Below are positions 1 through 64,000 of a stretch of DNA of 64,000 nucleotides, one piece after another (the stretch's first letter is position 1; every line of letters begins with the position of its first letter). Both the position numbers and the translations under genes were made by a program. The DNA is from Cohnella panacarvi Gsoil 349 (GTDB taxonomy: Bacteria > Bacillota > Bacilli > Paenibacillales > Paenibacillaceae), in assembly GCF_000515335.1 (NCBI RefSeq), contig NZ_KI911563.1, forward strand, positions 965,598 to 1,029,597, read 5' to 3'. The notes below the pieces were generated by a model. The model was not told where the DNA came from and made no database searches. It was given only the letters and a program-made list of their open reading frames with translations.

Positions 1-728
1 CCGGTCTTGAGACCGTCCGCGCCGTGATAGAACCGTACCAGCTTGTTCGTGTTGACGAGCCAGAACGGTTTCTCGCTTGTCTTGCGCAAATGGTCTTGAT
101 AGAGTCCCGTATACTTCGTAATCCCTTCGTACTTCAGCAGCTCCCGGGACATGATGGCGATATCGTGGGCGGAGGATACGTGGCCTGCGGCAGGGAGGCC
201 GTTGCAATTCTCGAACCTCGTATTTTTCATCCCTAATTGCGCCGCTTTGTCGTTCATCATCGCCACGAATTGCTGCTCGCTGCCCGCGATCTTCTCGGCC
301 AGCGCGACCGAAGCGTCGTTGCCGGAGGCAAGGGCGACGCCTTTGAGCATGTCGTCGACGGTCATCTCTTCGCCGGGTTCAAGGAAAATCTGCGATCCGC
401 CCATGGATGCGGCGTATTCGCTCGTCTGCACTTTGTCGGTCAGCTTCAGGCGTCCTTCATCGATCGCTTCCATCACGAGCAGCATCGTCATAATCTTCGT
501 AATGCTGGCCGGAGGCAGCTTGGCGTTGCTGTTCTTCTCGTAAACGACGGTGCCGCTGTCCGCATCCATCAGAATGGCGGATTTGGCGCTGGCGGCAAGA
601 CCGGCGATCGGTACCGATGCCTGCCCTTTCCCCTCCTCCGCCCATGCCGCGGACGGCAATAAAAGCAGCGCGGCTAGCGCGATGACGAATCCTCGGTACC
701 CTCTTACGCGAAATCGGCTTGCGTTCAA
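1..728 (-). CDS. dacF: D-alanyl-D-alanine carboxypeptidase DacF (partial, C-terminus off the window)
   Basis: This is a penicillin-binding serine DD-carboxypeptidase that trims the terminal D-Ala of peptidoglycan stem peptides. The start is TTG at 728, behind GAGAGGAGAG. A signal peptide ends near residue 30 (AWA before EE). All three active-site motifs of the family are visible: SITK at about 75-78, SGN at about 135-137, and KTG in the last codons before the window edge, so only the C-terminal part is missing. In Bacillus dacF lies between punA/deoB and the spoIIA operon and is made in the forespore; the same upstream order is seen here. The family call is firm, and DacF rather than DacA/B rests on synteny. 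Confidence 0.9.
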   Translation of the reverse strand, partial: MNASRFRVRGYRGFVIALAALLLLPSAAWAEEGKGQASVPIAGLAASAKSAILMDADSGTVVYEKNSNAKLPPASITKIMTMLLVMEAIDEGRLKLTDKVQTSEYAASMGGSQIFLEPGEEMTVDDMLKGVALASGNDASVALAEKIAGSEQQFVAMMNDKAAQLGMKNTRFENCNGLPAAGHVSSAHDIAIMSRELLKYEGITKYTGLYQDHLRKTSEKPFWLVNTNKLVRFYHGADGLKT

Positions 729-783
729 TGATGGCTCTCCTCTCGGCCGGATCACGGCCATGTTGTCTGGACTTCTTCCCTTC

Positions 784-812
784 AGTCTTTCCTTTCGGAA
801 AGAAATATATTC
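784..812 (-). promoter_or_regulatory. Possible sigma-F-type promoter for dacF
   Basis: On the minus strand GAATA, a 15-base spacer and GGAAAGACT lie about 55 bases before the dacF start. The -10 part fits the forespore pattern GGnRAnAnT and the -35 differs from GYWTA at one base. Bacillus dacF is sigma-F dependent, which suits this, but the element is weak evidence on its own. Confidence 0.35.
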
Positions 813-836
813 CATACGCAGTCTTCGCCGAAGCAG

Positions 837-868
837 AAAAAAGCCGACCTCCTTGTTTGGAGATCGGC
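837..868 (-). terminator. Intrinsic terminator after the small zinc-ribbon gene
   Basis: Read on the minus strand, a 10-base GC-rich stem (GCCGATCTCC pairing GGAGGTCGGC, one G-T pair) with a six-base loop is followed by six T. It separates the small gene from dacF. Confidence 0.85.
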
Positions 869-876
869 ATCGGCGG

Positions 877-1062
877 CTACACGACGGCGTCTATTTTCGT
901 TTGCGGCGCGACCGAGCACCTTTTGCACACTTGAATCGTCTTCCTGCTTGCCGGCGTTCGCGGGTAGAGCAGCTTGATCCGGGTAGAACCGCATACCGGA
1001 CATGTTCCTCTCCCTCGCGCCGGCAAGTTGTACAACGAGCGTCCCCGCTTCGATTTAGCCAT
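877..1062 (-). CDS. Small zinc-ribbon protein of unknown function (61 aa)
   Basis: I do not recognise a named family. The basic 61-residue product carries two Cys pairs, CPVC near residues 21-24 and CKRC near 46-49, about 22 residues apart, which is the layout of a treble-clef or zinc-ribbon knuckle. The N-terminus (AKSKRGRS) is strongly basic, so RNA or ribosome binding is plausible but inferred. It has its own perfect terminator just downstream and lies between punA and dacF, a gap that is empty in Bacillus subtilis as far as I recall. Start ATG at 1062 follows GAGGAGGGCC. The gene is probably real because of the motif spacing and the terminator. Confidence 0.65.
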   Translation of the reverse strand: MAKSKRGRSLYNLPARGRGTCPVCGSTRIKLLYPRTPASRKTIQVCKRCSVAPQTKIDAVV

Positions 1063-1220
1063 GGCTATTGGCCCTCCTCATAGACGAATCATACGTTCTC
1101 TACTAGTAGATGCGGACAGCCTGGCGGAAATGTCTCGGAGTTGGAGCGGGATGGGGCAGCAGCGCGGCGGCATCGAGCTGCTGCCCATCCTGAGCGAAGG
1201 GGATATCGTTGTAAAGGCGC

Positions 1221-1255
1221 AAAAAAGCCCCACCGTCCGCTCAGGACGATGAGGC
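1221..1255 (-). terminator. Intrinsic terminator after punA
   Basis: A 12-base stem with G-T wobbles and a five-base loop is followed on the minus strand by six T, sixteen bases after the punA stop. Confidence 0.85.
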
Positions 1256-1271
1256 TAACTTACACCGCAGC

Positions 1272-2099
1272 TTACATCTTAGGCAGCACGTTCAGCACGA
1301 GGGACAGGAATTGTTCCTTCACGAGCTCCGTCGTCTCCATGACCTCCTGGTGGGACAGCGGTTGGTCGAGAATGCCGGCGGCCATATTGCTGATGCACGA
1401 TATGCCGAGCACTTCGATGCCGGAATGTCTGGCTACGATCACTTCCGAGACGGTCGACATGCCGACCGCGTCCGCGCCCAACGTGCGGAACATGCGGATT
1501 TCCGCCGGCGTCTCGTAGTTCGGCCCCAGCAGGCCTACGTATACGCCTTCCTGCACCGAGAAGCCGAGCTCCGCCGCCGTTTCCTTGGCAATGGCGCGCA
1601 GCCTGCGGCTGTATGCCTCGGACATGTCAGGGAAACGAGCGCCGAGCGCGTTATCGTTAGGTCCGATCAGCGGGTTGCGGCCCGTTAAATTCAAGTGGTC
1701 CGAGATCAGCATCAGGTTGCCCGGCTTATACGACATATTCACGCCGCCGGCCGCGTTCGTCGCTAGCAGCGTACGGACGCCGAGCGCCTTCATGACGCGC
1801 ACGGGGAATGCCGTACGCTCCGGCTCGTAGCCTTCGTACATATGGAACCGGCCGCGCATAAGCACGACGTTCCTTCCCTGCAGCCTGCCGATGACAAGCT
1901 CGCCAGCGTGGCCTTCGACCGTGGATACCGGAAAATGAGGGATGTCCGCATAGTGGATCGTCACCGCATCCTCCAGTTGTTCTCCCAGTACGCCCAGGCC
2001 GGAGCCTAGAATGAGGCCGATCTCCGGCGTAACGCTCGTCGTGGACCGAATATACGCGGCCGCTTCGTCGATTACCGCTTTCGTGATTAAGTTGGACAT
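1272..2099 (-). CDS. punA: Purine-nucleoside phosphorylase
   Basis: It splits purine (deoxy)nucleosides with phosphate into base and (deoxy)ribose-1-phosphate in the cytoplasmic salvage pathway. The 275-residue length is that of the trimeric PNP family. Landmarks are GLILGSGLG (phosphate loop, about 28-36), HAGELVIG near 63, the MRGRFHMYEGY segment near 80-90, TNAAGG near 114 and the purine-site region PNYETPAEIRM with GMSTVSEV near 195-220. Start ATG at 2099 follows GAGGAGAGATC. The gene lies 29 bases downstream of deoB, whose product converts the sugar-1-phosphate to the 5-phosphate, so the two act in sequence. The order xerD-deoB-punA-dacF matches Bacillus. Confidence 0.97.
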   Translation of the reverse strand: MSNLITKAVIDEAAAYIRSTTSVTPEIGLILGSGLGVLGEQLEDAVTIHYADIPHFPVSTVEGHAGELVIGRLQGRNVVLMRGRFHMYEGYEPERTAFPVRVMKALGVRTLLATNAAGGVNMSYKPGNLMLISDHLNLTGRNPLIGPNDNALGARFPDMSEAYSRRLRAIAKETAAELGFSVQEGVYVGLLGPNYETPAEIRMFRTLGADAVGMSTVSEVIVARHSGIEVLGISCISNMAAGILDQPLSHQEVMETTELVKEQFLSLVLNVLPKM

Positions 2100-2128
2100 C
2101 CTGATCTCTCCTCGTATCGCTATAATGA

Positions 2129-3304
2129 TTATCGCAGCAGCTTTAGAAAGCTATTGCCGTGAGTCGCGAACGACACCCCGAAGTTATCGGCGATCGTCGC
2201 TGCCAAATCCGCGAAGCTAGGCCTCGTCTCCAACCGCCCGCCGGCCGCGAAGCTTGGGCTGTATACCAGCAACGGCACGTACTCGCGCGTATGGTCGGTT
2301 CCGGCATGCACCGGATCGTTCCCGTGATCGGCGGTAATGAGCAGCAGATCGTCCTTGCCGGTTGCCGCCATGAGCTCGGGCAGCGCGCGATCGAATACTT
2401 CCAGCGCGCGTCCGTAACCTTCCGGATCGCGGCGATGGCCGTACAAGGAATCGAAGTCGACCAGGTTCGTGAACAACAACCCGCTAAAGTCCTTGTTCAT
2501 CTCGCGGACCGTCACGGCGATGCCGTCTTCATTGCTCTTCGTCGGGTATGCGGCCGTGATGCCTTCCCCGCTGAATATATCGTTGATTTTCCCGACTGCG
2601 GTCACGTCGCGCCCCGCCTGCTTCAACGCGTTAAGCACGGTCGGCTGAGGCGGCTTCACCGCGTAGTCGTGCCGGTTCGCCGTGCGCTTGAACGCTCCAG
2701 GCTTACCGATATAAGGACGCGCGATGACGCGGCCGACCGCGTATTCGTCCGCCAGCGTGAGCCTCCGGGCGATTCTGCACGCGTCGTACAGCTCCTCGAG
2801 CGGAATGATTTCCTCGTGGGCGGCCAATTGGAATACGCTGTCGGCGGACGTATAGACGATCCACGCCCCCGTCTTCATTTGCTCCTCGCCAAGCTCGTCC
2901 AATATTTCCGTGCCGGAAGCCGGTTTGTTGCCGATGACGGATCTGCCGGTCGCATCCTCGAACTGCGCGAGCAAAGCCTGCGGAAAACCGTCCGGAAACG
3001 TGCGGAACGGCGTGTCGATCCGCAAGCCCATGAGCTCCCAATGGCCGGTCATCGTGTCTTTGCCGACGGATACTTCGGCCATTTTGCCATGATAGCCGAC
3101 AGGCGACGGTTCAGGCTGCCAATCCGAGATCGGGGCGATATTCGCCAAACCTAGCTTCCTCATATTCGGCAGCGATAGGGCCGTAACCCGCTCCGCGATA
3201 TGTCCGAGCGTATGCGAACCGACGTCTCCGTAGTTCGCCGCATCGGGTAATTCTCCGATCCCGACGCTGTCGAGAACGATTACCGTTACTTTACCGAAAC
3301 CCAT
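2129..3304 (-). CDS. deoB: Phosphopentomutase
   Basis: This enzyme interconverts (deoxy)ribose-1-phosphate and -5-phosphate, linking nucleoside breakdown to the pentose pool. It belongs to the alkaline-phosphatase-like metalloenzymes: the N-terminal metal site [12 protein letters not shown] lies at about 11-22, the phosphate-acceptor loop [10 protein letters not shown] at about 80-89 (the Thr that is phosphorylated) and the C-terminal metal ligands in TADHGND and the HTREYVPLL stretch near 325-345. The 391-residue length is normal. Start ATG at 3304 has AAAGGGGAAA upstream. It follows xerD by 16 bases and precedes punA, so a shared transcript is likely. Confidence 0.97.
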
Positions 3305-3320
3305 GCTGGTTTCCCCTTTA

Positions 3321-4232
3321 TCATTCGAGTCTTGACGTTCTAGCCCGCGGATGGCTCATCTCGTACACTTCTTTGAGCTTAAGCTTGGCGGGCGGCTGGT
3401 ACGCTTGCGTCGTCGCCGGCGCGGCATGTCCGAGCATTTCCTGAACGGCGCGCAGATCGGCACCGTTGCCGAGCAAATGCACGGCGAAAGACTGCCGGAG
3501 CGTATGCGGCGATATATCGATGCCTAGCTGCGCGGCGTATTTTTTCATGATTTTCCAGAACCCCTGCCGCGTCAATCGCCCTCCGAGGTTGTTGACGAAG
3601 ATCGCGCTTATCGGCTTGTCCGGATGGAGGAGCCTCGGCCGCGATTGTTCCATATAACGGGTCATCCACTCCGTGCAATGAGAACCGATCGGTACCATTC
3701 TTTCCTTCCCCCGCGAACCTAAGCATAGCAAAAAACCCATATCCAGTCGAATATGGCCGATATCGAGCGCGATCATCTCCGACACCCGCAAACCCGAGGC
3801 GTATAGCAGCTCCAACATCGCTCTGTCCCGCAGCCCATGGTCCGTGCGCACGTCCGGGAGCTCGAGCAGCTTGACCATCTCTTCCGTCTCGATCGCTTGG
3901 GGCGGCTTGCGCTCGATCTTCGCCGATTCGAGCTGCATCGCCGGATTGTAATCGAGCGCGCGGCGTATCGCCAGCTCGTTGCAGAAAGCGCGGATGGACA
4001 CGATTCTGCGGTTGACCGTGGCAACGGAACGTCCTTCCGCTCGCAGCTTATTCAAATAGGTTTGAATATGAAAAGTCCGTATTTCGGTCGGTTTCGTAAC
4101 GCCGGCGGCTTCCATCATGGCGATAAAATCGTTCAAGTCGCTCCTGTAGCTCTGCAAAGTGTTCGCGGATATGGAGCGTTCTTGCTCCAGCTCGCCTAAA
4201 TAGGCGCGCAGCCAATCGCGAAGCGTCGTCAT
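3321..4232 (-). CDS. xerD: Tyrosine recombinase XerD
   Basis: XerD is one of the two chromosome-dimer resolvases that act at dif. The N-terminal SAM-like core-binding domain covers about residues 1-90 and the catalytic domain about 110-295. Catalytic residues are all present: Arg in ASGLRVSE, Lys in [10 protein letters not shown], the HTLR pair, LGH and Tyr in TTQAY. Next to these, two spots differ from the usual XerD consensus: HTLRQSF instead of HTLRHSF, and the segment after the Tyr reads [19 protein letters not shown] instead of a THV-type sequence. Start ATG at 4232 follows AGAGGACGACGG. It sits between yqzK and deoB as in Bacillus, which supports XerD rather than a phage integrase. Confidence 0.93.
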
Positions 4233-4256
4233 CTCCGTCGTCCTCTATTCTGTATG

Positions 4257-4490
4257 CTATTCTCCGAGCCAATAAAACAACCGAAGCCGATCGCCCGGAG
4301 AAACCGAAGGGTCGTTCCCATCTCCCGATTGGAACACCTTCTCCGCTCTGCCTTCCGGGACTTTATACGGATCTCTCGGCTTCAACCAGTCGTGAAACAG
4401 GCTGAAAAAATGATGCACGAAAAGCGTCAATACGACGAAAAGGAGCGTAAATTGCAGTCGCTCCCGCCATTTGTTGACCGTCTCTTGCAT
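4257..4490 (-). CDS. yqzK: YqzK-like DUF4227 membrane protein
   Basis: This 77-residue protein has one N-terminal transmembrane segment at about residues 13-30 (LQFTLLFVVLTLFVHHFF) and a short charged tail with a proline-rich start. That shape, and its place directly before xerD near fur, match the uncharacterised YqzK/DUF4227 family. Start ATG at 4490 follows GGGGGAAGC. Function is unknown. Confidence 0.85.
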   Translation of the reverse strand: MQETVNKWRERLQFTLLFVVLTLFVHHFFSLFHDWLKPRDPYKVPEGRAEKVFQSGDGNDPSVSPGDRLRLFYWLGE

Positions 4491-4557
4491 ACAGCTTCCC
4501 CCTCTTGTCCCTGCACGGTATTAATCCGTATGAACGAAAAGGGGAAATGATTCATGC

Positions 4558-5676
4558 TTATCCTAATACGCTTTGAAGCTCAGTGTAATTCATTCCGACT
4601 GCATGCGCAACGCTGTTGTGCGTGATGACGCCCTTGTGCGCATTGACCCCGAGCGCAAGCGCGGGGTTCATCGTCACCGCCGCTTCGAAGCCTCTCGACG
4701 CGAGCTGCAGGACGTAATCGATCGTCGCGTTCGTAAGCGCCAGCGTGGACGTCCGAGGAACGGCTCCCGGCATGTTGGCGACCGCGTAATGGATGACGCC
4801 GTGTTTCTCGTACGTCGGATGCTCGTGCGTCGTCACGCGGTCGATCGTCTCGATCGAGCCGCCTTGGTCTACCGCCACGTCGACGATGACCGCGCCTTTT
4901 TTCATCGTCGTGACCATCTCTTCCGTGACGAGCCTTGGCGCTCTCGCGCCGGGAACGAGCACCGCGCCGATGAGCAGATCGGCTTTGCGCACCGCGTTCG
5001 CGATGTTGTAAGGGTTGCTCGACAGCGTCCGCAGCCGTCCTTGAAACACGTCGTCCAAATATCGCATCCGCTCGCTGTTTTTCTCGATCACGACGACTTC
5101 GGCCCCTAACCCCAGCGCCATCTTGGCCGCGTTCGTTCCGACGATGCCGCCGCCGATAATGACGACCTCCGCTGGCGGTACGCCCGGAACGCCGCCTAGC
5201 AGCACGCCGCGTCCGCCGAAGTATGCCTCGAGGTATTTCGCGCCTTCCTGAACGGACATGCGCCCGGCCACTTCGCTCATCGGGACGAGCAAGGGCAAGC
5301 TGCCGCTGGGCATCTGGATCGTCTCGTACGCGATGCCGGTCACCCGCCGATCGACAAGCGCCTTCGCCAGCTCCGTAGCCGCAGCCAGATGCAAATACGT
5401 AAAGAGGATCAAGCCTTCCCGGAAATAAACGAACTCTTCGGGAAGCGGCTCCTTCACTTTAACGATCATATCCGCGGTCGCCCACACCTCGGCGGCGCTT
5501 TCCGCGATTATCGCCCCGGCCGCCGCGAATTCCTCGTTCGAGAACCCGCTCCCGATTCCCGCGTCTTTCTGGACGATCACCTCGTGGCCTTGCTGCACGA
5601 GCATTCCGCAGCCGGCAGGGATGAGCGCGACGCGATACTCTTGAAGCTTGATTTCTTTCGGCAAACCGATAATCAT
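4558..5676 (-). CDS. ald: Alanine dehydrogenase
   Basis: It oxidatively deaminates L-alanine to pyruvate and ammonia with NAD. The N-terminal substrate domain begins MIIGLPKEIK and contains MVKVKEPL (substrate Lys, about 72-79) and TYLHLAA; the NAD-binding Rossmann motif is GGGIVGTNAAKMALGLGA at about 170-187. Length is 372 residues, standard for the family. I chose ATG 5676 because GGGGAGGG lies six bases upstream and because homologues begin MIIG; the frame could open earlier. Spore formers use this enzyme to grow on alanine and during sporulation. It sits alone between yqzK and the peroxide block and reads as its own unit. Confidence 0.97.
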   Translation of the reverse strand: MIIGLPKEIKLQEYRVALIPAGCGMLVQQGHEVIVQKDAGIGSGFSNEEFAAAGAIIAESAAEVWATADMIVKVKEPLPEEFVYFREGLILFTYLHLAAATELAKALVDRRVTGIAYETIQMPSGSLPLLVPMSEVAGRMSVQEGAKYLEAYFGGRGVLLGGVPGVPPAEVVIIGGGIVGTNAAKMALGLGAEVVVIEKNSERMRYLDDVFQGRLRTLSSNPYNIANAVRKADLLIGAVLVPGARAPRLVTEEMVTTMKKGAVIVDVAVDQGGSIETIDRVTTHEHPTYEKHGVIHYAVANMPGAVPRTSTLALTNATIDYVLQLASRGFEAAVTMNPALALGVNAHKGVITHNSVAHAVGMNYTELQSVLG

Positions 5677-5819
5677 GTCTTTCCCTCCCCGCCGCAATCT
5701 TCATTCGCCTGAATAGGATGCCCCTCCGGCAATCCTGCGCTTCATGGCGAACGCTGCCATGTCTTACATCAGTATACGTAACGAACGACTAGGAGGACGC
5801 ACGGCCGCGAGGCGATCCG

Positions 5820-6284
5820 TTATCGCAGCAGTTGCTCGATCTCGTCCGTTAGCTCAAGCGGCTTTACCTGCGGCTCGAACCTCGCGATTTCAAGGCCGTC
5901 CGCGCCAACGAGAAACTTCGTGAAGTTCCAACGGATCTCTTCGCCCGTCAGATCGGTCAAGTAGCGGTATAGCGGATGGGAGCCAGGTCCGTTCACTTCG
6001 ATCTTCGCGAGCACCGGGAAAGTCACGCCGTAATTCAGGGAGCAGAACTCGGCAATCTCTTCGGCGCTTCCCGGTTCCTGCTCTCCGAATTGGTTGCAAG
6101 GAAAACCTACGATGGACAAGCCTTTGTCCCCGTATCGTTCGTGCAGTTGCTGCAGCTCGGCGTACTGGGGAGTCAACCCGCACTGACTCGCCGTATTCAC
6201 GATGAGCAGCGCTTTGTTCTTATAAGCTTCAAGCGTCGTAGATTCTCCGTTCGCTTTGCGAACCTCGTAGTTATAGATCGTCAT
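5820..6284 (-). CDS. Glutathione-peroxidase-family thiol peroxidase (first copy)
   Basis: This is a thioredoxin-fold peroxidase of the GPx/BsaA family with Cys rather than selenocysteine at the active site (NTASQCGLTPQY, Cys near residue 35). The other family marks are GFPCNQFGEQEPG near 60-73 (second Cys, Gln of the active-site triad) and WNFTKFLV near 120. Such bacterial enzymes usually take electrons from thioredoxin and reduce organic hydroperoxides. It overlaps the end of ohrR by 14 bases, so translation is probably coupled and expression should follow the regulator. A second family member lies divergently at 6915-7391. Confidence 0.95.
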   Translation of the reverse strand: MTIYNYEVRKANGESTTLEAYKNKALLIVNTASQCGLTPQYAELQQLHERYGDKGLSIVGFPCNQFGEQEPGSAEEIAEFCSLNYGVTFPVLAKIEVNGPGSHPLYRYLTDLTGEEIRWNFTKFLVGADGLEIARFEPQVKPLELTDEIEQLLR

Positions 6285-6741
6285 TCTTCAGTTCCTCCTC
6301 GATTCCGTTCGGTTGTACTTTGGTCATCATCGATGCGATGTGCTTTCTGAGCGCGTCCGCTTCTTCCAGGGTTACCCCAGCCTGGCAGAACATCCGCCCC
6401 GGAACGTCCCGCGCCTGCTCCTTCAGCTTCTTGCCTTGGTCAGTCAACGCGATAATGACGCTGCGCTCGTCGCTTGGATCTCTTGAACGCGTCAGATGTC
6501 CCATCGTCTCCAGCTTCTTGAGCAAGGGAGTCAGCGTCCCGGAATCCAGCAACAGCCTGGCGCCGAGCTGCTTGACGGCGACCCGATCATCCTCCCACAA
6601 AGCGAGCATCGTAATGTATTGCGTATACGTTAGACCGAGCTCTTTCAGATACGGCTGATAGCGTTTCGTGATTTCCCGCGAGAGCGCATATACCGCGAAA
6701 CAAAGCTGATTGTCCAAACTTATTGCCGCGTCGCGTTGCAT
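6271..6741 (-). CDS. ohrR: OhrR-type MarR-family organic-peroxide regulator
   Basis: A 156-residue winged-helix repressor. The N-terminal LDNQLCFAVYALSREITKRY carries the single reactive Cys (about residue 13) that OhrR proteins oxidise when they meet organic hydroperoxides, after which they leave DNA. The helix-turn-helix lies at about 55-75 (VKQLGARLLLDSGTLTPLLKKLE) and the wing holds DPSDERSV. ATG 6741 was preferred because AAGGAGGG precedes it directly; the frame extends further upstream. Two palindromic sites in the gap to the divergent peroxidase are its likely operators. Its usual partner, an OsmC-type Ohr peroxidase, is absent here, and GPx enzymes sit on both sides. Confidence 0.9.
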   Translation of the reverse strand: MQRDAAISLDNQLCFAVYALSREITKRYQPYLKELGLTYTQYITMLALWEDDRVAVKQLGARLLLDSGTLTPLLKKLETMGHLTRSRDPSDERSVIIALTDQGKKLKEQARDVPGRMFCQAGVTLEEADALRKHIASMMTKVQPNGIEEELKNDDL

Positions 6742-6778
6742 GAAACCCTCCTTCTGCCTATCTATCAATCGCCAATTA

Positions 6779-6836
6779 ATTGCATGCAATCTAAATGAAT
6801 GATCTCACTATAACATTCGCGTTACGGACGAGTAAA
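6779..6836 (-). promoter_or_regulatory. ohrR promoter with a palindromic site in its leader
   Basis: On the minus strand TTTACT (6831-6836), 18 bases and TATAGT (6807-6812) form a sigma-A-type promoter. The perfect palindrome ATTGCATGCAAT at 6779-6790 lies about 20 bases after the expected start point and is a candidate autoregulatory operator. It shares the A/T flanks of the stronger site at 6853-6872 but has a GC core. Confidence 0.55.
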
Positions 6837-6839
6837 GCG

Positions 6840-6872
6840 TTGACTTTGCATTTTAAATTGTATACAATTTAA
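6840..6872 (+). promoter_or_regulatory. Promoter of the second GPx gene overlapped by an OhrR-type operator
   Basis: TTGACT (6840-6845), a 17-base spacer and TACAAT (6863-6868) make a good sigma-A promoter for the gene at 6915. The perfect 20-base palindrome TTAAATTGTATACAATTTAA at 6853-6872 covers the spacer and -10. It resembles the TACAATT/AATTGTA-type sites bound by Bacillus OhrR, so peroxide-dependent derepression is expected. Confidence 0.8.
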
Positions 6873-6914
6873 TTTATATAAATCTATTGATTCAGCGAAA
6901 GGGCGTGTGAACGT

Positions 6915-7391
6915 ATGTCCATCTACGAGATCGAAGTGAACGGCATCCGGGGCGAGACGAGAGACTTGTCCGAGTACCGGGGCAAAGTGATGCTGATCGT
7001 GAATACGGCGAGCAAATGCGGCTTTGCGCCCCAATACAAGGGACTGCAGAAGCTGCATGAATCGTACGCCGATCGCGGTCTTGCCGTTCTAGGTTTCCCC
7101 TGCAACCAATTCGCCGGACAAGAGCCGGACGACGAGGCGACGATCGCTCAGCAATGCGAGCTTAATCATGGCGTTACCTTCCCGCTCCACGCCAAAATCG
7201 AAGTCAAAGGCGCCGGCATTCATCCCCTGTATAAGTATTTGACGAAAGCGAAACGAGGTTTCCTCGGAACGAAGTCGATCAAATGGAACTTTACGAAATT
7301 CCTCGTCGATCGGAACGGCAGAGTCGTCCGCAGATTCTCGGCCACCGACACTCCGGAGCGAATCGAACGCTCCATCCGAGAGCTGCTATAG
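6915..7391 (+). CDS. Glutathione-peroxidase-family thiol peroxidase (second copy)
   Basis: A 158-residue GPx-family peroxidase with Cys in NTASKCGFAPQY (near residue 36), GFPCNQFAGQEP near 61-72 and WNFTKFLVD near 125. It differs clearly in sequence from the copy at 5820-6284 and has the longer KAKRGFLGTKSIKWNF insert typical of one GPx subfamily, so it is not a recent duplicate. It is transcribed away from ohrR, with the operator-promoter at 6840-6872 in front, and ends at a two-way terminator. Reduction of organic hydroperoxides is the expected role; the electron donor cannot be read from sequence. Confidence 0.95.
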   Translation: MSIYEIEVNGIRGETRDLSEYRGKVMLIVNTASKCGFAPQYKGLQKLHESYADRGLAVLGFPCNQFAGQEPDDEATIAQQCELNHGVTFPLHAKIEVKGAGIHPLYKYLTKAKRGFLGTKSIKWNFTKFLVDRNGRVVRRFSATDTPERIERSIRELL

Positions 7392-7394
7392 GAA

Positions 7395-7440
7395 TCAAAA
7401 AAGCTATTCCGACGGCTTATCGCGTTGGAATAGCTTTATT
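7395..7440. terminator. Bidirectional terminator between gpx and fur
   Basis: The arms GCTATTCC and GGAATAGC, with flanking A and T runs (AAAAAA before, TTTATTATTAT after), can stop transcription from both convergent genes. Confidence 0.85.
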
Positions 7441-7441
7441 A

Positions 7442-7900
7442 TTATGGTTGCTCCGGCGGATTGTCCGGTTGGCATTTGGCGCAAATTCCTTGAAAGTCGA
7501 GCCGATGATCAAGGACGGTGAAACGGTATTCGGTCTCCAGTCGCTCTTCCAGCGGCAGGAGCCAATCTTCCATGATCTCCGTCATCGATCCGCACTTTAC
7601 GCAGATCAAATGGTGGTGGTGATGCTTGTTGCTTTCCGTCCGCAAGTCGTAGCGCGCGACTCCGTCCCCGAAGTTCATCTTCTCGACGACGTGCATCTCG
7701 GTAAGCAGCTCAAGCGTCCGATAGACGGTCGCCAGACCGATTTCGGGCGCTTTGTCCTTAACGAGCATGAAAACGTCCTCTGCGCTCAAATGATCTTCTT
7801 CGTTCTCTAGCAGCACGCGCACCGTTGCTTCCCTTTGCGGAGTAAGCTTGTAGCCCTGGGCTTGCAATTGTTGTTTCACTTTTTCAATGCGGGCTTCCAT
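7442..7900 (-). CDS. fur: Ferric uptake regulator family protein (Fur)
   Basis: A 152-residue metal-dependent repressor. The N-terminal winged helix covers about 1-80 (LTPQREATVRVLL; LATVYRTLELL is the recognition helix). The metal sites include the HHHHH run near residue 88-92, CVKC near 95-98 and the closing pair CAKC near 142-145, which is the structural zinc site of Fur and PerR. ATG 7900 was chosen because GGAGGGG lies five bases upstream. It stands between spoIIM and the yqzK-xerD block as Bacillus fur does, which favours Fur over PerR or Zur; the sequence alone does not settle the metal. Confidence 0.92.
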   Translation of the reverse strand: MEARIEKVKQQLQAQGYKLTPQREATVRVLLENEEDHLSAEDVFMLVKDKAPEIGLATVYRTLELLTEMHVVEKMNFGDGVARYDLRTESNKHHHHHLICVKCGSMTEIMEDWLLPLEERLETEYRFTVLDHRLDFQGICAKCQPDNPPEQP

Positions 7901-7935
7901 CGTTTCCCCTCCGGTCGCAAACACAGCATGCTTCC

Positions 7936-7965
7936 ATTATAGGTCGCGCCCGTTCGATAAGTCAA
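7936..7965 (-). promoter_or_regulatory. Sigma-A-type promoter of fur
   Basis: TTGACT, an 18-base spacer and TATAAT are read on the minus strand, about 30 bases before the fur start codon. Confidence 0.8.
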
Positions 7966-8011
7966 ACCCTCTAAATGATAGACATTCTCATCCAAAAGGC
8001 GGTAAAACTCG

Positions 8012-8665
8012 CTATTCTCGCACGGCATTCGTCACCTGCGCGTCGACCGGAGGCGCTAATTGGGAGAGCACAACCGGCGCTACGAACGCTTCGTATAGCG
8101 CAGCGCAGAGCAGTACGGCCAGCATTAATCCGGTAACCGCCGTGTGGGCGAGAAAAGGCGGCAGCAGTTGACCCTTCCTGCGGAACAACCTCTCGCGGAC
8201 GAGGAAAAAGGCGAATCGGGCAGCGGAGACGCTGGCGATGAGCAACGCCGGCACGACGATCGCGTTCGGCAGCGCCGTCGAAGCCAGGAAGAAGAGCACC
8301 CCTTTCCAAGCAAGTTGGTCCACGAGCAGCGCGACGGCAAATCCGATCAGCATCCCTTTCAGAAAATCCAGCACGAGAACGAGCGGCAACCCGATGACCG
8401 ATACGCCGAGCAGCCAGATCAGCCCCAGCCATTTGCCGTAGAAAATAAAGCTGTCCCAGAACGCAGCCGCGTGATCGAATTGATCCGCATGCCGGATCGA
8501 CGACAGATAGAGGTCCATCTGATCGGCAAGCTCCTGCTGCTGTTCGAGCGTCAGCGCGCTGGCGAGGAAGACGCCGAACACCGCGCCGACGACGATCAAC
8601 GCCAGCATGAAGACGTACAAATTCAATTTGTCGCGAGCCGACATATTCCACAATCGAAGCTTCAC
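8012..8665 (-). CDS. spoIIM: Stage II sporulation protein M
   Basis: SpoIIM is a polytopic membrane protein that, with SpoIID and SpoIIP, drives septal peptidoglycan thinning and engulfment. The 217-residue product has about five hydrophobic segments (near residues 17-38, 78-100, 103-125, 130-150 and 178-205), as the family does, and ends in a short polar tail. Start GTG at 8665 follows GGGAGGGAG. It stands just upstream of fur, as in Bacillus, with a sigma-E-type promoter in front, which agrees with mother-cell expression. Confidence 0.93.
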   Translation of the reverse strand: MKLRLWNMSARDKLNLYVFMLALIVVGAVFGVFLASALTLEQQQELADQMDLYLSSIRHADQFDHAAAFWDSFIFYGKWLGLIWLLGVSVIGLPLVLVLDFLKGMLIGFAVALLVDQLAWKGVLFFLASTALPNAIVVPALLIASVSAARFAFFLVRERLFRRKGQLLPPFLAHTAVTGLMLAVLLCAALYEAFVAPVVLSQLAPPVDAQVTNAVRE

Positions 8666-8718
8666 GGCGACTCCCTCCCGTCCGACAACGCTAAGTTCGC
8701 GAGCTTCCTCGTAACCTA

Positions 8719-8746
8719 TGTGTATGTGGACAGGCCGCGATTATGC
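8719..8746 (-). promoter_or_regulatory. Sigma-E-type promoter of spoIIM
   Basis: GCATAAT, a 13-base spacer and CATACACA on the minus strand fit the mother-cell sigma-E pattern. The -35 overlaps the last codons of the upstream nuclease gene. The same element spacing occurs before spoIIIAA at 42253-42280. Confidence 0.75.
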
Positions 8747-9916
8747 GCCCCCGATCTTGCCGTATGCTCCGCCTGCCCCTGCTGTGAAGGAAATTCTGCC
8801 TTCTCGGGCGGCGACGATCAGCGAAGCGATCCGCTCGCCGGCGACGGCCGCCAATGCTTCTTCGGAAGCGCGGTGCAGCACTTCCATCTCCGTTCCTGCT
8901 TCCGCGAGCAGCCGTTCTCTCATCTTAGGGCCGACGCCCGGGATGAAGCTAAGCGGCGCTTGCGGCCTATACGGCGCGCGATGCGGCGGGAGCATTCCCT
9001 CCGCGCGGTCGGCAAGCTGATCGACCCGGCCCGACACTCCGCGTACGAGCTTGGTGCCGCCGCAATTCGGGCAAGCTTCCGGCGAGCCGGAAGGCAGCGC
9101 GGTTTCGCAGGCGACGCAATAGCTGGAATGATATTTGCCGAGCTGCGGATGCAAGCCGTAATTGGCGAGCACCTTGCGTCCGGAATCGCGGCGCAGCGCC
9201 AATCGCAGTTCGTCGAACGAAGGCTCGGCGACGAGAAGCTCGTTGCATTCCCTGCCGATCATGCCCGTCGAATGAGCGTCCGAATTCGTCAGCAGCGTAT
9301 ACCGGTCGAGCTCGGATAGTCGTCCGGCCATGAGCGCGTCTGCGCTAAGTCCAAGCTCGACGGCTGCGATGCCTTCCGGATCGAGCCGATCGGCGAGACG
9401 GTCGGCCGAGCAGCCGAGCAACCCGCGATGCGGCGTAAAGACGTGCGCGGGCGCGAGCAAGCCGCCGCGGGATACCAGCTCGCGCTGCAGCTCCCTTCCG
9501 GACGACCTCACGCGCTGCGAGCTAAGGTTGACGTTCGTCACCCGGGGCTTTAGCCACTCCGTCCATGCCTCCATCGCCTGCAAATCCGGCAGAAACCCGA
9601 GCAGGTGATAAGGCCCCCCTCCCTCGTCCCGCACTTCCATCTCCGCCCCGAGCAGAAGCGTCGTATTCCGGTAACGTATGCCGCCGCCGGCAATCTCCGT
9701 CATCTCGCCGCTTTCGAGGCTCGTTCGGATGTCCGCCTGCACGGCGGGCGAATGGCAATCGATGATGCCGATCAGAGCGATTCCTTTGCGCTCCGACGCT
9801 TCCTGCGCGATCGAGCGGAACGTCAGGTTTTTGCTGCCGCTGATTTTGACCGGTTGGCCGCTATCGCTGCGTCCGATGTGCACATGTAGGTCTGCGAATA
9901 CAGGCTGCAGCGTCAT
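8741..9916 (-). CDS. PHP-domain endonuclease Q-like protein (TIGR00375/YqxK)
   Basis: The 391-residue product begins MTLQPVFADLHVHIGRS, the first metal motif (HxH) of a PHP phosphoesterase, and has more ligands in IIDCHSP, GAEMEV, APAHVFTPH and TNSDAHS. A four-Cys zinc knuckle (YCVAC...CPNCGG, near 295-315) and a helix-hairpin-helix (FIPGVGPKMRERLL, near 343-356) follow. This is the architecture of EndoQ, which nicks DNA 5' of deaminated bases and abasic sites in archaea and some Bacillales. ATG 9916 shares its A with the nudF stop (TGATG), so translation is coupled. DNA-damage processing is an inference from the family. Confidence 0.88.
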   Translation of the reverse strand: MTLQPVFADLHVHIGRSDSGQPVKISGSKNLTFRSIAQEASERKGIALIGIIDCHSPAVQADIRTSLESGEMTEIAGGGIRYRNTTLLLGAEMEVRDEGGGPYHLLGFLPDLQAMEAWTEWLKPRVTNVNLSSQRVRSSGRELQRELVSRGGLLAPAHVFTPHRGLLGCSADRLADRLDPEGIAAVELGLSADALMAGRLSELDRYTLLTNSDAHSTGMIGRECNELLVAEPSFDELRLALRRDSGRKVLANYGLHPQLGKYHSSYCVACETALPSGSPEACPNCGGTKLVRGVSGRVDQLADRAEGMLPPHRAPYRPQAPLSFIPGVGPKMRERLLAEAGTEMEVLHRASEEALAAVAGERIASLIVAAREGRISFTAGAGGAYGKIGGA

Positions 9917-10482
9917 CAGAACAATCCCGTCAGCGAATAGATGCGCCAAGCCTGAACGGCCAGCAGCGTCTTCGCGTCGCATATCCGTCCGTCTCTCACG
10001 TATTCGAGCGCTTGTTCGAGCGTAATCGCTTCGCAAGTCAGAAACTCGTCCTCGTCAGGACGCAGCTCTCCTCTGTCCAGTTCTTCCGCGAAATAAAGGT
10101 GAATGATTTCGTCGGCGAAGCCCGGAGACGTAGAGAACGAGTGCAGATGCACGATGGACTTCGCTTGAAATCCCGTTTCCTCTTCCAACTCCCTAAGCGC
10201 TGCAGCCTCCGGAGCTTCGCCCGCGTCGAGCTTGCCCGCAGGAACTTCCGTCTGCGCCTTTTCCAAAGGTTTGCGATATTGCTCGACGACGAGCATTTTC
10301 CCGTCCAGCAAAGCTAGAACGGCAACGGCTCCAGGGTGGCGGACGATCTCCCGCGTCGCCGTCTCGCCGTTCGGCAACGTAACCGTATCTACCTGAAGCG
10401 AAATGACCCGTCCCTCGAAGATCGGTTTGGTCGCGATCGTGGCCTCGTAGAACGGATGCTTGCTGCCCTCTTGTTCGGTCAT
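9916..10482 (-). CDS. nudF: ADP-ribose pyrophosphatase (Nudix hydrolase)
   Basis: It hydrolyses ADP-ribose to AMP and ribose-5-phosphate. The Nudix box GKLDAGEAPEAAALRELEEETGF lies near residues 88-110 with the metal-binding REXXEE core intact. Residues FSTSPGFADEIIHLY match the ADPRase subgroup. ATG 10482 is preferred because AGGAGG precedes it by seven bases; the frame extends six codons further. The gene lies next to mciZ and upstream of the EndoQ-like gene, with which it overlaps by one base. The nudF-mciZ pairing is also known from Bacillus. Confidence 0.94.
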   Translation of the reverse strand: MTEQEGSKHPFYEATIATKPIFEGRVISLQVDTVTLPNGETATREIVRHPGAVAVLALLDGKMLVVEQYRKPLEKAQTEVPAGKLDAGEAPEAAALRELEEETGFQAKSIVHLHSFSTSPGFADEIIHLYFAEELDRGELRPDEDEFLTCEAITLEQALEYVRDGRICDAKTLLAVQAWRIYSLTGLF

Positions 10483-10601
10483 TGCGGTTCCTCCTGTCAT
10501 AGGTTCGCCAGAATGGTCATAAGTTCAACATATAGGCTTGTCCGCCGGATTGCAAGCTAGTCGGCTATGCAGGCACTGCCGCTCAAGAGAGGTGCTCCGT
10601 T

Positions 10602-10763
10602 ATGCTCAAAAAATACGCCGACCCGAACACGCTCCGATACGTAGGCAAAGCATGGGAAATTCGCCGCGCGCTTCGCCAAGAGCAACGAAGCAAAGGCGGC
10701 GATACGCCGCTTATCGTCGCGCTTCGGCTGCCAATCGAACGACCGCGCTCGCCATGGCGGTAG
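10602..10763 (+). CDS. mciZ: MciZ-like FtsZ inhibitor peptide (53 aa)
   Basis: This short frame encodes MLKKYADPNTLRYVGKAWEI and a basic tail. The VGKAWEIR core, starting near residue 14, matches the Bacillus MciZ peptide, which is made in the mother cell and caps FtsZ filaments so that no second division occurs after the polar septum. The tail after about residue 31 is longer than the roughly 40-residue Bacillus form. AGAGAGGT lies eight bases before the ATG. It is divergent from nudF, its usual neighbour. I found no clear sigma-E promoter. Confidence 0.8.
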   Translation: MLKKYADPNTLRYVGKAWEIRRALRQEQRSKGGDTPLIVALRLPIERPRSPWR

Positions 10764-11068
10764 GCTGGTCGCTGCGTAACTCGATCTCACCGCGCTATTT
10801 CGTGCATCCCCGCCGCTTTCTCGACGACACAGCGTTTTCGATTGTCGTACAGAGCGACAATATCGGGGGGTGCTGCACGGAATCTCCCTCAGATTGTAGC
10901 TGAGATCGACGATCTTGGAGAGGGGTAGGCTAAAAATAAAACGGTGGCGAGATCGCCACCGTTTAACTTTATCGATGAAGGTTACATATTCGGAATTTCA
11001 CGAAGGGAACAGCCGCCGGAAGGAGATACATGTTCCTGACCAACCTTCCATCGACTTCTTTATCCTAA
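10764..11068. other. Non-coding gap between mciZ and the PepT-like gene
   Basis: No convincing gene is seen. It holds a short inverted repeat (ATTGTCG at 10841-10847 pairing CGACAAT at 10855-10861), one diverged copy (10776-10802) of the element repeated at 62267-62343, and the terminator at 10931-10964. Confidence 0.6.
10931..10964 (-). terminator. Terminator of the PepT-like peptidase gene
   Basis: The near-perfect palindrome AACGGTGGCGA/TCGCCACCGTT is followed on the minus strand by TTTATTTTTA. It lies about 105 bases after the peptidase stop. Confidence 0.8.
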
Positions 11069-12202
11069 TTATTTCCGCGACGCCGTTTCCCCAACGATGG
11101 CGATCACGAGTTCGGTCACTTTGACGAGATCGTCCGCTTTGATGCGTTCGTTCGTCGTGTGAATGTCCTCGTAACCGACGGCCAGGTTGACGGTCGGCAC
11201 GCCGTTGCCGTTGAACATGTTGGCGTCGCTGCCGCCGCCGGAGGCGAACGTGCGCGGCGTCAAGCCGATCGAGGTAATCGCGGCTTTGGCAACCTGCACG
11301 ACTTCGTCTTCGTCGCCATAGTTGTACGCCGGGTAAATCGTGATCGTCTGGAAGTCGAATTCCGCGCCGTACTCTTTCGCCGCTGCGGCGACCGCTTCGC
11401 GCATCGACTCGACTTGGCGCTCCATCTTCTCCTGCACTTGGCTGCGGGCTTCGGCGTAAATTTTGATCGTATCCACGACGATGTTCACCTCGCCGCCGCC
11501 CTCGAACCGGCCGATATTCGCCGTCGTCTGGCTGTCGATGCGGCCCAGTCTCATCAGAGATACCGCTTTGGAGGCGACTTGAACGGCGCTGATGCCGTCT
11601 TCCGGGTTCACGCCGGCATGCGCGGCTTTGCCTTTGATCGTAATGAATTGACGCGAGTTCGTCGGCGCGGCGACCGCGATCGCGCCGACTTCGCCGTTCG
11701 AATCGAGCGCATAGCCGAATTTCGCGCGAAGGCGCGAGCCGTCCATCGCCCGCGAGCCGAGCAAGCCGGACTCTTCGCCGACGGTAATGACGAACTGGAT
11801 CGGCCCGTGAGGGATGTTGTTCTCCTTCAATAGACGGACCGCCTCGAGCATTGCCGCCAACCCGGCTTTATCGTCGGAGCCTAGAATCGTCGTGCCGTCG
11901 CCGCGGATATAACCGTCGTCGTCGAGGCGCGGCTTAATGCCTTTGCCCGGCGATACCGTATCCATATGGGAGGTGAACAGCAGCGCAGGCACGTTCTCTT
12001 GTCCCGCGCTCGCCGGCAGCCATGCGAATAAATTATTCGCGCCATGACCGATTTTGGCGCCTACGTCGTCTTCGGTCACTTCAAGGCCGAGCGCCTCGAA
12101 CTTGCCGCGCAGCACCTTGCTGATTTCGGTTTCGTATTTCGTCTCGCTGTCGATCCGAACGAGCTCCATGAACTCGGAAATTAAACGTTCTCTCTGTACC
12201 AT
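11069..12202 (-). CDS. M20-family metallopeptidase, PepT-like (YqjE)
   Basis: A 377-residue di-zinc exopeptidase. Metal ligands can be followed in order: SHMDTV near residue 77, GSDDKAG near 108, GEESGLLGS near 142 (the catalytic Glu-Glu pair), ALDSNGE near 165 and IHTTNE near 355. The central dimerisation domain runs from about 180 to 290 and includes KAAHAGVNPEDG. It groups with the PepT-like YqjE proteins rather than true PepT; the substrate is unknown and is likely a small peptide. Start ATG at 12202 follows CAGGAGG. It diverges from the prli42 gene. Confidence 0.88.
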   Translation of the reverse strand: MVQRERLISEFMELVRIDSETKYETEISKVLRGKFEALGLEVTEDDVGAKIGHGANNLFAWLPASAGQENVPALLFTSHMDTVSPGKGIKPRLDDDGYIRGDGTTILGSDDKAGLAAMLEAVRLLKENNIPHGPIQFVITVGEESGLLGSRAMDGSRLRAKFGYALDSNGEVGAIAVAAPTNSRQFITIKGKAAHAGVNPEDGISAVQVASKAVSLMRLGRIDSQTTANIGRFEGGGEVNIVVDTIKIYAEARSQVQEKMERQVESMREAVAAAAKEYGAEFDFQTITIYPAYNYGDEDEVVQVAKAAITSIGLTPRTFASGGGSDANMFNGNGVPTVNLAVGYEDIHTTNERIKADDLVKVTELVIAIVGETASRK

Positions 12203-12270
12203 TATCTTTCCTCCTGAACGCGCCTATTTTATAATAAAGAGACAACCGATCGAAAAGAGGGACTTTACCG

Positions 12271-12366
12271 ATGAACAACCGCCTAATGAAAATCGTCGTC
12301 TACGCCGTTTTAGTTACCATGGTGGTATCGACGATCGTCATGAGCCTTGGATTTCTGTTTCAATAG
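12271..12366 (+). CDS. prli42: Prli42-like stressosome membrane anchor (31 aa)
   Basis: A 31-residue miniprotein made of a short basic N-terminus (NNRLMK) and one transmembrane helix (about residues 8-30). Size and pattern match Prli42, the peptide that tethers the stressosome to the membrane in Listeria. The ATG has AGAGGGAC nine bases upstream and TTTATAAT further up. Its 3' end overlaps the convergent lipB gene by 29 bases. No stressosome genes are in the window, so the partner is unseen; the assignment rests on length and pattern. Confidence 0.65.
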   Translation: MNNRLMKIVVYAVLVTMVVSTIVMSLGFLFQ

Positions 12367-13042
12367 CGCCTTCCTCTGCGTGCTCGCTCTCGAACGCGTC
12401 CATGAAGTGCGGGATGATCCGGCGTCCGATTTCCTCAACGCTTAGCGTCAATCCGGTGAGCGCTTCGATCGAAGTTACGCCGTATTGGGCAATCCCGCAA
12501 GGAATGATCCCCTGAAACCCGTCTTGCTCTACGTTGCGCTTGACGTTCAAAGCAAACCCGTGACTGGTGACGAAACCTCGCCGGGAACGGGCTTTGTTGA
12601 ATTTGACGCCGATCGCGGCGATCTTAACGTCCCCGACCCAGACGCCGGTATACTCCGGCTTCCTTCCGCCTTCGATACCGAATTCGGCCAGCAGACGAAT
12701 AATCGCTTCCTCAAGCGTCCGCAAATACTTATGTAAATCAAGTCCTGCCGCGTCCAAATACAACAGCGGGTATCCGACAAGCTGCCCGGGGCCGTGATAC
12801 GTAATATCTCCGCCGCGGTCGATCTCGTATAGGGAAATCCCTCGCCTGTCGAGCTCCTCCGCGCCGTATAGCAGATGCTCCGGATGACGGTCGGAACCGA
12901 TCGTGTACGTCGGCGGATGCTCTAGCAGCAGCAGCGTCTCGCCCCGTTCCTCGCGATCGATCTCCCGCACGAGATTCTTCTGCAACTCCCAAGCTTCGCC
13001 GTAGTCGATCATGGATAACCATTGCGTCGATATCGTTCTCAT
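12338..13042 (-). CDS. lipB: Octanoyl-[acyl-carrier-protein]:protein N-octanoyltransferase LipB
   Basis: It moves octanoate from ACP to lipoyl domains, the first step of protein lipoylation. The 234-residue product has LLLEHPPTYTIG near 40-51, the GGDITYHGPGQLVGYPLL signature near 75-92, the Lys of AAIGVK near 142 and the catalytic Cys in IIPCGI near 182. ATG 13042 fits LipB homologues; GGAGG lies 13 bases upstream, which is long, and a sigma-A promoter at 13080-13108 rules out the longer frame. The next gene upstream encodes a lipoylated E2, so LipB probably serves that complex. Confidence 0.93.
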   Translation of the reverse strand: MRTISTQWLSMIDYGEAWELQKNLVREIDREERGETLLLLEHPPTYTIGSDRHPEHLLYGAEELDRRGISLYEIDRGGDITYHGPGQLVGYPLLYLDAAGLDLHKYLRTLEEAIIRLLAEFGIEGGRKPEYTGVWVGDVKIAAIGVKFNKARSRRGFVTSHGFALNVKRNVEQDGFQGIIPCGIAQYGVTSIEALTGLTLSVEEIGRRIIPHFMDAFESEHAEEGAIETEIQGS

Positions 13043-13079
13043 AACGATGACCGGGCCTCCTCCCTGCGTGACATTATCC

Positions 13080-13108
13080 ATTGTAACGCAATAAAAACGC
13101 CGACTCAA
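13080..13108 (-). promoter_or_regulatory. Sigma-A-type promoter of lipB
   Basis: TTGAGT, a 17-base spacer and TACAAT are read on the minus strand. The expected start point lies about 30 bases before ATG 13042. Confidence 0.7.
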
Positions 13109-13130
13109 TTCGTTGGCGCATACAGACGTC

Positions 13131-13177
13131 AAGAGGCTGTCCCTCGGTCCGAGATGACCGGACGGAACAGCCCTCTT
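13131..13177 (-). terminator. Hairpin after bkdB, possible terminator
   Basis: The arms AAGAGGCTGT and ACAGCCCTCTT enclose a second nested stem. No T run follows on the minus strand, so termination is uncertain. Confidence 0.4.
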
Positions 13178-13195
13178 GCAGTCGGGATTACTCTA

Positions 13196-14503
13196 TTAAT
13201 ACAGCTTCGTGTCCATATTGTAGCTTTCAAGGATGGCCTTGATCCGCTGATGGAACATACCGCAAATGACTCCGTCCAGAATCCGGTGGTCGAACGACAA
13301 GCATAAGTTAACCATGGACCGTACGCCGATCATGTCGCCGATGACGACGGGACGCTTCACGATCGCCTCGAACGTGAGAATGGCAGCCTGCGGGAAGTTG
13401 ATGATCGGATAGGACAGGACCGATCCGAACGTGCCGGTGTTGTTGAGCGTGAACGTACCGCCTTGCACGTCGTTCAGCTTAAGCTTGCCCTCGCGGGTCC
13501 GTTTCGCCAAGTCGTTGATCTCGTGAGCGAGCCCGACGATATTCTTCTGGTCGGCGTTGCGGATCACCGGAGTCAGTACGGAGCCTTCCGTACCGACGGC
13601 CATCGAGATGTTAATATCGCGCTTGACCGTAATTTTGTCCGTCGCCCAGACGGAGTTCATGATCGGGAACTCTTTGATCGCCGATACGACCGCGTTCATC
13701 AGGAACGGCATATACGTAAGGTTAATGCCTTCGTTCTTCATGAAGTCGTCCTTAAGCTTGGAACGCAGTTGAACGAGGTTCGTCAGATCGACCTCGATCA
13801 TCGTCCAAGCATGCGGGATCTCGTTCATGCTCTGTCGCATATTCTTAGCGATCGTATTGCGGATCGGGGTAACGTCGATGTAGTATTCGCGTCCCGGTGC
13901 CGTCGCGCCTTCGACGACGACGGTCGGGAGGTCCGACGTCTCGGCGATGCGAGGCGCACGGATCGGCGCTGCCGGTGCGACACGCGATTGCGCCGCTGCC
14001 CCGGGCTTGTATTCAAGCACGTCCTTACGCGTAATGCGTCCGCCTTCGCCCGTGCCCGTCACCAAGCCTAAGTCGATGCCGCGTTCGGCAGCGATTCTCT
14101 GCACAGCCGGCGAATAGCGGGCTCTCATCGGTGCGTTCGCATCGAACCCCGCCGCGGCTGCTGCCGCGACGCCGGTAGGCCGCGCGTTCGTCTGCGACTG
14201 CACGGGTTGTTGGATAGTCGGAGCAGACGTCGCGGCAGGCGTATCCTCCGCCTCCGCCTCCGTCTCGACGAGACAGATCGCGGCGCCAACCTCGATCGTC
14301 TCGCCCGCCCCGGCCAAAATTTTGACGAGAGTTCCTTTCACCGTGGAAGGGAGCTCCGCGTTCACTTTATCGGTGATGAGCTCGCAAAGCGGCTCGTACA
14401 TATCCACGCTGTCCCCCGGCTGCTTCAACCATTGATCGATCGTTGCGGATACGAGCGATTCGCCGAGCTGCGGCATCGTTACTTCGACGATTTGTTTTGC
14501 CAT
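13196..14503 (-). CDS. bkdB: Branched-chain 2-oxoacid dehydrogenase E2 (lipoyl acyltransferase)
   Basis: E2 core of the complex, which transfers the acyl group to CoA. The domain order is clear: a lipoyl domain at about 3-78 with Lys in ELITDKVNAEL, a proline/alanine linker, the peripheral-subunit-binding domain at about 128-165 (SPAVQRIAAERGIDL...TGTGEGGRITRKDV) and the acyltransferase domain at about 205-435 with the catalytic stretch LSFDHRILDG. Length is 435 residues. ATG 14503 follows AAGGAGA. The ITDKV lipoyl motif and the E1 partners suit the branched-chain type, but a pyruvate or acetoin role cannot be excluded from E2 alone. Confidence 0.92.
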   Translation of the reverse strand: MAKQIVEVTMPQLGESLVSATIDQWLKQPGDSVDMYEPLCELITDKVNAELPSTVKGTLVKILAGAGETIEVGAAICLVETEAEAEDTPAATSAPTIQQPVQSQTNARPTGVAAAAAAGFDANAPMRARYSPAVQRIAAERGIDLGLVTGTGEGGRITRKDVLEYKPGAAAQSRVAPAAPIRAPRIAETSDLPTVVVEGATAPGREYYIDVTPIRNTIAKNMRQSMNEIPHAWTMIEVDLTNLVQLRSKLKDDFMKNEGINLTYMPFLMNAVVSAIKEFPIMNSVWATDKITVKRDINISMAVGTEGSVLTPVIRNADQKNIVGLAHEINDLAKRTREGKLKLNDVQGGTFTLNNTGTFGSVLSYPIINFPQAAILTFEAIVKRPVVIGDMIGVRSMVNLCLSFDHRILDGVICGMFHQRIKAILESYNMDTKLY

Positions 14504-14538
14504 AAACAATCTCCTTCCTGCAACCGGCTGCCGGTCTT

Positions 14539-15525
14539 CTAGTACCGCGCCAACTCAAGCATGGCCGATTTGACTTTCTCTTTGTTGAGCAGAAAATGCT
14601 TCTCTCCCGGCGGGTTAATCGCCATTGCCGGAATGTCCGGGCCGCACAGCCTGCGGATCGGCGCATCAAGATCGTAAAGCAGCTCTTCGGCGATCATCGC
14701 GGCGACTTCCGCGCCGACTCCGCCGGTCTTGTTATCTTCGTGTATGATAAGAACTTTGCCCGTCTTCGCAGCGGCTTCGAGAATCGCTTCCCGATCGAGC
14801 GGTTGAATCGTGCGCAAATCGAGAATATGCGCTTCGACGCCTTCGTCCCGCGCCAGCTCTTCTGCCGCCTGCATGGCAAAATGCAGCGGCATGCTATATC
14901 CGATAACCGTAATGTCGCTGCCTTCTCTCATGACGTTCGCTTTGCCGATCGGAACGATGTAGTCTTCGTCCGGCACTTCGTCCGAGATGAGACGATAGCA
15001 CTTCTTGTTCTCGAAGAACAGCACAGGATCCGGGTCGCGGATGGCCGCCTTCAGCAAGCCTTTCGCGTCGTAAGCCGTTGCCGGAGCTACGATCTTAAGG
15101 CCCGGCGTGCCGAAAAACACCGACTCCGGACATTGGGAATGGTACAATCCGCCGAAAATCCCGCCGCCGATCGGCGCGCGGATGACGATCGGACAATCCC
15201 AATCGTTATTGGAGCGATAACGGATCTTCGCCGCTTCGCTAATTATTTGATTCGTTGCCGGGAACATGAAGTCGGAGTATTGCATCTCCGCGACCGGTCT
15301 CATTCCGACCATCGCCGCACCGATCGCTACGCCGGCGATCGCGGATTCCGCGAGCGGAGTATCGATCGCCCGCTCCTCGCCGAATTGCTGGTAGAGGCCT
15401 TTGGTCGTGCCGAATACGCCGCCCTTCTTGCCGACGTCCTCGCCGAGGACGAATACGCTGCCGTCGCGTTCCATCTCTTCCTTCATGGCCAGACGAATCG
15501 CTTCGATATATTCGATGACCGCCAT
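14539..15525 (-). CDS. bkdAB: Branched-chain 2-oxoacid dehydrogenase E1 beta subunit
   Basis: A 328-residue transketolase-like beta subunit. It shows VFVLGEDVGKKGGVFGTTKGL near 24-44, EMQYSDFMFPA near 87, IRAPIGGGIFGGLYHSQCPE near 120-139 and the C-terminal DLRTIQPLDREAI near 230. It makes the TPP site together with the alpha subunit. ATG 15525 overlaps the bkdAA stop in TGATG, so the two are translationally coupled at equal stoichiometry. AGGTGAAGAG serves as the ribosome site. Confidence 0.95.
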   Translation of the reverse strand: MAVIEYIEAIRLAMKEEMERDGSVFVLGEDVGKKGGVFGTTKGLYQQFGEERAIDTPLAESAIAGVAIGAAMVGMRPVAEMQYSDFMFPATNQIISEAAKIRYRSNNDWDCPIVIRAPIGGGIFGGLYHSQCPESVFFGTPGLKIVAPATAYDAKGLLKAAIRDPDPVLFFENKKCYRLISDEVPDEDYIVPIGKANVMREGSDITVIGYSMPLHFAMQAAEELARDEGVEAHILDLRTIQPLDREAILEAAAKTGKVLIIHEDNKTGGVGAEVAAMIAEELLYDLDAPIRRLCGPDIPAMAINPPGEKHFLLNKEKVKSAMLELARY

Positions 15526-16553
15526 CAGCTCTTCACCTCGCTTGAATCCGCAAAGACGTACCGTTCCGAATCTTCCGCGGGCTGGAACGGGGCACGCTCC
15601 GCGTACTGGGTCGCTTCGTCGATGATCGCGCGAAACTCCGCCAGCAGCTTCGTTTCCTGTTCGTCGGACCATAACCCGGCTTCGACGAGATAATTTCTGA
15701 AGCCGTCGATCGGGTCGTTCTGCTTAAACGGCTCGACTTCTTCCTTCGTCCGATAATCCAAATCGTTGTCCGTCGTGGAGTGTCCCGTCACGCGGTACGA
15801 AATAATCTCGACGAGCGTCGGCCCTTCGCCGGCGATCGCCCGCTCGCGCGCTTCTTTCACGACGCGGTACACTTCGAGCGGATCGTTGCCGTCCACCCGG
15901 ATGCCCGGAAACCCGTATCCGATCGCGCGCTCGTAAATGTTGCCCCGCGTCTGCTTCGACAAAGGAACGGAAATCGCGTATTGGTTGTTCTGACAAACGA
16001 AAATAACAGGCAGCTTATGCACGCCGGCAAAGTTGCAGCCTTCATGAAAATCGCCTTGGTTGCTCGATCCGTCTCCGAACGAGACGATAGACACGGATTT
16101 CTCCCCGCGCATCTTCGCGGCGAGCGCGATGCCGGTCGCATGCGGCACTTGCGTCGTTACGGGACTCGAGCCCGTTACGATGCGCAGGCGCTTGGAACCG
16201 AAGTGACCCGGCATCTGGCGTCCCGCGCTGTTCGGATCTTCCTCTTTAGCGAACAGGGCCAGCATCAGGTCTTTGACCGTCATGCCGACGGAAAGCACGA
16301 AGCCGTAATCCCGGTAGTAAGGCAAGAACCAGTCGGTCGTCGTATCCATCGCGAACGCCATGGCGACTTGCGACGGCTCTTGCGTAATGCCCGAAATATG
16401 AAAATTCACTTTGCCCGCGAGCTTAAGCAATTGGCCTCGCTCGTCGTACTTTCGAGCAAGCTGCATCATTCTGTACATCTCGACGACTCGCTCGTCGGAT
16501 AAGCCTAACCGGGCATGCCTTGAAGTTTGCTGGACGGAACCGGACTGTTTCAT
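15525..16553 (-). CDS. bkdAA: Branched-chain 2-oxoacid dehydrogenase E1 alpha subunit
   Basis: A 342-residue TPP-dependent decarboxylase subunit that oxidises 2-oxoacids from valine, leucine and isoleucine to acyl groups on E2. The TPP-binding GDGSSNQGDFHEGCNFAG motif ends with the QNNQYAIS stretch near 190-197, and GHSTTDNDLDYR near 275 is the phosphorylation-loop region of the family. ATG 16553 follows AGGAGGACGC. The gap to lpdV holds two TATAAT-like boxes on the minus strand but no good -35. The products are precursors of branched fatty acids, the main membrane lipids of these bacteria. Confidence 0.93.
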   Translation of the reverse strand: MKQSGSVQQTSRHARLGLSDERVVEMYRMMQLARKYDERGQLLKLAGKVNFHISGITQEPSQVAMAFAMDTTTDWFLPYYRDYGFVLSVGMTVKDLMLALFAKEEDPNSAGRQMPGHFGSKRLRIVTGSSPVTTQVPHATGIALAAKMRGEKSVSIVSFGDGSSNQGDFHEGCNFAGVHKLPVIFVCQNNQYAISVPLSKQTRGNIYERAIGYGFPGIRVDGNDPLEVYRVVKEARERAIAGEGPTLVEIISYRVTGHSTTDNDLDYRTKEEVEPFKQNDPIDGFRNYLVEAGLWSDEQETKLLAEFRAIIDEATQYAERAPFQPAEDSERYVFADSSEVKS

Positions 16554-16732
16554 AGGCGCGTCCTCCTAGCTTTCACTTTGTATTATAACCTGGTCTTAAT
16601 ACTTGAACTTAATCCCTATTATACTCTCCTTGGTAACAAAAAGAAACGTCCAACTACACAAGGTTTCCAAGCACGCTTCGGCGCGCCTGGAGCTGTGCAG
16701 GGACGATGCGGCATGCCGCGGTTTCGGTATGG

Positions 16733-18163
16733 TTAAGCGTGTCCGGCTCCTCCGTCCAACGCCAGCATGACTTCTTGCAAAGCTTCGGAGAGCGTCGGAT
16801 GCGGATGGACCGCGCGGCCGATCTCCCAAGGCACGGCATCCAGCAGCTTTGCGAGCGACGCTTCGGCGATCAGATCGGTCGCGTGCGCGCCGACGAGATG
16901 AACGCCGAGCAAGTCTCCGCTCTTCTCATCCGCGACGACCTTCGCGAACCCTTCGGCTTCGCCGTACACGAGCGCTTTGCCGAGAATTCGCAACGGAATT
17001 TTGGCCGTCTTCACGGCATGGCCGTTCGCCTTCGCGTCAGCTTCGGAATAGCCGATCGACGCGGCTTCCGGCCTTGAATAAATACAGCGCGGAATATCCC
17101 GGTCAGCCGAACGCGGCAGTTTCGTACCCAGCATATGATCGACCGCAACCGCGGCCTCGTGCATGGCTGCATGAGCCAGTTGAACGCCTCCGATGCAATC
17201 GCCGATCGCGTAGATGTGGGACTCTCCCGTCTGCAGCGTCTTCGCATCGACGACGACAAACCCTCTATCCGTCTTCACGTCCGTATTCTCCAACGTCAGA
17301 TGCTCGACGTTGCCTTGACGGCCTACCGACACGAGCATCTTCTCCGCGCTCAGCGAATGCGTCTTATCGCCGAGAACGACGTCCGCATGCACGCCGCCTT
17401 CGTCAACCCGGCACGACTCGATCCGAAGCGCGGCGCCGGTCAGCACGCTGACGCCTCTCTTCTTAAGCGCTTTGGCCAGCTCCGAGCTGACGTCTCTGTC
17501 CTCGCCCGGCACGAGCCGGTCCGCAGCCTCTACGATCGTCACTTCCGCGCCGAAGTCGCTCAGCATCGAAGCCCATTCCACGCCGATGACGCCTCCTCCG
17601 ACGATGACGATCGACTTCGGCAGTCTCGGCCAGCCGAACGCCTCGTCGCTCGTGACGACCGTCGTTCCGTCGTACGGCAATCCGTCTAACCGGCGTGGCC
17701 GCGATCCCGTCGCGATGATGACGTTCTTCGGCACGATGGTTTCGGTCTCGCCGTTATCGAGCGCGACGAACACCGATCCGCTGCGCGGAGAGAAAATATT
17801 AGGACCGATAATATTGCCGCTCCCGTGCAGCACCTGAATGCGATGCTGATTCATGAGCGCTTGCAAACCTTTATGTAATTGCTCGACGATTCCGGTTTTG
17901 CGCGATAGCACAGTCGTCCAATCGACGCGAATCTCCCCGTCCGGAACCTGCACGCCGTAGGCTGATGCTGCCACAGTCGTAGCATATACTTCCGCGCTTC
18001 GCAGCAGCGATTTGCTCGGAATGCAGCCGCGATGCAGACACGTGCCGCCAAGCTTGTCTTGCTCGATGATGACGACGCTGCGTCCGGCTTGCGCCGCCCT
18101 GACCGCCGCGGTGTAGCCTCCCGGCCCGCCGCCGATAATGGCGACATCGACTTCGATTGGCAT
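16733..18163 (-). CDS. lpdV: Dihydrolipoyl dehydrogenase (E3)
   Basis: FAD enzyme that reoxidises the lipoyl arm of the 2-oxoacid dehydrogenase. FAD-binding GGGPGGYTAAVRAAQ lies at about 11-25, the redox disulfide in GGTCLHRGCIPSK at about 41-53, the NAD-binding GGGVIGVEWASM at about 180-191 and the interface His-Glu in HPHPTLSE near 452. Length is 476 residues. ATG 18163 follows GGAGGGG; the frame opens 28 codons further but a sigma-A promoter lies there. It is the first gene of the bkd cluster, as in Bacillus lpdV, though the usual ptb-bcd-buk genes before it are missing. Confidence 0.93.
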   Translation of the reverse strand: MPIEVDVAIIGGGPGGYTAAVRAAQAGRSVVIIEQDKLGGTCLHRGCIPSKSLLRSAEVYATTVAASAYGVQVPDGEIRVDWTTVLSRKTGIVEQLHKGLQALMNQHRIQVLHGSGNIIGPNIFSPRSGSVFVALDNGETETIVPKNVIIATGSRPRRLDGLPYDGTTVVTSDEAFGWPRLPKSIVIVGGGVIGVEWASMLSDFGAEVTIVEAADRLVPGEDRDVSSELAKALKKRGVSVLTGAALRIESCRVDEGGVHADVVLGDKTHSLSAEKMLVSVGRQGNVEHLTLENTDVKTDRGFVVVDAKTLQTGESHIYAIGDCIGGVQLAHAAMHEAAVAVDHMLGTKLPRSADRDIPRCIYSRPEAASIGYSEADAKANGHAVKTAKIPLRILGKALVYGEAEGFAKVVADEKSGDLLGVHLVGAHATDLIAEASLAKLLDAVPWEIGRAVHPHPTLSEALQEVMLALDGGAGHA

Positions 18164-18196
18164 TGCGTTTCCCCTCCGTATAGTTGCTCGCTCTCT

Positions 18197-18225
18197 ATTG
18201 TACATCGTTTTGCCGCTAGGAACAA
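18197..18225 (-). promoter_or_regulatory. Sigma-A-type promoter of lpdV
   Basis: TTGTTC, a 17-base spacer and TACAAT are read on the minus strand, about 35 bases before ATG 18163. No sigma-54 type -24/-12 element was found here, unlike the Bacillus subtilis bkd operon. Confidence 0.65.
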
Positions 18226-18321
18226 AACCCCCGGGAAAATGTGCCAATGTGACGCTTTCATAGACAATAAACCCTGGAATCGTTATGATTATAGAAGTGG
18301 AAGGAGGGCCCTTATCATCCT

Positions 18322-18633
18322 ATGAAATTAATTATTCAGAGGCTCATCGCCATTCTGCTTCTCGTTATTCCCGGCCTGTCGGCCGCCAAAGGGTTCCTGC
18401 TTATGAAAGACGCCCTCTTCGATTACTTCGCGGATATGGGCGACGTGAAGATTACTCCGAACTTCGCCTGGGGATCTTTCGTTCTCGGAGCGTTCTTGTT
18501 TCTGCTAGGGATCGCCTTTATCGGCGGATGGGTGTTCTATCGCGACCGCAAGCGCAATTATTTGGCCCCGCGCTTTCGTCCCAAACGGCCGCCGCGTCCT
18601 CAACCAGCGCCCGAAGACAACCAAGCGGAATGA
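18322..18633 (+). CDS. yqzF: YqzF-like DUF2627 membrane protein
   Basis: A 103-residue protein with two transmembrane segments (about residues 7-24 and 50-72) and a basic, proline-rich cytoplasmic tail. The pattern RLIAILLLVIPG...MKDALFDYF and the place beside the bkd cluster match the uncharacterised YqzF/DUF2627 family. GGAAGGAGGG lies 13 bases before the ATG, longer than usual, but no closer in-frame start exists. It diverges from lpdV. Confidence 0.82.
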   Translation: MKLIIQRLIAILLLVIPGLSAAKGFLLMKDALFDYFADMGDVKITPNFAWGSFVLGAFLFLLGIAFIGGWVFYRDRKRNYLAPRFRPKRPPRPQPAPEDNQAE

Positions 18634-18650
18634 TAAACGGATTGCATACC

Positions 18651-18690
18651 AAAGAGGCTCCTGCGCCCAATCGGGCACAGGAGCCTTCGT
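18651..18690. terminator. Hairpin between yqzF and the foldase gene
   Basis: A 13-base GC-rich stem (GGCTCCTGCGCCC/GGGCACAGGAGCC, one mismatch) with a four-base loop lies between two convergent genes. Only short T tracts flank it, so it probably serves both genes with modest strength. Confidence 0.6.
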
Positions 18691-18704
18691 CGTTGTTCCG
18701 CGGC

Positions 18705-19793
18705 TTATTCGGTCGTTGCCGATGCCGAAGCCGACGGCGAAGCTTCAGGCGATACGGACGGAGAAGCTTGCGCATCTTTCTTCTCGCCGATTTTCTCCCA
18801 ATGGTTGTCCGCTTTAAGCTTGTCCATCCACGTCGTGCCGTTCGTGTTCAACTGTTCTTGCCAGTACAACGTCTGAACGTCCGGCTCCTGGATGTCCGTA
18901 ACCTTGATGATGTGGTAGCCGAAATCCGATTTGACCGGTTCGCTGACCTCTCCGACTTTAAGCTTGAAGGCGGCTTCCTCGAATTCCGGAACCATCTGGC
19001 CGGAACCGAAGTAGTCCAGATCGCCGCCGTTAACGGCCGAACCCGTATCGGTAGACTTCGATTTCGCCAGTTCCGCGAAGTCTTGTCCTGCTTTCAAATC
19101 AGCCTCGATCGCGTCCGCTTCCTCTTTCGTTGCCACGAGGATGTGAGAAGCTCTTACCTTTTTCTGCGCCGCGATCGCATCTTTATTCTCGTCCGCGTAC
19201 GCTTGGATCACCGCGTCCGTTGCCGGGTTCTGGTTCTGGTAAAGCAACTTCCTCAGCAGAGTAGGCGCGACTTGTTTCTGTTTCAATTCATCCATCGAAA
19301 TGCCTTGTTGATCGAGCGCTTGCTGCAGCGCTTCCATACCGCCGAAGTTGCCTGCAAAATCAGTGACTTCTTTATCCAACTGGTCGTCCGTTACGGCAAT
19401 GCCGGCTTTGTCAGCCAGCTGCTTAACCAGCTTGTTCTCCGCGACGGAGTCTACCATCTGGGAAATCTGATCCCCGAACAGCATGTCTTCCATTCCTTCG
19501 TAGAAGTCGGCTTTCGATAACGCGCCTCCGTCGTACTTCACGAGCTTCTCTTTCGAACCGCCCATCGGATTGATAATGAGCACGACGGCCAGCGCGGCGA
19601 CCGCGACAACCGACACGACGATCCAAGGCCAAGCCGGCATCGCCGATTTAGGGGCATTAGGCGCTTGTTGTACAGGGTCGGCGCTCAGCAATGCTTCATT
19701 CTCTTCCCGTTCCGTCTCCAAGTCAAGCGTCTCCGCGTGATCGCGATTGTCGCTCTCCGGCGCGTTCGCTTGCTCTTTATTCCATTCGTTCAT
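18705..19793 (-). CDS. Membrane-anchored PpiC-type peptidyl-prolyl isomerase (PrsA-like foldase)
   Basis: The 362-residue protein has an acidic cytoplasmic N-terminus of about 52 residues, one transmembrane helix at about 53-75, a SurA-like chaperone segment and a parvulin PpiC domain at about 215-305 ([17 protein letters not shown]...[21 protein letters not shown]...[10 protein letters not shown]). The tail is a Ser/Ala/Pro-rich low-complexity stretch. It should help fold exported proteins outside the membrane. Classical PrsA is a lipoprotein; here there is no lipobox, only a signal anchor. It lies in the gap before spo0A with its own start at ATG 19793 after GAGG. Confidence 0.87.
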
Positions 19794-20160
19794 TGCGATG
19801 TTGCCTCCTCAATAGTAGTGAATCTTCGTCGGGCTCGAACTGACTCACCTCTTATTTAAAAAAACTAACCTCCCTACTATATCAGATTTTCGAGATCGTA
19901 CATTAAAACAAGATGAAAAATAACGACGAAAAAAAGAGCAGTTATTTTACAACAATTTGCAGTTATTTCGTCTGCTTCCTGATCAAAATAGTTGAATAAC
20001 AACGATTTGCAGTTAGTTTCCAGCCAAAAGCTACAACTCCAGCGTTGATGTCCAATTAACAGTCGATCTGTTGTTATTTTCCCCAGAACACCCGATTTCC
20101 TAAAAATAACTATCGATTTGCTGTTAATGTGTTCGCGGTCGCTAGCCATGAACAATGAAC
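19794..20160. repeat. Gene-free gap with four degenerate palindromic repeats
   Basis: Four related units near 19950-19970, 19996-20019, 20053-20080 and 20102-20129 approximate AACAACGATTTGCAGTTATT. They are spaced about 50-58 bases apart and are partly self-complementary around CGAT. A 92-codon antisense frame here only follows the repeats. I see no gene and no clear promoter. Confidence 0.65.
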
Positions 20161-20174
20161 CGGCTACTAGAGCA

Positions 20175-20203
20175 TAAAAAAACCGCCTATCGGCGGTTTT
20201 TAG
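20175..20203 (-). terminator. Intrinsic terminator of spo0A
   Basis: AAACCGCC pairs with GGCGGTTT across a four-base loop and is followed on the minus strand by seven T. Confidence 0.9.
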
Positions 20204-20231
20204 TCTAGCTGTAATCCTTACCCTGAGCCTC

Positions 20232-21050
20232 CTAGCTCACCTTGTGCTCGATGCGGAGCTTGTCGGCTACCATGGCGATGAACTCGGAGTTCGTCGGCTT
20301 CGACTTCGCGATGTTGATCGTGTAGCCGAACAGGTGGCTGATGCTGTCGATGTTGCCGCGCGTCCAAGCGACTTCGATCGCATGGCGGATCGCGCGTTCG
20401 ACTCGGCTTGGCGTCGTCTTGAATTTCTCGGCGATCGCCGGGTACAGCGTCTTCGTGATCGCTCCGAGAATTTCGATGTTGTTATACACCATCGTGATCG
20501 CTTCGCGCAAATATTGATACACTTTAATATGCGCGGGAACGCCGATCTCGTGGATGATGCTCGTAATGTTGGCATCGAGATTTTTCGGTTTGCCGATCGG
20601 CACGATATTCGAGCGAATCGCGCTTCCTGCCGCCGAAGAAGCGGAGGACGACACGGATACCGGGGATGACACGCCGGCCAGTTGACGAATCCGGTTAGCG
20701 AGAACGTCCATGTCGAACGGTTTCAATATGTAGTAGGATGCTCCGAGTTGCACCGCTCTTTGCGTAATGTTCTCTTGGCCGAATGCCGTCAGCATAATGA
20801 TTTTAGGCATCGGCGATAAATTCATATCCCGCAATTTCTCCAGTACGCCCAGGCCGTCTAAATGCGGCATAATAATATCGAGGATCATGACATCCGGAAC
20901 TCTACGGGTTTCCTCAAGCTGACGAATGACCTCTTCTCCGTTGTACGCCACTCCGATGACCGTCATATCATCCTGTTCTTGGATGTACTCTGAAAGTAAA
21001 TTCGTAAATTCTCGGTTGTCGTCTGCAAGGAACACTTCAATCCGCTGCAA
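20232..21050 (-). CDS. spo0A: Sporulation master regulator Spo0A
   Basis: Response regulator that, when phosphorylated by the phosphorelay, starts sporulation. The receiver domain covers about 1-125 with the acidic pair in LADDN (8-12), the phospho-acceptor Asp in [12 protein letters not shown] near 56, the Thr of MLTAFG and the Lys of LKPFD. A Ser/Ala-rich linker near 130-147 joins the sporulation effector domain (about 160-272), whose helix-turn-helix includes [20 protein letters not shown]. The start is TTG at 21050 after AGGGAGG. It follows spoIVB, as in Bacillus. Two 0A boxes lie upstream. Confidence 0.98.
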
Positions 21051-21124
21051 TGTCTGGTCCTCCCTTTCTCTATGCGAGATTTTATTCTGAAAAACGCATA
21101 TTATCGTTTCCCTGTTAATCCGAT

Positions 21125-21131
21125 TTCGACA
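21125..21131 (-). promoter_or_regulatory. 0A box near the spo0A start
   Basis: TGTCGAA on the minus strand (TTCGACA on plus) is an exact match to the 7-base Spo0A-binding site, about 75 bases before the spo0A start. Confidence 0.6.
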
Positions 21132-21209
21132 TGGCGTTTAGCAAATCCTTCTTCGAGTTTAAACTTTTTCTTTATTTTTTTGATGTTATAGAATATAATT
21201 ATTAATTTA

Positions 21210-21244
21210 CGTCAAATGACGATTTAATTCTTTCTTTTTCGACA
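21210..21244 (-). promoter_or_regulatory. spo0A promoter region with an upstream 0A box
   Basis: A second exact 0A box, TGTCGAA, lies at 21238-21244, followed by TTGACG (21210-21215) as a possible -35 and a very A/T-rich stretch that offers several -10 boxes. Autoregulation of spo0A through 0A boxes is known in Bacillus; the exact start site cannot be read here. Confidence 0.55.
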
Positions 21245-21269
21245 AATGTTCGGATTTAGATGTGCGGAA

Positions 21270-21304
21270 AATAAGCAAAATCTAAGGCGTTAAACCGCCT
21301 TAGA
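21270..21304 (-). terminator. Terminator overlapping the spoIVB stop codon
   Basis: The stem TCTAAGGCG/CGCCTTAGA encloses GTTTAA, so the spoIVB stop codon TAA is in the loop; TTTTGCTTATTTT follows on the minus strand. Confidence 0.8.
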
Positions 21305-22624
21305 CGTTGATTGCTCCTGTGTAGAATTCAACATGATTCCCGCATCTTGTAGCATCCACTCGATAAAACACCCATATCCTGAGGTTGGATCGTTGACGAA
21401 CACGTGGGTGACGGCCCCGACCAACTTCCCTTTCTGGATGATCGGACTACCGCTCATTCCCTGAACGATTCCGCCCGTACGCTCCAGTAATTTCGGATCC
21501 GTGATGCGTATGACCATGCCTTTCGTTGCCGGCGCGGACTGTCTGGATACATGCGCGATCTCGATATTGAAGCGCTCCACCTTCTGGCCGTTCACGACGG
21601 TTAAGATTTGCGCCGGTCCTTCCTCGACTTCTTCCGCGAACGCTACCGGAATCGGATCGGCATGATAAGCGTGATCCGGCAATGCTTTCATCCGGCCGAA
21701 TATGCCGAACGACGTGTTGCGTTCCACGCTTCCCAGCGTGCGGCCTTCTTTAATGAAGCTGGCCCTCTTCTCGCCCGGCTCGCCGTTCTGGCTTTTGGAT
21801 ATCGACGTCACTTTGGATTGCAGGATTTCTCCGCTTCCGACCACGATCGGCGTCTGCGTATCCATATCGGTAATAACGTGGCCCAAAGCTCCGTAGACTC
21901 CTTGATCAGGCGCGTAGAAAGTCAACGTGCCTACGCCCGCCGCGGAATCGCGAATGTACAATCCGAGACGCCACGCTTTGTCTTCTACATCGTAAGCCGG
22001 CGTTAATGTCGTCCGAAACCGATCCTTGCCCCGCTGAACGAGCATTCGCATAGGCGAGCGATTCCGTCCGGCAGACTCCGCGAACGCGGCGATTTTCGTA
22101 ATGTCGTTGCAGGGCTCGCCGTTGATTTCGACGATCAGATCGCCAAGCCGAAGCTTAGCTTCCTCGCCCGGCGATATTTTCTTGTTCGCCGATGCTTTAA
22201 CCAAATGGTGTCCGACGACCATAATGCCGGCCGATTTCACTTTTACGCCGATCGTCTGGCCTCCGGGGATCACCCGCAAATCGGGAATGACTTGCAATTG
22301 TACGGTCTTGAAAGGGATCTTGCCGAACAACCGAAGCTTCAGCTCTGTATTGCCGCTATGCTTAGGCTGGATGGATAAAGGCCGGCGAAGATCTACGGGA
22401 ACTTTGCCGTTATCGCTTCCGTTAATGCCGGCCACGCGCGGATCAAGCAAGCCTTCCGCGTAAACCGGCATTTCGTAATGAAGGGATAACGCTTGTCCTT
22501 GGAACATTCTCAGCTTGCTCGGAAATGCCGCGAAATGCTGAACGGGCGCGGAACAGACGACGATACAGAGGATTAGAACGATGACAAGTCCCATCCGGCG
22601 TTTTCTGGACGGTTGCTGGTACAA
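21290..22624 (-). CDS. spoIVB: SpoIVB peptidase (intercompartmental sporulation signal)
   Basis: Serine peptidase secreted from the forespore that cleaves SpoIVFA and so triggers pro-sigma-K processing in the mother cell. The N-terminal signal anchor is at about 12-30. A PDZ domain lies near 115-200 (GIMVVGHHLVKA...GDLIVEINGEPC) and the S55-type peptidase domain after it, with His in YGALGHVITD near 250 and the catalytic Ser in GIVQGMSGSPI near 390. Length is 444 residues. The start is TTG at 22624 after AGGGAG. Its place between recN and spo0A is conserved in Bacillus. Confidence 0.96.
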   Translation of the reverse strand: MYQQPSRKRRMGLVIVLILCIVVCSAPVQHFAAFPSKLRMFQGQALSLHYEMPVYAEGLLDPRVAGINGSDNGKVPVDLRRPLSIQPKHSGNTELKLRLFGKIPFKTVQLQVIPDLRVIPGGQTIGVKVKSAGIMVVGHHLVKASANKKISPGEEAKLRLGDLIVEINGEPCNDITKIAAFAESAGRNRSPMRMLVQRGKDRFRTTLTPAYDVEDKAWRLGLYIRDSAAGVGTLTFYAPDQGVYGALGHVITDMDTQTPIVVGSGEILQSKVTSISKSQNGEPGEKRASFIKEGRTLGSVERNTSFGIFGRMKALPDHAYHADPIPVAFAEEVEEGPAQILTVVNGQKVERFNIEIAHVSRQSAPATKGMVIRITDPKLLERTGGIVQGMSGSPIIQKGKLVGAVTHVFVNDPTSGYGCFIEWMLQDAGIMLNSTQEQSTSKAV

Positions 22625-22762
22625 GTTCTCACGCTCCCTTACAGGTTAACCGGCGTTCACCAATCATTCATGATTCGTGCCGATGACGTACCTATAAGGT
22701 AACCGTGCCCCCCCGCTTTTATGTTCCCGAAAAGCTTCCTACGTCATTCAATTGTGCCGTCG

Positions 22763-24448
22763 CTACGCGTTTTTTCGGGTTTCGGCCAAAGCAAGCATTT
22801 CTTGAGCATGATGACGTGTTTTTTCCGTTACTTCCACGCCGCCGAGCATTCGCGCCAGTTCTTCCACGCGCTGCGCCTTAGACAATTCGGTAACGGACGT
22901 AATCGTGCGCGAATCGTCCGTCACCTGCTTGGAGATCTCGTATTGATGATCCGCCATGCAAGCGACTTGCGGCAAGTGAGTGATCGCGAACACTTGGCAA
23001 TTGCGCGAGAGCAGCGACAGCTTCTCCGCGATCGCCTGCGCGGCGCGTCCGCTTACGCCGGTGTCGACTTCGTCGAAGACGAGCACCGGCACTTCGTCGA
23101 TGCGGGCGAAGATCGCTTTAAGCGCCAGCATGACGCGGGACATCTCGCCGCCGGACGCGATCTTGGCCAGCGACTTCGGCGGTTCCCCAGGGTTCGAGGA
23201 AAGCAGAAATTCCGCCGTGTCGATGCCCGACGCGGTCAACGGACCGGCGGCTAGCTTCACTTCGAACACCGAGCGGTTCATTTGCAGCGCCGCCAGCTCT
23301 TCCCCGATCGCGGCGGCAAGCACGCGGGATGCGTCGCGGCGGATAGCCGACAGCGTATCGGCGCGGGTCCGCAGCTCCGCGAGCAAAGCTTCCTCTTGTT
23401 CGGCGAGCGACTTCAGCAGCTCGTCGCTGTTCTCCAGTTGAGACGCTTCCGATTGGCTTCGTTCCATATAAGCGACGACTTGCTCGATCGTCTCTCCGTA
23501 TTTGCGTTTCAGGGAATGGATCAGATCCAGCCGCTCCTCGATCGCCTCGAGACGGTCGGCGTTGAATTCGATCGTCTCTCTGTAATCCCGCAACTGGTAA
23601 GCGGCGTCTTCTACGCCGTAATAAGCCGATTGCAGCTGCTCGACGAGCGGCTCCAGCACGGCGGGATCGACTTTGGCAACGTCGCGCAGCCGGTTTAGCG
23701 CGCGCGATATTGCGCCCATGCCTTTGTTACCGTACAGCAGCTCATGGGATTCGGCTACCGCTTCCGCCAATTTCTCGGCATGCGTTAGTTTGCGCTTCTC
23801 GTCTTGCAGGGATTCGTCTTCCCCCGGCTTCAGCTTCGCCTGCTCGATCTCTTCGATCTGATAGCGGTACAGATCGAGCATTTGCATGCCTTGCCTGGAC
23901 TTCGATTCCAAGTCGCGCCGTTCCTTGCCGACGGCGATGTATTGACGATACAGCTTCGAATATTGTTCCTTCTCGGAAGCGATCTGTTCCCCGGCGAACA
24001 AGTCCAGCCATTCGAGATGGCGGTCCGTCCGCAGCAGCGACTGCGGCTCGTGCTGGCCGTGGATGTTCACGAGATGTTCTCCGACTTCTCGCAGCATCGA
24101 CAGCGTGACGCTCTGCCCGTTAATCCGGGCGGAAGATTTGCCGTGCGCCTGCAGCTCCCTGCGAACGATCAGCGTCTCCTCTCGTTCTGCTTCGATGCCG
24201 AGCCGGTTAAGCGTCTCCCACACGGGATGGTTCGGCGATACGTCGAACAGCGCTTCGACGTCTGCGCGGTCGTTGCCGTGCCGGATCATCTCGGCCGAAC
24301 CGCGGCTGCCCGACGCCAGCGCGAGCGCGTCGATAACGATCGATTTGCCTGCGCCCGTCTCCCCCGTCAACACATGGAATCCGCCATGAAACCGGACCGT
24401 TACTTGCGATATGACAGCCAAATTCCGAATCGTAAGCTCACGCAGCAT
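22763..24448 (-). CDS. recN: DNA repair protein RecN
   Basis: SMC-like ATPase that gathers DNA ends in double-strand-break repair. The Walker A motif TGETGAGKS lies near residue 28-36, a long coiled coil covers about 160-380, and the C-terminal ATPase half has the signature LASGGEMSRVMLALK near 455-469 and Walker B VLVFDEVDTGVSG near 483-495. ATG 24448 is preferred over the earlier in-frame start because GGAGGG lies ten bases before it and homologues begin MLRELTI. Length is 561 residues. It follows argR, the common Bacillus order. Confidence 0.97.
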   Translation of the reverse strand: MLRELTIRNLAVISQVTVRFHGGFHVLTGETGAGKSIVIDALALASGSRGSAEMIRHGNDRADVEALFDVSPNHPVWETLNRLGIEAEREETLIVRRELQAHGKSSARINGQSVTLSMLREVGEHLVNIHGQHEPQSLLRTDRHLEWLDLFAGEQIASEKEQYSKLYRQYIAVGKERRDLESKSRQGMQMLDLYRYQIEEIEQAKLKPGEDESLQDEKRKLTHAEKLAEAVAESHELLYGNKGMGAISRALNRLRDVAKVDPAVLEPLVEQLQSAYYGVEDAAYQLRDYRETIEFNADRLEAIEERLDLIHSLKRKYGETIEQVVAYMERSQSEASQLENSDELLKSLAEQEEALLAELRTRADTLSAIRRDASRVLAAAIGEELAALQMNRSVFEVKLAAGPLTASGIDTAEFLLSSNPGEPPKSLAKIASGGEMSRVMLALKAIFARIDEVPVLVFDEVDTGVSGRAAQAIAEKLSLLSRNCQVFAITHLPQVACMADHQYEISKQVTDDSRTITSVTELSKAQRVEELARMLGGVEVTEKTRHHAQEMLALAETRKNA

Positions 24449-24507
24449 ACGTATGAGTCCCTCCATGTACCGCTAGTCGCAAGGATGAAAGCATGTAATA
24501 ACCGGAT

Positions 24508-24957
24508 CTATTCCATCATTTCGTAAATGCGCCGCGTCAGATCTTCCCCGAGCGCTTTGGATCTGCAGATGACGAGCGTCGTATCGTCTCCGCCGATCGT
24601 GCCGACGATCTCGGGCCAGTCCATGCCGTCGATCAACGAAGCGATCGTTCCGGAAGTGCCGGGCAGGCATTTCAGTACGACCAGGTTCTCGGCGGCATCC
24701 GCGCTCACGAAATGATCGAGCAATGCGCGCTTCAGCTTGTGCGCGGGATTAAACCGCTGGTCTTGCGGCATCGAATATTTGTATCGCCCGTCCTCCAGCG
24801 GCACTTTGATCAGCTGCATCTCTTTAATGTCCCGCGACACGGTCGCTTGCGTAACCTGCATCCCTTCAGCGCCGAGCGCTTCCACCAAATCCTCTTGCGT
24901 TTCGATTTCGCTCGAACCGATGATTTCGCGAATTTTGCGCTGCCGTTGTCCCTTCAT
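24508..24957 (-). CDS. argR: Arginine repressor ArgR/AhrC
   Basis: A 149-residue hexameric regulator that represses arginine synthesis and activates its breakdown when arginine is bound. The N-terminal winged helix is at about 1-70 ([10 protein letters not shown]...[12 protein letters not shown]). The C-terminal arginine-binding domain has the [10 protein letters not shown] and [12 protein letters not shown] motifs near 100-130. ATG 24957 follows GGAGGATGG, and its ATGA overlaps the stop of the upstream unknown gene, so the two are translationally coupled. The argR-recN order is conserved in Bacillus. Confidence 0.97.
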
Positions 24958-25421
24958 CCGTCGCCATCCTCCACTTTGAATCTTACCGTTCTTACTAGCC
25001 GTTCGCCCGGATCCGCGACGATAATCCCTTCGCATTCGGGAAAAAGCAACGCGTAGACGAGTAATCGCTCGCGCAGCCCGCTCGCCGTCCACTCGGTCGG
25101 CTGCCGCGCGCGTTCCAGCTTTACCAGGTAGTACTTATGTTCCTTGGAGACCAAATAATCGAAATATAGACGGGTGGGCTGAACGGGTCCGTCGTCCACC
25201 TTCACTCCGAGCGGGACGCGATGCTTCCCGGATAACACGTCATACCCTTGCTGTCTCAGCAGCTCTACCGCGGCATCCGGCTCTACGCCTCCGGCATTGG
25301 CGAGCTTCCTTAACCTGGCGCCGGGAGGCTCGTACAGCCACCGATTCAACCGCCGCCATATCCACCACACCATAATGCCTGCCGCAATGGCCATAATCAG
25401 ACCGTCTCCGAACTTCGCCAA
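24954..25421 (-). CDS. Unknown membrane-anchored protein before argR (155 aa)
   Basis: I do not recognise a named family. The product has one N-terminal transmembrane segment (about residues 7-23, rich in Trp at its end: [12 protein letters not shown]), a helical stretch, then a mixed alpha/beta domain with [21 protein letters not shown] near 83-103 and [20 protein letters not shown] near the end. The strand-loop-strand with D and a later LVKLER pair faintly recalls a nuclease-like fold, but no complete catalytic set is visible. Start TTG at 25421 follows AAGGGGGAA. It overlaps argR by four bases, so it is co-expressed with it. Confidence 0.75.
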
Positions 25422-25542
25422 CCCCGCGTTCCCCCTTGACCGACTACGTTAAGCAGGAAGCGATGCTGATGCCGGATCGATAATTGGTACTATGTAATTT
25501 TCGCGATCCGACAGCCTAATTCCTCCAATCGGCGAACATATC

Positions 25543-25607
25543 AAAAACCCGAAGCGGCTCAGAACGAACCGGTCCGTATACTCCGGCCGTTCTTCGGCAG
25601 CTCCGGG
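25543..25607 (-). terminator. Long hairpin terminator after tlyA
   Basis: A long imperfect stem (arms beginning ACCCGGAG and ending CTTCGGGT) is followed by TTTTTG on the minus strand, 25 bases after tlyA. It separates dxs-tlyA from the unknown gene-argR pair. Confidence 0.7.
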
Positions 25608-25630
25608 TGAACCGGACGAAACGTTCAAGT

Positions 25631-26494
25631 TCAGGCTTCCCCGCGACGAAAATTCGTTGCGGCTTCCTCTACGGTCTTCTGAATGAGAGAGGGCATCTCG
25701 ACCTCGAGGAATCGGCTCCTGTCCTCATTCATGGTTGCTTGGCCCGCGCTGCGCCACAGCGCCAGAAATTCGATATTGCCTTCTCCGCCGGTAATCGGAG
25801 AGAAGGTGAGTCCCTCCAACCGGAAACCAAGCTCGTACGCGAACGAGAGCACCTCGCGCAGCACGTTCGCATGAACGGACGAATCGCGGATGACGCCCGA
25901 CTTGCCGACATGTTCCCTGCCGGCCTCGAACTGCGGCTTGATCAGGGCTACCGTCGTTCCGCCCGTCTCGAGCATTTGCGCAAGCACCGGCAGAATCAGC
26001 TTCAGGGAAATGAAGCTGACGTCGATCGACGCGAAGCCGGGCCGATCCGCGTCCAGCTGATCCAACGTCATGTGCCGGAAATTCACCCGCTCCATGACGC
26101 GCACTCGTTCGTCTTGCCTCAGCGACCAATCGAGTTGGTTGTACCCGACGTCGATGGCGTACACGAGCTTCGCTCCGTGCTGGAGCGCGCAATCCGTAAA
26201 GCCGCCCGTCGAAGAGCCGATATCCAGCATCACGGCGTCCTTCAAATCCAACCCGAAGGTACGAATCGCCTTCTCGAGCTTTAACCCGCCGCGGCTCACG
26301 TACGGATGAGGCGCACCTTTCACCGTTAGCGCGGAATCGCGAGGTACCTTGGTGCCCGCTTTATCGACGCGTTCGGTACCGATGTAGACGAGGCCTGCCA
26401 TGATGGCCGCCTTCGCTTTCTCCCTGCTGTCGAAGTATCCGAGCTCGAGCAGCAGCACGTCCAGCCGCTCTTTGGTCGCGGTCGTCTTCTCCAT
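25631..26494 (-). CDS. tlyA: TlyA-family rRNA 2'-O-methyltransferase (YqxC)
   Basis: The N-terminal S4 RNA-binding domain covers about 8-68 (RLDVLLLELGYFDSREKAKAAIMAGLV) and the FtsJ-like SAM-dependent methyltransferase domain about 80-260, with the SAM motif MLDIGSSTGGFTDCAL near 89-104, SIDVSFISL near 155 and IKPQFEAGR near 185. TlyA enzymes 2'-O-methylate cytidines of 16S and 23S rRNA. Its ATG shares bases with the dxs stop (TGATG), so translation is coupled. The dxs-tlyA-argR-recN order is conserved in Bacillus. The exact methylation site is not predictable here. Confidence 0.93.
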   Translation of the reverse strand: MEKTTATKERLDVLLLELGYFDSREKAKAAIMAGLVYIGTERVDKAGTKVPRDSALTVKGAPHPYVSRGGLKLEKAIRTFGLDLKDAVMLDIGSSTGGFTDCALQHGAKLVYAIDVGYNQLDWSLRQDERVRVMERVNFRHMTLDQLDADRPGFASIDVSFISLKLILPVLAQMLETGGTTVALIKPQFEAGREHVGKSGVIRDSSVHANVLREVLSFAYELGFRLEGLTFSPITGGEGNIEFLALWRSAGQATMNEDRSRFLEVEMPSLIQKTVEEAATNFRRGEA

Positions 26495-28389
26495 CAGGTC
26501 GCACGCTGCCTTTGGCGCACGGCGAGCGTGCTTAGTTGTCTTGCGACGGCTTCAGCGGTTAAGCCGCATTGCGCGCGCTGTTCTTTAATCGATGCATGCT
26601 CGATGAACAGGTCAGGAACGCCGGCAAGATGGACCTGCACGGAATGCACGTTGTTCTGCGCGTAAAATTCCATAACGGCGCTGCCTAATCCGCCTTGCAT
26701 CGAGCCTTCTTCAAGCACGAGCAGCGGCATATGCTCCTTCGCTAACGCTAGCAGCATCGTCTCGTCGAGCGGTTTAATGAATCTGGCATTAATGACGCGG
26801 ATGTTCAATCCTTCGCGGCGCAACAGCTCAGCCGCTTCTTCGGCCGCCTGCACCATCGGTCCGATGGCGATGATCGCCGCATAGTCGCCTTCGCGCACCG
26901 TCTCCCAAGTTCCGATCTCGATCGGAACAAGCGGCGCGTCGACGGGAGCTCCCGTGCCTTGAATGCGGGGATAACGAACGGCTATCGGCCCCCGTTCGTA
27001 ATCGACGGCCGTCTTCATCATATTGCGAAGCTCCTGCTCGTCTTTCGGCATCATGATAACCATGTTCGGAATATGTCTTAGGAACGCGATATCGTATACG
27101 CCTTGATGCGTTTCGCCATCCGCCCCGACCAATCCCGCCCGGTCGATCGCGAAGATCACGTTCAAATTCTGCCGGCAAATATCGTGCACGACTTGATCGT
27201 ACGCGCGTTGCAGGAAAGTCGAGTATACCGCGAATACCGGCTTTACCCCTTCCATCGCAAGCGCAGCCGACATCGTTGCCGCATGCTGCTCGGCGATGCC
27301 GACGTCGAACATGCGATCCGGAAACTTCTTGGCGAACTTCAACAGTCCGGAACCTCCCGGCATAGCCGGGGTAACCGCCACGATCCGTTCGTCCTGCTCC
27401 GCAAGCTCGATCAGCGTATTGCCGAACACCTCGGTATACATCGGCGGTCCGACAGGCTTCACGACTTGACCGGATTCGATCTTGTATGCGCCGGATACGC
27501 CGTGCCACGCATGCGAGTCTGCTTCCGCGGGCGAATAGCCTTTGCCCTTCGTCGTCAGCACGTGGACGAGCACGGGGCCGTTCACGCTATCCGCCTGTTT
27601 GAACGTCTCGAGCAGCTTCGGAATGTCGTGGCCGTCGACCGGCCCGAAATATTTGAGACCGAATTCCTCGAACAGCATGCCGTCGGGCGTAATCAAGTAT
27701 TTAAGGCTGTCCTTGACGCGCTCGGCCGTTCTCGCGAGCTTCCCGCCGATCGCCGGAATTTTGCGAAGCAGCCAATCGAGCTCGTCTTTCGCTTTGCGAT
27801 ATATTTTCTCCGAACGAACTTTGCCCAAATAATTATGAATGGCGCCGACGTTCGGAGCGATCGACATTTCGTTGTCGTTCAAGACGACCATCAGTTGGCG
27901 TTTCTCGTCGCCGATATGGTTAAGAGCTTCGAGCGCCATGCCGCCGGTGAGAGCGCCGTCTCCGATAATCGCGATGACTTTGTTCGACTCGCCCTTCAGA
28001 TCGCGCGCCAAAGCCATCCCCATGGCTGCGGACAACGAGGTGCTGCTATGGCCCGCTTCCCAGACGTCGTGTTCGCTTTCGTTGCGTTTCACGAACCCGC
28101 ACAAGCCGTCTTTCTGACGGAGCGTATCGAACCGGTGCTTGCGACCGGTCAACATCTTATGCACGTAGGCTTGGTGCCCCACGTCGAAAATCAATTTGTC
28201 TACCGGGCTATTATATCGATAATGCAGGGCGAGCGTAAGCTCAACGACCCCTAGATTCGGAGCGAGATGTCCGCCGGTCGCGGACAATTTTTGAATGAGA
28301 AAATGCCGAATCTCTTCCGCCAGTTGAGGAAGTTCGGGCAACGCCAAATTCTTAAGATGTGACGGACTGTCGATTGTGTCGAGCAGCAA
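26494..28389 (-). CDS. dxs: 1-deoxy-D-xylulose-5-phosphate synthase
   Basis: TPP enzyme that joins pyruvate and glyceraldehyde-3-phosphate, the first step of the MEP isoprenoid pathway. It has HVGHQ-type [11 protein letters not shown] near 65, the TPP-binding [15 protein letters not shown] near 145-159, the GxGxxP-like segments of the second domain, and the transketolase motif region [15 protein letters not shown] near 420. Length is 631 residues. I chose TTG 28389 because a TATAAT promoter box lies at 28427-28432, inside the longer frame, and GGGGA precedes the TTG. The neighbouring ispA works in the same pathway. Confidence 0.96.
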
Positions 28390-28426
28390 ATCTGTTCCCC
28401 GCTTTCCTCGGATGGGTAATACGACT

Positions 28427-28455
28427 ATTATACCATAACGCCAAACAATGCCCAA
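28427..28455 (-). promoter_or_regulatory. Sigma-A-type promoter of dxs
   Basis: TTGGGC, a 17-base spacer and a perfect TATAAT are read on the minus strand, about 38 bases before the TTG start. Confidence 0.8.
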
Positions 28456-28803
28456 ACCCGTTCTGACAATCGTCGAGCGCGAAGCGCGAACGTCATGACG
28501 AAGGAGCTGTGCCGAAAGCGATTAAATTCCCATACCTTAGAAGAACGCCTACACCCGATTTCCGCCTCAACCTCAACTGCATGGAGTACGGCTAGCTATC
28601 GCAATATCGTCATTTATCTACTGAATACCTGCATTGAATGCATCTCATAATTGTCGAAACCGTCAGTACTCTCGTTTTCCACCCAAATACCTGCGCTTCG
28701 TACCGTTTACAGGTCAAGGAGTATCCCTTCCACTGGATATCTGCCATTCATGCAGTTAGTGCCGAGTAATGACGCCGCATTGGCCTGGTGGATTTCGATG
28801 ATC
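28456..28803. repeat. Gene-free gap with diverged AATACCTGC repeats
   Basis: No gene is supported. Units beginning near 28624 (AATACCTGCATTGAATGCAT), 28685 (AAATACCTGCGC) and 28736 (GATATCTGCCATTCATGCAG) recur every 50-60 bases, and a fourth, weaker one lies near 28574. They have the period and partial symmetry of the repeats at 19.95-20.13 kb and may be the same family. Confidence 0.5.
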
Positions 28804-28852
28804 AAAAAAAAAGAGGCGTCCCTCGGGTCGATTCGACTCAGGGATACCTCTT
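28804..28852 (-). terminator. Intrinsic terminator of the nusB-ispA operon
   Basis: The arms AAGAGG...TCCCT and AGGGA...CCTCTT form an interrupted 18-base stem and are followed by nine T on the minus strand. Confidence 0.88.
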
Positions 28853-28857
28853 AACGG

Positions 28858-29769
28858 CTAGTGATCGCGCGACAATAAATAATCCGCGATCTGACGCAGC
28901 CTGTCCGGCATCGCCAGTCCGGCGCCGCCAAGCGCATCGTTCGCTTCTCTCGTCAGCATTGCCACGCGTTCGCGGCTCGCATCCAGGCCGATCAAATACG
29001 GATACGTCACTTTCTGTTGGCGCTCGTCGCTTTTGACCGGTTTACCCAGCTTGGCCTCATCCCCGGTCAAATCCAATATATCGTCTTGGATTTGGAACGC
29101 CAGCCCGACGTTACGCCCGAACAGCTCGAGCGCGTCGAGCTGACTGTCGCTGGCTTCGGCGGCATGGCCGCCGGCTCTTAAGCTGAACGCGATCAGATCG
29201 CTTGTCTTATGGAGATGAATGAACTCCAGCTGGTCCAGCGTCGTTACGCCTTGCTCGCCGAGCATGTCCGCGACTTGGCCGCCTACCATCCCCGCCAGTC
29301 CCGCGAATCGGGACAGTTCCGCGACGACGGAGAGCGCGCGGTCGGCGGGAACGCCGTGCCTGACGGCTCCCGAAGCGACATGAAACGCATGCGTCAGCAA
29401 ACCGTCACCGGCTAATATCGCCATCGCCTCGCCGTGCGCTTTATGGTTCGTAAGCCGCCCGCGGCGATAATCGTCGTCGTCCATCGCGGGCAGATCGTCA
29501 TGAATAAGCGAATACGTATGGATCATCTCGATCGCCGCCGCGAACGGCATCGCTCTTGCCGAAGCCGCTTCGTCCCCCGCAACCGCTTCGGCGGACGCAA
29601 GCACGAATATCGGGCGCAGCCGTTTGCCGCCCGCGAGCAGCGAATAGTCCATCGCTTCTTTCAGCTTCGAGGGAATTTCCCATTGCTGCGGATATACGGA
29701 CAATAATGCCTGTTCCACTTTATCTCGTTGCGATTGTAAATAGGTATGCAAGCTTTCTGACATCGTCAC
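28858..29769 (-). CDS. ispA: Polyprenyl synthetase, farnesyl-diphosphate synthase type
   Basis: It condenses DMAPP/GPP with IPP to farnesyl diphosphate, the precursor of undecaprenyl phosphate and quinones. The first Asp-rich motif is DDLPAMDDDDYRRGR near 89-103 and the second is DDILDL near 232-237. GGKRLRP lies near 47. The 303-residue length and the residues before the first Asp motif fit the short-chain (C15) class. The frame opens with GTG at 29769, seven bases after GGGG; ATG 29763 is an alternative. It follows xseB by 16 bases in the nusB-folD-xseA-xseB-ispA run. Confidence 0.94.
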   Translation of the reverse strand: MTMSESLHTYLQSQRDKVEQALLSVYPQQWEIPSKLKEAMDYSLLAGGKRLRPIFVLASAEAVAGDEAASARAMPFAAAIEMIHTYSLIHDDLPAMDDDDYRRGRLTNHKAHGEAMAILAGDGLLTHAFHVASGAVRHGVPADRALSVVAELSRFAGLAGMVGGQVADMLGEQGVTTLDQLEFIHLHKTSDLIAFSLRAGGHAAEASDSQLDALELFGRNVGLAFQIQDDILDLTGDEAKLGKPVKSDERQQKVTYPYLIGLDASRERVAMLTREANDALGGAGLAMPDRLRQIADYLLSRDH

Positions 29770-29785
29770 GCGATTTCCCCTATTC

Positions 29786-30061
29786 CTAACTGTCGCTTTG
29801 CGCCGGCACGAACGGCTTGCGCCCGAGGCCGCTTTCGCCTTCGACTAGAATCTCGATCCGCCGTTCGACCTGCTCTAACTTCTGTCCGCACAGGCTCGAT
29901 AACCGCATGCCTTCCTGGAACAGCTCGATCGCCGTTTCGAGAGGCACGTCTCCGCTTTCCAGCTTCGACACGATCGACTCCAATGATTCCATCGCCTGCT
30001 CGAAAGTGATGCTCGCTTGTTCCTCCGTTGCGGCAACGTTCAGCTCGTCTTTACTAGCCAT
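29786..30061 (-). CDS. xseB: Exodeoxyribonuclease VII small subunit
   Basis: The 91-residue helical subunit of ExoVII. The family stretch ITFEQAMESLESIVSKLESGDVPLETAIELFQEGMRL is at about 18-54 and is followed by a coiled helix that binds XseA. ATG 30061 was chosen as the only start with a nearby ribosome site (GAGGATG). It overlaps the xseA stop by eight bases, so the subunits are coupled. Confidence 0.95.
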   Translation of the reverse strand: MASKDELNVAATEEQASITFEQAMESLESIVSKLESGDVPLETAIELFQEGMRLSSLCGQKLEQVERRIEILVEGESGLGRKPFVPAQSDS

Positions 30062-31415
30062 CCTGAACATCCTCCCCTTCGATTCCCCATACTTGACAGC
30101 TTAGCTTCCCGTCCGTCAGCTTCACGCGAACCAAATCTCCCGGCTGAACGCTTTCGATCGATCTGACGAGCGACCGTTCCCGTTCGTCGTAGACGAGACT
30201 GTATCCGCGAGCCATGACCTTAAGCGGACTTAGCGCATCCAGATGACGTACCAGGGAGCTCCAGCGATTCGCGTTCGTTCGCGCGAGACCGTTCATCGCG
30301 AGCGTCAAGCTTCGCCGGTTCGTATCCAATCTCTGTCTGGCAAGCAAAGCTTGCTGTTCGGGACTCTTCGCTTTTAGATTTGCCGTGAGCCTCGCCAGTT
30401 TGTCCGATTGGCGCGCAAGCTGCGCGTTCATTCTGTAGTCGAGCCTCTCCCTTATCCGATCGAGGCGCTCGGCCTGAACGAGCAAGCTTCGCTTCGGCTG
30501 CATGAAGATCGGCGATTGTCTCGCCCGGCTTAACCGCTCCCGCGAGCGTTCCAACGCATTCCGCAACGAGCGCACGAGCTGCCCGCGCATATAAGCGATC
30601 CGCTGTCTCAGCTCCGCCGCATGCGGGACCGCCAGCTCAGCGGCGGCCGTAGGCGTCGGCGCGCGCAGGTCGGCGGCGAAATCCGCGATCGTGAAATCCG
30701 TCTCGTGGCCGACGGCCGAGATGACCGGAATGCGAGATCCTCGCACGGCTCTCGCGACCGCTTCCTCGTTGAACGCCCACAGTTCCTCCAGCGAGCCGCC
30801 GCCGCGTCCTACGATAAGCACGTCCGCTTCGCCGAGCGCGTTCATCGCCGCGATCGCCTTCACGATCGAAGGCGCCGCCTGCGTTCCTTGAACGGATACG
30901 GGATATAACAGCACGTTCACCGCAGGGTTCCGGCGTTGTATCGTGATGATAATATCCCGAACGGCGGCTCCGGTCGGAGACGTAATGACGCCTACGGTTC
31001 GAGGATAGCTTGGGATCGGCCGTTTGAGCCTCTCGGAGAACAGCCCCTCGGCTTCGAGCTTCCGCTTGAGCTGCTCGAACGCCAAATACAAGCTGCCGAT
31101 TCCGTCCGGCTGCATCGCCGTCGCGTAAAATTGATACTGTCCATCGCGCTCATAAACGGAGATGCCTCCGCGAGCCAACACCTTCATTCCGTCCTTCGGA
31201 GCGAACGGAAGACGTTGGTTGTAGGAGGCAAACATAATGCATTTCAAGCGACCGCCTTCGTCCTTAAGCGTAAAGTACATATGTCCGCTGGAATGCCGCG
31301 TGAAGTTGGATATTTCGCCTTTCAGCCATATATCCTGAAGACTCGCGTCGCCCTCCAGCTTCATCTTGATCAGACGGTTAATATCGCGAATGGTGATGAC
31401 CTTTGTCGGTTCCAT
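30054..31415 (-). CDS. xseA: Exodeoxyribonuclease VII large subunit
   Basis: The 453-residue catalytic subunit degrades single-stranded DNA from both ends. The N-terminal OB fold is at about 5-105 (ISNFTRHSSGHMYFTLKDEGG), and the conserved catalytic region follows (GVITSPTGAAVRDIIITIQRR near 137-157; GRGGGSLEELWAFNEE near 203-218; SAVGHETDFTIADFAAD near 234-250). A long coiled coil covers about 265-400 and the tail ends with MARGYSLVY. Start ATG at 31415 follows AAGGAGCC. It sits in the usual folD-xseA-xseB order. Confidence 0.97.
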   Translation of the reverse strand: MEPTKVITIRDINRLIKMKLEGDASLQDIWLKGEISNFTRHSSGHMYFTLKDEGGRLKCIMFASYNQRLPFAPKDGMKVLARGGISVYERDGQYQFYATAMQPDGIGSLYLAFEQLKRKLEAEGLFSERLKRPIPSYPRTVGVITSPTGAAVRDIIITIQRRNPAVNVLLYPVSVQGTQAAPSIVKAIAAMNALGEADVLIVGRGGGSLEELWAFNEEAVARAVRGSRIPVISAVGHETDFTIADFAADLRAPTPTAAAELAVPHAAELRQRIAYMRGQLVRSLRNALERSRERLSRARQSPIFMQPKRSLLVQAERLDRIRERLDYRMNAQLARQSDKLARLTANLKAKSPEQQALLARQRLDTNRRSLTLAMNGLARTNANRWSSLVRHLDALSPLKVMARGYSLVYDERERSLVRSIESVQPGDLVRVKLTDGKLSCQVWGIEGEDVQDG

Positions 31416-31455
31416 CGGTACCGGCTCCTTCCATGCGCGGCGCTCTATGTCCAGA

Positions 31456-32313
31456 CTACGCTAAACCGTTCGCCCGCTTGGCGGATTTGAGCGTGTTCGC
31501 CATAAGCATCGTAATCGTCATCGGACCGACCCCGCGCGGCACCGGCGTAACCCAACCGGCCGTATCCAGCACGTCGTCGAAGTCTACGTCGCCGCACAGC
31601 TTGCCGTCGGGAAGACGGTTCATCCCGACGTCGATCACGACGGCGCCCGGTTTCACCCATTCTTTCTTGACCAGCTTGGCTACGCCGACGGCAACGACGA
31701 GAATATCGGCTTGTCTAGCCATTTCCGGCAAATTCGGCGTGCGAGAATGGCACATCGTAACCGTCGCGTTCTCGCGAAGAAGCAGCATCGATACCGGTTT
31801 GCCTACGATATTGCTGCGGCCGATCACGACGGCATGCTTGCCTGCCGGCGAATTGCCCGTGCGTTTCAGCAGCTCGATGACCCCCGACGGCGTGCAAGGA
31901 AGCAGCGCATCGTCGCCGATCATTAGGTTTCCGACGCTAACCGGATGGAAGCCGTCGACGTCTTTCTCGACCGCGATCGCGTCGATGACCGCTTTCTCTT
32001 CGATATGCTTCGGAAGCGGCAACTGCACGAGAATACCGTGTATATTGGCGTTGCGATTGTATTGGTCGATCAAATCCAGAAGCGCTTGCTGCGAAGTTTC
32101 CGCCGGCAGGCGCACGACCTCGGAATAGTAACCGAGCTGTTCGCAGGCTTTCGCTTTGTTGTTCACGTACACTTGCGAGGCCGGATCTTCGCCGACGAGT
32201 ATGACGACCAAGCCCGGCGTTACTCCTTGCTTTTTCAATTGCTCGACTTCTTGTCGGAGTTCCACGCGAATGTCGTCGGAAATATTTTTGCCATCGATGA
32301 TTCGAGCGCTCAT
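31456..32313 (-). CDS. folD: Bifunctional methylenetetrahydrofolate dehydrogenase/cyclohydrolase
   Basis: FolD oxidises and hydrolyses methylene-THF to 10-formyl-THF for purine and fMet synthesis. Signatures are [19 protein letters not shown] with the catalytic Lys near 56, [10 protein letters not shown] near 98-107 and [14 protein letters not shown] near 165-178. Length is 285 residues. Its ATG shares its A with the nusB stop in TAATG, so translation is coupled. The nusB-folD-xseAB order matches Bacillus. Confidence 0.97.
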
Positions 32314-32768
32314 TATCGTTCTTCCCCCTGCTTGTTCTCTTCCTTCTCTCTCAACATGCGGCCGAGAACGCCGTTGACGAACTTGCCGTTCTCCGCCAAG
32401 CCGAAATGCTTGGCCAGTTCGATCGCTTCGTTGATCGCGACTTTGGCCGGAACGTCGTCGCGATAATCCATCTCGTACGCCGCTAGGCGCAACACCTGAC
32501 GGTCTACGCGGGACAAGCGATCGACTTGCCAGCCGGTAAGATAGACGGCAAGCTGACGATCGATGCTGTCGCGGTTGCCCGTTACCCCTTCCACAAGCTC
32601 GCGCGTAAAGGCGTCGATCTTGGCTAATTCGCCGACTTCCGCCCCGATTTCGTTCTCTTGGCGAGCCTCGTCCATAATGACGTTCACGGCCTCGTCGCTT
32701 GATACTCCGTTCATTTCCATCAGGTACAAGCTTTGTACCGCGATTTCCCTTGCCAGTCTGCGTTTCAT
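32313..32768 (-). CDS. nusB: Transcription antitermination factor NusB
   Basis: A 151-residue all-helical factor that binds boxA RNA with NusE for rRNA antitermination. The N-terminus [20 protein letters not shown] and the helix [36 protein letters not shown] near 97-132 are diagnostic. ATG 32768 fits homologues; the ribosome site (GGGGGATTCGG) is distant and weak. It heads the run of folD, xseA, xseB and ispA. Confidence 0.94.
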
Positions 32769-32904
32769 GAGTTCTACCGAATCCCCCGCTCTTAACTGTA
32801 ACTGATACCCGTAAAAGTAGTATGATGCCCTCGCGAGCAGAAAAAACCTAAGGCGACGCAAAGCCGAAGCTTACCGTCGCCGTTCAAGCCAATAATCGCA
32901 GCTT

Positions 32905-33135
32905 TTATCTCGAGCGCGGCCAACGATCCGTCAACCACTCCGTCAGTCGTTCCCACGGAAGGATCGGCCCTTTGCCCTCGTCTTTCTGCTTGCCTGCCCA
33001 AAAGCCGATTCCGACGATCAGCGCGCAGAAGAGCATGTCCCAAAAACCGGCGAATAAATAGATGATTCCGAATAATAACCCCGCTGCGACTCCGGAGATT
33101 CGCCCGCCGTAATTTTCCCACGCGTATTTCCACAT
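32905..33135 (-). CDS. DUF2273 small membrane protein
   Basis: A 76-residue protein with two transmembrane segments (about 12-29 and 33-48) and an amphipathic C-terminal tail. DUF2273 proteins regularly accompany AmaP and Asp23 family genes, as here: amaP is 11 bases upstream. Their role is not established; an envelope-stress membrane scaffold is the usual inference. Start ATG at 33135 follows AGGAGGCG. Confidence 0.85.
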   Translation of the reverse strand: MWKYAWENYGGRISGVAAGLLFGIIYLFAGFWDMLFCALIVGIGFWAGKQKDEGKGPILPWERLTEWLTDRWPRSR

Positions 33136-33146
33136 GGCGGCGCCTC

Positions 33147-33710
33147 CTATTCCACGCGGCTTTTGAAGGTCGTTGGTGCTTGCGTCAAGTTCGCGATGAA
33201 TACGGACACCTCGGAGACGGGAATTCCCGTCGTCTCTTCAACTTGCTGCGCTACGGTTCGTTGCATGTCTTCCGATAAAGAAGGGATGGAGCTGTCGCCG
33301 TCCACGAAAGCGCGGATTTGAATTTCCAATCCGGACTCGGAAACGCGAACGCGGGCTCTCAGATCCTTGACGCCGCGCGAGCGCGAAGCCGCTTTAAGCG
33401 CAAGGTTCTCCACCGTCTCGACGGAAATCTTAATGTCACCGTGCTCCGTGCGTTGGTTAATGGAAGGCGCCGCGCTTCCGCCGCGGCTAAAGGATACGAT
33501 GAAGAAACGTATGCTGACGAGCAGCAAAGCGATCGCAACGCAGATAACGGTGACTTGAACGGCTTGCGATTCGCCGGTCATATTATCGAGCCAATCGTGA
33601 AGGCCCTTCTCGTTCAATCCGCCGCTGGCAGCGATGATCGCAAAGACCGAGACGATTCCGATCGCGATGCTATACAAGAAAAGCAGCAGCCTGTCCAACA
33701 ATTTAATCAA
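33147..33710 (-). CDS. amaP: Alkaline-shock membrane anchor AmaP
   Basis: In Staphylococcus AmaP anchors Asp23 to the membrane. The 187-residue product has two N-terminal transmembrane segments (about 8-28 and 50-73) and a C-terminal Asp23-like domain (about 90-185), with GDIKISVETVENLALKAA near 93-110 and a TGIPVSEVSVFIANL end. The start is TTG at 33710, eight bases after GGAGG. Together with DUF2273 and the Asp23-family gene at 33876 it forms a compact envelope module. Confidence 0.88.
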   Translation of the reverse strand: MIKLLDRLLLFLYSIAIGIVSVFAIIAASGGLNEKGLHDWLDNMTGESQAVQVTVICVAIALLLVSIRFFIVSFSRGGSAAPSINQRTEHGDIKISVETVENLALKAASRSRGVKDLRARVRVSESGLEIQIRAFVDGDSSIPSLSEDMQRTVAQQVEETTGIPVSEVSVFIANLTQAPTTFKSRVE

Positions 33711-33841
33711 CGGTAGCGTCCTCCCTATTCTCCATAGGCTGTTGGTATCGGAAAAAGCTGAATGATAGCGAAAAGGCCTCTAGCGAGAATCCCTGCAGGA
33801 TCTACTCGTCAGAGGGCCGTCATCCGCATACCGGAAAGGCT

Positions 33842-33873
33842 CCGTCACGGCGCTTCATGCAGCGCCGTGACGG
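33842..33873. terminator. Strong hairpin after the Asp23-family gene
   Basis: A perfect 13-base stem CCGTCACGGCGCT/AGCGCCGTGACGG with a six-base loop lies directly after the yqhY stop. The T tract is on the plus side only, so on the minus strand it may terminate weakly or protect the 3' end. Confidence 0.55.
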
Positions 33874-33875
33874 GT

Positions 33876-34283
33876 TTATCTGACACGAGCGTGCAAATCT
33901 TCTTCGCCGGGCTTATCGCCCTGTTTGAAATGCACGTCGTGTACGTGTACGTTGACTTCTACGACATTCAATCCGGTCATCGTCTCGATCGAGTGCTTCA
34001 CGTTGCGTTGAATTTCCGTCGAGATATCCGGGATCCGCTTGCCGAATTGTACGATGATCGACACGTCGATCGCCGCTTCGCGCTGACCGACTTCCACCTT
34101 CACGCCTTTGGACAAGTTCTTGCGTCCGAGCAGTTCGGCGATTCCCGAGGAAAGACCGCCGCTCATGCCCGCCACGCCGTCGACTTCAACCGTCGCAAGG
34201 CCGGCAATGACTTCGATGACCTCGGGAGCGATCTCGATCGTTCCAAGATCCGTGCGTTCATATTCCGGTGCTATCGTCTCCAT
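33876..34283 (-). CDS. yqhY: Asp23/Gls24 family envelope protein (YqhY)
   Basis: The 135-residue product has the Asp23 fold throughout: LGTIEIAPEVIEVIAGLATVEVDGVAGM near 13-40, KVEVGQREAAIDVSIIVQFG near 66-85 and a TGLNVVEVNVHVHDV end. ATG 34283 is preferred because GGAGGTGG lies eight bases upstream; two earlier ATGs in frame lack this. In Bacillus yqhY sits beside accBC and has been linked to control of acetyl-CoA carboxylase; the same adjacency is seen here, 130 bases after accC. Confidence 0.9.
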   Translation of the reverse strand: METIAPEYERTDLGTIEIAPEVIEVIAGLATVEVDGVAGMSGGLSSGIAELLGRKNLSKGVKVEVGQREAAIDVSIIVQFGKRIPDISTEIQRNVKHSIETMTGLNVVEVNVHVHDVHFKQGDKPGEEDLHARVR

Positions 34284-34365
34284 GCTTGGTTCCACCTCCA
34301 TGTGCCCGGCCAATGCCAAGCTTTCAGCATTTCAGAAGTCCGAGCATTCGCCTTCACTACTAATA

Positions 34366-34394
34366 AATATAGCATCCGCGGATAATTATGACAA
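34366..34394 (-). promoter_or_regulatory. Sigma-A-type promoter of yqhY
   Basis: TTGTCA, a 17-base spacer and TATATT on the minus strand start a unit separate from accBC. Confidence 0.75.
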
Positions 34395-34410
34395 ACGCTT
34401 GGCTCGTCGC

Positions 34411-35793
34411 CTAAATTTGAACCTGCTCGCGGGAAGGCTCCGGATCGCCGTTCACGTCATGCTCCTCGAGGAATTTGATATCGAACGTTCCCCGGTTGAA
34501 AATCGGATGGTTGAGCAACTTCAAATGGAACGGAATCGTTGTCTTTACGCCCTCGATCATGAACTCGCTAAGCGCTCTGCGCATTCTCGCGATCGCTTCG
34601 TCGCGGGTCGGCGCCCATACGATCAGCTTGGCAATCATCGAGTCGTAATGAGGCGAAATCATATATTGCGAATACGCGCCGCTGTCAACCCGCACGCCCG
34701 GTCCGCCCGGCGGCAAGTAGAAACCGATTCGGCCCGGCGACGGGAGAAACCCGCGTTCGGAATCTTCCGCGTTAATGCGGCATTCGATGGACCATCCGTC
34801 GAATTTCACTTGTTCCTGCGTGAAGGACAGCGGAGCGCCTTCGGCGACCGAGATCATCTCTTTGATCAGATCGATACCCGTGATCATCTCCGTGACGGGA
34901 TGTTCGACTTGAATGCGGGTATTCATTTCCATGAAATAAAATTGACCGTCCGGACCGAGCAGATACTCGATCGTCCCCGCGCCGGAATAGTTGACGGCTT
35001 TCGCCGCGCGAACGGACGCTTGCCCCATGCGCTCGCGAAGAGCCGGCGTCATGACAGGGCACGGCGCTTCCTCTACGAGCTTCTGGCGGCGGCGCTGCAC
35101 GGAGCAGTCCCGTTCTCCGAGGTACACGACGTTGCCGTGTTTGTCGGCGATAATTTGAATTTCGACGTGCTTCATGCCCGTCAAGTACTTCTCCAAGTAA
35201 ACGCCCGCGTTGCCGAATGCTTTCTGGGCTTCCTGCTGGGCGGTCGTGATCTCGCGGACGAGCATTTCCTCGTTCTCCGCGAGCCGAATGCCTCTGCCCC
35301 CGCCGCCGGCGGTCGCCTTGATGATGACCGGATATCCGATCCCGCGAGCGACGCGAATCGCGTCGTCCAAATCTTCGATCAAACCGTCGGAGCCGGGAAT
35401 GACGGGCACGTCGGCTTCCTTCATCGTCTGCTTGGCGACGGATTTGTCGCCCATGCGGCTGATCGCTTCGGAGGAAGGACCGATGAAGGTGATGTTGCAT
35501 GTCTCGCAGATGTCCGCGAAGTCCGCGTTCTCGGACAAAAACCCGTAGCCGGGATGAATGGCGTCGCAATCCGTTAACGTCGCGACGCTCATAATGTTCG
35601 TAAGGTTGAGATAGCTGTCTTTGGACGCCGTGGGCCCGATGCAATACGCTTCGTCGGCCAGACGCACGTGCAAAGATTCGCGGTCGGCTTCGGAATAGAC
35701 GGCAACGGCCGTAATACCGAGCTCCCGGCAGGCGCGGATGATGCGAACCGCGATTTCACCGCGATTGGCGACCAGTATCTTCTGAAATTTCAA
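34411..35793 (-). CDS. accC: Acetyl-CoA carboxylase, biotin carboxylase subunit
   Basis: It carboxylates the biotin on AccB using ATP and bicarbonate, the first half of malonyl-CoA synthesis. The product (460 residues) starts [20 protein letters not shown] and contains the ATP-grasp loop [14 protein letters not shown] near 159-172, [14 protein letters not shown] near 199-212, and [19 protein letters not shown] near 288-306. The start is TTG at 35793 after AAGGAGGAT. It follows accB by 19 bases in one operon. Confidence 0.97.
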
Positions 35794-35812
35794 GTTGAAA
35801 TCCTCCTTCGGA

Positions 35813-36301
35813 TTATTCCGGCTTCACGAGGAACAGCGGTTGGCCGAATTCGACGAGTTGACCGTTCTCAACGAGAATTTCCACGATCTCGCCTTTGACT
35901 TCTGCTTCCAAAGGATTCATAAGTTTCATCGCTTCCAGGATGCAAACGACGGTCTTGTCGTTCACTCTGTCGCCTATGTTGACGAACACCGCCGCATCCG
36001 GCGACGGCGCGCGATAGAACGTGCCGACCATCGGGGATACGATTTTGTGCAGATGGGATTGATCCGCTGCAGGCTTGGTTTCCGCGGCGGCAGGCGCAGG
36101 CGCGGCAGGTGCTGCGGCAGGCGCATGAACGGGTGCGGGCACGTATGTATGGGAAAGAGGTGCGGTTTGCACGTTGACGACTTCCGTGCGGCCGGGCTTG
36201 CGGATCGCGATGCGCGCTCCTTCGTTCTCGATTTCCAGCTCTTGAACAGAGGTTTGATCTACTAGTTTAATTAATTCTTTGATCTCGCTAAGCTTAAACA
36301 T
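35813..36301 (-). CDS. accB: Acetyl-CoA carboxylase, biotin carboxyl carrier protein
   Basis: A 162-residue carrier. The N-terminal helix [18 protein letters not shown] is followed by an Ala/Pro-rich linker (about 50-80) and the biotinyl domain (about 85-162) with the biotinylated Lys in [10 protein letters not shown] near 128 and the thumb FYRAPSPD near 96. ATG 36301 follows AAGGAGTG by six bases. It heads the accBC operon. Confidence 0.96.
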
Positions 36302-36367
36302 GTCGGTCACTCCTTGAAATCGGGATATCCCGTATAAAGAAAGCTCGTACGTTGCCATAACGGACTT

Positions 36368-36376
36368 ATTATATCA
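36368..36376 (-). promoter_or_regulatory. Extended -10 promoter of accBC
   Basis: TGATATAAT on the minus strand is a TGn-extended -10 box, with only a poor -35 (CTTTCC) 17 bases upstream. It lies about 65 bases before accB. Confidence 0.6.
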
Positions 36377-36431
36377 TAAACGAATAAAATGGAAAGGGCC
36401 ATCCGCCTAGCGCGCGGAGCGCGAAAGCGCG

Positions 36432-36468
36432 AAGGGATGCCCCGCCGCGTATCGGAGGAGCATCCCTT
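36432..36468 (-). terminator. Hairpin after spoIIIAH, possible terminator
   Basis: The arms AAGGGATGCTCC and GGGGCATCCCTT form a stable stem about 30 bases after the last spoIIIA gene. No T tract follows on the minus strand; a second hairpin, GCGCTTTCGCGC, comes next. Confidence 0.45.
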
Positions 36469-36498
36469 TATTCGTTACTGCCATGCGCCGGAGCATGA

Positions 36499-37161
36499 TT
36501 ATTGCTGAACCACCTGCACGCTGACGTGGTCCGGAGATACGTTCAGCTCTTTGGTCGCGAGGTCCACGATGTTGACCGCCTGCTTCCTCTCCAGCTTATC
36601 GCTGAGCACGATGACCTTGTAGTTGTTCAGATCGACTTCCTCGACGACCGCGTTCTCGAACTCGAGAAGCAGTTTTTCCTCGAGACCCGTAATGCGGTAG
36701 TCCGTATCTTCGATTCGTCTAAGCTGTTCGGACGCTTGCTGGGCTTCCTCCGGCGAACGGTTCTTCGTATCGGCCATGATCGCGGACAGATCGTCCGCTT
36801 CCCTATCGACTTTCTCGCGTCTTTGCAGTTGGATTTGATCCAGCAGCTCGGCGCCTGTCAGATTGTTGTACTCCTTAAGCACGGCTTGGTCTTCTTCCGG
36901 CAGACCGGACGAAGCATCGTCCGACGGAGCAGCGCCGGCGTCTTTGCCCGTGATGCTAACCTCGCCCGTGAGCGTATCCACTTCGGTGATCTCGAACCCG
37001 TCCCCCGACGCCTTGGTCGCGTCGGTCAAATTCGTCTGTTCGGTAATGCCGCTGGCGTTGTCGGTCGGGGTAACGTCCTCCGTGAATAAGTAGTACGCGG
37101 ACAGGATCACCATCAGGCTCAGCATCGAGACCAGCCAAATCGTTTGACGTTTGTTGTTCAT
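36499..37161 (-). CDS. spoIIIAH: Stage III sporulation protein AH
   Basis: The mother-cell half of the SpoIIIAH-SpoIIQ channel that joins mother cell and forespore. One N-terminal transmembrane helix (about 8-26) is followed by a Thr/Ala/Asp-rich segment and a C-terminal ring-building domain (about 105-220) of the YscJ/FliF type, with EVDLNNYKVIVLSDKLERKQAVNIVDLA near 183-210. ATG 37161 follows GGGAGGAATGGAG. It is the last gene of the operon, 77 bases after spoIIIAG. Confidence 0.93.
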   Translation of the reverse strand: MNNKRQTIWLVSMLSLMVILSAYYLFTEDVTPTDNASGITEQTNLTDATKASGDGFEITEVDTLTGEVSITGKDAGAAPSDDASSGLPEEDQAVLKEYNNLTGAELLDQIQLQRREKVDREADDLSAIMADTKNRSPEEAQQASEQLRRIEDTDYRITGLEEKLLLEFENAVVEEVDLNNYKVIVLSDKLERKQAVNIVDLATKELNVSPDHVSVQVVQQ

Positions 37162-37238
37162 TGCTCCATTCCTCCCAATAATTAGGTTCATCTTGCGTGA
37201 ATAACGTTCGTCTTGCGGACTCAAGCGACTGCTCCTGT

Positions 37239-37907
37239 TCACGTCTTGCGCGGGACTACGGAAATTTTATGCAAAGGGACGTCCAGGCCGCGTGATACCG
37301 CTTCGGCGATCAGTTTATGGACCGTCGCGTTCTCCGCGCCTTTGGCCACGATGATAACGCCTCTGACTTTGGGTTTCAGCTTCTTCACGACGATCGGCGA
37401 TTGTCCTTCGTTCACTTCGTACAGCACGACTTGGCCGTCGTTCGTGACTTCCGTAATGTGCCGGTTCGCGCCGTTGCGGTCGGACTCCTCGGTAATTTGC
37501 TGCGTCCTTTTCTCGTTCAGACCCAGCACCGTCTCTTCCGTCGATTCGACGGTCACGAGCACTTGGGCCGTGCCGACGCCGACGATCGATTCCAGCAATT
37601 CCTTCAGCCTGCTCTCGAGCTGGCTCTCGATGTCGGTGAACGGATCTTCGGACTTGCTGTCGCCTCCGCCGATGAACGCTTCCTGCTGGGGAACGTCCTC
37701 GTCCCTAGGCGGCGACAAATCCGTTCCGCCGCCGGGATCGACCGGCTTAATATTCAACAAGGAGGCGGCGAGCAGCAGCGCCGCGCCGATCAGACCCACG
37801 AGCACCAGCCAGCGAAAAGCTTTGATTCTGCGCGGGCCTCCCGGACCGCCGGCATCGCCTTTGCCTCCCCCGATGAACGCTTCCACCCGCTGCAGCCAAT
37901 TGGCCAT
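37239..37907 (-). CDS. spoIIIAG: Stage III sporulation protein AG
   Basis: A 222-residue channel component with one transmembrane helix (about 33-53), a Gly/Pro/Asp-rich linker, and a C-terminal ring-building domain. The stretch VGTAQVLVTVESTEETVLGLNEK near 109-131 and KPKVRGVIIVAKGAENATV near 175-193 are family marks. The N-terminus has a Gly-rich cytoplasmic stretch, GGGKGDAGGPGGP. Start ATG at 37907 follows AGGAGGTGAGAGG. It lies four bases after spoIIIAF. Confidence 0.93.
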   Translation of the reverse strand: MANWLQRVEAFIGGGKGDAGGPGGPRRIKAFRWLVLVGLIGAALLLAASLLNIKPVDPGGGTDLSPPRDEDVPQQEAFIGGGDSKSEDPFTDIESQLESRLKELLESIVGVGTAQVLVTVESTEETVLGLNEKRTQQITEESDRNGANRHITEVTNDGQVVLYEVNEGQSPIVVKKLKPKVRGVIIVAKGAENATVHKLIAEAVSRGLDVPLHKISVVPRKT

Positions 37908-37911
37908 CCTC

Positions 37912-38664
37912 TCACCTCCTTGCCTTGCCGGTCGACGCCGCAGGCCGCGAATCCGATATTTGCGATACTTCTATTAACCCGGAGGCGATGCCGAATTTAT
38001 TCGACACGAGCGATACGACCCTGTTCTCCGTCTCGCGGTCGAGCCGGTTCTCCTCAACCGTCGCTTGAAGCGCCTCGTCCTCGCCGCCCGATTCGCGGCC
38101 AAGCCCCCGCTCGCCGCCAATCTCGACGCGGATATCGACGTCGGCAATCGGATCGATGTCGCTCATCGCCGCGATAGAACCACGCGGCGCACCCGCTTCG
38201 CCGCCGTCTTCGCCTTCGAGCACGACTTTAACGCCCGTAATCGCCCAATTCCCGTCTTTGCCCTGCGCGGTTCGCACGTCCACGCTTCTTACCGCGCGCT
38301 CCTCGCCGAGCTCGATGTCGGACCGTATCGCCGCGGCCAGCCGCACGGAGACGAGATTCGCCGCTTGCTGCGACTGCTTGCCGCGAAGCCTCTCGCCCTC
38401 CGCTTCGATCGTCGCCAGCTGGTCCGGCGCTCCTTGCGGCGATTTCACGACGGCGTCCATCCCTTCCGCAAGCTTGCCGGCGAAATCGCCTTTCATCCAG
38501 TTCAGCACCGGCGTCGCGACCGTCAGCAGGACGAACAGTCCCGCGACAAGCCTGACGTAGCGCTGCATCGTGCGGTTGGGAAGCAGCAGGTCGATGATCG
38601 AAGCCAGCAGGAGCACCGCGATGATCTGACGCAGCCAGCCCGACAGCCCATCCATCAGCCCCAT
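37912..38664 (-). CDS. spoIIIAF: Stage III sporulation protein AF
   Basis: A 250-residue protein with two N-terminal transmembrane segments (about 11-30 and 35-52) and a soluble domain to the end, as in SpoIIIAF. It is longer than the Bacillus protein (about 200 residues) because the middle (about 130-195) carries a Gly/Glu/Arg-rich insertion. It is required for the A-Q channel in B. subtilis. ATG at 38664 has GGCTAAGGCGG upstream. Confidence 0.88.
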   Translation of the reverse strand: MGLMDGLSGWLRQIIAVLLLASIIDLLLPNRTMQRYVRLVAGLFVLLTVATPVLNWMKGDFAGKLAEGMDAVVKSPQGAPDQLATIEAEGERLRGKQSQQAANLVSVRLAAAIRSDIELGEERAVRSVDVRTAQGKDGNWAITGVKVVLEGEDGGEAGAPRGSIAAMSDIDPIADVDIRVEIGGERGLGRESGGEDEALQATVEENRLDRETENRVVSLVSNKFGIASGLIEVSQISDSRPAASTGKARR

Positions 38665-38683
38665 CCGCCTTAGCCCCCTCGCG

Positions 38684-39931
38684 TTATCGAATCATGAGCG
38701 CCGCGTTGCCAGCCGTCAGGATGATCGTCACGGCCAGGAAGAACATCAGCCCTACCGACGCCAGCGCCGCGAACACGTAGATGAGCGTCTTGCCGATCGT
38801 CTGCAGGCAGTGCACGATCGGCGTGTCCCCGAGCGGCTGCATGATCGCGCCCGCCAAGCGGTAGATCAGGGCGAGCGTCAGCACCTTCAGCGCGGGGAAA
38901 GCGCAGAGGAACAGCAAGATGATGACGCCTGCGATGCCGACCGCGTTCTTGACGAGCAGGCTTGCCGACATGACCGTGTCCGCGGCGTCCGAGAACATGC
39001 GGCCGACGACCGGCACGAAGTTGCCGGTGACGAACTTCGCCGTGCGAAGCGCGACGCCGTCCGTTACCGCGCCCGTTGCTCCTTGCACCGACAACACGCC
39101 GAGGAAAATCGTCAGCATCACGCCGAGCAGTCCGACCGCGACGTTCCGCAGCAAGTTCGCCAGATGCGTCACCTTGTACCGCTCGGTGATCGAACTGACC
39201 AGGTGCAGGACGGCGGAGAAGAACAAAAGCGGGAACACGACGAGATGGATGAACGTCCCGATCGTATGGATCATGAATACGATCAGCGGATGCAGCACGG
39301 CTGCGGAAGCGATGCCGCCCGTACCGGCGAGCAGCGTCAGCAGCAGCGGGACCATGGCGAGCATGAATTCCACCATGCCGCTTATCGCGTCTCCCGCGAA
39401 GGAAGTCGCCGTTCGGAAGCTGTTGACCGCCAGAATGATCAGCACCATGTAGGCGATCGCGTAGGCGACTTTGCTGACGGCGTTGCGTTCGAAAGCGTTC
39501 TGCATCGTTTCGAGCAGCATCGTGAACACGGTCAGCAGCACGATCGTGACGAGCAGCTTGCCGCTGTAGAGCACCTCGTGAAGGAAGAAGCGGGCGAGTC
39601 CGGCAATCGCTTGCCCCGCGCTCCATCCTTCACCGCTCGGAAACATCAGCTCGCGCAGCTCCGGCAGTTTCCCATCCGGAAAATATCCGCCGTAATCGCG
39701 CTTTAGGTTGTTCCAATATTGCTCGATTTGTTGCGTGTTTACGTCTTCGCTCTGATCCTTGGCAAGCTCGCCCGATATGTCAACGCCGGAGGCTGCCGGA
39801 TCGGCTTGCCCGATCTCGGCGGGCGCGGCGGCCAGAACGGTACTGCAGTTGCCCAAGAGCAAGCCGATGACGATGACGATGACGAACATCGCGAACCCGA
39901 GCTTCATGCCTCTTTCCCTATGGCGGCGCAT
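38684..39931 (-). CDS. spoIIIAE: Stage III sporulation protein AE
   Basis: A 415-residue polytopic membrane protein and likely core of the A-Q export apparatus. An N-terminal signal or first helix (about 12-33) precedes an extracytoplasmic segment of about 90 residues, then six or more hydrophobic segments from about 110 to 412. ATG 39931 has GGAGGTAACGG directly upstream, which decides the start over a later ATG. It follows spoIIIAD by 29 bases. Confidence 0.93.
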   Translation of the reverse strand: MRRHRERGMKLGFAMFVIVIVIGLLLGNCSTVLAAAPAEIGQADPAASGVDISGELAKDQSEDVNTQQIEQYWNNLKRDYGGYFPDGKLPELRELMFPSGEGWSAGQAIAGLARFFLHEVLYSGKLLVTIVLLTVFTMLLETMQNAFERNAVSKVAYAIAYMVLIILAVNSFRTATSFAGDAISGMVEFMLAMVPLLLTLLAGTGGIASAAVLHPLIVFMIHTIGTFIHLVVFPLLFFSAVLHLVSSITERYKVTHLANLLRNVAVGLLGVMLTIFLGVLSVQGATGAVTDGVALRTAKFVTGNFVPVVGRMFSDAADTVMSASLLVKNAVGIAGVIILLFLCAFPALKVLTLALIYRLAGAIMQPLGDTPIVHCLQTIGKTLIYVFAALASVGLMFFLAVTIILTAGNAALMIR

Positions 39932-39960
39932 CCGTTACCTCCGATCCTTCGCGAAGCGCT

Positions 39961-40350
39961 TCAGGCCGGCAGCAAGTTCAACACCGTCTCCACGATGACG
40001 CTGATGATGGGCACCGCCATGACCAGAATGAGCATTTTGCCGGCGAATTCGATTTTCGAGGCGATGCTTTCAAGTCCCGCATCTCTGACGATTTGCGCTC
40101 CGAACTCCGCGATGTAGGCGATTCCGATTATTTTCAACATCGTCTTTAAGTAGACCGAAGGAATGCCTGAGCGATCCGCCAAGTCCTCCAATACCGAGAT
40201 GACGCTATCGATCTGGCCGATCAGCATCAGGAAGATCGCGACGCCGACGAACGCCGCCAACAAATAGGCGAACATCGGCTTCTGCTCCCGGATGACGAGG
40301 ATGAGCACCGTGGCCAGAAATCCGATTCCGACGATCTGAAGAATGTCCAC
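39961..40350 (-). CDS. spoIIIAD: Stage III sporulation protein AD
   Basis: A 129-residue, very hydrophobic protein with about four transmembrane helices, opening DILQIVGIGFLATVLILVIREQKPMFAYLLA as SpoIIIAD does. I chose GTG 40350 since AGGTGAGG from the end of spoIIIAC serves as its ribosome site; GTG 40359 is also in frame but has none. It is part of the channel complex. Confidence 0.9.
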   Translation of the reverse strand: MDILQIVGIGFLATVLILVIREQKPMFAYLLAAFVGVAIFLMLIGQIDSVISVLEDLADRSGIPSVYLKTMLKIIGIAYIAEFGAQIVRDAGLESIASKIEFAGKMLILVMAVPIISVIVETVLNLLPA

Positions 40351-40359
40351 CCGCCTCAC

Positions 40360-40563
40360 CTACTGGAACAGAAATATCGTCTTGATCTCTTGAAACAAAT
40401 CGTTGAGCAATCGAACGACCATGAACAAAACGACGACAAAACCGATGACGGTTACCCAGTGCGCCATGTCTTCTTTGCCCATCTGCTTCAGTACCGTATG
40501 AATCATCGCCACGATGATGCCGATACCGGCGATTTGGAAGATGGTGCTGATGTCGATGTTCAT
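40360..40563 (-). CDS. spoIIIAC: Stage III sporulation protein AC
   Basis: The 67-residue product has two transmembrane helices (about 9-25 and 35-52), with GIGIIVAMIHTVLKQMGKEDMAHWVT between them, the standard SpoIIIAC sequence and length. Start ATG at 40563 follows GGGGGACG. It sits between AB and AD in the conserved order. Confidence 0.93.
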   Translation of the reverse strand: MNIDISTIFQIAGIGIIVAMIHTVLKQMGKEDMAHWVTVIGFVVVLFMVVRLLNDLFQEIKTIFLFQ

Positions 40564-40578
40564 CGATACGTCCCCCTA

Positions 40579-41106
40579 CTACACGATCAGAATAACGATC
40601 AACGCGGCGCCAAGAGCGCCCAGACTGCGGCTTAGCTTCTCGTAACGCTGCTGTTCGTCGCGCGCGGTCGCTTCCTCAGCTTGAAGCTGCAACATGGCGA
40701 GCCGGATATGCTTCAACTGATCTTCGCGTCCGCTCGCACCTAGCGTCGAGCCAAGCCGGAGCAAAGCTTCTTGTTCGGGAGCGCGCATCGCGGTATCCGC
40801 CCACCTGCCCGCGATTTCGCGTTCCCAAATTTCCCTCACCGTCTCGCCCGTCCGGGCGGTCTCGTTCGATAGCGCCCGGGCTATCGCTTTGAACAAAGGC
40901 GAGATCGGCGGGGGCACCGCGCCAGCGATTCGATCTAGCGCTTGCGCGAGCGGCGTCTGTCCGTAGCTGATTTCCGTTTCCAACCGCTGCAGCGCATGGA
41001 GCACATGACGGATTTGCTTAGGGCGAGCCGCGTATCTTGCCGCCTGAACGAAGCCGATCATCGTGCCCGCGAACAGGACGAGCGCGATTCCGATGAACTT
41101 AAGCAC
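40579..41106 (-). CDS. spoIIIAB: Stage III sporulation protein AB
   Basis: A 175-residue protein with membrane helices at both ends (about 2-20 and 158-175) and a helical soluble middle; AB resembles the type II/IV secretion GspF-like platform. LKFIGIALVLFAGTMIGF at the start is typical. GTG 41106 with GAGGAGACGAGGAG upstream agrees with homologues that begin near this residue; a longer frame opens at 41133. It overlaps spoIIIAA by eight bases. Confidence 0.88.
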   Translation of the reverse strand: MLKFIGIALVLFAGTMIGFVQAARYAARPKQIRHVLHALQRLETEISYGQTPLAQALDRIAGAVPPPISPLFKAIARALSNETARTGETVREIWEREIAGRWADTAMRAPEQEALLRLGSTLGASGREDQLKHIRLAMLQLQAEEATARDEQQRYEKLSRSLGALGAALIVILIV

Positions 41107-42211
41107 GCTCCTCGTCTCCTCGCGCACGGACATCCGGCGAACGGATCGCCGGCATCGGCCTCGTCTTCACCGTCACGGGAGCCGCTTGAGGAGCATCCTG
41201 CGGAGCGTCTCTCGGCACGGCTCCCGCGCGCATGCGGCCGCGCCCCGAAGCTTCGAGCGCCGCTTCCTCCGCCGAGACGATTCGATGCCCGACTAGCCCC
41301 GCGTTTCTCGAGAGCAGCACGTACGCGCCGAATACGCCATCCGCGGCGAGCTGCGAGAGCACGGGACGCGCGAATATATCCGCGATATTGGAAGCGTGGG
41401 CCGTCGCCAGCACCCTGACGCCGGCGTGAATCGCTTCGTTCAGCGCCGCGGCGTCTTCGGGGCGGCCGATTTCGTCGACGACGATCACTTCGGGCGACAA
41501 CGAGCGGACCATCATCATGATGCCTTCCGCTTTCGGGCACGCATCGAGCACGTCGCTGCGCGGACCGAGGTCGAACGTCGGTACGCCTCGTTCGCAAGCG
41601 GCGATTTCCGAGCGCTCGTCCACGATGCCGACTTTGCGCCCCCGCCAGCCGATCGCCCGGGGGTGATGCCACTCTCCCGCGCTTATACAGCGAGCAAGAT
41701 CCCTGATCAGCGTCGTCTTTCCTTGCTGCGGCGGAGACACGATCAGCGTATGGCGTATCGTTCTCGCCCCGTGATCGAGCAGCCCCGGAAGCACCTGAGC
41801 CCCGAATCCGACGCGCGCTCTTGCGATTCGCACGTTGAATCCGGCGATGTCCCGAAGATGCGCCACGGCGCCTTTGTCTAGCACCGCTCTCCCGGCGAGG
41901 CCGATGCGATGACCGCCTGGGACGGTCACGTATCCTCTGCGCAGCTCTTCTTCTACCGCATATAGAGAATGATTCGTAACTCTCTCCAGAAGCGCCCGGA
42001 CTTCCTCTTTGCCGGGAGCATAGGCCGATCGGTAATCGTCGGTAAGCGATCCGTCCGGCCGAACGAAAGCGCTTCGGCTCCCGTACCCGATCTCGAGAGG
42101 GCGGTTTTCGCGGACGCGGATTTCTTCCAACGTCTGGACCGCATCGCCGGGCAACCGATCCAACACTCCTCTCAAAGCTGCCGGGAATAACGTCAATAGA
42201 GATGGATTCAC
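41099..42211 (-). CDS. spoIIIAA: Stage III sporulation protein AA (secretion-type ATPase)
   Basis: The engine of the A-Q channel, a AAA/secretion-superfamily ATPase. Walker A is in VSPPQQGKTTLIRDLAR near 151-167 and Walker B in EVIVVDEIGRPEDAAAL near 221-237; ATAHASNIADI near 254 is the sensor. GTG 42211 after GAAAGGGGGG is the first gene's start behind the sigma-E promoter. At 370 residues it is longer than the Bacillus protein (about 307): the last 50 residues are a Pro/Ala/Arg-rich tail. Confidence 0.95.
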   Translation of the reverse strand: MNPSLLTLFPAALRGVLDRLPGDAVQTLEEIRVRENRPLEIGYGSRSAFVRPDGSLTDDYRSAYAPGKEEVRALLERVTNHSLYAVEEELRRGYVTVPGGHRIGLAGRAVLDKGAVAHLRDIAGFNVRIARARVGFGAQVLPGLLDHGARTIRHTLIVSPPQQGKTTLIRDLARCISAGEWHHPRAIGWRGRKVGIVDERSEIAACERGVPTFDLGPRSDVLDACPKAEGIMMMVRSLSPEVIVVDEIGRPEDAAALNEAIHAGVRVLATAHASNIADIFARPVLSQLAADGVFGAYVLLSRNAGLVGHRIVSAEEAALEASGRGRMRAGAVPRDAPQDAPQAAPVTVKTRPMPAIRSPDVRARGDEERA

Positions 42212-42252
42212 GCGAGCCCCCCTTTCGGTACAAGTTGTGATTTGCTGTTTCA

Positions 42253-42280
42253 TATGTATGCTTGTACGCCGGGAATATGC
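42253..42280 (-). promoter_or_regulatory. Sigma-E-type promoter of the spoIIIA operon
   Basis: GCATATT, a 13-base spacer and CATACATA are read on the minus strand, about 40 bases before GTG 42211. This is a near-ideal match to the mother-cell consensus, with the same spacer as the spoIIM promoter. Confidence 0.8.
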
Positions 42281-42303
42281 CTGCTTGGCCGCTTCTACCT
42301 TGC

Positions 42304-42567
42304 CTACTTGCGGAGGATGCCGATTAATAGACAACCGACGCCTGCTAGAATCCAGATCAGCTTAACGGGGGACAGCTTATCCGAAAGTCCGATCAATCCG
42401 ATCGTCGTCGTCGAGATCAGCACGAACGGTCCGACAAGCGCGAGCATGGAATTGACGACCAGCGCTTTCTGTACATCATTGAGCCGCAGCATGACGATCG
42501 CGGCCGTCACTTCGATCATGCCGGACAGTATCCGCAGCATCGCCATGCTGAACGCCGCTTTATCCAT
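42304..42567 (-). CDS. yqhV: YqhV-like DUF2619 membrane protein
   Basis: An 87-residue protein made of three transmembrane helices (about 8-27, 34-55 and 64-84). Pattern and place immediately upstream of spoIIIAA match Bacillus yqhV, whose role is unknown. AAGGAG lies 11 bases before ATG 42567; GTG 42570 is equally possible. Confidence 0.85.
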   Translation of the reverse strand: MDKAAFSMAMLRILSGMIEVTAAIVMLRLNDVQKALVVNSMLALVGPFVLISTTTIGLIGLSDKLSPVKLIWILAGVGCLLIGILRK

Positions 42568-42683
42568 CACCAACTCATCTCCTTATCGTTTCTTCTAAAT
42601 GGTTATGCGAATGGATAAGCCAACTTGTCTATTCCGTGAGATTAAGCAGACGGAAACGGGGAAGGCGCGGGAAGGATCGCGTG

Positions 42684-42713
42684 ACACCTCGGGTTGGGCA
42701 ATCGCATATATTG
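42684..42713 (+). promoter_or_regulatory. Possible sigma-K-type promoter before the phosphosulfolactate synthase
   Basis: ACACC, a 16-base spacer and CATATATTG resemble the late mother-cell pattern (AC, then CATAnnnTA, one mismatch). It lies about 40 bases before the start codon. Tentative. Confidence 0.35.
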
Positions 42714-42754
42714 GCTTGTAATTCCACCTCTGACGACAACGAGGAGAGTTGAGC

Positions 42755-43582
42755 ATGGAGATAACATCGATGAACACCGAGTGGCCTGCACGGTTAACGG
42801 ACCCGACGGGCTTACGGCAAGCGAAGCCCCGAGCAAAGGGCCTGACGATGGTCATAGACAAAGGCGTAGGCATGCACGCGTATACCGATTTAATTCAAAC
42901 GTCCGGGGAGTATATCGATATTATTAAGCTCGGCTTCGGCACGTCGGCGCTTTATCCGCTCGGTCTTCTGAGAGATAAAGTGGAGCTCGCGTCGAGACAT
43001 GGAATTACGGTTATTCCCGGAGGCACTTTGCTGGAAGCCGCTATCAAGCTTGATGTCGTGCCCGCCTTTTTCCGCCAAGCGATGGCCGTCGGGTTCCATG
43101 GCATCGAAGTTTCGGACGGCACGATATCGCTCGGACGCATCGATCGCGATAATCTGATTCGCGACGGCGTCAGCCTTGGATTTAAAGTGTACACGGAGTA
43201 TGGGAAAAAACTGCTCGGATCCCGAATCGACGTCGAGCAATTCGCCGCGACGGCCGAGCGCGACTGGGCATGCGGCGCCGAGCTTGTGACGGTCGAAGCG
43301 CGCGAGTCCGGCGTCGGCGTCGGCTTGTTCGACGAGCGGGGCAACTGCCGCGAACAGGAGCTGCGGTTCATGGCGACCGCGGTTCCGCAGCTCGACCGCA
43401 TCATGTGGGAAGCGCCGCTGAAAGATCAGCAAGTCCAATTGCTTAAAGCGCTCGGATCGGACGTGAACCTTGGCAACGTATCCGTCTTAGACGTGCTCTC
43501 GCTGGAAACGATGCGAAGAGGTCTCCGGTCGGATACGTTCGAGCTCCATCGTCCAAGTTTCATTGCCGATTACATGATCTAA
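42755..43582 (+). CDS. Phosphosulfolactate synthase (ComA family, YitD-like)
   Basis: It adds sulfite to phosphoenolpyruvate to give (R)-3-phosphosulfolactate. In archaea this leads to coenzyme M; in Bacillus the related YitD is tied to 3-sulfolactate, a major spore solute. The 275-residue TIM-barrel product shows GLTMVIDKGVGMHAYTDLIQTSGEYIDIIKLGFGTS near 27-62, GGTLLEAA near 85 and GFHGIEVSDGTISL near 107-120, all family marks. ATG 42755 follows GAGGAG by eight bases. The phosphatase and dehydrogenase of the pathway are not next to it. The next gene starts 94 bases downstream. Confidence 0.88.
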   Translation: MEITSMNTEWPARLTDPTGLRQAKPRAKGLTMVIDKGVGMHAYTDLIQTSGEYIDIIKLGFGTSALYPLGLLRDKVELASRHGITVIPGGTLLEAAIKLDVVPAFFRQAMAVGFHGIEVSDGTISLGRIDRDNLIRDGVSLGFKVYTEYGKKLLGSRIDVEQFAATAERDWACGAELVTVEARESGVGVGLFDERGNCREQELRFMATAVPQLDRIMWEAPLKDQQVQLLKALGSDVNLGNVSVLDVLSLETMRRGLRSDTFELHRPSFIADYMI

Positions 43583-43675
43583 TCCGGGCATACGGGCAGG
43601 CCTCGCGTTCTAAACGCGGGGCTTGTTCCATATCGTGTACCATCTAGCTATACGGAGTGGGAGTGTGTCGCCTGC

Positions 43676-44134
43676 ATGTATGGAGATTTGGTGCTCGTCG
43701 CGCTTATCATCATTGGCCTAATAGGCCGCTCGCCCATTATTACGACCGCCGCCTGCTTATTATTGATCGTCAAGCTCGTCCATCTGGAGCGGTATTTGCC
43801 TTCCATCGAACGCAGAGGCATGGAGCTGGGCCTGTTGTTCCTGACGCTGGCCGTACTGGTCCCGTTCGCTTCGGGCAAAGTACAAGCCAAAGACATTATG
43901 AACGCCTTCTCCGGATGGATCGGCTGGGTCGCCTTGATGGGCGGCGCCATCGCAACCTTCCTGAACAGCCGCGGCCTGGAGATGCTGCGGGTCGACCCGC
44001 AGTTGATCGTCGGCATCGTCATCGGCTCGATCGTCGGCATCTTGTTCCTGCGCGGCATTCCCGTAGGTCCGCTCATGGCCGCCGGTCTAACCGCGCTGTT
44101 CATTAAAGTTATCCAGTTATTCGTCGGGAAGTAG
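43676..44134 (+). CDS. DUF441 membrane protein (YtwI/YeaL-like)
   Basis: A 152-residue protein with four predicted transmembrane segments (about 4-32, 50-66, 80-98 and 112-148) and the DUF441 pattern: [20 protein letters not shown] near 15-34, [19 protein letters not shown] near 49-67. Function is unknown in every organism I know of. ATG 43676 has GGGAGTG upstream. It ends at the terminator at 44200. Confidence 0.85.
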
Positions 44135-44199
44135 GACGTGGAGCCGGTATCGGCTTCGTTCGTTCATGACCGGTTAGCCGTACTTCGCGTCCCGAACAA

Positions 44200-44246
44200 G
44201 GGGGCGTCCCTGGTCTCTTAATAGACCTCCGGGACGCCTCTTTGCG
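44200..44246 (+). terminator. Terminator after the DUF441 gene
   Basis: A long stem GGGGCGTCCC...GGTCT / AGACC...GGGACGCCTC with a short loop is followed by TTTGCG. It insulates the next cassette. Confidence 0.7.
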
Positions 44247-44248
44247 TA

Positions 44249-44277
44249 TTGGAAGGGATCCAAACCTATGTTAAAAT
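44249..44277 (+). promoter_or_regulatory. Sigma-A-type promoter of the acyltransferase/ThiF-nitroreductase cassette
   Basis: TTGGAA, a 17-base spacer and TAAAAT precede a leader of about 90 bases before ATG 44369. Confidence 0.6.
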
Positions 44278-44368
44278 GTAAAGGAAAGTCAAAAAGACAA
44301 TTTATTGTTATGCTGCCTGGTCGCAAGGAGCGAGTTATTCAATCACATGAATGGAGGTCAGTGACGAG

Positions 44369-45346
44369 ATGACAACTTCAAAAAATGATCGGATTCATTC
44401 ATCTGTAGATCCATCCGCAAATCTGAGGGAGTTGCATAAGTCTTCAGCGGCTGTAACACAGAATGAAACTTGCTTACGGTTATACAAGGAGCTCATGCAG
44501 CCTTGTGACGAACTTGCCGACGCGGAAGCGACGCTGGATCCCGCTCAATGGAAATGCGCCCCGCTGGATGAACTGCCATTGTCTTCGGCCGCCAACGTCT
44601 TGAGTATCGTGAACTACGCTTACAACGCAAGGTTCTTGAACGATGGCTTTGACTATGCCGAGGTCATTAGCATGGAATCGTTGAGCACACCTTCCGCGCG
44701 TACGCTCGTCGTATATCAGTCTATCGGCGATCGGCTATTAGCGCTCGGCACTTGGAGAGTCGTATGGGGGGATTGTCTAGAATCCTTCGAACTCTTCGAA
44801 ATGAATTCCGGGTATCCATGGCCGCACGAGGAAGGAAGCACAATCCCCAAACAGACCGCCGAAGTCAGCAGACTAGCTTTTCACCCTATTCTGGATGTCG
44901 GGAATCACGCAAGTATAAAGATGCACAAATTGGCATTAAGAATGAAGCAACGAGCCTTTCGGTTGTTATGGGCTGAAGGTATTCGCTGTATGCTGGCCGA
45001 GCGCGTGGAATTGTTTTATTTGATCATGACCCCCGCAGTCAGAAGATTTCTTGAAAGTTGCGGCGTGCAATCAAGGGCCGTCGACGGCGCAAGCCATAAG
45101 GACCGTGAAGAAACGAAGCAGATGCGCATACAGTTCAACAATTATTGGCGCCCGGGCGCCCCCCGCCTCGGAGATGCCCGCATTGTACACCGCGCTATGG
45201 GAGTTACTGAATACTCAGAAAGAACGCAACAAGTATCCGTCGGACGAATTGTTGATGGAAATCGCCCGGCGAAGGCAGATGAGCCAAACAAGCCCGCCGC
45301 TTTATCATCCTGTATTTTATCGGCTTCAGGCGGAGGAAGATTGTAA
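44369..45346 (+). CDS. GNAT/LuxI-like N-acyltransferase, probably frameshifted at its 3' end
   Basis: The product resembles the FeeM/autoinducer-synthase branch of acyltransferases. After a polar N-terminus of about 90 residues come the strands TLVVYQSIGDRLLALGTWRVV (near 113-133), an acidic loop, TAEVSRLAFHP near 165-175 (the EVSRL-type pyrophosphate-side motif) and RLLWAEGIRCMLAERVELFYLIM near 199. Protein-like sequence stops at NYWRPGAP (near 265), inside a C6 run (45159-45164); beyond it the frame to 45346 looks random, while the +1 frame reads on as PALYTALWELLNTQKE. ATG 44369 follows GGAGGT; ATG 44351 is the alternative. Early codons are A/T-rich compared with neighbours. Substrate unknown; an acyl donor plus an amino compound is inferred. 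Confidence 0.7.
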   Translation: MTTSKNDRIHSSVDPSANLRELHKSSAAVTQNETCLRLYKELMQPCDELADAEATLDPAQWKCAPLDELPLSSAANVLSIVNYAYNARFLNDGFDYAEVISMESLSTPSARTLVVYQSIGDRLLALGTWRVVWGDCLESFELFEMNSGYPWPHEEGSTIPKQTAEVSRLAFHPILDVGNHASIKMHKLALRMKQRAFRLLWAEGIRCMLAERVELFYLIMTPAVRRFLESCGVQSRAVDGASHKDREETKQMRIQFNNYWRPGAPRLGDARIVHRAMGVTEYSERTQQVSVGRIVDGNRPAKADEPNKPAALSSCILSASGGGRL

Positions 45347-47591
45347 GCGCCTTCAAGAATTGTTCGAGCAGCATTCGGACATTCAGGTTAGAGACGAAAT
45401 CGAAGGACAGTTGGCTGAATTAATCAAGTCGCGCCACCCCTACCGCAAATATACGGAAGACGAGCTAAAGGTAGCCGTTCATCGGCACGCAGGCGCGACC
45501 CCGATGGAACAGTACGGAGTGTGGGTCTATTATCCATGGCTGCGTACGTTGACGCACTTACTGGACGAGCAAGAATTCGTCCTGCTGCGCACGAACCGCA
45601 ACCGTTACAAAATTACGGACGAAGAACAGCAAGCGCTCGCCGGCAAAAAAGTCGGGATCATCGGACTCTCCGTCGGACAGTCTATTGCCGTTACGATGGC
45701 GATGGAACGCGGGTTTGGCGAAATCCGTCTGGGAGATTTCGATACGTTGGAGCTAACCAACCTGAACCGAATTCGAAGCGGCGTGCACAATCTCGGGGCG
45801 GCCAAAGTCATCGTCACCGCCAGGGAGATCGCCGAGATTGATCCATTTTTAAAAGTCATTTGTTACACAGAGGGGGTAAATGAGGAGAATATCGACCGGT
45901 TTATGCTGGATGGAGGCAAGTTGGATATTATGGTCGACGAATGCGATAGCATCGACATGAAAATATTGGCGCGGCAACGCGCGAAGGCGCACCGCATTCC
46001 CGTCGTTATGGATACGAGCGATCGGGGATTGCTGGATATCGAACGATTCGACCTCGATCCGGCTCGCCCGATCCTCCACGGACTCATCGGCAACCTTGAT
46101 TATCAGATGCTCAAAGGTTTAACCACCGAAGATAAAGTGCCTTATATCTTAAGGATCATCGGAATAGATGCCATATCCAAACGGATGAAAGCCTCGCTCG
46201 TCGAAGTCGAGAAGAGTATCAGCACTTGGCCGCAATTAGCCTCCGCCGTCGTGCTCGGAGGCGCGCTAGGAGCGGACGTATGCCGCAGGATCTCTCTCGG
46301 CCAACATCAGCATTCCGGTCGCTACTATGTAGATCTTGAGCAGGCGGTTCCTGATCAAGCGATGGAAGTTCCCGAGCACGAGCCGAATTTCTTGTTAACC
46401 GCAAAGGGACATCATCCATTGGAGAGGCCGATGTCGTTGTCGATAGATGAGATGACGCGAAGGATTCGAATGTGCGACCGGGTAGACGCGGGCGCTATCC
46501 GCTTATCGAAGGAACAGGTGCGGCATCTTGTCGAGCAAGCCGTTATGGCTCCATCCGGCGGCAATGTCCAACCCTGGCAATGGGTGCATGAACCGGGGCG
46601 ATTGCATTTATTCCTTGATCCGTCCAAGCCGGATACTTTCCTGGACGCGCACCGCATTGCCGCCTACATGTCGCTTGGCTCGGCGGCGGAGAATTTGACG
46701 CTTGCCGCTTATATGCTCGGCTTGCAAGTCCGCTCTCGGCCGTTTCCGGTCGAAGACGACCCGGCATTCGCGTGCAGCTTTGAATTTTTCCATGACAAAT
46801 CTCGGGCCAACGATAAATTTGCCTATTTAGCCGAATTCATTCCTCGTCGCATAACCAACCGCAAAGCAACCGGAAGGAAGAGTATCTCCATCGAGTCGCT
46901 CGATCGCATCAAGCAAAGCGCGGAATCGATACAGGGCGCCAAGATGCACTTGCTAGATAAAGCCGAACAGCTTGATGAGATCGGACAAATCATTGCTTCG
47001 GCGGAACGAATGCGAATTTTGCATCCCGAAGCGCATGCCAATATGGTATCCGAGCTCCGTTGGACGGATGAAGAAGTCACCGCGACGAGAGACGGCGTAG
47101 ACCTTGCGACGTTGGAATTAACGACGACGGATTGGGCAGGCATCCGAATAACGAGCGACCCGTCTGTCGTTGCGCTTATTCGAGATTGGAGAGGCGGCGC
47201 GAACTTGGAGAAAGTCCCTCGCAAAATGCTCGCGTCCGCATCGAACGCAGCGCTGATTACGATGCCCTCCAACCGTCCTATCGATTATTTCAACGGCGGA
47301 CGCGCCGTACAACGAGCCTGGCTCGAAGCGACCAAGCAGAACGTGGCCTTCCAGCCGCTATCCGTAGTGACCTATATGTTCTCTCGACTGTTCCATTACG
47401 GAGAGGAGCGGTTCATGCAGCCTTCCATGGTCGCCGAGCTGAAACGGTTGCGCAGCCGCTTTGTGACGTTGTTTCCGATTGCGCCCGGAATGGGCGAAAT
47501 CTTCTTATTCCGATTAGGCGTGGAAGAAGCGCCGCGAATCCGCTCTCTCCGCAGATACGCGGACGATGTGTTGTCTTTCGTTGACATCTGA
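45174..47591 (+). CDS. ThiF/E1-like adenylating domain fused to nitroreductase (Rv1355c family)
   Basis: An N-terminal helical part (to about 135, with PLYHPVFYRL and GQLAELIKSRHPY) precedes an E1/ThiF domain: KVGIIGLSVGQS near 159-170 (nucleotide loop), LGDFDTLELTNLNRI near 187-201 and IMVDECDSID near 250-259. An FMN nitroreductase domain follows from about 440: AVMAPSGGNVQPWQWV near 456-471 and RRITNRKATGR near 558-568. No catalytic Cys or CxxC zinc site is evident, so ubiquitin-like thioester transfer is doubtful; adenylation plus a redox step is more likely. The start is uncertain: ATG 45174, 45255 or 45279, none with a good ribosome site. The open frame runs back to 45051 and would continue the acyltransferase if one C were lost. 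Confidence 0.82.
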   Translation: MPALYTALWELLNTQKERNKYPSDELLMEIARRRQMSQTSPPLYHPVFYRLQAEEDCKRLQELFEQHSDIQVRDEIEGQLAELIKSRHPYRKYTEDELKVAVHRHAGATPMEQYGVWVYYPWLRTLTHLLDEQEFVLLRTNRNRYKITDEEQQALAGKKVGIIGLSVGQSIAVTMAMERGFGEIRLGDFDTLELTNLNRIRSGVHNLGAAKVIVTAREIAEIDPFLKVICYTEGVNEENIDRFMLDGGKLDIMVDECDSIDMKILARQRAKAHRIPVVMDTSDRGLLDIERFDLDPARPILHGLIGNLDYQMLKGLTTEDKVPYILRIIGIDAISKRMKASLVEVEKSISTWPQLASAVVLGGALGADVCRRISLGQHQHSGRYYVDLEQAVPDQAMEVPEHEPNFLLTAKGHHPLERPMSLSIDEMTRRIRMCDRVDAGAIRLSKEQVRHLVEQAVMAPSGGNVQPWQWVHEPGRLHLFLDPSKPDTFLDAHRIAAYMSLGSAAENLTLAAYMLGLQVRSRPFPVEDDPAFACSFEFFHDKSRANDKFAYLAEFIPRRITNRKATGRKSISIESLDRIKQSAESIQGAKMHLLDKAEQLDEIGQIIASAERMRILHPEAHANMVSELRWTDEEVTATRDGVDLATLELTTTDWAGIRITSDPSVVALIRDWRGGANLEKVPRKMLASASNAALITMPSNRPIDYFNGGRAVQRAWLEATKQNVAFQPLSVVTYMFSRLFHYGEERFMQPSMVAELKRLRSRFVTLFPIAPGMGEIFLFRLGVEEAPRIRSLRRYADDVLSFVDI

Positions 47592-47623
47592 AGATAAAAT
47601 CCGCCGCTTTAGCAGTGTTGCAG

Positions 47624-47663
47624 CAAAAAAAGAACAACGGCACCGACTGCCGTTGTTCTTTCG
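47624..47663. terminator. Bidirectional terminator between the ThiF-nitroreductase gene and lysC
   Basis: A perfect 14-base stem AAAGAACAACGGCA/TGCCGTTGTTCTTT with a five-base loop is flanked by A and T runs and serves both convergent genes. Confidence 0.9.
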
Positions 47664-47676
47664 TATGGCAAAAAAC

Positions 47677-48930
47677 TTATCTGCGTTCTTGAGGACCGCC
47701 GACGAACACGCTGTCCGCCGTATCCAATCCGTACGCCGTATGAAGCGCGCGCACGACGTCTTGCACTTTGTCGGCGGCGATGACGCAGGATACTTTGATC
47801 TCGGACGTGCTGACCATCTTAATGCTTACGCCGACGCTCGAGATCGCTTCGAACATCGTAGCCGCGACGCCAGGGTTCGACACCATGCCCGCCCCTACGA
47901 TCGATACTTTCACGAGGCCTTCCTCGTAAGATACTTCGCGGTACGGCACGGACGATTTGATGCTGGCAAGGACGTCGATCGCTTTCGCGCGGTCTGCGTT
48001 CGATACCGTGAACGAGAAATCCGCTTTGCCGCCTTGCACGCCGCTTTGAACGATGATATCGACATCGATGCCGTTGCCCGCGAGCGCGCCGAACATTCTG
48101 GCGAGCACGCCGGGTACGTCCTCTACGCCAAGCACGCTGATGCGCACGACGTTCTTATCGTAAGCGATGCCTCGTACAACCATTCCTTGCTCCATCTCTG
48201 CTTCCTCCCTGACCAACGTGCCTTCGTTATTCGTGAAGCTGGAACGCACGACAAGATTCACCTTGTTGTGCTTCGCGTATTCGACCGCGCGCGGATGCAG
48301 CACGGCTGCGCCGAGGTGCGCAAGCTCGAGCATCTCGTCGTACGAGATCGTATCCAGTTTGCGCGCGCATTTCACGACCCGGGGGTCGGTGGAATATACG
48401 CCGTCAACGTCCGTGTAGATTTCGCATACGTCCGCGTTGATCGCCGCCGCGAGCGCCACCGCCGTCGTATCGGAGCCGCCGCGTCCGAGCGTCGTAATCT
48501 CTCCGCTCTCCGTCATGCCTTGGAACCCCGCTACGATCACGATGTTCTCTTCATCTAACGCCTTGAAAATACGATCCGGCGATATATCGTTAATGCGGGC
48601 TTTGGCATGCACGTCTTCGGTAACGATGCCCGCTTGCCAGCCCGTATACGACTTCGCGCTATGTCCGAGCTTATGAATCGCCATCGACAGCAAGGCTACG
48701 GATATTTGCTCTCCCGTCGTGAGCAGCATATCCATCTCGCGAGCAGGCGGATTGGCGTTGATCTCGTTCGCCTTGTCGATCAGATCATCCGTTGTATCGC
48801 CCATGGCCGATACGACGACAACGACGCGGTTGCCTTGCAGCTTCCTGTCGACGATTCGCTGGGCTACCCGACCCATCCGCTCCGTAGAGCCGACGGAGCT
48901 GCCGCCGAATTTCATTACGATCAATGACAC
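47677..48930 (-). CDS. lysC: Aspartate kinase (LysC-type)
   Basis: First step of the aspartate family pathway: ATP-dependent phosphorylation of aspartate. Family marks are VMKFGGSSVGS near 5-15, MLLTTGEQIS near 75 (aspartate site) and TTLGRGGSDTTAVALAAA near 152-169, followed by two ACT domains (about 262-330 and 345-410) with GVEDVPGVLARMF and VGAGMVSNPGVAATMF that bind the feedback amino acid. Length is 417 residues. I chose GTG 48930 since GAGGAGTG lies eight bases before it. No lysine riboswitch fits in the short leader. It stands alone here, not in a dap operon. Confidence 0.94.
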   Translation of the reverse strand: MSLIVMKFGGSSVGSTERMGRVAQRIVDRKLQGNRVVVVVSAMGDTTDDLIDKANEINANPPAREMDMLLTTGEQISVALLSMAIHKLGHSAKSYTGWQAGIVTEDVHAKARINDISPDRIFKALDEENIVIVAGFQGMTESGEITTLGRGGSDTTAVALAAAINADVCEIYTDVDGVYSTDPRVVKCARKLDTISYDEMLELAHLGAAVLHPRAVEYAKHNKVNLVVRSSFTNNEGTLVREEAEMEQGMVVRGIAYDKNVVRISVLGVEDVPGVLARMFGALAGNGIDVDIIVQSGVQGGKADFSFTVSNADRAKAIDVLASIKSSVPYREVSYEEGLVKVSIVGAGMVSNPGVAATMFEAISSVGVSIKMVSTSEIKVSCVIAADKVQDVVRALHTAYGLDTADSVFVGGPQERR

Positions 48931-48994
48931 CCGTACTTCACTCCTCAAGTTAAATCCTAGCATGAGAAAAATTATTTATTGATACATTCAGTAT

Positions 48995-49003
48995 ATTATA
49001 GCA
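48995..49003 (-). promoter_or_regulatory. Extended -10 promoter of lysC
   Basis: TGCTATAAT on the minus strand is a TGn-extended -10 box about 65 bases before GTG 48930. No good -35 is seen. Confidence 0.6.
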
Positions 49004-49020
49004 CAAGTACAAATGCCCAA

Positions 49021-49070
49021 AAATAATAAAATCCTTGTTTTTCGCAAAAGTTTGCGAAAAACAAGGATTC
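49021..49070 (-). terminator. Intrinsic terminator of efp
   Basis: A 19-base perfect stem (starting AATCCTTGTTTTTCGC) with a two- to four-base loop is followed by TTATTATTTTT on the minus strand, 20 bases after efp. Confidence 0.92.
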
Positions 49071-49090
49071 GCGTCGATGGATTGGCGGCC

Positions 49091-49648
49091 TTACGCGCGG
49101 GAGACGTACTTGCCGTCACGCGTGTCGATCGTCAGCACGTCGCCTTCGTTGATGAAGAGCGGCACTTGAACGCTAAAGCCGGTTTCGAGCTTCGCGCTCT
49201 TCGTCGCGCCTTGCGCCGTATTGCCCTTCACGCCCGGCTCGGTCTCGACGACTTTCAAATCCACGCTGTTCGGGATGTTGATGCCGATGATCTCGCCTTT
49301 ATAGCTCGTGATGTTAACGTTCATGTTCTCAATGAGGAAGTTGATCTCCCAGTCGAGCTGCTTCTTGTTCAGCTCGAACTGATCGAACGTCTCGTTGTCC
49401 ATGAACGTGTATTCGGAACCGGAGTTGTACAAATACTGTACCGCGCGGTTCTCGATTTGCGCGCGCGCCACGGTCTCGCCGGCGCGGAACGTCTTCTCGA
49501 CGACGTTGCCGTTGCGCAGGTTTTTGAGCTTGGAACGGACGAACGCCGCGCCTTTGCCCGGTTTAACGTGTTGGAAGTCGGTTACGGAGAAAATATCTCC
49601 TTCCACTTCGATGGAAAGGCCTGTTTTAAAATCGTTTACGGAAATCAC
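49091..49648 (-). CDS. efp: Translation elongation factor P
   Basis: EF-P rescues ribosomes stalled at polyproline. The 185-residue product has the three beta-barrel domains: domain I with [19 protein letters not shown] near 29-47 (Lys at the tip position of the modified loop), and the signature [27 protein letters not shown] near 150-176. The start is GTG at 49648 with AGGAGGG upstream. It follows papA, the usual yqhT-efp pair. Confidence 0.97.
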
Positions 49649-49684
49649 TGCAAAAATTCCCTCCTGTGGAAACGTCCCGTCCGC

Positions 49685-50758
49685 TTAATCCAAAGTTATC
49701 AATTGTTTAGGGGAACGGGTAAGAATTTGGATCCCGGTTTCCGTCATTACGACGTCGTCCTCGATTCTAACGCCTCCGAAGCCGGGGAGATAGATGCCGG
49801 GTTCGACCGTAACTGTCATTCCGGGGGTCAAAACGGTATCGCCGGTAAGGGAAAGACGAGGCGCTTCGTGGATTTCCATCCCGAGTCCATGGCCGGTCCC
49901 GTGGCCGAAACATTCACCATAACCATACCTTGTGATGATATCCCGCGTCAAGGCGTCTCCTTCTTTGCCGGTCATGCCTGGCGCGAGGTGTTCAAGCGCG
50001 TATTGCTGCGCCTCTAGAACGAAGCCGTAAATTTCGCGATGCTTGTCGCTTGGCTTGCCCACGACGACAGTCCGCGTAATATCGGAGCAATAACCTTTAT
50101 AGTATGCGCCGAAATCGAGTTTGACGAACTCGTCCCGCCCGATTGTCTTGTCGCTGGCGACGCCGTGCGGAAGCGCCGAACGTTCGCCGCTCGCCACGAT
50201 CGTGTCGAAGGAGGAGCTCGTCGCTCCCTGCGAACGCATGAACACTTCGAGCTCGAGCGCGATTCGCGCCTCCGTAACGCCGGGTTTGATGAATCCGAGA
50301 ATGTGCTCGAACGCGCGGTCGGCCAAATCCGCCGCTTCCTGCATGATCGCGATTTCGCTTTCGTCCTTCACCATGCGAAGCTGCTCCACGATCGCTCCGG
50401 CAGGCTGAAGCCGGGCGAACTCGATCGACTTCTCGAGCTCGCGGTAAGAGGCGAATGTCATATCGGCGTCTTCGAACAGCAGCGTCTTCACGCCCCATTG
50501 CGCGAGCACGTCCGCGATCGTATCGTTCATCGCTTTGCCGTGCTCGATGATCTCGAAGCCTAGCGCTTGTCGCGGGGCTTGTTCGCGATACCGGAAATCC
50601 GTAATGAGCGCGGCATGGCTCTGCGCGATTAATAGAACGCCGGCGGAACCGGTAAAGCCGGATAAGTAACGACGATTGACCGGATGGGTGACCAGCAAGG
50701 CGTCCCCGTTCGACTTCGCCAGCAACCCCCGTAACCGGGCTACGCGTTGGTTTGGCAT
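49685..50758 (-). CDS. papA: Xaa-Pro aminopeptidase, M24 family (YqhT)
   Basis: The 357-residue protein has a creatinase-like N-domain (about 1-125) and a pita-bread metallopeptidase domain. Di-metal ligands are in LDFGAYYKGYCSDITRTV near 210-227 (two Asp), GHGTGHGLGMEIHE near 283-296 (His), TVEPGIY near 317 (Glu) and GGVRIEDDVV near 328 (Glu). It removes N-terminal residues before proline. ATG 50758 follows AGGAGG by 12 bases; the frame opens earlier without support. The aroQ-papA-efp order is that of Bacillus. Confidence 0.93.
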   Translation of the reverse strand: MPNQRVARLRGLLAKSNGDALLVTHPVNRRYLSGFTGSAGVLLIAQSHAALITDFRYREQAPRQALGFEIIEHGKAMNDTIADVLAQWGVKTLLFEDADMTFASYRELEKSIEFARLQPAGAIVEQLRMVKDESEIAIMQEAADLADRAFEHILGFIKPGVTEARIALELEVFMRSQGATSSSFDTIVASGERSALPHGVASDKTIGRDEFVKLDFGAYYKGYCSDITRTVVVGKPSDKHREIYGFVLEAQQYALEHLAPGMTGKEGDALTRDIITRYGYGECFGHGTGHGLGMEIHEAPRLSLTGDTVLTPGMTVTVEPGIYLPGFGGVRIEDDVVMTETGIQILTRSPKQLITLD

Positions 50759-50780
50759 AATTAGTAGTTTCCTCCTCGCC

Positions 50781-51233
50781 TTATCCCCGTTGTCGTTCGG
50801 CTTGAACGTGTCGGCAAAGGGCTTGAAGCCCCAACTCGTAGCTGAGCGGGCCGAACCCCGATATTTGTCCGATAACGACCGGAGCCGTGACGGATACGTG
50901 CCGGAAAGCCTCGCGCTTATGGATATTGGATAGATGGACTTCGACCGCTGGTAGTCCAACGGCGGACAAGCCGTCTCTAAGCGCATAGCTCGTATGCGTC
51001 AGCGCGCCCGGATTGATTAAGATCCCGTCGCATTTCCCGTACGCCGCATGGATTTCGTCCAGCAATGCGCCTTCGTGGTTCGATTGAAAGAAACGAAGCT
51101 CCGCGCCGAGCGTCTCGGCCAGAACGGTCAAATCCGATTCGATCTGCGCCAGCGTCAGCGTGCCGTATACGCCCGGCTCGCGAATGCCGAGCATGTTGAG
51201 ATTCGGTCCGTGCAAAACGAGTATGCTAAGCAT
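50781..51233 (-). CDS. aroQ: 3-dehydroquinate dehydratase, type II
   Basis: It dehydrates 3-dehydroquinate in the shikimate pathway. The 150-residue length and the motifs [17 protein letters not shown] near 8-24 (catalytic Arg and Tyr), [13 protein letters not shown] near 49-61, [10 protein letters not shown] near 73-82 and [12 protein letters not shown] near 97-108 are those of the small type II enzyme. Start ATG at 51233 follows GGAGGAGAAC. It lies 22 bases before papA. Confidence 0.96.
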
Positions 51234-51362
51234 AACCTTGTTCTCCTCCCGCTACCGGCGTCCGTTGTCCGATCGATCGTCAGCCGTCGTGCCGGTAAAG
51301 TTCACCTGACATTGTAACATACGGCAAGGGAGTTGGAAAACGATTCTATGAGATGCCGAGGA

Positions 51363-51914
51363 TCAGGCGGAAGGCTGCGGCGAGCCTTGGGGAGCCTGGT
51401 TCGCCGGCTCGCGCTCCGATTCGTCGTGCAGTTCGAAGGCGATGCTGTAGCCGATGAACAATCCCCATACGAGGTAGAGGCACAAATCGGTAACGATGCT
51501 CAACCAACCGACCGTGCGCAAAGGCTGCACGGCTCCGATCATCGGTCCGAGGAGCGCGTAGAATATTCCCCACCAGGCCGCTCCGAACGCCAGTCCCGGC
51601 CAAGGCCCCCGGAGCGTTCCGAGCACGAGCCAATAGACGATCGCGGCTACGATCGACATCGCGATGAACGCCAGCCATCCGGCGAACTGCCACCATCCCG
51701 AACCGAGCGCGCGATTGGGTAAGAACGGATCGAGCAAATAGGCTTGCGTCACTTCCGTGAAATTAAGTCCGGTCGCCAGCCACCTCGCGAGCCCCCATAT
51801 CACGCCGGCGTAAAAACCGACAACGAGCGTATTCCGCAGCGCTTTCGCCGTTATCGTGCTTTCCGGACCGTCATCGCGCCCCGTTCTTCTTCGTGCCGAA
51901 TGATTCTCCGCCAT
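51363..51914 (-). CDS. yqhR: YqhR-like membrane protein
   Basis: A 183-residue protein with four transmembrane segments (about 28-47, 72-98, 103-125 and 132-158) and polar ends. Conserved Trp-rich stretches (SGWWQFAGWLAFIAMS; FGAAWWGIFYALLGPMIG) and the place between yqhQ and aroQ match Bacillus YqhR, whose function is unknown. ATG 51914 has AAAGGATG six bases upstream. Confidence 0.85.
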   Translation of the reverse strand: MAENHSARRRTGRDDGPESTITAKALRNTLVVGFYAGVIWGLARWLATGLNFTEVTQAYLLDPFLPNRALGSGWWQFAGWLAFIAMSIVAAIVYWLVLGTLRGPWPGLAFGAAWWGIFYALLGPMIGAVQPLRTVGWLSIVTDLCLYLVWGLFIGYSIAFELHDESEREPANQAPQGSPQPSA

Positions 51915-52072
51915 GCTGATCATCCTTTGGTCGTATTGGAAAAACTGCGATATAGTATGACCCCGCGTCCCGCCGATTAATCGACGGTTCCGCGCCACAT
52001 CCTTTCCCTGTGGCAATCTAGACCCCAATCTAGTAATATAAAGTTTATATACAAAGAAGCAGGTGGTACGAT

Positions 52073-53008
52073 ATGTCGCAACAACCTACGTCGATTTACG
52101 GCGGACAGGCGGTCATAGAAGGCGTTATGTTCGCCGGCAAACACGTACACGTTACCGCGGTACGCCGCAAAGACCAGCAAATCACGTTTTTCGAGGTTCC
52201 CAAGAAACCGCAGCGGATATTGCCCAAGCTGAAGAGAATCCCTTTCCTTCGCGGCGTGATCGGCATCGTCGAATCCGCTGCCAAAGGCTCCCAGCATTTG
52301 ACCTATTCCGCCGAGGCTTACGCCGAGGACGAAACCGGACCGGAAGAGAAGAGCGAAGCCAAGCCTAAAGAACGTTGGAATTTAACGATGATTCTAGGCG
52401 TTGCTATTGTCGGCGTCCTTTCCTTCGTGGTCGGCAAACTTATTTTTACGTTAGTGCCGACTTTTTTGGAAACGATGATCTTTGGACAAGCATTCGAGAA
52501 TAAGATATTGCACAACCTGCTGGAAGGCGCTATCAAAATCGTCTTCCTGCTCGCCTACCTCTGGTTTATCTCCCAGACGCCGTTAATCAAACGTCTTTTT
52601 CAATACCATGGCGCGGAGCACAAAGTAATCAGCGCCTATGAAGCGGGAGCGGAACTTACGGTAGACAACGTGCAGAAGTTCAGCCGTCTGCATTACCGTT
52701 GCGGAAGCAGCTTCATCATTTTCACCGTCATCGTAGGCGTCATCATTTATTCCTTCTTCGATTGGGACACGATGGGAGAACGCATCCTGCAACGGATCGT
52801 CTTGCTTCCCGTCGTGCTTGGAGTATCTTACGAAGTGTTGAGATGGACGAACGCCCTCCGGGATATTCCGGTGCTCAAATGGCTTGGCGCTCCCGGGCTA
52901 TGGTTGCAGTTGCTCACGACCAAAGAACCGCACAACGATCAAGTTGCCGTATCCATCGCATCTTTCAACCGCATGAGAGAGCTTGACCGGCAGGTTAGTC
53001 CATCCTGA
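52073..53008 (+). CDS. yqhQ: YqhQ-like DUF1385 membrane protein
   Basis: The 311-residue product has the DUF1385 hallmarks: YGGQAVIEGVMFAGKHVHVTAVRR near 6-29, FLRGVIGIVESA near 59-70, YHGAEHKVISAYEAG near 180-194 and RLHYRCGSSFIIF near 205-217. Four or five transmembrane segments lie between 105 and 275. The conserved HGAEHK motif suggests a metal or catalytic site, but no activity is established. ATG 52073 has AGGTGG upstream. It diverges from yqhR. Confidence 0.92.
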   Translation: MSQQPTSIYGGQAVIEGVMFAGKHVHVTAVRRKDQQITFFEVPKKPQRILPKLKRIPFLRGVIGIVESAAKGSQHLTYSAEAYAEDETGPEEKSEAKPKERWNLTMILGVAIVGVLSFVVGKLIFTLVPTFLETMIFGQAFENKILHNLLEGAIKIVFLLAYLWFISQTPLIKRLFQYHGAEHKVISAYEAGAELTVDNVQKFSRLHYRCGSSFIIFTVIVGVIIYSFFDWDTMGERILQRIVLLPVVLGVSYEVLRWTNALRDIPVLKWLGAPGLWLQLLTTKEPHNDQVAVSIASFNRMRELDRQVSPS

Positions 53009-53021
53009 TCGGAGGTACGCT

Positions 53022-53333
53022 ATGCGAAAACGAATCGAGCCTTGGTTCTTCGTCGTCATCGCCCTTGCCGTAATCGGCATTGCCGATAGCTTCTCCCGCG
53101 GCGCGTTAGGGACGCTGATTATCCCGCTCGCGCTTGTGGCGATCGTCTTCTTGCTGTACAAATTTCCGCCGAGCCGGTTTAAGAAGCCTCGCTATCGCGG
53201 AGCGTCGCAGGGCCTCAATCGCAAAGAACCCGCGAAGCTCGGCGCCAAGCCGGCCGCCAAGCGCCGCGCTTCCCCGTTCACCGTCATCGAAGGGCGCAAG
53301 AATAAAGAGGACGAACCGCCCAAGTATCATTAA
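53022..53333 (+). CDS. yqhP: YqhP-like small membrane protein
   Basis: A 103-residue protein with two close transmembrane segments (about 8-22 and 28-45) and a long, very basic C-terminal tail (RFKKPRYRG...KLGAKPAAKRR). Position between yqhQ and yqhO and topology match Bacillus YqhP; sequence similarity is limited, so the name rests on synteny. ATG 53022 follows GGAGGT by five bases. Confidence 0.75.
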   Translation: MRKRIEPWFFVVIALAVIGIADSFSRGALGTLIIPLALVAIVFLLYKFPPSRFKKPRYRGASQGLNRKEPAKLGAKPAAKRRASPFTVIEGRKNKEDEPPKYH

Positions 53334-53337
53334 TCGC

Positions 53338-53383
53338 ATAGTAACGCCCTCCTGCGATCTCTTCCGCCGGAGGGCGTTACTAT
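53338..53383. terminator. Bidirectional terminator between yqhP and yqhO
   Basis: A perfect 15-base stem ATAGTAACGCCCTCC/GGAGGGCGTTACTAT with a 16-base loop lies between the convergent genes. Confidence 0.75.
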
Positions 53384-54333
53384 TATTGTCGGGCACCGAA
53401 CGTGATTCTTCCTTGGGGAGGCCGCCACGCGGCGAAAAACTTCTCCCCCGCCCGCACGCCGGACTGGTACAGTTCGCCGCTTTGCTCCGGGGTCAGATGG
53501 AATTGCGTCGTACGCACGCCCATCGCGGGAATTTTAATCGTTCGCGCCCGATTGTGCTGCTCGATATAGCGTTGATCGTGAGCGCTGAGCATCGTCTCGA
53601 ACATCGCTTGGAACATCGTTATCGGTCCGTCGATGCGGTGAGGCTGCACGTCCGATATGCCTACCGTCTGGAATCCGAGCACGGGCTCGGCGGCAGCTCC
53701 GGGCGATTGCCGATCGAACAGCCACAGCGGAAAGTTGCTCAGCAATCCGCCATCCACGATATAGGACGATTTCATCCTCGTCGCCTCCTTGAGCCGCTGC
53801 GGCTGACGGATGATGACAGGATCGAAGAAATAAGGAATGGACGTGCTCATTCGGATCGCCTTGGCGACCGGCAGCTGCAGCGGATCGATATCGTAGACCG
53901 CGATGTCCTGGGGCAGGACGAGCAATTTGCCGTTCGTAATGTCCGAGGCGATAATTTGCAGCTTCCCCGGAGGCAAGTCGGCGAAAACGCGAATTCCTTT
54001 CGCTTTCAGAATGCCGTAGATCCATTGCTCCAATCCGTCGCCGGAATACAGCCCTTTGCGCAACAGAAGCCTGATGGCGGGGCCGACCACTTTCGCGTTA
54101 AACAACGCGGAGCGCTTAAGAAAGCTGCTGAACGGCGTGCTTTCGATAATCAGCCTAAGCTCGGCGGCGCTATACCCCGCCGCGAGCAACGCGGCAACGA
54201 TGCTGCCCGACGACGTTCCCGCCACGCGATTAAATAAGACGCCGTTGTCGGTTGCCGCTTTGACCGCCCCGGCAAGGGCAATTCCTTTAACGCCGCCGCC
54301 TTCAAAGACGGCGTTAACGGTAATCCGGCTCAT
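53383..54333 (-). CDS. yqhO: Patatin-like phospholipase (YqhO)
   Basis: A 316-residue serine acyl hydrolase of the patatin/RssA type. The oxyanion GGGVKG is near 12-17, the nucleophile elbow GTSSGS near 41-46 and the dyad Asp in YIVDGGLLSNFPLWLF near 193-208. It probably acts on lipids; the substrate is unknown. ATG 54333 follows GAGGGGGTG. It follows the Bacillus order yqhO-yqhP-yqhQ. Confidence 0.9.
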   Translation of the reverse strand: MSRITVNAVFEGGGVKGIALAGAVKAATDNGVLFNRVAGTSSGSIVAALLAAGYSAAELRLIIESTPFSSFLKRSALFNAKVVGPAIRLLLRKGLYSGDGLEQWIYGILKAKGIRVFADLPPGKLQIIASDITNGKLLVLPQDIAVYDIDPLQLPVAKAIRMSTSIPYFFDPVIIRQPQRLKEATRMKSSYIVDGGLLSNFPLWLFDRQSPGAAAEPVLGFQTVGISDVQPHRIDGPITMFQAMFETMLSAHDQRYIEQHNRARTIKIPAMGVRTTQFHLTPEQSGELYQSGVRAGEKFFAAWRPPQGRITFGARQ

Positions 54334-54445
54334 GACTGCACCCCCTCGCAACCGCGATAAGTACGTCAACCCCCATCCTCCACATGTTTATGCCGCCGAT
54401 CCATCCTCTAGCACAGGCTTCGGAAGGCAAGACAGGGTAAACGCG

Positions 54446-54477
54446 CAAAGTCCCCGACCCTATAATGGGCGGGGACT
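54446..54477 (-). terminator. Terminator of the ABC exporter operon
   Basis: AGTCCCCGCCC pairs with GGGTCGGGGACT around TATA and is followed by TTTGCG on the minus strand. Confidence 0.6.
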
Positions 54478-54491
54478 ACGATGCGCTTGCG

Positions 54492-56336
54492 TTATCCGGT
54501 GGTCCCGTTCATCTGCACCCAAAGCTCGCTGTACAGACCGTCCCGTATCGTCGCCAATTGGCGATGCGTGCCTTGTTGGACGACTTTGCCTTCCCTCATG
54601 ACAAGGATGGAGTCCGCGTCTTGAACGGTCGTCAGACGGTGCGCAATGACGAGCAGCGTCCTGCCTTGCTCTCTCGTGCGGGAGAGGATCGCCTCCATGA
54701 CGCGACGTTCCGTATCCATATCCAGGGCGGAGGTGGCTTCGTCCAGGATCAATATTGTCCGATCGGCCAATATCGCTCTCGCGATCGCAAGGCGCTGACG
54801 TTGCCCCCCGCTTAACGTACTGCCGTGCTCCTTTAACGAGGTGTCATACCCTTCCGGCAGCGACCTAATAAATTCGTGCGCCTGAGCGGCTGCGGCTGCG
54901 GCGATCAGCTCTTCCTCCGATGCGTCCGATTTGACCTTGAGCAAATTTTCTCGGATCGTGCCGGAGAACAGATAGGACGTTTGCGGAACGTACGAGACGA
55001 TCGATCGGGCATATTCGGCGTTGGCCAGAGTACTCGTCCCTCCGATGCGTACGTCGCCTTCGTCCGGGAACAAGAGGCCCGCCGCAAGCTTGGCGACAGT
55101 GGATTTGCCTCCCCCGCTCGGCCCGACAATCGCGGTGAACGAGCCGGGCTGAATATCCAGTGAAACTCGCGTAAGCAACGTCGCTGCTTCGGGACCAACC
55201 GGTTCGTGCTCCGCGCCGGTTGGGTCGGAATGACCCGCATCCATCAATCCGGCATTTTCGCGATAGCGGAATGAAACGTCATGCAGACGAATCGTCGGCT
55301 TCTTGTCGGCGATGGCCGATACGCCGGCATCAACGGCCAATGCGGGTTCCTTCGGCGCTCTCAAGAGCGTAATCGCCCGATAGGTAGTCCCCAGCCTGAT
55401 CTGCACCTCTCCCCATGCATTGCCCAGCTGAATGAGCGGGCCTTGGATTCTCCAGATGAGAACGGAGAACGCCATGAGCGAACCGAGAGACATCTTGCCT
55501 CGGATGGCCAGCCAAGCAACGGTCAGTATCGTTCCCCAGTTGATGAGCAGCGCCAGCGAGCTCGTTAAGCCGTTCACGCACTGTTGCCACCACATGCGCT
55601 TTATATATATCTTGTTCAACTTGGACCGCTCCGTCACGAAGCGCCCGAGCATCCAATGCTCGGCCCCGAACGCCCGAAGCGTCTCCATTCCTTGCAGCGC
55701 GTCCTGTTGGCATTGCCCTACGATCGCCTCCTGATTGGCCGTTTCGCTTCCGATGCGAGCAAGACGGCGCTTCATCAGGTGGCTGCCTAGCGCGCCAAGC
55801 GGCAACAGAATCATGACGCAAATGCCTATCCGCCAGTTCAATTGAAGCATGTAGGCGGAGGCTAGAAGCAGCAACAGAGCCTGATTCCCCATCCAATCCA
55901 GTATCGTGCCGAGCAGCCAGGGGAAGTCGGAGTCACGATTGACGCGTTGCGCGATATCGGCTGTATGCGAGGATTGCGCGGTATGCAGCGGCAGCCGCTG
56001 CGCCTCGTCGGCGAGATCGACCGCGAGATCGCGATGCACCGAACTTAGGAGGTTCTGCTTGATATAGTAGCCGATCGTATTGAACACGCTTGCGGCAATC
56101 ACGATTAACGTGAACGCGGCCAATAGCGTTCGAATCTGCGGAAGGTCGGAGTCTCCCAAATAATTGAAATACCATTCCATCATAATAGGTATCAAAACTT
56201 GCATAATGGAGTCGGTGAAAATCATCAAGCACGCGAATAGAAGCAACATTTGTTTAGAGCCGAGCCGTTCCCAGGACAATGAGAACACTTCGCGCAAGCG
56301 GACGGACGGCGGTTGCGCGGCAATCGAAGTCTTCAT
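54492..56336 (-). CDS. ABC exporter, fused permease-ATPase (second half of a pair)
   Basis: A 614-residue half-transporter. Six transmembrane helices cover about 28-320, then an ATPase domain with Walker A GPSGGGKSTVAK near 416-427, signature LSGGQRQRLAIARA near 523-536 and Walker B ILILDEATSALD near 542-553, all intact. It overlaps its partner gene by four bases (ATGA), so the two likely form a heterodimer like other Firmicute multidrug exporters. ATG 56336 follows AAGGAGGG. A linker of about 25 residues after strand one of the ATPase (PTGAEHEPVGPEA) is unusual. The substrate cannot be predicted. Confidence 0.88.
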   Translation of the reverse strand: MKTSIAAQPPSVRLREVFSLSWERLGSKQMLLLFACLMIFTDSIMQVLIPIMMEWYFNYLGDSDLPQIRTLLAAFTLIVIAASVFNTIGYYIKQNLLSSVHRDLAVDLADEAQRLPLHTAQSSHTADIAQRVNRDSDFPWLLGTILDWMGNQALLLLLASAYMLQLNWRIGICVMILLPLGALGSHLMKRRLARIGSETANQEAIVGQCQQDALQGMETLRAFGAEHWMLGRFVTERSKLNKIYIKRMWWQQCVNGLTSSLALLINWGTILTVAWLAIRGKMSLGSLMAFSVLIWRIQGPLIQLGNAWGEVQIRLGTTYRAITLLRAPKEPALAVDAGVSAIADKKPTIRLHDVSFRYRENAGLMDAGHSDPTGAEHEPVGPEAATLLTRVSLDIQPGSFTAIVGPSGGGKSTVAKLAAGLLFPDEGDVRIGGTSTLANAEYARSIVSYVPQTSYLFSGTIRENLLKVKSDASEEELIAAAAAAQAHEFIRSLPEGYDTSLKEHGSTLSGGQRQRLAIARAILADRTILILDEATSALDMDTERRVMEAILSRTREQGRTLLVIAHRLTTVQDADSILVMREGKVVQQGTHRQLATIRDGLYSELWVQMNGTTG

Positions 56337-58117
56337 AGAATCACCCTCCTTGCAGAATGGTTCGCCCACTCGCCCGAGCGAATAAGGGACGCATAACGGC
56401 CGCCCAGCCGCAGGAGTTCATCGTGGGTACCGGACTCCAATACCTTTCCGTTCTCAACGAATAGGATGCAATCCGCATCCCTGACGGTAGAGAGCCGGTG
56501 GGCCGCGACGATGACCGTACGGCCTTTCATCATCTGCTGCAAAGCTTCCTGCATCAATTTTTCATTGATCGCATCAAGCGCGGAAGTCGGCTCGTCCAGC
56601 AGCAGAATGTCAGGCTTGCGTATATAAGCCCTCGCAAGCGCCAAGCGCTGTCGCTCCCCGCCCGATAACCGCTGGCCGCGTTCGCCGATTCGCGTTTCGT
56701 ACTTATCAGGCAGCGCGTCGATGAAAGAATGGGCGTTCGCGAGCCGGGCGGCATCGATGACTTCCGAGTCGTCCGCTTCCAGACGTCCCACGCGGATATT
56801 GTCCATGACTGCGGCATCGAACACGGCCGCGTCCTGCGGCACATAGGCTATACGTTTCCTCCATTGCGCAAGAAGGTCATCGGAGAGAGCCGTTTCGCCG
56901 CAGCGGATCGTTCCCGAATCCGGTTCGTACAAACCGAGAATAAGCTTGAGCAGCGTACTCTTCCCGCCGCCGCTCGGTCCTACGATCGCCGTCATTGAAC
57001 CGCGCCGGAACACCGCCGAGAACCGATCCAGGGCCGGTTGCTCCTGATAGTTGAACGTTACCTCGTTCATGACGATGTCGCCGTCGAAATCGGCTTTTTC
57101 CTCGCTCGCCTTCGCCCGCTTCTTCGCGGAAGCGGACGATTCGGTCGGATCGAAGACCTCATAGACCCTGCCGGCATGCGCGACGGATTCCTGTACGCTC
57201 GCCCATAAATTGACCATGTAGGCGAGGGGGAAAATAAGCCGTTCATACGAGAGGACGAACGCTGCTATCGCTCCGATCTCCAAAGTTCCCCGGTTCGCCA
57301 TCCACGCTCCGAGTCCAAGAATATAGGCTTCGCCAAGCCAAAAGCCCAAACCGACAAACCGATTCGTAATTACGCGATAAAGGTCTCCGCGCAGCCAATT
57401 CCGCCGAGAGGCATCGTAATCTTCCTTCCACGATGTGCCGAACGCTTGCCGCAGCCCGAAGCTGCGAACGACCTCGGCTCCCTGCAATTGGTCGAGCAAC
57501 CGCGCATTCGTAACGGCCTGCGATTCATTATGAAGTTTATTCCATTTGCGAATCGGCTTGCTGAACAGGTTGCTCAGCAAAGGCATGAGCAGCGCTACCC
57601 CCAGCGCGCCGGCCATAAGCTCCCAGGAGAGCACGGTCAAGTACGCGAAAAGGAACAGAACCGACAGGCCATTATGTATGAGTCCGGGAATCCGCTGATT
57701 GATTCCATCCTGCGCCGCTACGGCTGATTGGTTTATTCTCTGCAGCTTATCTCCGGTATGCAATCCGGTGAATCGTTTCATCTTCATCGCAAGCAAGCCT
57801 CCGAGCACCTGGTGCTGGAGATCGAGCGTCGTCCGGTTGGACAGCTTCTGCGACAGCCATGCCCTAATGACGGTTACGATCTGCTCGATTACGAACAACC
57901 CTGCGAGCCAAAAACCCGTAGTTAATAGCCCGTCAGTGCTTAAGCTGGTCGTCACTTCGAACAACCGCCTCATCCCTTCGGCCCAACCGACAGGCAGAAG
58001 AGAACTAACGATGACGATTCCGCTGACCGCGAGATAGGACGCCCAGTAACGACGAGCCCATTTCAGCATTTTCATCAACGTCTGTCCGGGTTTAAGCGTT
58101 ACTGCGGATGATTGCAT
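56333..58117 (-). CDS. ABC exporter, fused permease-ATPase (first half of a pair)
   Basis: A 594-residue half-transporter with six transmembrane helices over about 22-310 and a complete ATPase domain: Walker A GPSGGGKSTLLK near 391-402, signature LSGGERQRLALARA near 498-511, Walker B ILLLDEPTSALD near 517-528 with the catalytic Glu. Neither partner has a degenerate site, unlike many heterodimers. The start is ATG 58117, behind GGGGGC. The pair replaces whatever lies between yqhO and mntR in relatives. Confidence 0.88.
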   Translation of the reverse strand: MQSSAVTLKPGQTLMKMLKWARRYWASYLAVSGIVIVSSLLPVGWAEGMRRLFEVTTSLSTDGLLTTGFWLAGLFVIEQIVTVIRAWLSQKLSNRTTLDLQHQVLGGLLAMKMKRFTGLHTGDKLQRINQSAVAAQDGINQRIPGLIHNGLSVLFLFAYLTVLSWELMAGALGVALLMPLLSNLFSKPIRKWNKLHNESQAVTNARLLDQLQGAEVVRSFGLRQAFGTSWKEDYDASRRNWLRGDLYRVITNRFVGLGFWLGEAYILGLGAWMANRGTLEIGAIAAFVLSYERLIFPLAYMVNLWASVQESVAHAGRVYEVFDPTESSASAKKRAKASEEKADFDGDIVMNEVTFNYQEQPALDRFSAVFRRGSMTAIVGPSGGGKSTLLKLILGLYEPDSGTIRCGETALSDDLLAQWRKRIAYVPQDAAVFDAAVMDNIRVGRLEADDSEVIDAARLANAHSFIDALPDKYETRIGERGQRLSGGERQRLALARAYIRKPDILLLDEPTSALDAINEKLMQEALQQMMKGRTVIVAAHRLSTVRDADCILFVENGKVLESGTHDELLRLGGRYASLIRSGEWANHSARRVIL

Positions 58118-58222
58118 GCATTCGATGCCCCCTAAATAGTCCCATATTTCCCGATTATCCCAAAGTAACGGTAAAATGTACATGAATTTTGTTAATGATA
58201 TAAATTTTTGAAAGGAAGAGAT

Positions 58223-58256
58223 AAAAAAATCTTCCTCACGTAAAGATGAGGAAGAT
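58223..58256 (-). terminator. Intrinsic terminator of mntR
   Basis: ATCTTCCTCA pairs with TGAGGAAGAT across an eight-base loop and is followed by seven T on the minus strand. Confidence 0.9.
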
Positions 58257-58278
58257 CCCGTAACCGGATTGCGACGAA

Positions 58279-58701
58279 CTATTCCGTTTCTAATTCCGTG
58301 CGTATGCGCGAGAGCTCAATGACTCTGTTCTCGTCCCGCTTGAAGTATTCGACCAGCGTCTCGATGCACGTAATCGAATCCCAACTCAGATGGTGCTCGA
58401 TGCCTTCGACGTCGCGATAGATGTTCTCTTCTTGCACGCCGATGACTTGAAGGAAAGATTCCAGCAGGTGATGGCGCTCGACAAGCCGTTTGCCCATCTT
58501 CTTGCCTTTATTCGTAAGCACGAGACCGCGGTATTTTTCATAAATCAAGTAACTGTCTTTATCGAGCTTCTGGATCATCTTCGTCACGGACGACGGATGG
58601 ACTTCCAGCCCTTCGGCGATATCGGAGACGCGGGCATACCCCTTCTCGTCGATCAACCGATAGATTCGCTCCAAGTAGTCTTCCATACTCGGGGTCGGCA
58701 A
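58279..58701 (-). CDS. mntR: Manganese-dependent repressor MntR
   Basis: A 140-residue DtxR-family regulator that represses Mn uptake. The winged helix at about 1-65 begins [44 protein letters not shown], and metal ligands include Asp8, Glu11, His77, Glu99, Glu102 and His103 equivalents ([20 protein letters not shown]). There is no SH3 domain, as in MntR and unlike DtxR/IdeR. The start is TTG at 58701 behind GGGGGATC. Bacillus mntR also lies next to the yqh genes. Confidence 0.95.
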
Positions 58702-58772
58702 CGCTGATCCCCCTTTCCTGCAATCGTCAACATCTACTAATCATACACCTTTTGTACAGGACGGGGCAAGCT

Positions 58773-59483
58773 TTAGAACTTGAGCCATTCGGGCGTATGG
58801 CTGTTGAGCCACACCGTAATCGACGTCATTCGATCCGTGAAAAGCAGGATGCCCATGACGATCATCAGCGCGCCGCCGATCTTCATCAGCAGGTTGGAAT
58901 ACTTGAGAATCCACCGCGTCGAGCCGAGGAAGAAAGCGACCGCGAAGAAAGGAACGGCGAATCCGATCGAATAGGCCGTCGTCATCCCGATCCATGTTCC
59001 CGGATTGGCCACCGCAAGCGCTTGAATCGAGAACAAGATCGGACCGATGCAAGGCGACCATCCCGCGGAGAAACCGATTCCGAAGATGAAGGACCCGAGG
59101 TAACCGGCCGGCTTCCACTTCATGTCCATTTTGCGTTCTCGCATGAGCAACTGCGGCTTGAATGCGCCGAGCAGGAACAAACCCATTAAGACGATAAAGA
59201 TCGCGGCCAACTGCCGGATCAGGTCTTGGTTATCCCGGAACGACGTCGCGAAAGCGTTCGTGCCGTATCCGAGGGCGAAGAACACGACCGAGAAGCCGAC
59301 GATGAAGAAGAACGTGTGGGTCATCGTGCGCATCCGCATGCTCGTGCTCGTATCCGTCTTGATATCGGTGACCGATACGCCGGTTATGTACGATAAGTAC
59401 GCGGGATATAACGGCAAACAACAGGGCGAGATGAATGACGCGAACCCCGCGGCGAACGCTATCCCTACATTGACGTCTGACAT
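58773..59483 (-). CDS. ccdA: Cytochrome c biogenesis protein CcdA
   Basis: CcdA carries reducing equivalents from cytoplasmic thioredoxin across the membrane for cytochrome c and spore-coat thiol reduction. The 236-residue product has six transmembrane helices and the two redox Cys of the family, in FISPCCLPLYPAYLSY near 17-32 and GWSPCIGPIL near 140-149. Start ATG at 59483 follows AAGGAGGC. It lies between mntR and the zinc importer but reads as a separate unit. Confidence 0.95.
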   Translation of the reverse strand: MSDVNVGIAFAAGFASFISPCCLPLYPAYLSYITGVSVTDIKTDTSTSMRMRTMTHTFFFIVGFSVVFFALGYGTNAFATSFRDNQDLIRQLAAIFIVLMGLFLLGAFKPQLLMRERKMDMKWKPAGYLGSFIFGIGFSAGWSPCIGPILFSIQALAVANPGTWIGMTTAYSIGFAVPFFAVAFFLGSTRWILKYSNLLMKIGGALMIVMGILLFTDRMTSITVWLNSHTPEWLKF

Positions 59484-59511
59484 AAATGATTGCCTCCTTA
59501 GGTGCTTCCGG

Positions 59512-60315
59512 CTAGACGCGGAACATTCGTTTGGACATCATCGAGATCGCGAGGACGCCGATCAGCAAGAGCACGATCGTTCCGCCCGGCGCCAAATTCC
59601 ATACCCCGGCGATCCAAAGTCCCGCCAGAACGGCGAGCTCGCCGATGAGAACGACGAGGATCACCGCCTGCCTGAAGCTTCTCGACAGCGCCAGGCTGCA
59701 AGCCGCCGGAATCGTGAGCAGCGCGGAGACGAGCAGCGCGCCGACGATCTTGATCGCCGCGCTAATCACAAGAGCGGTCAGGATGCTGATCAGAATGTTG
59801 AAATAACGGATTGGAAGCCCGCTGACCGCGGCCGCGTCCTCGTCGAACGTAAGCAGGAACAGCTCTTTCTTGTGGATCAGCACGATCGACAACACGATGG
59901 CCGTTACGCCGCCGATCACCGCGAGATCCGTGTTCGTAAGCGTGTAGATGCTGCCGAATAAGTACGAGTTGACGTTCAAGTTAAACCCTTTGCCAAGGGT
60001 GAAGAGGATCGAAGCTAAGGCGATACCGCCCGACATGATAATGGCGATCGATAATTCCGCATAAGTCTTGTACGTTCTTCGAAGCATTTCGATTCCGAAG
60101 GAAGCGACGATCGCGAACAGAAGACCGACAGCGACGGGGTACACGTTGATCAGAAACCCTAGCGCAACCCCGGCGATGCTGACGTGGGCGAGCGTGTCCC
60201 CGATCATGGCCAGCCTGCGCAGCACGAGGAACAAGCCCATTAGCGGCGCGGTTATGGCGATAAGAGCGCCTCCGATAAGCGCCTTTTGAAAAAATTCAGC
60301 CGTCAAAATGTACAA
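59512..60315 (-). CDS. znuB: Zinc ABC transporter permease ZnuB/AdcB
   Basis: The 267-residue product has eight hydrophobic segments and the metal-permease family stretches GAVIAITAPLMGLFLVLRRLAMIGDTLAHVSIAGVALGF (from about 17) and KIVGALLVSALLTIPAACSLALSRSF near 190-215. Start TTG at 60315 lies six bases after znuC. With ZnuC and the His-rich ZnuA it forms a full high-affinity zinc importer. Confidence 0.95.
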   Translation of the reverse strand: MYILTAEFFQKALIGGALIAITAPLMGLFLVLRRLAMIGDTLAHVSIAGVALGFLINVYPVAVGLLFAIVASFGIEMLRRTYKTYAELSIAIIMSGGIALASILFTLGKGFNLNVNSYLFGSIYTLTNTDLAVIGGVTAIVLSIVLIHKKELFLLTFDEDAAAVSGLPIRYFNILISILTALVISAAIKIVGALLVSALLTIPAACSLALSRSFRQAVILVVLIGELAVLAGLWIAGVWNLAPGGTIVLLLIGVLAISMMSKRMFRV

Positions 60316-60321
60316 GCGTCG

Positions 60322-61101
60322 TTAACCTTCTTTCCGGAGGGAGTGCAGCAGATCCGTCTCCACGCAATCCTCGAGATCGTGCGAGTGGCGGACGTAGAAA
60401 CTGATCTTGCCGGACTTCTCCTTAGGCGTCTCGCCTAGATAAGAACGAACCATTTCCATGTCGTGCGACACCATAAGGAACGTAATATTATGGTGCTGAT
60501 GCATATGTCTGATCAAGCTGAAAAAGCTCGTCTGCGTCTCGGTGTCGATCCCCGTCAGCGGTTCGTCAAGGATGAGCAGCTTAGGGTTGTTGATGAGGGC
60601 CCGCGCCAGGAATACCCGTTGCTGCTGTCCTCCGGACAACGCTCCGATGCGCTGGTCCGCGAGATCCTGGATGCGAAGCGTGCTGAGCGCGTCCTCGGTT
60701 CGGGAGACGTCTTCCTTCGTTACGCGGCGGAACAGCTTGCGGCGCCCGTACAAGCCGGACTGCACGACTTCTCGGACCGTGGCCGGGAACAGCGGATTGA
60801 AGTGATTGCGCTGCGGCACGTAGCCGATCAGACTCCAGTCCTTGAACTGGCTCGCGGGCGTTCCGAACAGCGAGATGCTGCCGGATTGCGGACGCAGCAA
60901 GCCTACGATCATTTTCAGCAGCGTCGTTTTGCCGGCGCCGTTGGAACCGATCAGCCCGACGAAATCCCGTTCCTGCACCGTAAAGTTAACGCCCGACAGC
61001 ACTTGTTTCGAATCGTAAGCGTAGCTGACCTGATCCAATCGAATGATTTCGCGGTGGCAGCTGGGCGGTTGCGCTTGCTTCAAACTTGCTTGCTCGCTCA
61101 T
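60322..61101 (-). CDS. znuC: Zinc ABC transporter ATP-binding protein ZnuC/AdcC
   Basis: A 259-residue ATPase with Walker A GSNGAGKTTLLKMI near 53-66, Q-loop VPQRNHF near 94, signature LSGGQQQRVFLARA near 154-167 and Walker B LLILDEPLTGID near 174-185. The metal-family C-terminal HDLEDC is present. Start ATG at 61101 follows GGAGGAGGGG. It sits between znuA and znuB in one operon. Confidence 0.95.
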   Translation of the reverse strand: MSEQASLKQAQPPSCHREIIRLDQVSYAYDSKQVLSGVNFTVQERDFVGLIGSNGAGKTTLLKMIVGLLRPQSGSISLFGTPASQFKDWSLIGYVPQRNHFNPLFPATVREVVQSGLYGRRKLFRRVTKEDVSRTEDALSTLRIQDLADQRIGALSGGQQQRVFLARALINNPKLLILDEPLTGIDTETQTSFFSLIRHMHQHHNITFLMVSHDMEMVRSYLGETPKEKSGKISFYVRHSHDLEDCVETDLLHSLRKEG

Positions 61102-61144
61102 AGGTCCCCTCCTCCCGAGTCTTGTTGTCTACTCTCATGTTAGA

Positions 61145-62113
61145 TTACCGAAGTGCCTTCTGCAAGTTTTCCAAGTTGCGCTCCATGATCGAGAAATAGT
61201 TGTCCCCGGCTTTCTCCTGCTCCGGCGTCAAGCCTTCGAGCGGGTTAAGCACCATCGTGTCGATGTTCGCCTCGTTCGCCAGCGTCTTTGCAAGCCGGTC
61301 CGATACGAGTTCCTCGAAAAATATCGTCTTGATTCCGTGCGATTTCACATAGTCGGAGATTTCGAGCAAATCCTGAGCGCGCGGCTCGGCTTCCGGGGAC
61401 AAGCCCATAATCGCGATTTGGTTCAAGCCGTAGTCTCTGCACAAATAGCCGAACGCTTGGTGCGATACGACGATGTCCCGTCCTGCGTATGGGGACAATC
61501 CGTCCGTGAACTTGGCGTCCAGCTGCTTGAGCCGTTCGTTAAGCTGCTCGTAACGGGTTTCATAGTCCGCTCGGTGCGCCGGGTCTACCGCGATATAAGC
61601 GTCTTTGATGTTGGCGGCCATCGCCAGCGCGGAGCGCGGGCTGATCCAGGTGTGCGGATCGACGTCTCCTTCATGCTCATGCGAATGGCCTTCTTCTTCC
61701 TCTTCGCCGTGTTCATGGCCTTCTTCTTCGCCCTCGCCGTCGATGAGCGCGATGCCATGGCTCGCTTCGACCGTACGAACGTCGCCTCCCGATTCGATGA
61801 CCGGCATGAAGTCGTTCAGCCAGCTTTCCAATCCCGCGCCGTTGTAGATGAACAGCTGCGCGTTGCTGGCATCCGACAAGTCCCGGCTCTTGGGCGTCCA
61901 ATCGTGCGGCTCTACGCCGGCGGCGATCATGTTCGTCACGTGCGCCTGCTCCCCGCCGATCTGCTCCGCGAAATAATAGAGCGGATAAATCGTCGTCACG
62001 ACGTTAACTTTACCTTCGACGTTCCCGGAATTTCCGCTTCCGCACGCGGTGCTTGCGATCGACAGTCCAAGGAAGAGCGACAGCGTCATTGCCATGCGCC
62101 TGCTTATAAACAT
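61145..62113 (-). CDS. znuA: Zinc-binding lipoprotein ZnuA/AdcA
   Basis: The extracytoplasmic receptor of the importer, 322 residues. The lipobox STAC puts the lipidated Cys at residue 24. Metal ligands of the cluster A-I fold are in EPHDWTP near 71, SHQAFGYL near 222 and the Glu/Asp region near 290. A His/Glu/Asp-rich loop (HEHGEEEEEGHSHEHEG near 130-146) is the zinc-capture loop of Znu/Adc receptors and distinguishes it from Mn-binding ones. ATG 62113 follows AGAGGTTGTG. A sigma-A promoter and a possible Zur site precede it. Confidence 0.96.
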   Translation of the reverse strand: MFISRRMAMTLSLFLGLSIASTACGSGNSGNVEGKVNVVTTIYPLYYFAEQIGGEQAHVTNMIAAGVEPHDWTPKSRDLSDASNAQLFIYNGAGLESWLNDFMPVIESGGDVRTVEASHGIALIDGEGEEEGHEHGEEEEEGHSHEHEGDVDPHTWISPRSALAMAANIKDAYIAVDPAHRADYETRYEQLNERLKQLDAKFTDGLSPYAGRDIVVSHQAFGYLCRDYGLNQIAIMGLSPEAEPRAQDLLEISDYVKSHGIKTIFFEELVSDRLAKTLANEANIDTMVLNPLEGLTPEQEKAGDNYFSIMERNLENLQKALR

Positions 62114-62128
62114 ATACTCACAACCTCT

Positions 62129-62190
62129 TAATCGTAATTTTTATTATTAAGAACATGAGCAATTATAGCGCCGCTTTAAGAGTGTGTCAA
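62129..62190 (-). promoter_or_regulatory. Promoter of znuABC with a possible Zur operator
   Basis: Consensus TTGACA (62185-62190), a 17-base spacer and TATAAT (62162-62167) on the minus strand make the best sigma-A promoter in the window. Just after the expected start point, 62129-62150 reads TTAATAATAAAAATTACGAT, one good half-site (ATTACGATT) of a Zur-type repeat and a poor second half. Zinc repression by a Fur-family protein is inferred. Confidence 0.65.
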
Positions 62191-62266
62191 CCATTCTGGG
62201 AAGAGAATTCCCGCGCGCAGCTTCGGTTGGTCGAACTGCAGAACGTCAAGCGGCCGGAATCGCCCA

Positions 62267-62343
62267 GCAACTCGGCTCCGCCGCGCTATTTCACGTAGTC
62301 TCGCCCATTCCGCTTCCGTAACTCGGCTCCGCCGCGCTAAACA
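62267..62343 (-). repeat. Direct repeat of a 20-base GC-rich unit
   Basis: AACTCGGCTCCGCCGCGCTA occurs exactly at 62269-62288 and 62320-62339, 51 bases apart, between metG and znuA. A diverged copy lies at 10776-10802. A 64-codon minus-strand frame across it follows the repeat and is not supported as a gene. Confidence 0.6.
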
Positions 62344-62375
62344 AAAAGCCTGCGTCCCCATAAGAGACACAGGCT
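62343..62375 (-). terminator. Intrinsic terminator of metG
   Basis: GCCTGTGTC pairs with GGACGCAGGC around a TCTTATGG loop and is followed by TTTTTG on the minus strand, eight bases after metG. Confidence 0.85.
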
Positions 62376-62382
62376 GCTTATC

Positions 62383-64000
<1,618 letters not shown>

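Follow-up and report, generated by a model that had tools for sequence, protein, structure and literature searches.

A TrzS-like ThiF–oxidase fusion and a proposed acyltransferase as a putative oxazolone synthetase cassette in Cohnella panacarvi

What product, if any, is made by two overlapping genes set into a conserved gene order of Cohnella panacarvi Gsoil 349? We analyzed a 64,000-nucleotide stretch of this genome (hereafter, the window), in which a first-pass annotation had described the pair as a cassette combining N-acylation, adenylation, and flavin redox. Both genes lie on the forward strand where it had placed them: ORF1 (44369..45346), an open frame of 325 aa that is an orphan in sequence and is proposed to encode an amino-acid N-acyltransferase, and ORF2 (45174..47591), a TrzS-like protein with a ThiF-type cyclase followed by a flavin-dependent oxidase. 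The first-pass annotation regarded the Rv1355c family as having no established function, a view that is outdated: Rv1355c is TrzS, which cyclizes and desaturates the N-acyl-tryptophan made by TrzA (Rv1356c) (PMC12856293). Because of this activity of TrzS, the suggested three-step chemistry is right in outline, as it operates in TrzA/TrzS and in TyzACB, whereas the identity of ORF1 as the acyltransferase was not confirmed. The chemistry itself was already known from TrzA/TrzS; ORF2 adds a rare, apparently imported member.

The TrzS-like fusion protein

ORF2 proved to be a full-length member of the curated Rv1355c family (NF005901; 820.6 bits against a cut-off of 476, E = 1.1e-246, profile positions 7–719 of 722). 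In agreement with the ThiF–nitroreductase fusion recognized previously, a single chain carried a ThiF-type adenylating (cyclase) domain (approximately 45600..46320, + strand; Pfam ThiF, residues 144–278, E = 4e-19) followed by an Acg-like flavin-dependent oxidase domain (approximately 46490..47560, + strand; Pfam Nitroreductase, E = 1.7e-9; NCBIfam Acg family, residues 452–733). The oxidase half also matched the Acg structure (PDB ID: 2ymv; E = 1.7e-9). Translation could start at ATG 45174 (805 aa) or at ATG 45279 (770 aa), and the N-termini of the homologues favored 45279. The strings that had been quoted for the pair (EVSRL, LLWAEGIRCMLAERV, LTNLNRI, DECD, and APSGGNVQPW) were all located in it.

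ORF2 aligned end to end with 11 relatives from Dyadobacter, Nocardia, Mycolicibacterium, Mycobacterium, and Rhodococcus at 31–39% identity. DFD, NLNR, K211, and D258 were kept across the 12 aligned proteins, and ORF2 accordingly retains the ATP-site residues D188, D190, N198, R199, K211, and D258; DFD, NLNR, the Lys, and the second Asp of DECD are what we take to be the ThiF/MoeB site residues. From the spacing, we infer that D258 corresponds to Asp217 of the M. smegmatis enzyme. In the oxidase half, Arg559, Arg563, Arg612, Arg614, Arg629, and Gln727 occupy well-conserved columns whose correspondence to the oxidase Arg540/Gln651 numbering is unanchored, and the Gln727 column holds His in three Rhodococcus proteins. 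A structural model of ORF2 built with one relative was unusable (pLDDT 35.7). At the sequence level, ORF2 is complete in both domains and retains the ThiF residues.

The upstream gene and its counterparts at related loci

ORF1 had been annotated as a LuxI/FeeM-like acyltransferase. An E-x-S-R strand motif is a feature of LuxI and FeeM, and ORF1 carries such a motif at residue 165, within the EVSRL string. The related loci hold 282 frames of 200 aa or longer; this pattern, which was defined post hoc, recurred in one of them, the gene next to the L063 fusion, and it was missing from the 10 common small genes of Bacteroidota and from the TrzA-type genes. ORF1 had no match in Pfam, NCBIfam, PADLOC, PHROGs, or plasmids and chance-level matches only in the PDB, and among 197 genomes of the family and 378 of the phylum, it was seen only in its own. 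Its AlphaFold2 model, predicted with no alignment supplied, reached a pLDDT of 33.4 and was unusable for recognizing a GNAT-like alpha/beta/alpha fold.

The genes in the corresponding position elsewhere were then used as a reference. A small acyltransferase-type gene adjoined the ThiF gene at 11/11 Bacteroidota loci (L010/L067, L063–L066, and L068–L073; ThiF without a fused oxidase at six of them) and beside six of the nine actinobacterial Rv1355c-family copies read; these labels are inferred from position and, for the actinobacterial genes, also from published gene order. No significant Pfam, NCBIfam, or PDB match was obtained for the small genes where this was tried: the Rhodococcus TrzA-type gene matched nothing in Pfam or NCBIfam, the Nocardia TrzA-type gene gave chance-level PDB matches only, and the best Pfam match of the L063 small gene was GNAT, at E = 0.23. 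The Bacteroidota genes comprised two types, one with ten members and the other represented by L063.

A profile built from 14 neighbor genes taken for acyltransferases left ORF1 unscored. With the L063 gene added, the score of ORF1 was reached by 132 of 1000 ORF1 shuffles and by 41 of 263 control frames, nine of which were acyltransferase-type genes themselves. Profile–profile and profile–sequence tests of ORF1 against two neighbor-gene groups were both negative, and the same tests also missed the L063 small gene (1.2 bits). The end-to-end alignment of these two groups with each other was itself only weak (E = 0.016, probability 2.9%). Similarity to known or neighboring acyltransferases was thus not found, and ORF1 was left outside the TrzA/FeeM/LuxI-type family by sequence, though it may still act like a member. 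Its position and the motif make the earlier FeeM/LuxI-like assignment of ORF1 plausible, but neither sequence searches nor structure prediction supported it.

Insertion site, distribution, and frame structure

The pair interrupts a conserved order, as had been noticed: the spacing between the lysC-like and DUF441-like genes was 27–1055 bp (median 106) in 24 of 29 congener loci, compared with 3542 bp here. At the remaining five loci, the lysC-like gene was not seen within the stored flank. The names yqhV, DUF441, lysC, and efp were read from the sequences. The reported A/T-rich beginning was also borne out, with 43% GC at the 5′ end of ORF1 against 56.8% across the window. Outside its own genome, ORF2 had no relative in 196 genomes of the family or 397 sampled from the phylum. 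None appeared at 1e-40 in 378 Pseudomonadota genomes either, a scan without any positive and hence weak evidence of absence. A plasmid search returned 13 records, all from Actinomycetota genera; an exact-short-pattern contig scan with ORF2 yielded a single full relative, from Dyadobacter, along with two weak ones; and the viral contigs and phages searched held no relative. The nearest relative of the ThiF part was a Bacteroidota protein (L068; 54% identity), and ORF2 fell outside the actinobacterial clade, itself supported at 100/100. The pair probably came from outside the genus.

Regarding the claim that the pair has its own promoter and terminators, two strong flanking hairpins were found, whereas promoter-like sites were in no clear excess (4 against 3.0 ± 1.7 in shuffles). 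The first hairpin, which is terminator-like, separates the DUF441-like gene from ORF1 (44197..44244, + strand) and had a folding energy of −33 kcal/mol (z = −6.98; 0/200 shuffles as low). The second, in the gap from ORF2 to the lysC-like gene (47629..47661; z = −3.92 on the + strand and −4.76 on the − strand), is a possible two-way terminator; its long T tail lies on the minus strand, and it may act for lysC. Terminator-like sites as a class showed no clear excess (7 against 4.3 ± 2.1 in shuffles).

Discussion

We consider the cassette to be a TrzAS/OxzAB-type oxazolone synthetase, with a probability of roughly 0.6. ORF1 would N-acylate an amino acid. By analogy with relatives of proven function, ORF2 would adenylate the carboxylate with its ThiF domain, so that ring closure by the amide oxygen gives a 5(4H)-oxazolone; desaturation of the alpha–beta bond by the FMN oxidase domain, with O2, would follow. 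Since ORF2 lies outside the actinobacterial clade, tryptophan cannot be assumed as the amino acid, and its position outside the tryptazolone clade makes other product chemistry likely.

Other explanations overlap in part with this one. The same enzymes might release an open N-acyl dehydro-amino acid, the oxazolone being a hydrolyzing intermediate only. In the producers of stieleriacines, kyonggic acid, and thalassotalic acid, ThiF and nitroreductase genes adjoin N-acyl amino acid synthase genes, and no oxazolone is reported from them (PMC12479983); moreover, oxazolones undergo hydrolysis in acid (PMC12856293), which favors the open product. The recovery of ring-closed TrzAS products under optimized extraction (PMC12856293) argues against it, and we regard an open product as unlikely. 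Less probable still, ORF1 may be no acyltransferase, with ORF2 drawing its acyl-amino acid from another source or using a different carboxylate. This would agree with the lack of detectable kin of ORF1 and with the three mycobacterial plasmid fusions, which adjoin a cytochrome P450 and had no recognizable acyltransferase neighbor in 3/3 cases. In favor of an acyltransferase are the position of ORF1, the overlap of the two genes, and the E-x-S-R motif, a pattern that was defined post hoc and is missing from the acyltransferase-type genes other than the L063 one.

The overlap itself raises the question of whether the pair is decaying and makes no product, ORF1 being frameshifted or formerly fused to ORF2. 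Codon preference favors the ORF1 frame before and the ORF2 frame after approximately 45150–45250, a region that includes a C6 run (45159..45164, + strand), which may point to a disturbed ORF1 frame near 45160. The ORF2 frame is open upstream to at least 45051. NCBIfam PRK14852 has approximately 316 residues before its ThiF part that could be an acyltransferase, consistent with a former fusion. Against this, approximately 770 aa of ORF2 are intact and the TrzA-type gene and fusion of Nocardia likewise overlap, at their stop and start codons; decay thus appears improbable as well. Finally, PADLOC E1–E2 matches (best E = 2.6e-9) might indicate that ORF2 belongs, as an E1-like enzyme, to a protein-conjugation or defense system, but they were restricted to the ThiF part, and no E2-like or ubiquitin-like neighbor was seen by eye in the frame lists. 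Because the full-length match was to the Rv1355c family, oxidase half included, we set this identity aside as very improbable.

The oxazolone synthetase reading would place oxazolone-type biosynthesis in a Bacillota genome that, by gene content, is apparently spore-forming. What oxazolones are for has been called a major unresolved question (PMC12856293). At the Bacteroidota loci, a small acyltransferase-type gene, a ThiF cyclase, a 7TMR-DISM-type kinase, and a receiver-kinase form a tight gene run, the 7TMR-DISM-type sensor kinase being within it at 10/11 loci, which hints at signaling. Several actinobacterial loci lie near c-di-GMP genes. A second set in the present genome (L017) consists of a reversed oxidase–ThiF fusion with one sensor kinase and two response regulators as its neighbors; the 7TMR-DISM domain was detected in this kinase neither by Pfam nor by a profile of the Bacteroidota kinases. 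We tentatively raise the possibility, itself rather unlikely, that N-acyl oxazolones or their acyl-amino acid precursors are a class of extracellular signals with dedicated receptors, and that the window pair, separate from the L017 set, is a sender without a receiver. The Bacteroidota loci make signaling testable, by asking whether the product activates the adjacent kinase.

Comparison with known systems

In the Bacteroidota loci, as in the window, a small gene is adjacent and the ThiF part is up to 54% identical (L068), whereas their small genes are of other types and the window pair has no 7TMR-DISM-type kinase. The oxidase half resembles the Acg family, of which the 330-residue chain of 2ymv represents the oxidase part alone. 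TyzACB of M. tuberculosis comprises the same three activities as those proposed for the window pair, with ThiF and oxidase as separate, unfused proteins, and uses tyrosine/phenylalanine and C12 chains (PMC10404671). OxzAB of Pseudoalteromonas rubra is described as combining an acyltransferase with a ThiF–oxidase fusion, as is proposed here; like chemistry is reported for it, and OxzB and Rv1355c are assigned to different ThiF and oxidase subclusters (PMC12856293). Compared with TrzA–TrzS, ORF2 is 33–35% identical to its Nocardia, Mycolicibacterium, and Mycobacterium plasmid relatives and branches outside their clade, and ORF1 has no detectable kinship to TrzA-type genes; nevertheless, ORF2 shares the curated family and the domain order of TrzS, and a small gene lies upstream in a two-gene set.

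Gene organization and family assignment of the pair

Two overlapping open frames occupied positions 44369–47591 of the forward strand. The first gene, ORF1 (44369–45346), encoded 325 aa, and the second, ORF2, ending at 47591, could start at 45174 (805 aa) or at 45279 (770 aa); the N-termini of its relatives lead us to favor 45279 as the predicted start. All residue strings that the first-pass annotation had cited for this cassette were found in the two frames. By reading, the frame list also included the sporulation-type genes spoIIIAA and spo0A, which point to a Paenibacillaceae-like member of Bacillota.

Codon preference followed the ORF1 frame until approximately 45150 and the ORF2 frame from approximately 45250, with both frames similar in 45150–45250, and a run of six C residues (45159–45164, forward strand) was located in this zone of change. 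The ORF2 frame contained no stop codon upstream to at least 45051. The change in codon frame near the C run fits a frameshifted fusion; it also fits an overlapping, coupled gene pair, a reading in keeping with the related Nocardia pair, in which the acyltransferase-type gene and the fusion overlap at the stop and start codons.

Rv1356c and Rv1355c are TrzA and TrzS, respectively (PMC12856293). ORF2 matched the NCBIfam profile NF005901 "Rv1355c family protein" with 820.6 bits (cut-off, 476) over positions 7–719 of 722; its Pfam matches were ThiF and Nitroreductase, and its top PDB sequence match was Acg (2ymv). When ORF2 was aligned with 11 Bacteroidota and Actinomycetota relatives (31–39% identity to the window protein), both domains proved to be complete, and the nucleotide loop, DFD, NLNR, one Lys, and the second Asp of DECD were conserved. 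These are presumably the ATP-site residues known from ThiF/MoeB.

The first-pass annotation had assigned the gene preceding the fusion to LuxI/FeeM-like acyltransferases; its position agreed with this claim, but its identity was without family or profile support. ORF1 had no match in Pfam, NCBIfam, PADLOC, or PHROGs and nothing above chance level in the PDB; across 197 family genomes and 378 phylum genomes, it was matched solely by its own genome. AlphaFold2 produced no usable model. A profile of 14 neighbor genes taken for acyltransferases, a label drawn from their position and, in the actinobacterial type, also from published gene order, gave ORF1 no score. After addition of the small gene of Bacteroidota locus L063, the score of ORF1 was equaled or exceeded by 132 of 1000 shuffles and by 41 of 263 control frames, nine of which were themselves acyltransferase-type genes. 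The absence of matches is little evidence either way, because the neighboring acyltransferase-type genes also lacked them: the Rhodococcus TrzA-type gene had no Pfam or NCBIfam match, the Nocardia TrzA-type gene had PDB matches at chance level only, the common Bacteroidota small-gene type had chance-level matches only, and for the L063 gene neither NCBIfam nor the PDB gave a match, while Pfam gave GNAT at E 0.23. Among 282 frames of related loci, the sole counterpart of EVSRLAF in ORF1 was ELSRVAV, found in the gene that immediately precedes the L063 fusion; this E-x-S-R pattern was defined after both sequences had been seen, and the other acyltransferase-type genes were without it. We do not place ORF1 in an acyltransferase family and propose it as a candidate that may work like a member.

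Probable acquisition of the pair, and a further oxazolone-like set in this genome

The DUF441-like protein flanking the pair had a match in 31 of 37 genus genomes, its own included. The other flanking gene, lysC-like, lay 27–1055 bp (median, 106) from the DUF441-like gene in 24 of the 29 congener loci fetched; in the remaining five, one of them at a contig end, it was not within the fetched flank. The corresponding gap in the window was 3542 bp, and neither ORF1 nor ORF2 was found at the DUF441-like site in any of the 29 congener loci. Of 197 family genomes and 398 phylum genomes, one in each sample carried a member of the ORF2 family, and in both cases this was the genome under study. The GC content was 50.8% for ORF1 and 56.8% for the window, with 5.7% of equal-sized pieces as low. 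In the tree of ThiF parts, the actinobacterial Rv1355c-type proteins formed a clade (100/100) with the window protein outside it, and the nearest row was a Bacteroidota protein (54% identical across 359 residues in BLASTP); the deeper forks were weakly supported, with 9 of 18 inner branches open. The pair was likely acquired from outside the genus, and we regard it as a real, probably horizontally acquired, oxazolone-synthetase-like pair with an unrecognized acyltransferase candidate.

A second oxazolone-like set was found elsewhere in this genome, at 8438–16851 (G000:C1 about 2982437–2990850) of locus L017 (G000:C1:2974000–2992000). Its 668-aa fusion had the reversed order, oxidase and then ThiF, and was not found in the 15 relatives searched. 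Locus L017 also contained a weak GNAT-like gene, an AMP-binding C-terminal-like gene, an FMO-like gene, a gene for a histidine kinase that carries an Hpt-type domain, and two response regulator genes identified by reading of the frames.

Genomic contexts of relatives

Thirteen plasmid records contained an ORF2 relative, and 10 were examined for neighbors. A TrzA-type gene was present in Nocardia (L074; one copy, an unannotated frame) and in four Rhodococcus records (L015, L078–L081; five copies). A GGDEF gene was near all five Rhodococcus copies, and a GAF-GGDEF-like frame, by reading, lay downstream in Nocardia; these resemble the c-di-GMP neighbors reported for trzAS (PMC12856293). On three mycobacterial plasmids (L014, L075, and L076), the Rv1355c-family gene adjoined cytochrome P450 and TetR regulator genes, and no recognizable acyltransferase was beside it in any of the three. 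One of two Streptomyces plasmids carried ThiF with a GNAT gene; the other (L077, 5173–8087) encoded a 622-aa ThiF protein followed directly by a beta-ketoacyl-ACP synthase 3 gene.

In Bacteroidota, matches at 1e-60 occurred in 10 of 395 genomes, at 11 places. In 10 of the 11 loci, the ThiF gene was adjoined by a small gene, of the same sequence type throughout; the eleventh, L063, had the different, E-x-S-R-containing gene upstream. ThiF was fused to the oxidase in five loci and stood alone in six, where no separate oxidase relative was found in the stretch. Ten of the 11 loci (L010, 5120–12205; L064–L066 and L068–L073) had a gene run in which ThiF, alone or fused to the oxidase, was joined by the small acyltransferase-type gene and two kinase genes, one for a histidine kinase of the 7TMR-DISM type and one for a receiver-histidine kinase. 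By raw count, homologs of the L010 kinase directly adjoined the pair in these 10 loci. They were 35–66% identical to one another, and in the eight tabulated loci the distance from the kinase gene to the gene before it ranged from −16 to +39 bp; Pfam assigned 7TMR-DISM to all three kinases analyzed, and the others are so named by homology. No paper was found linking 7TMR-DISM with N-acyl amino acids or their synthases, ThiF, autoinducer synthases, oxazolones, or acyl-homoserine lactones, in literature mostly outside subscription, so that a prior description is possible. In the same kind of literature, the papers joining oxazolone, N-acyl, and ThiF did not mention Bacillota. This apparent kinase association in the relatives is the part worth following.

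Comparison with known oxazolone synthetases

TrzA acylates L-tryptophan, and TrzS performs ATP-dependent ring closure followed by O2-dependent desaturation, an Asp variant of TrzS being deficient in the former and an Arg variant in the latter (PMC12856293). Other reports describe tyrazolones made from tyrosine by TyzACB (PMC10404671), tyrazolones and phenazolones as OxzAB products (via PMC12856293 and PMC10404671), and N-acyl tyrosine synthases accompanied by ThiF and nitroreductase genes, yet with no oxazolone observed (PMC12479983). Given this work on TrzA/TrzS, TyzACB, and OxzAB, the N-acylation, adenylation, and flavin redox steps inferred in the first-pass annotation were correct in outline, matching those of TrzA/TrzS, and are already known for the Rv1355c family rather than new. 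The ORF1/ORF2 pair probably belongs to an already known kind of oxazolone synthetase.
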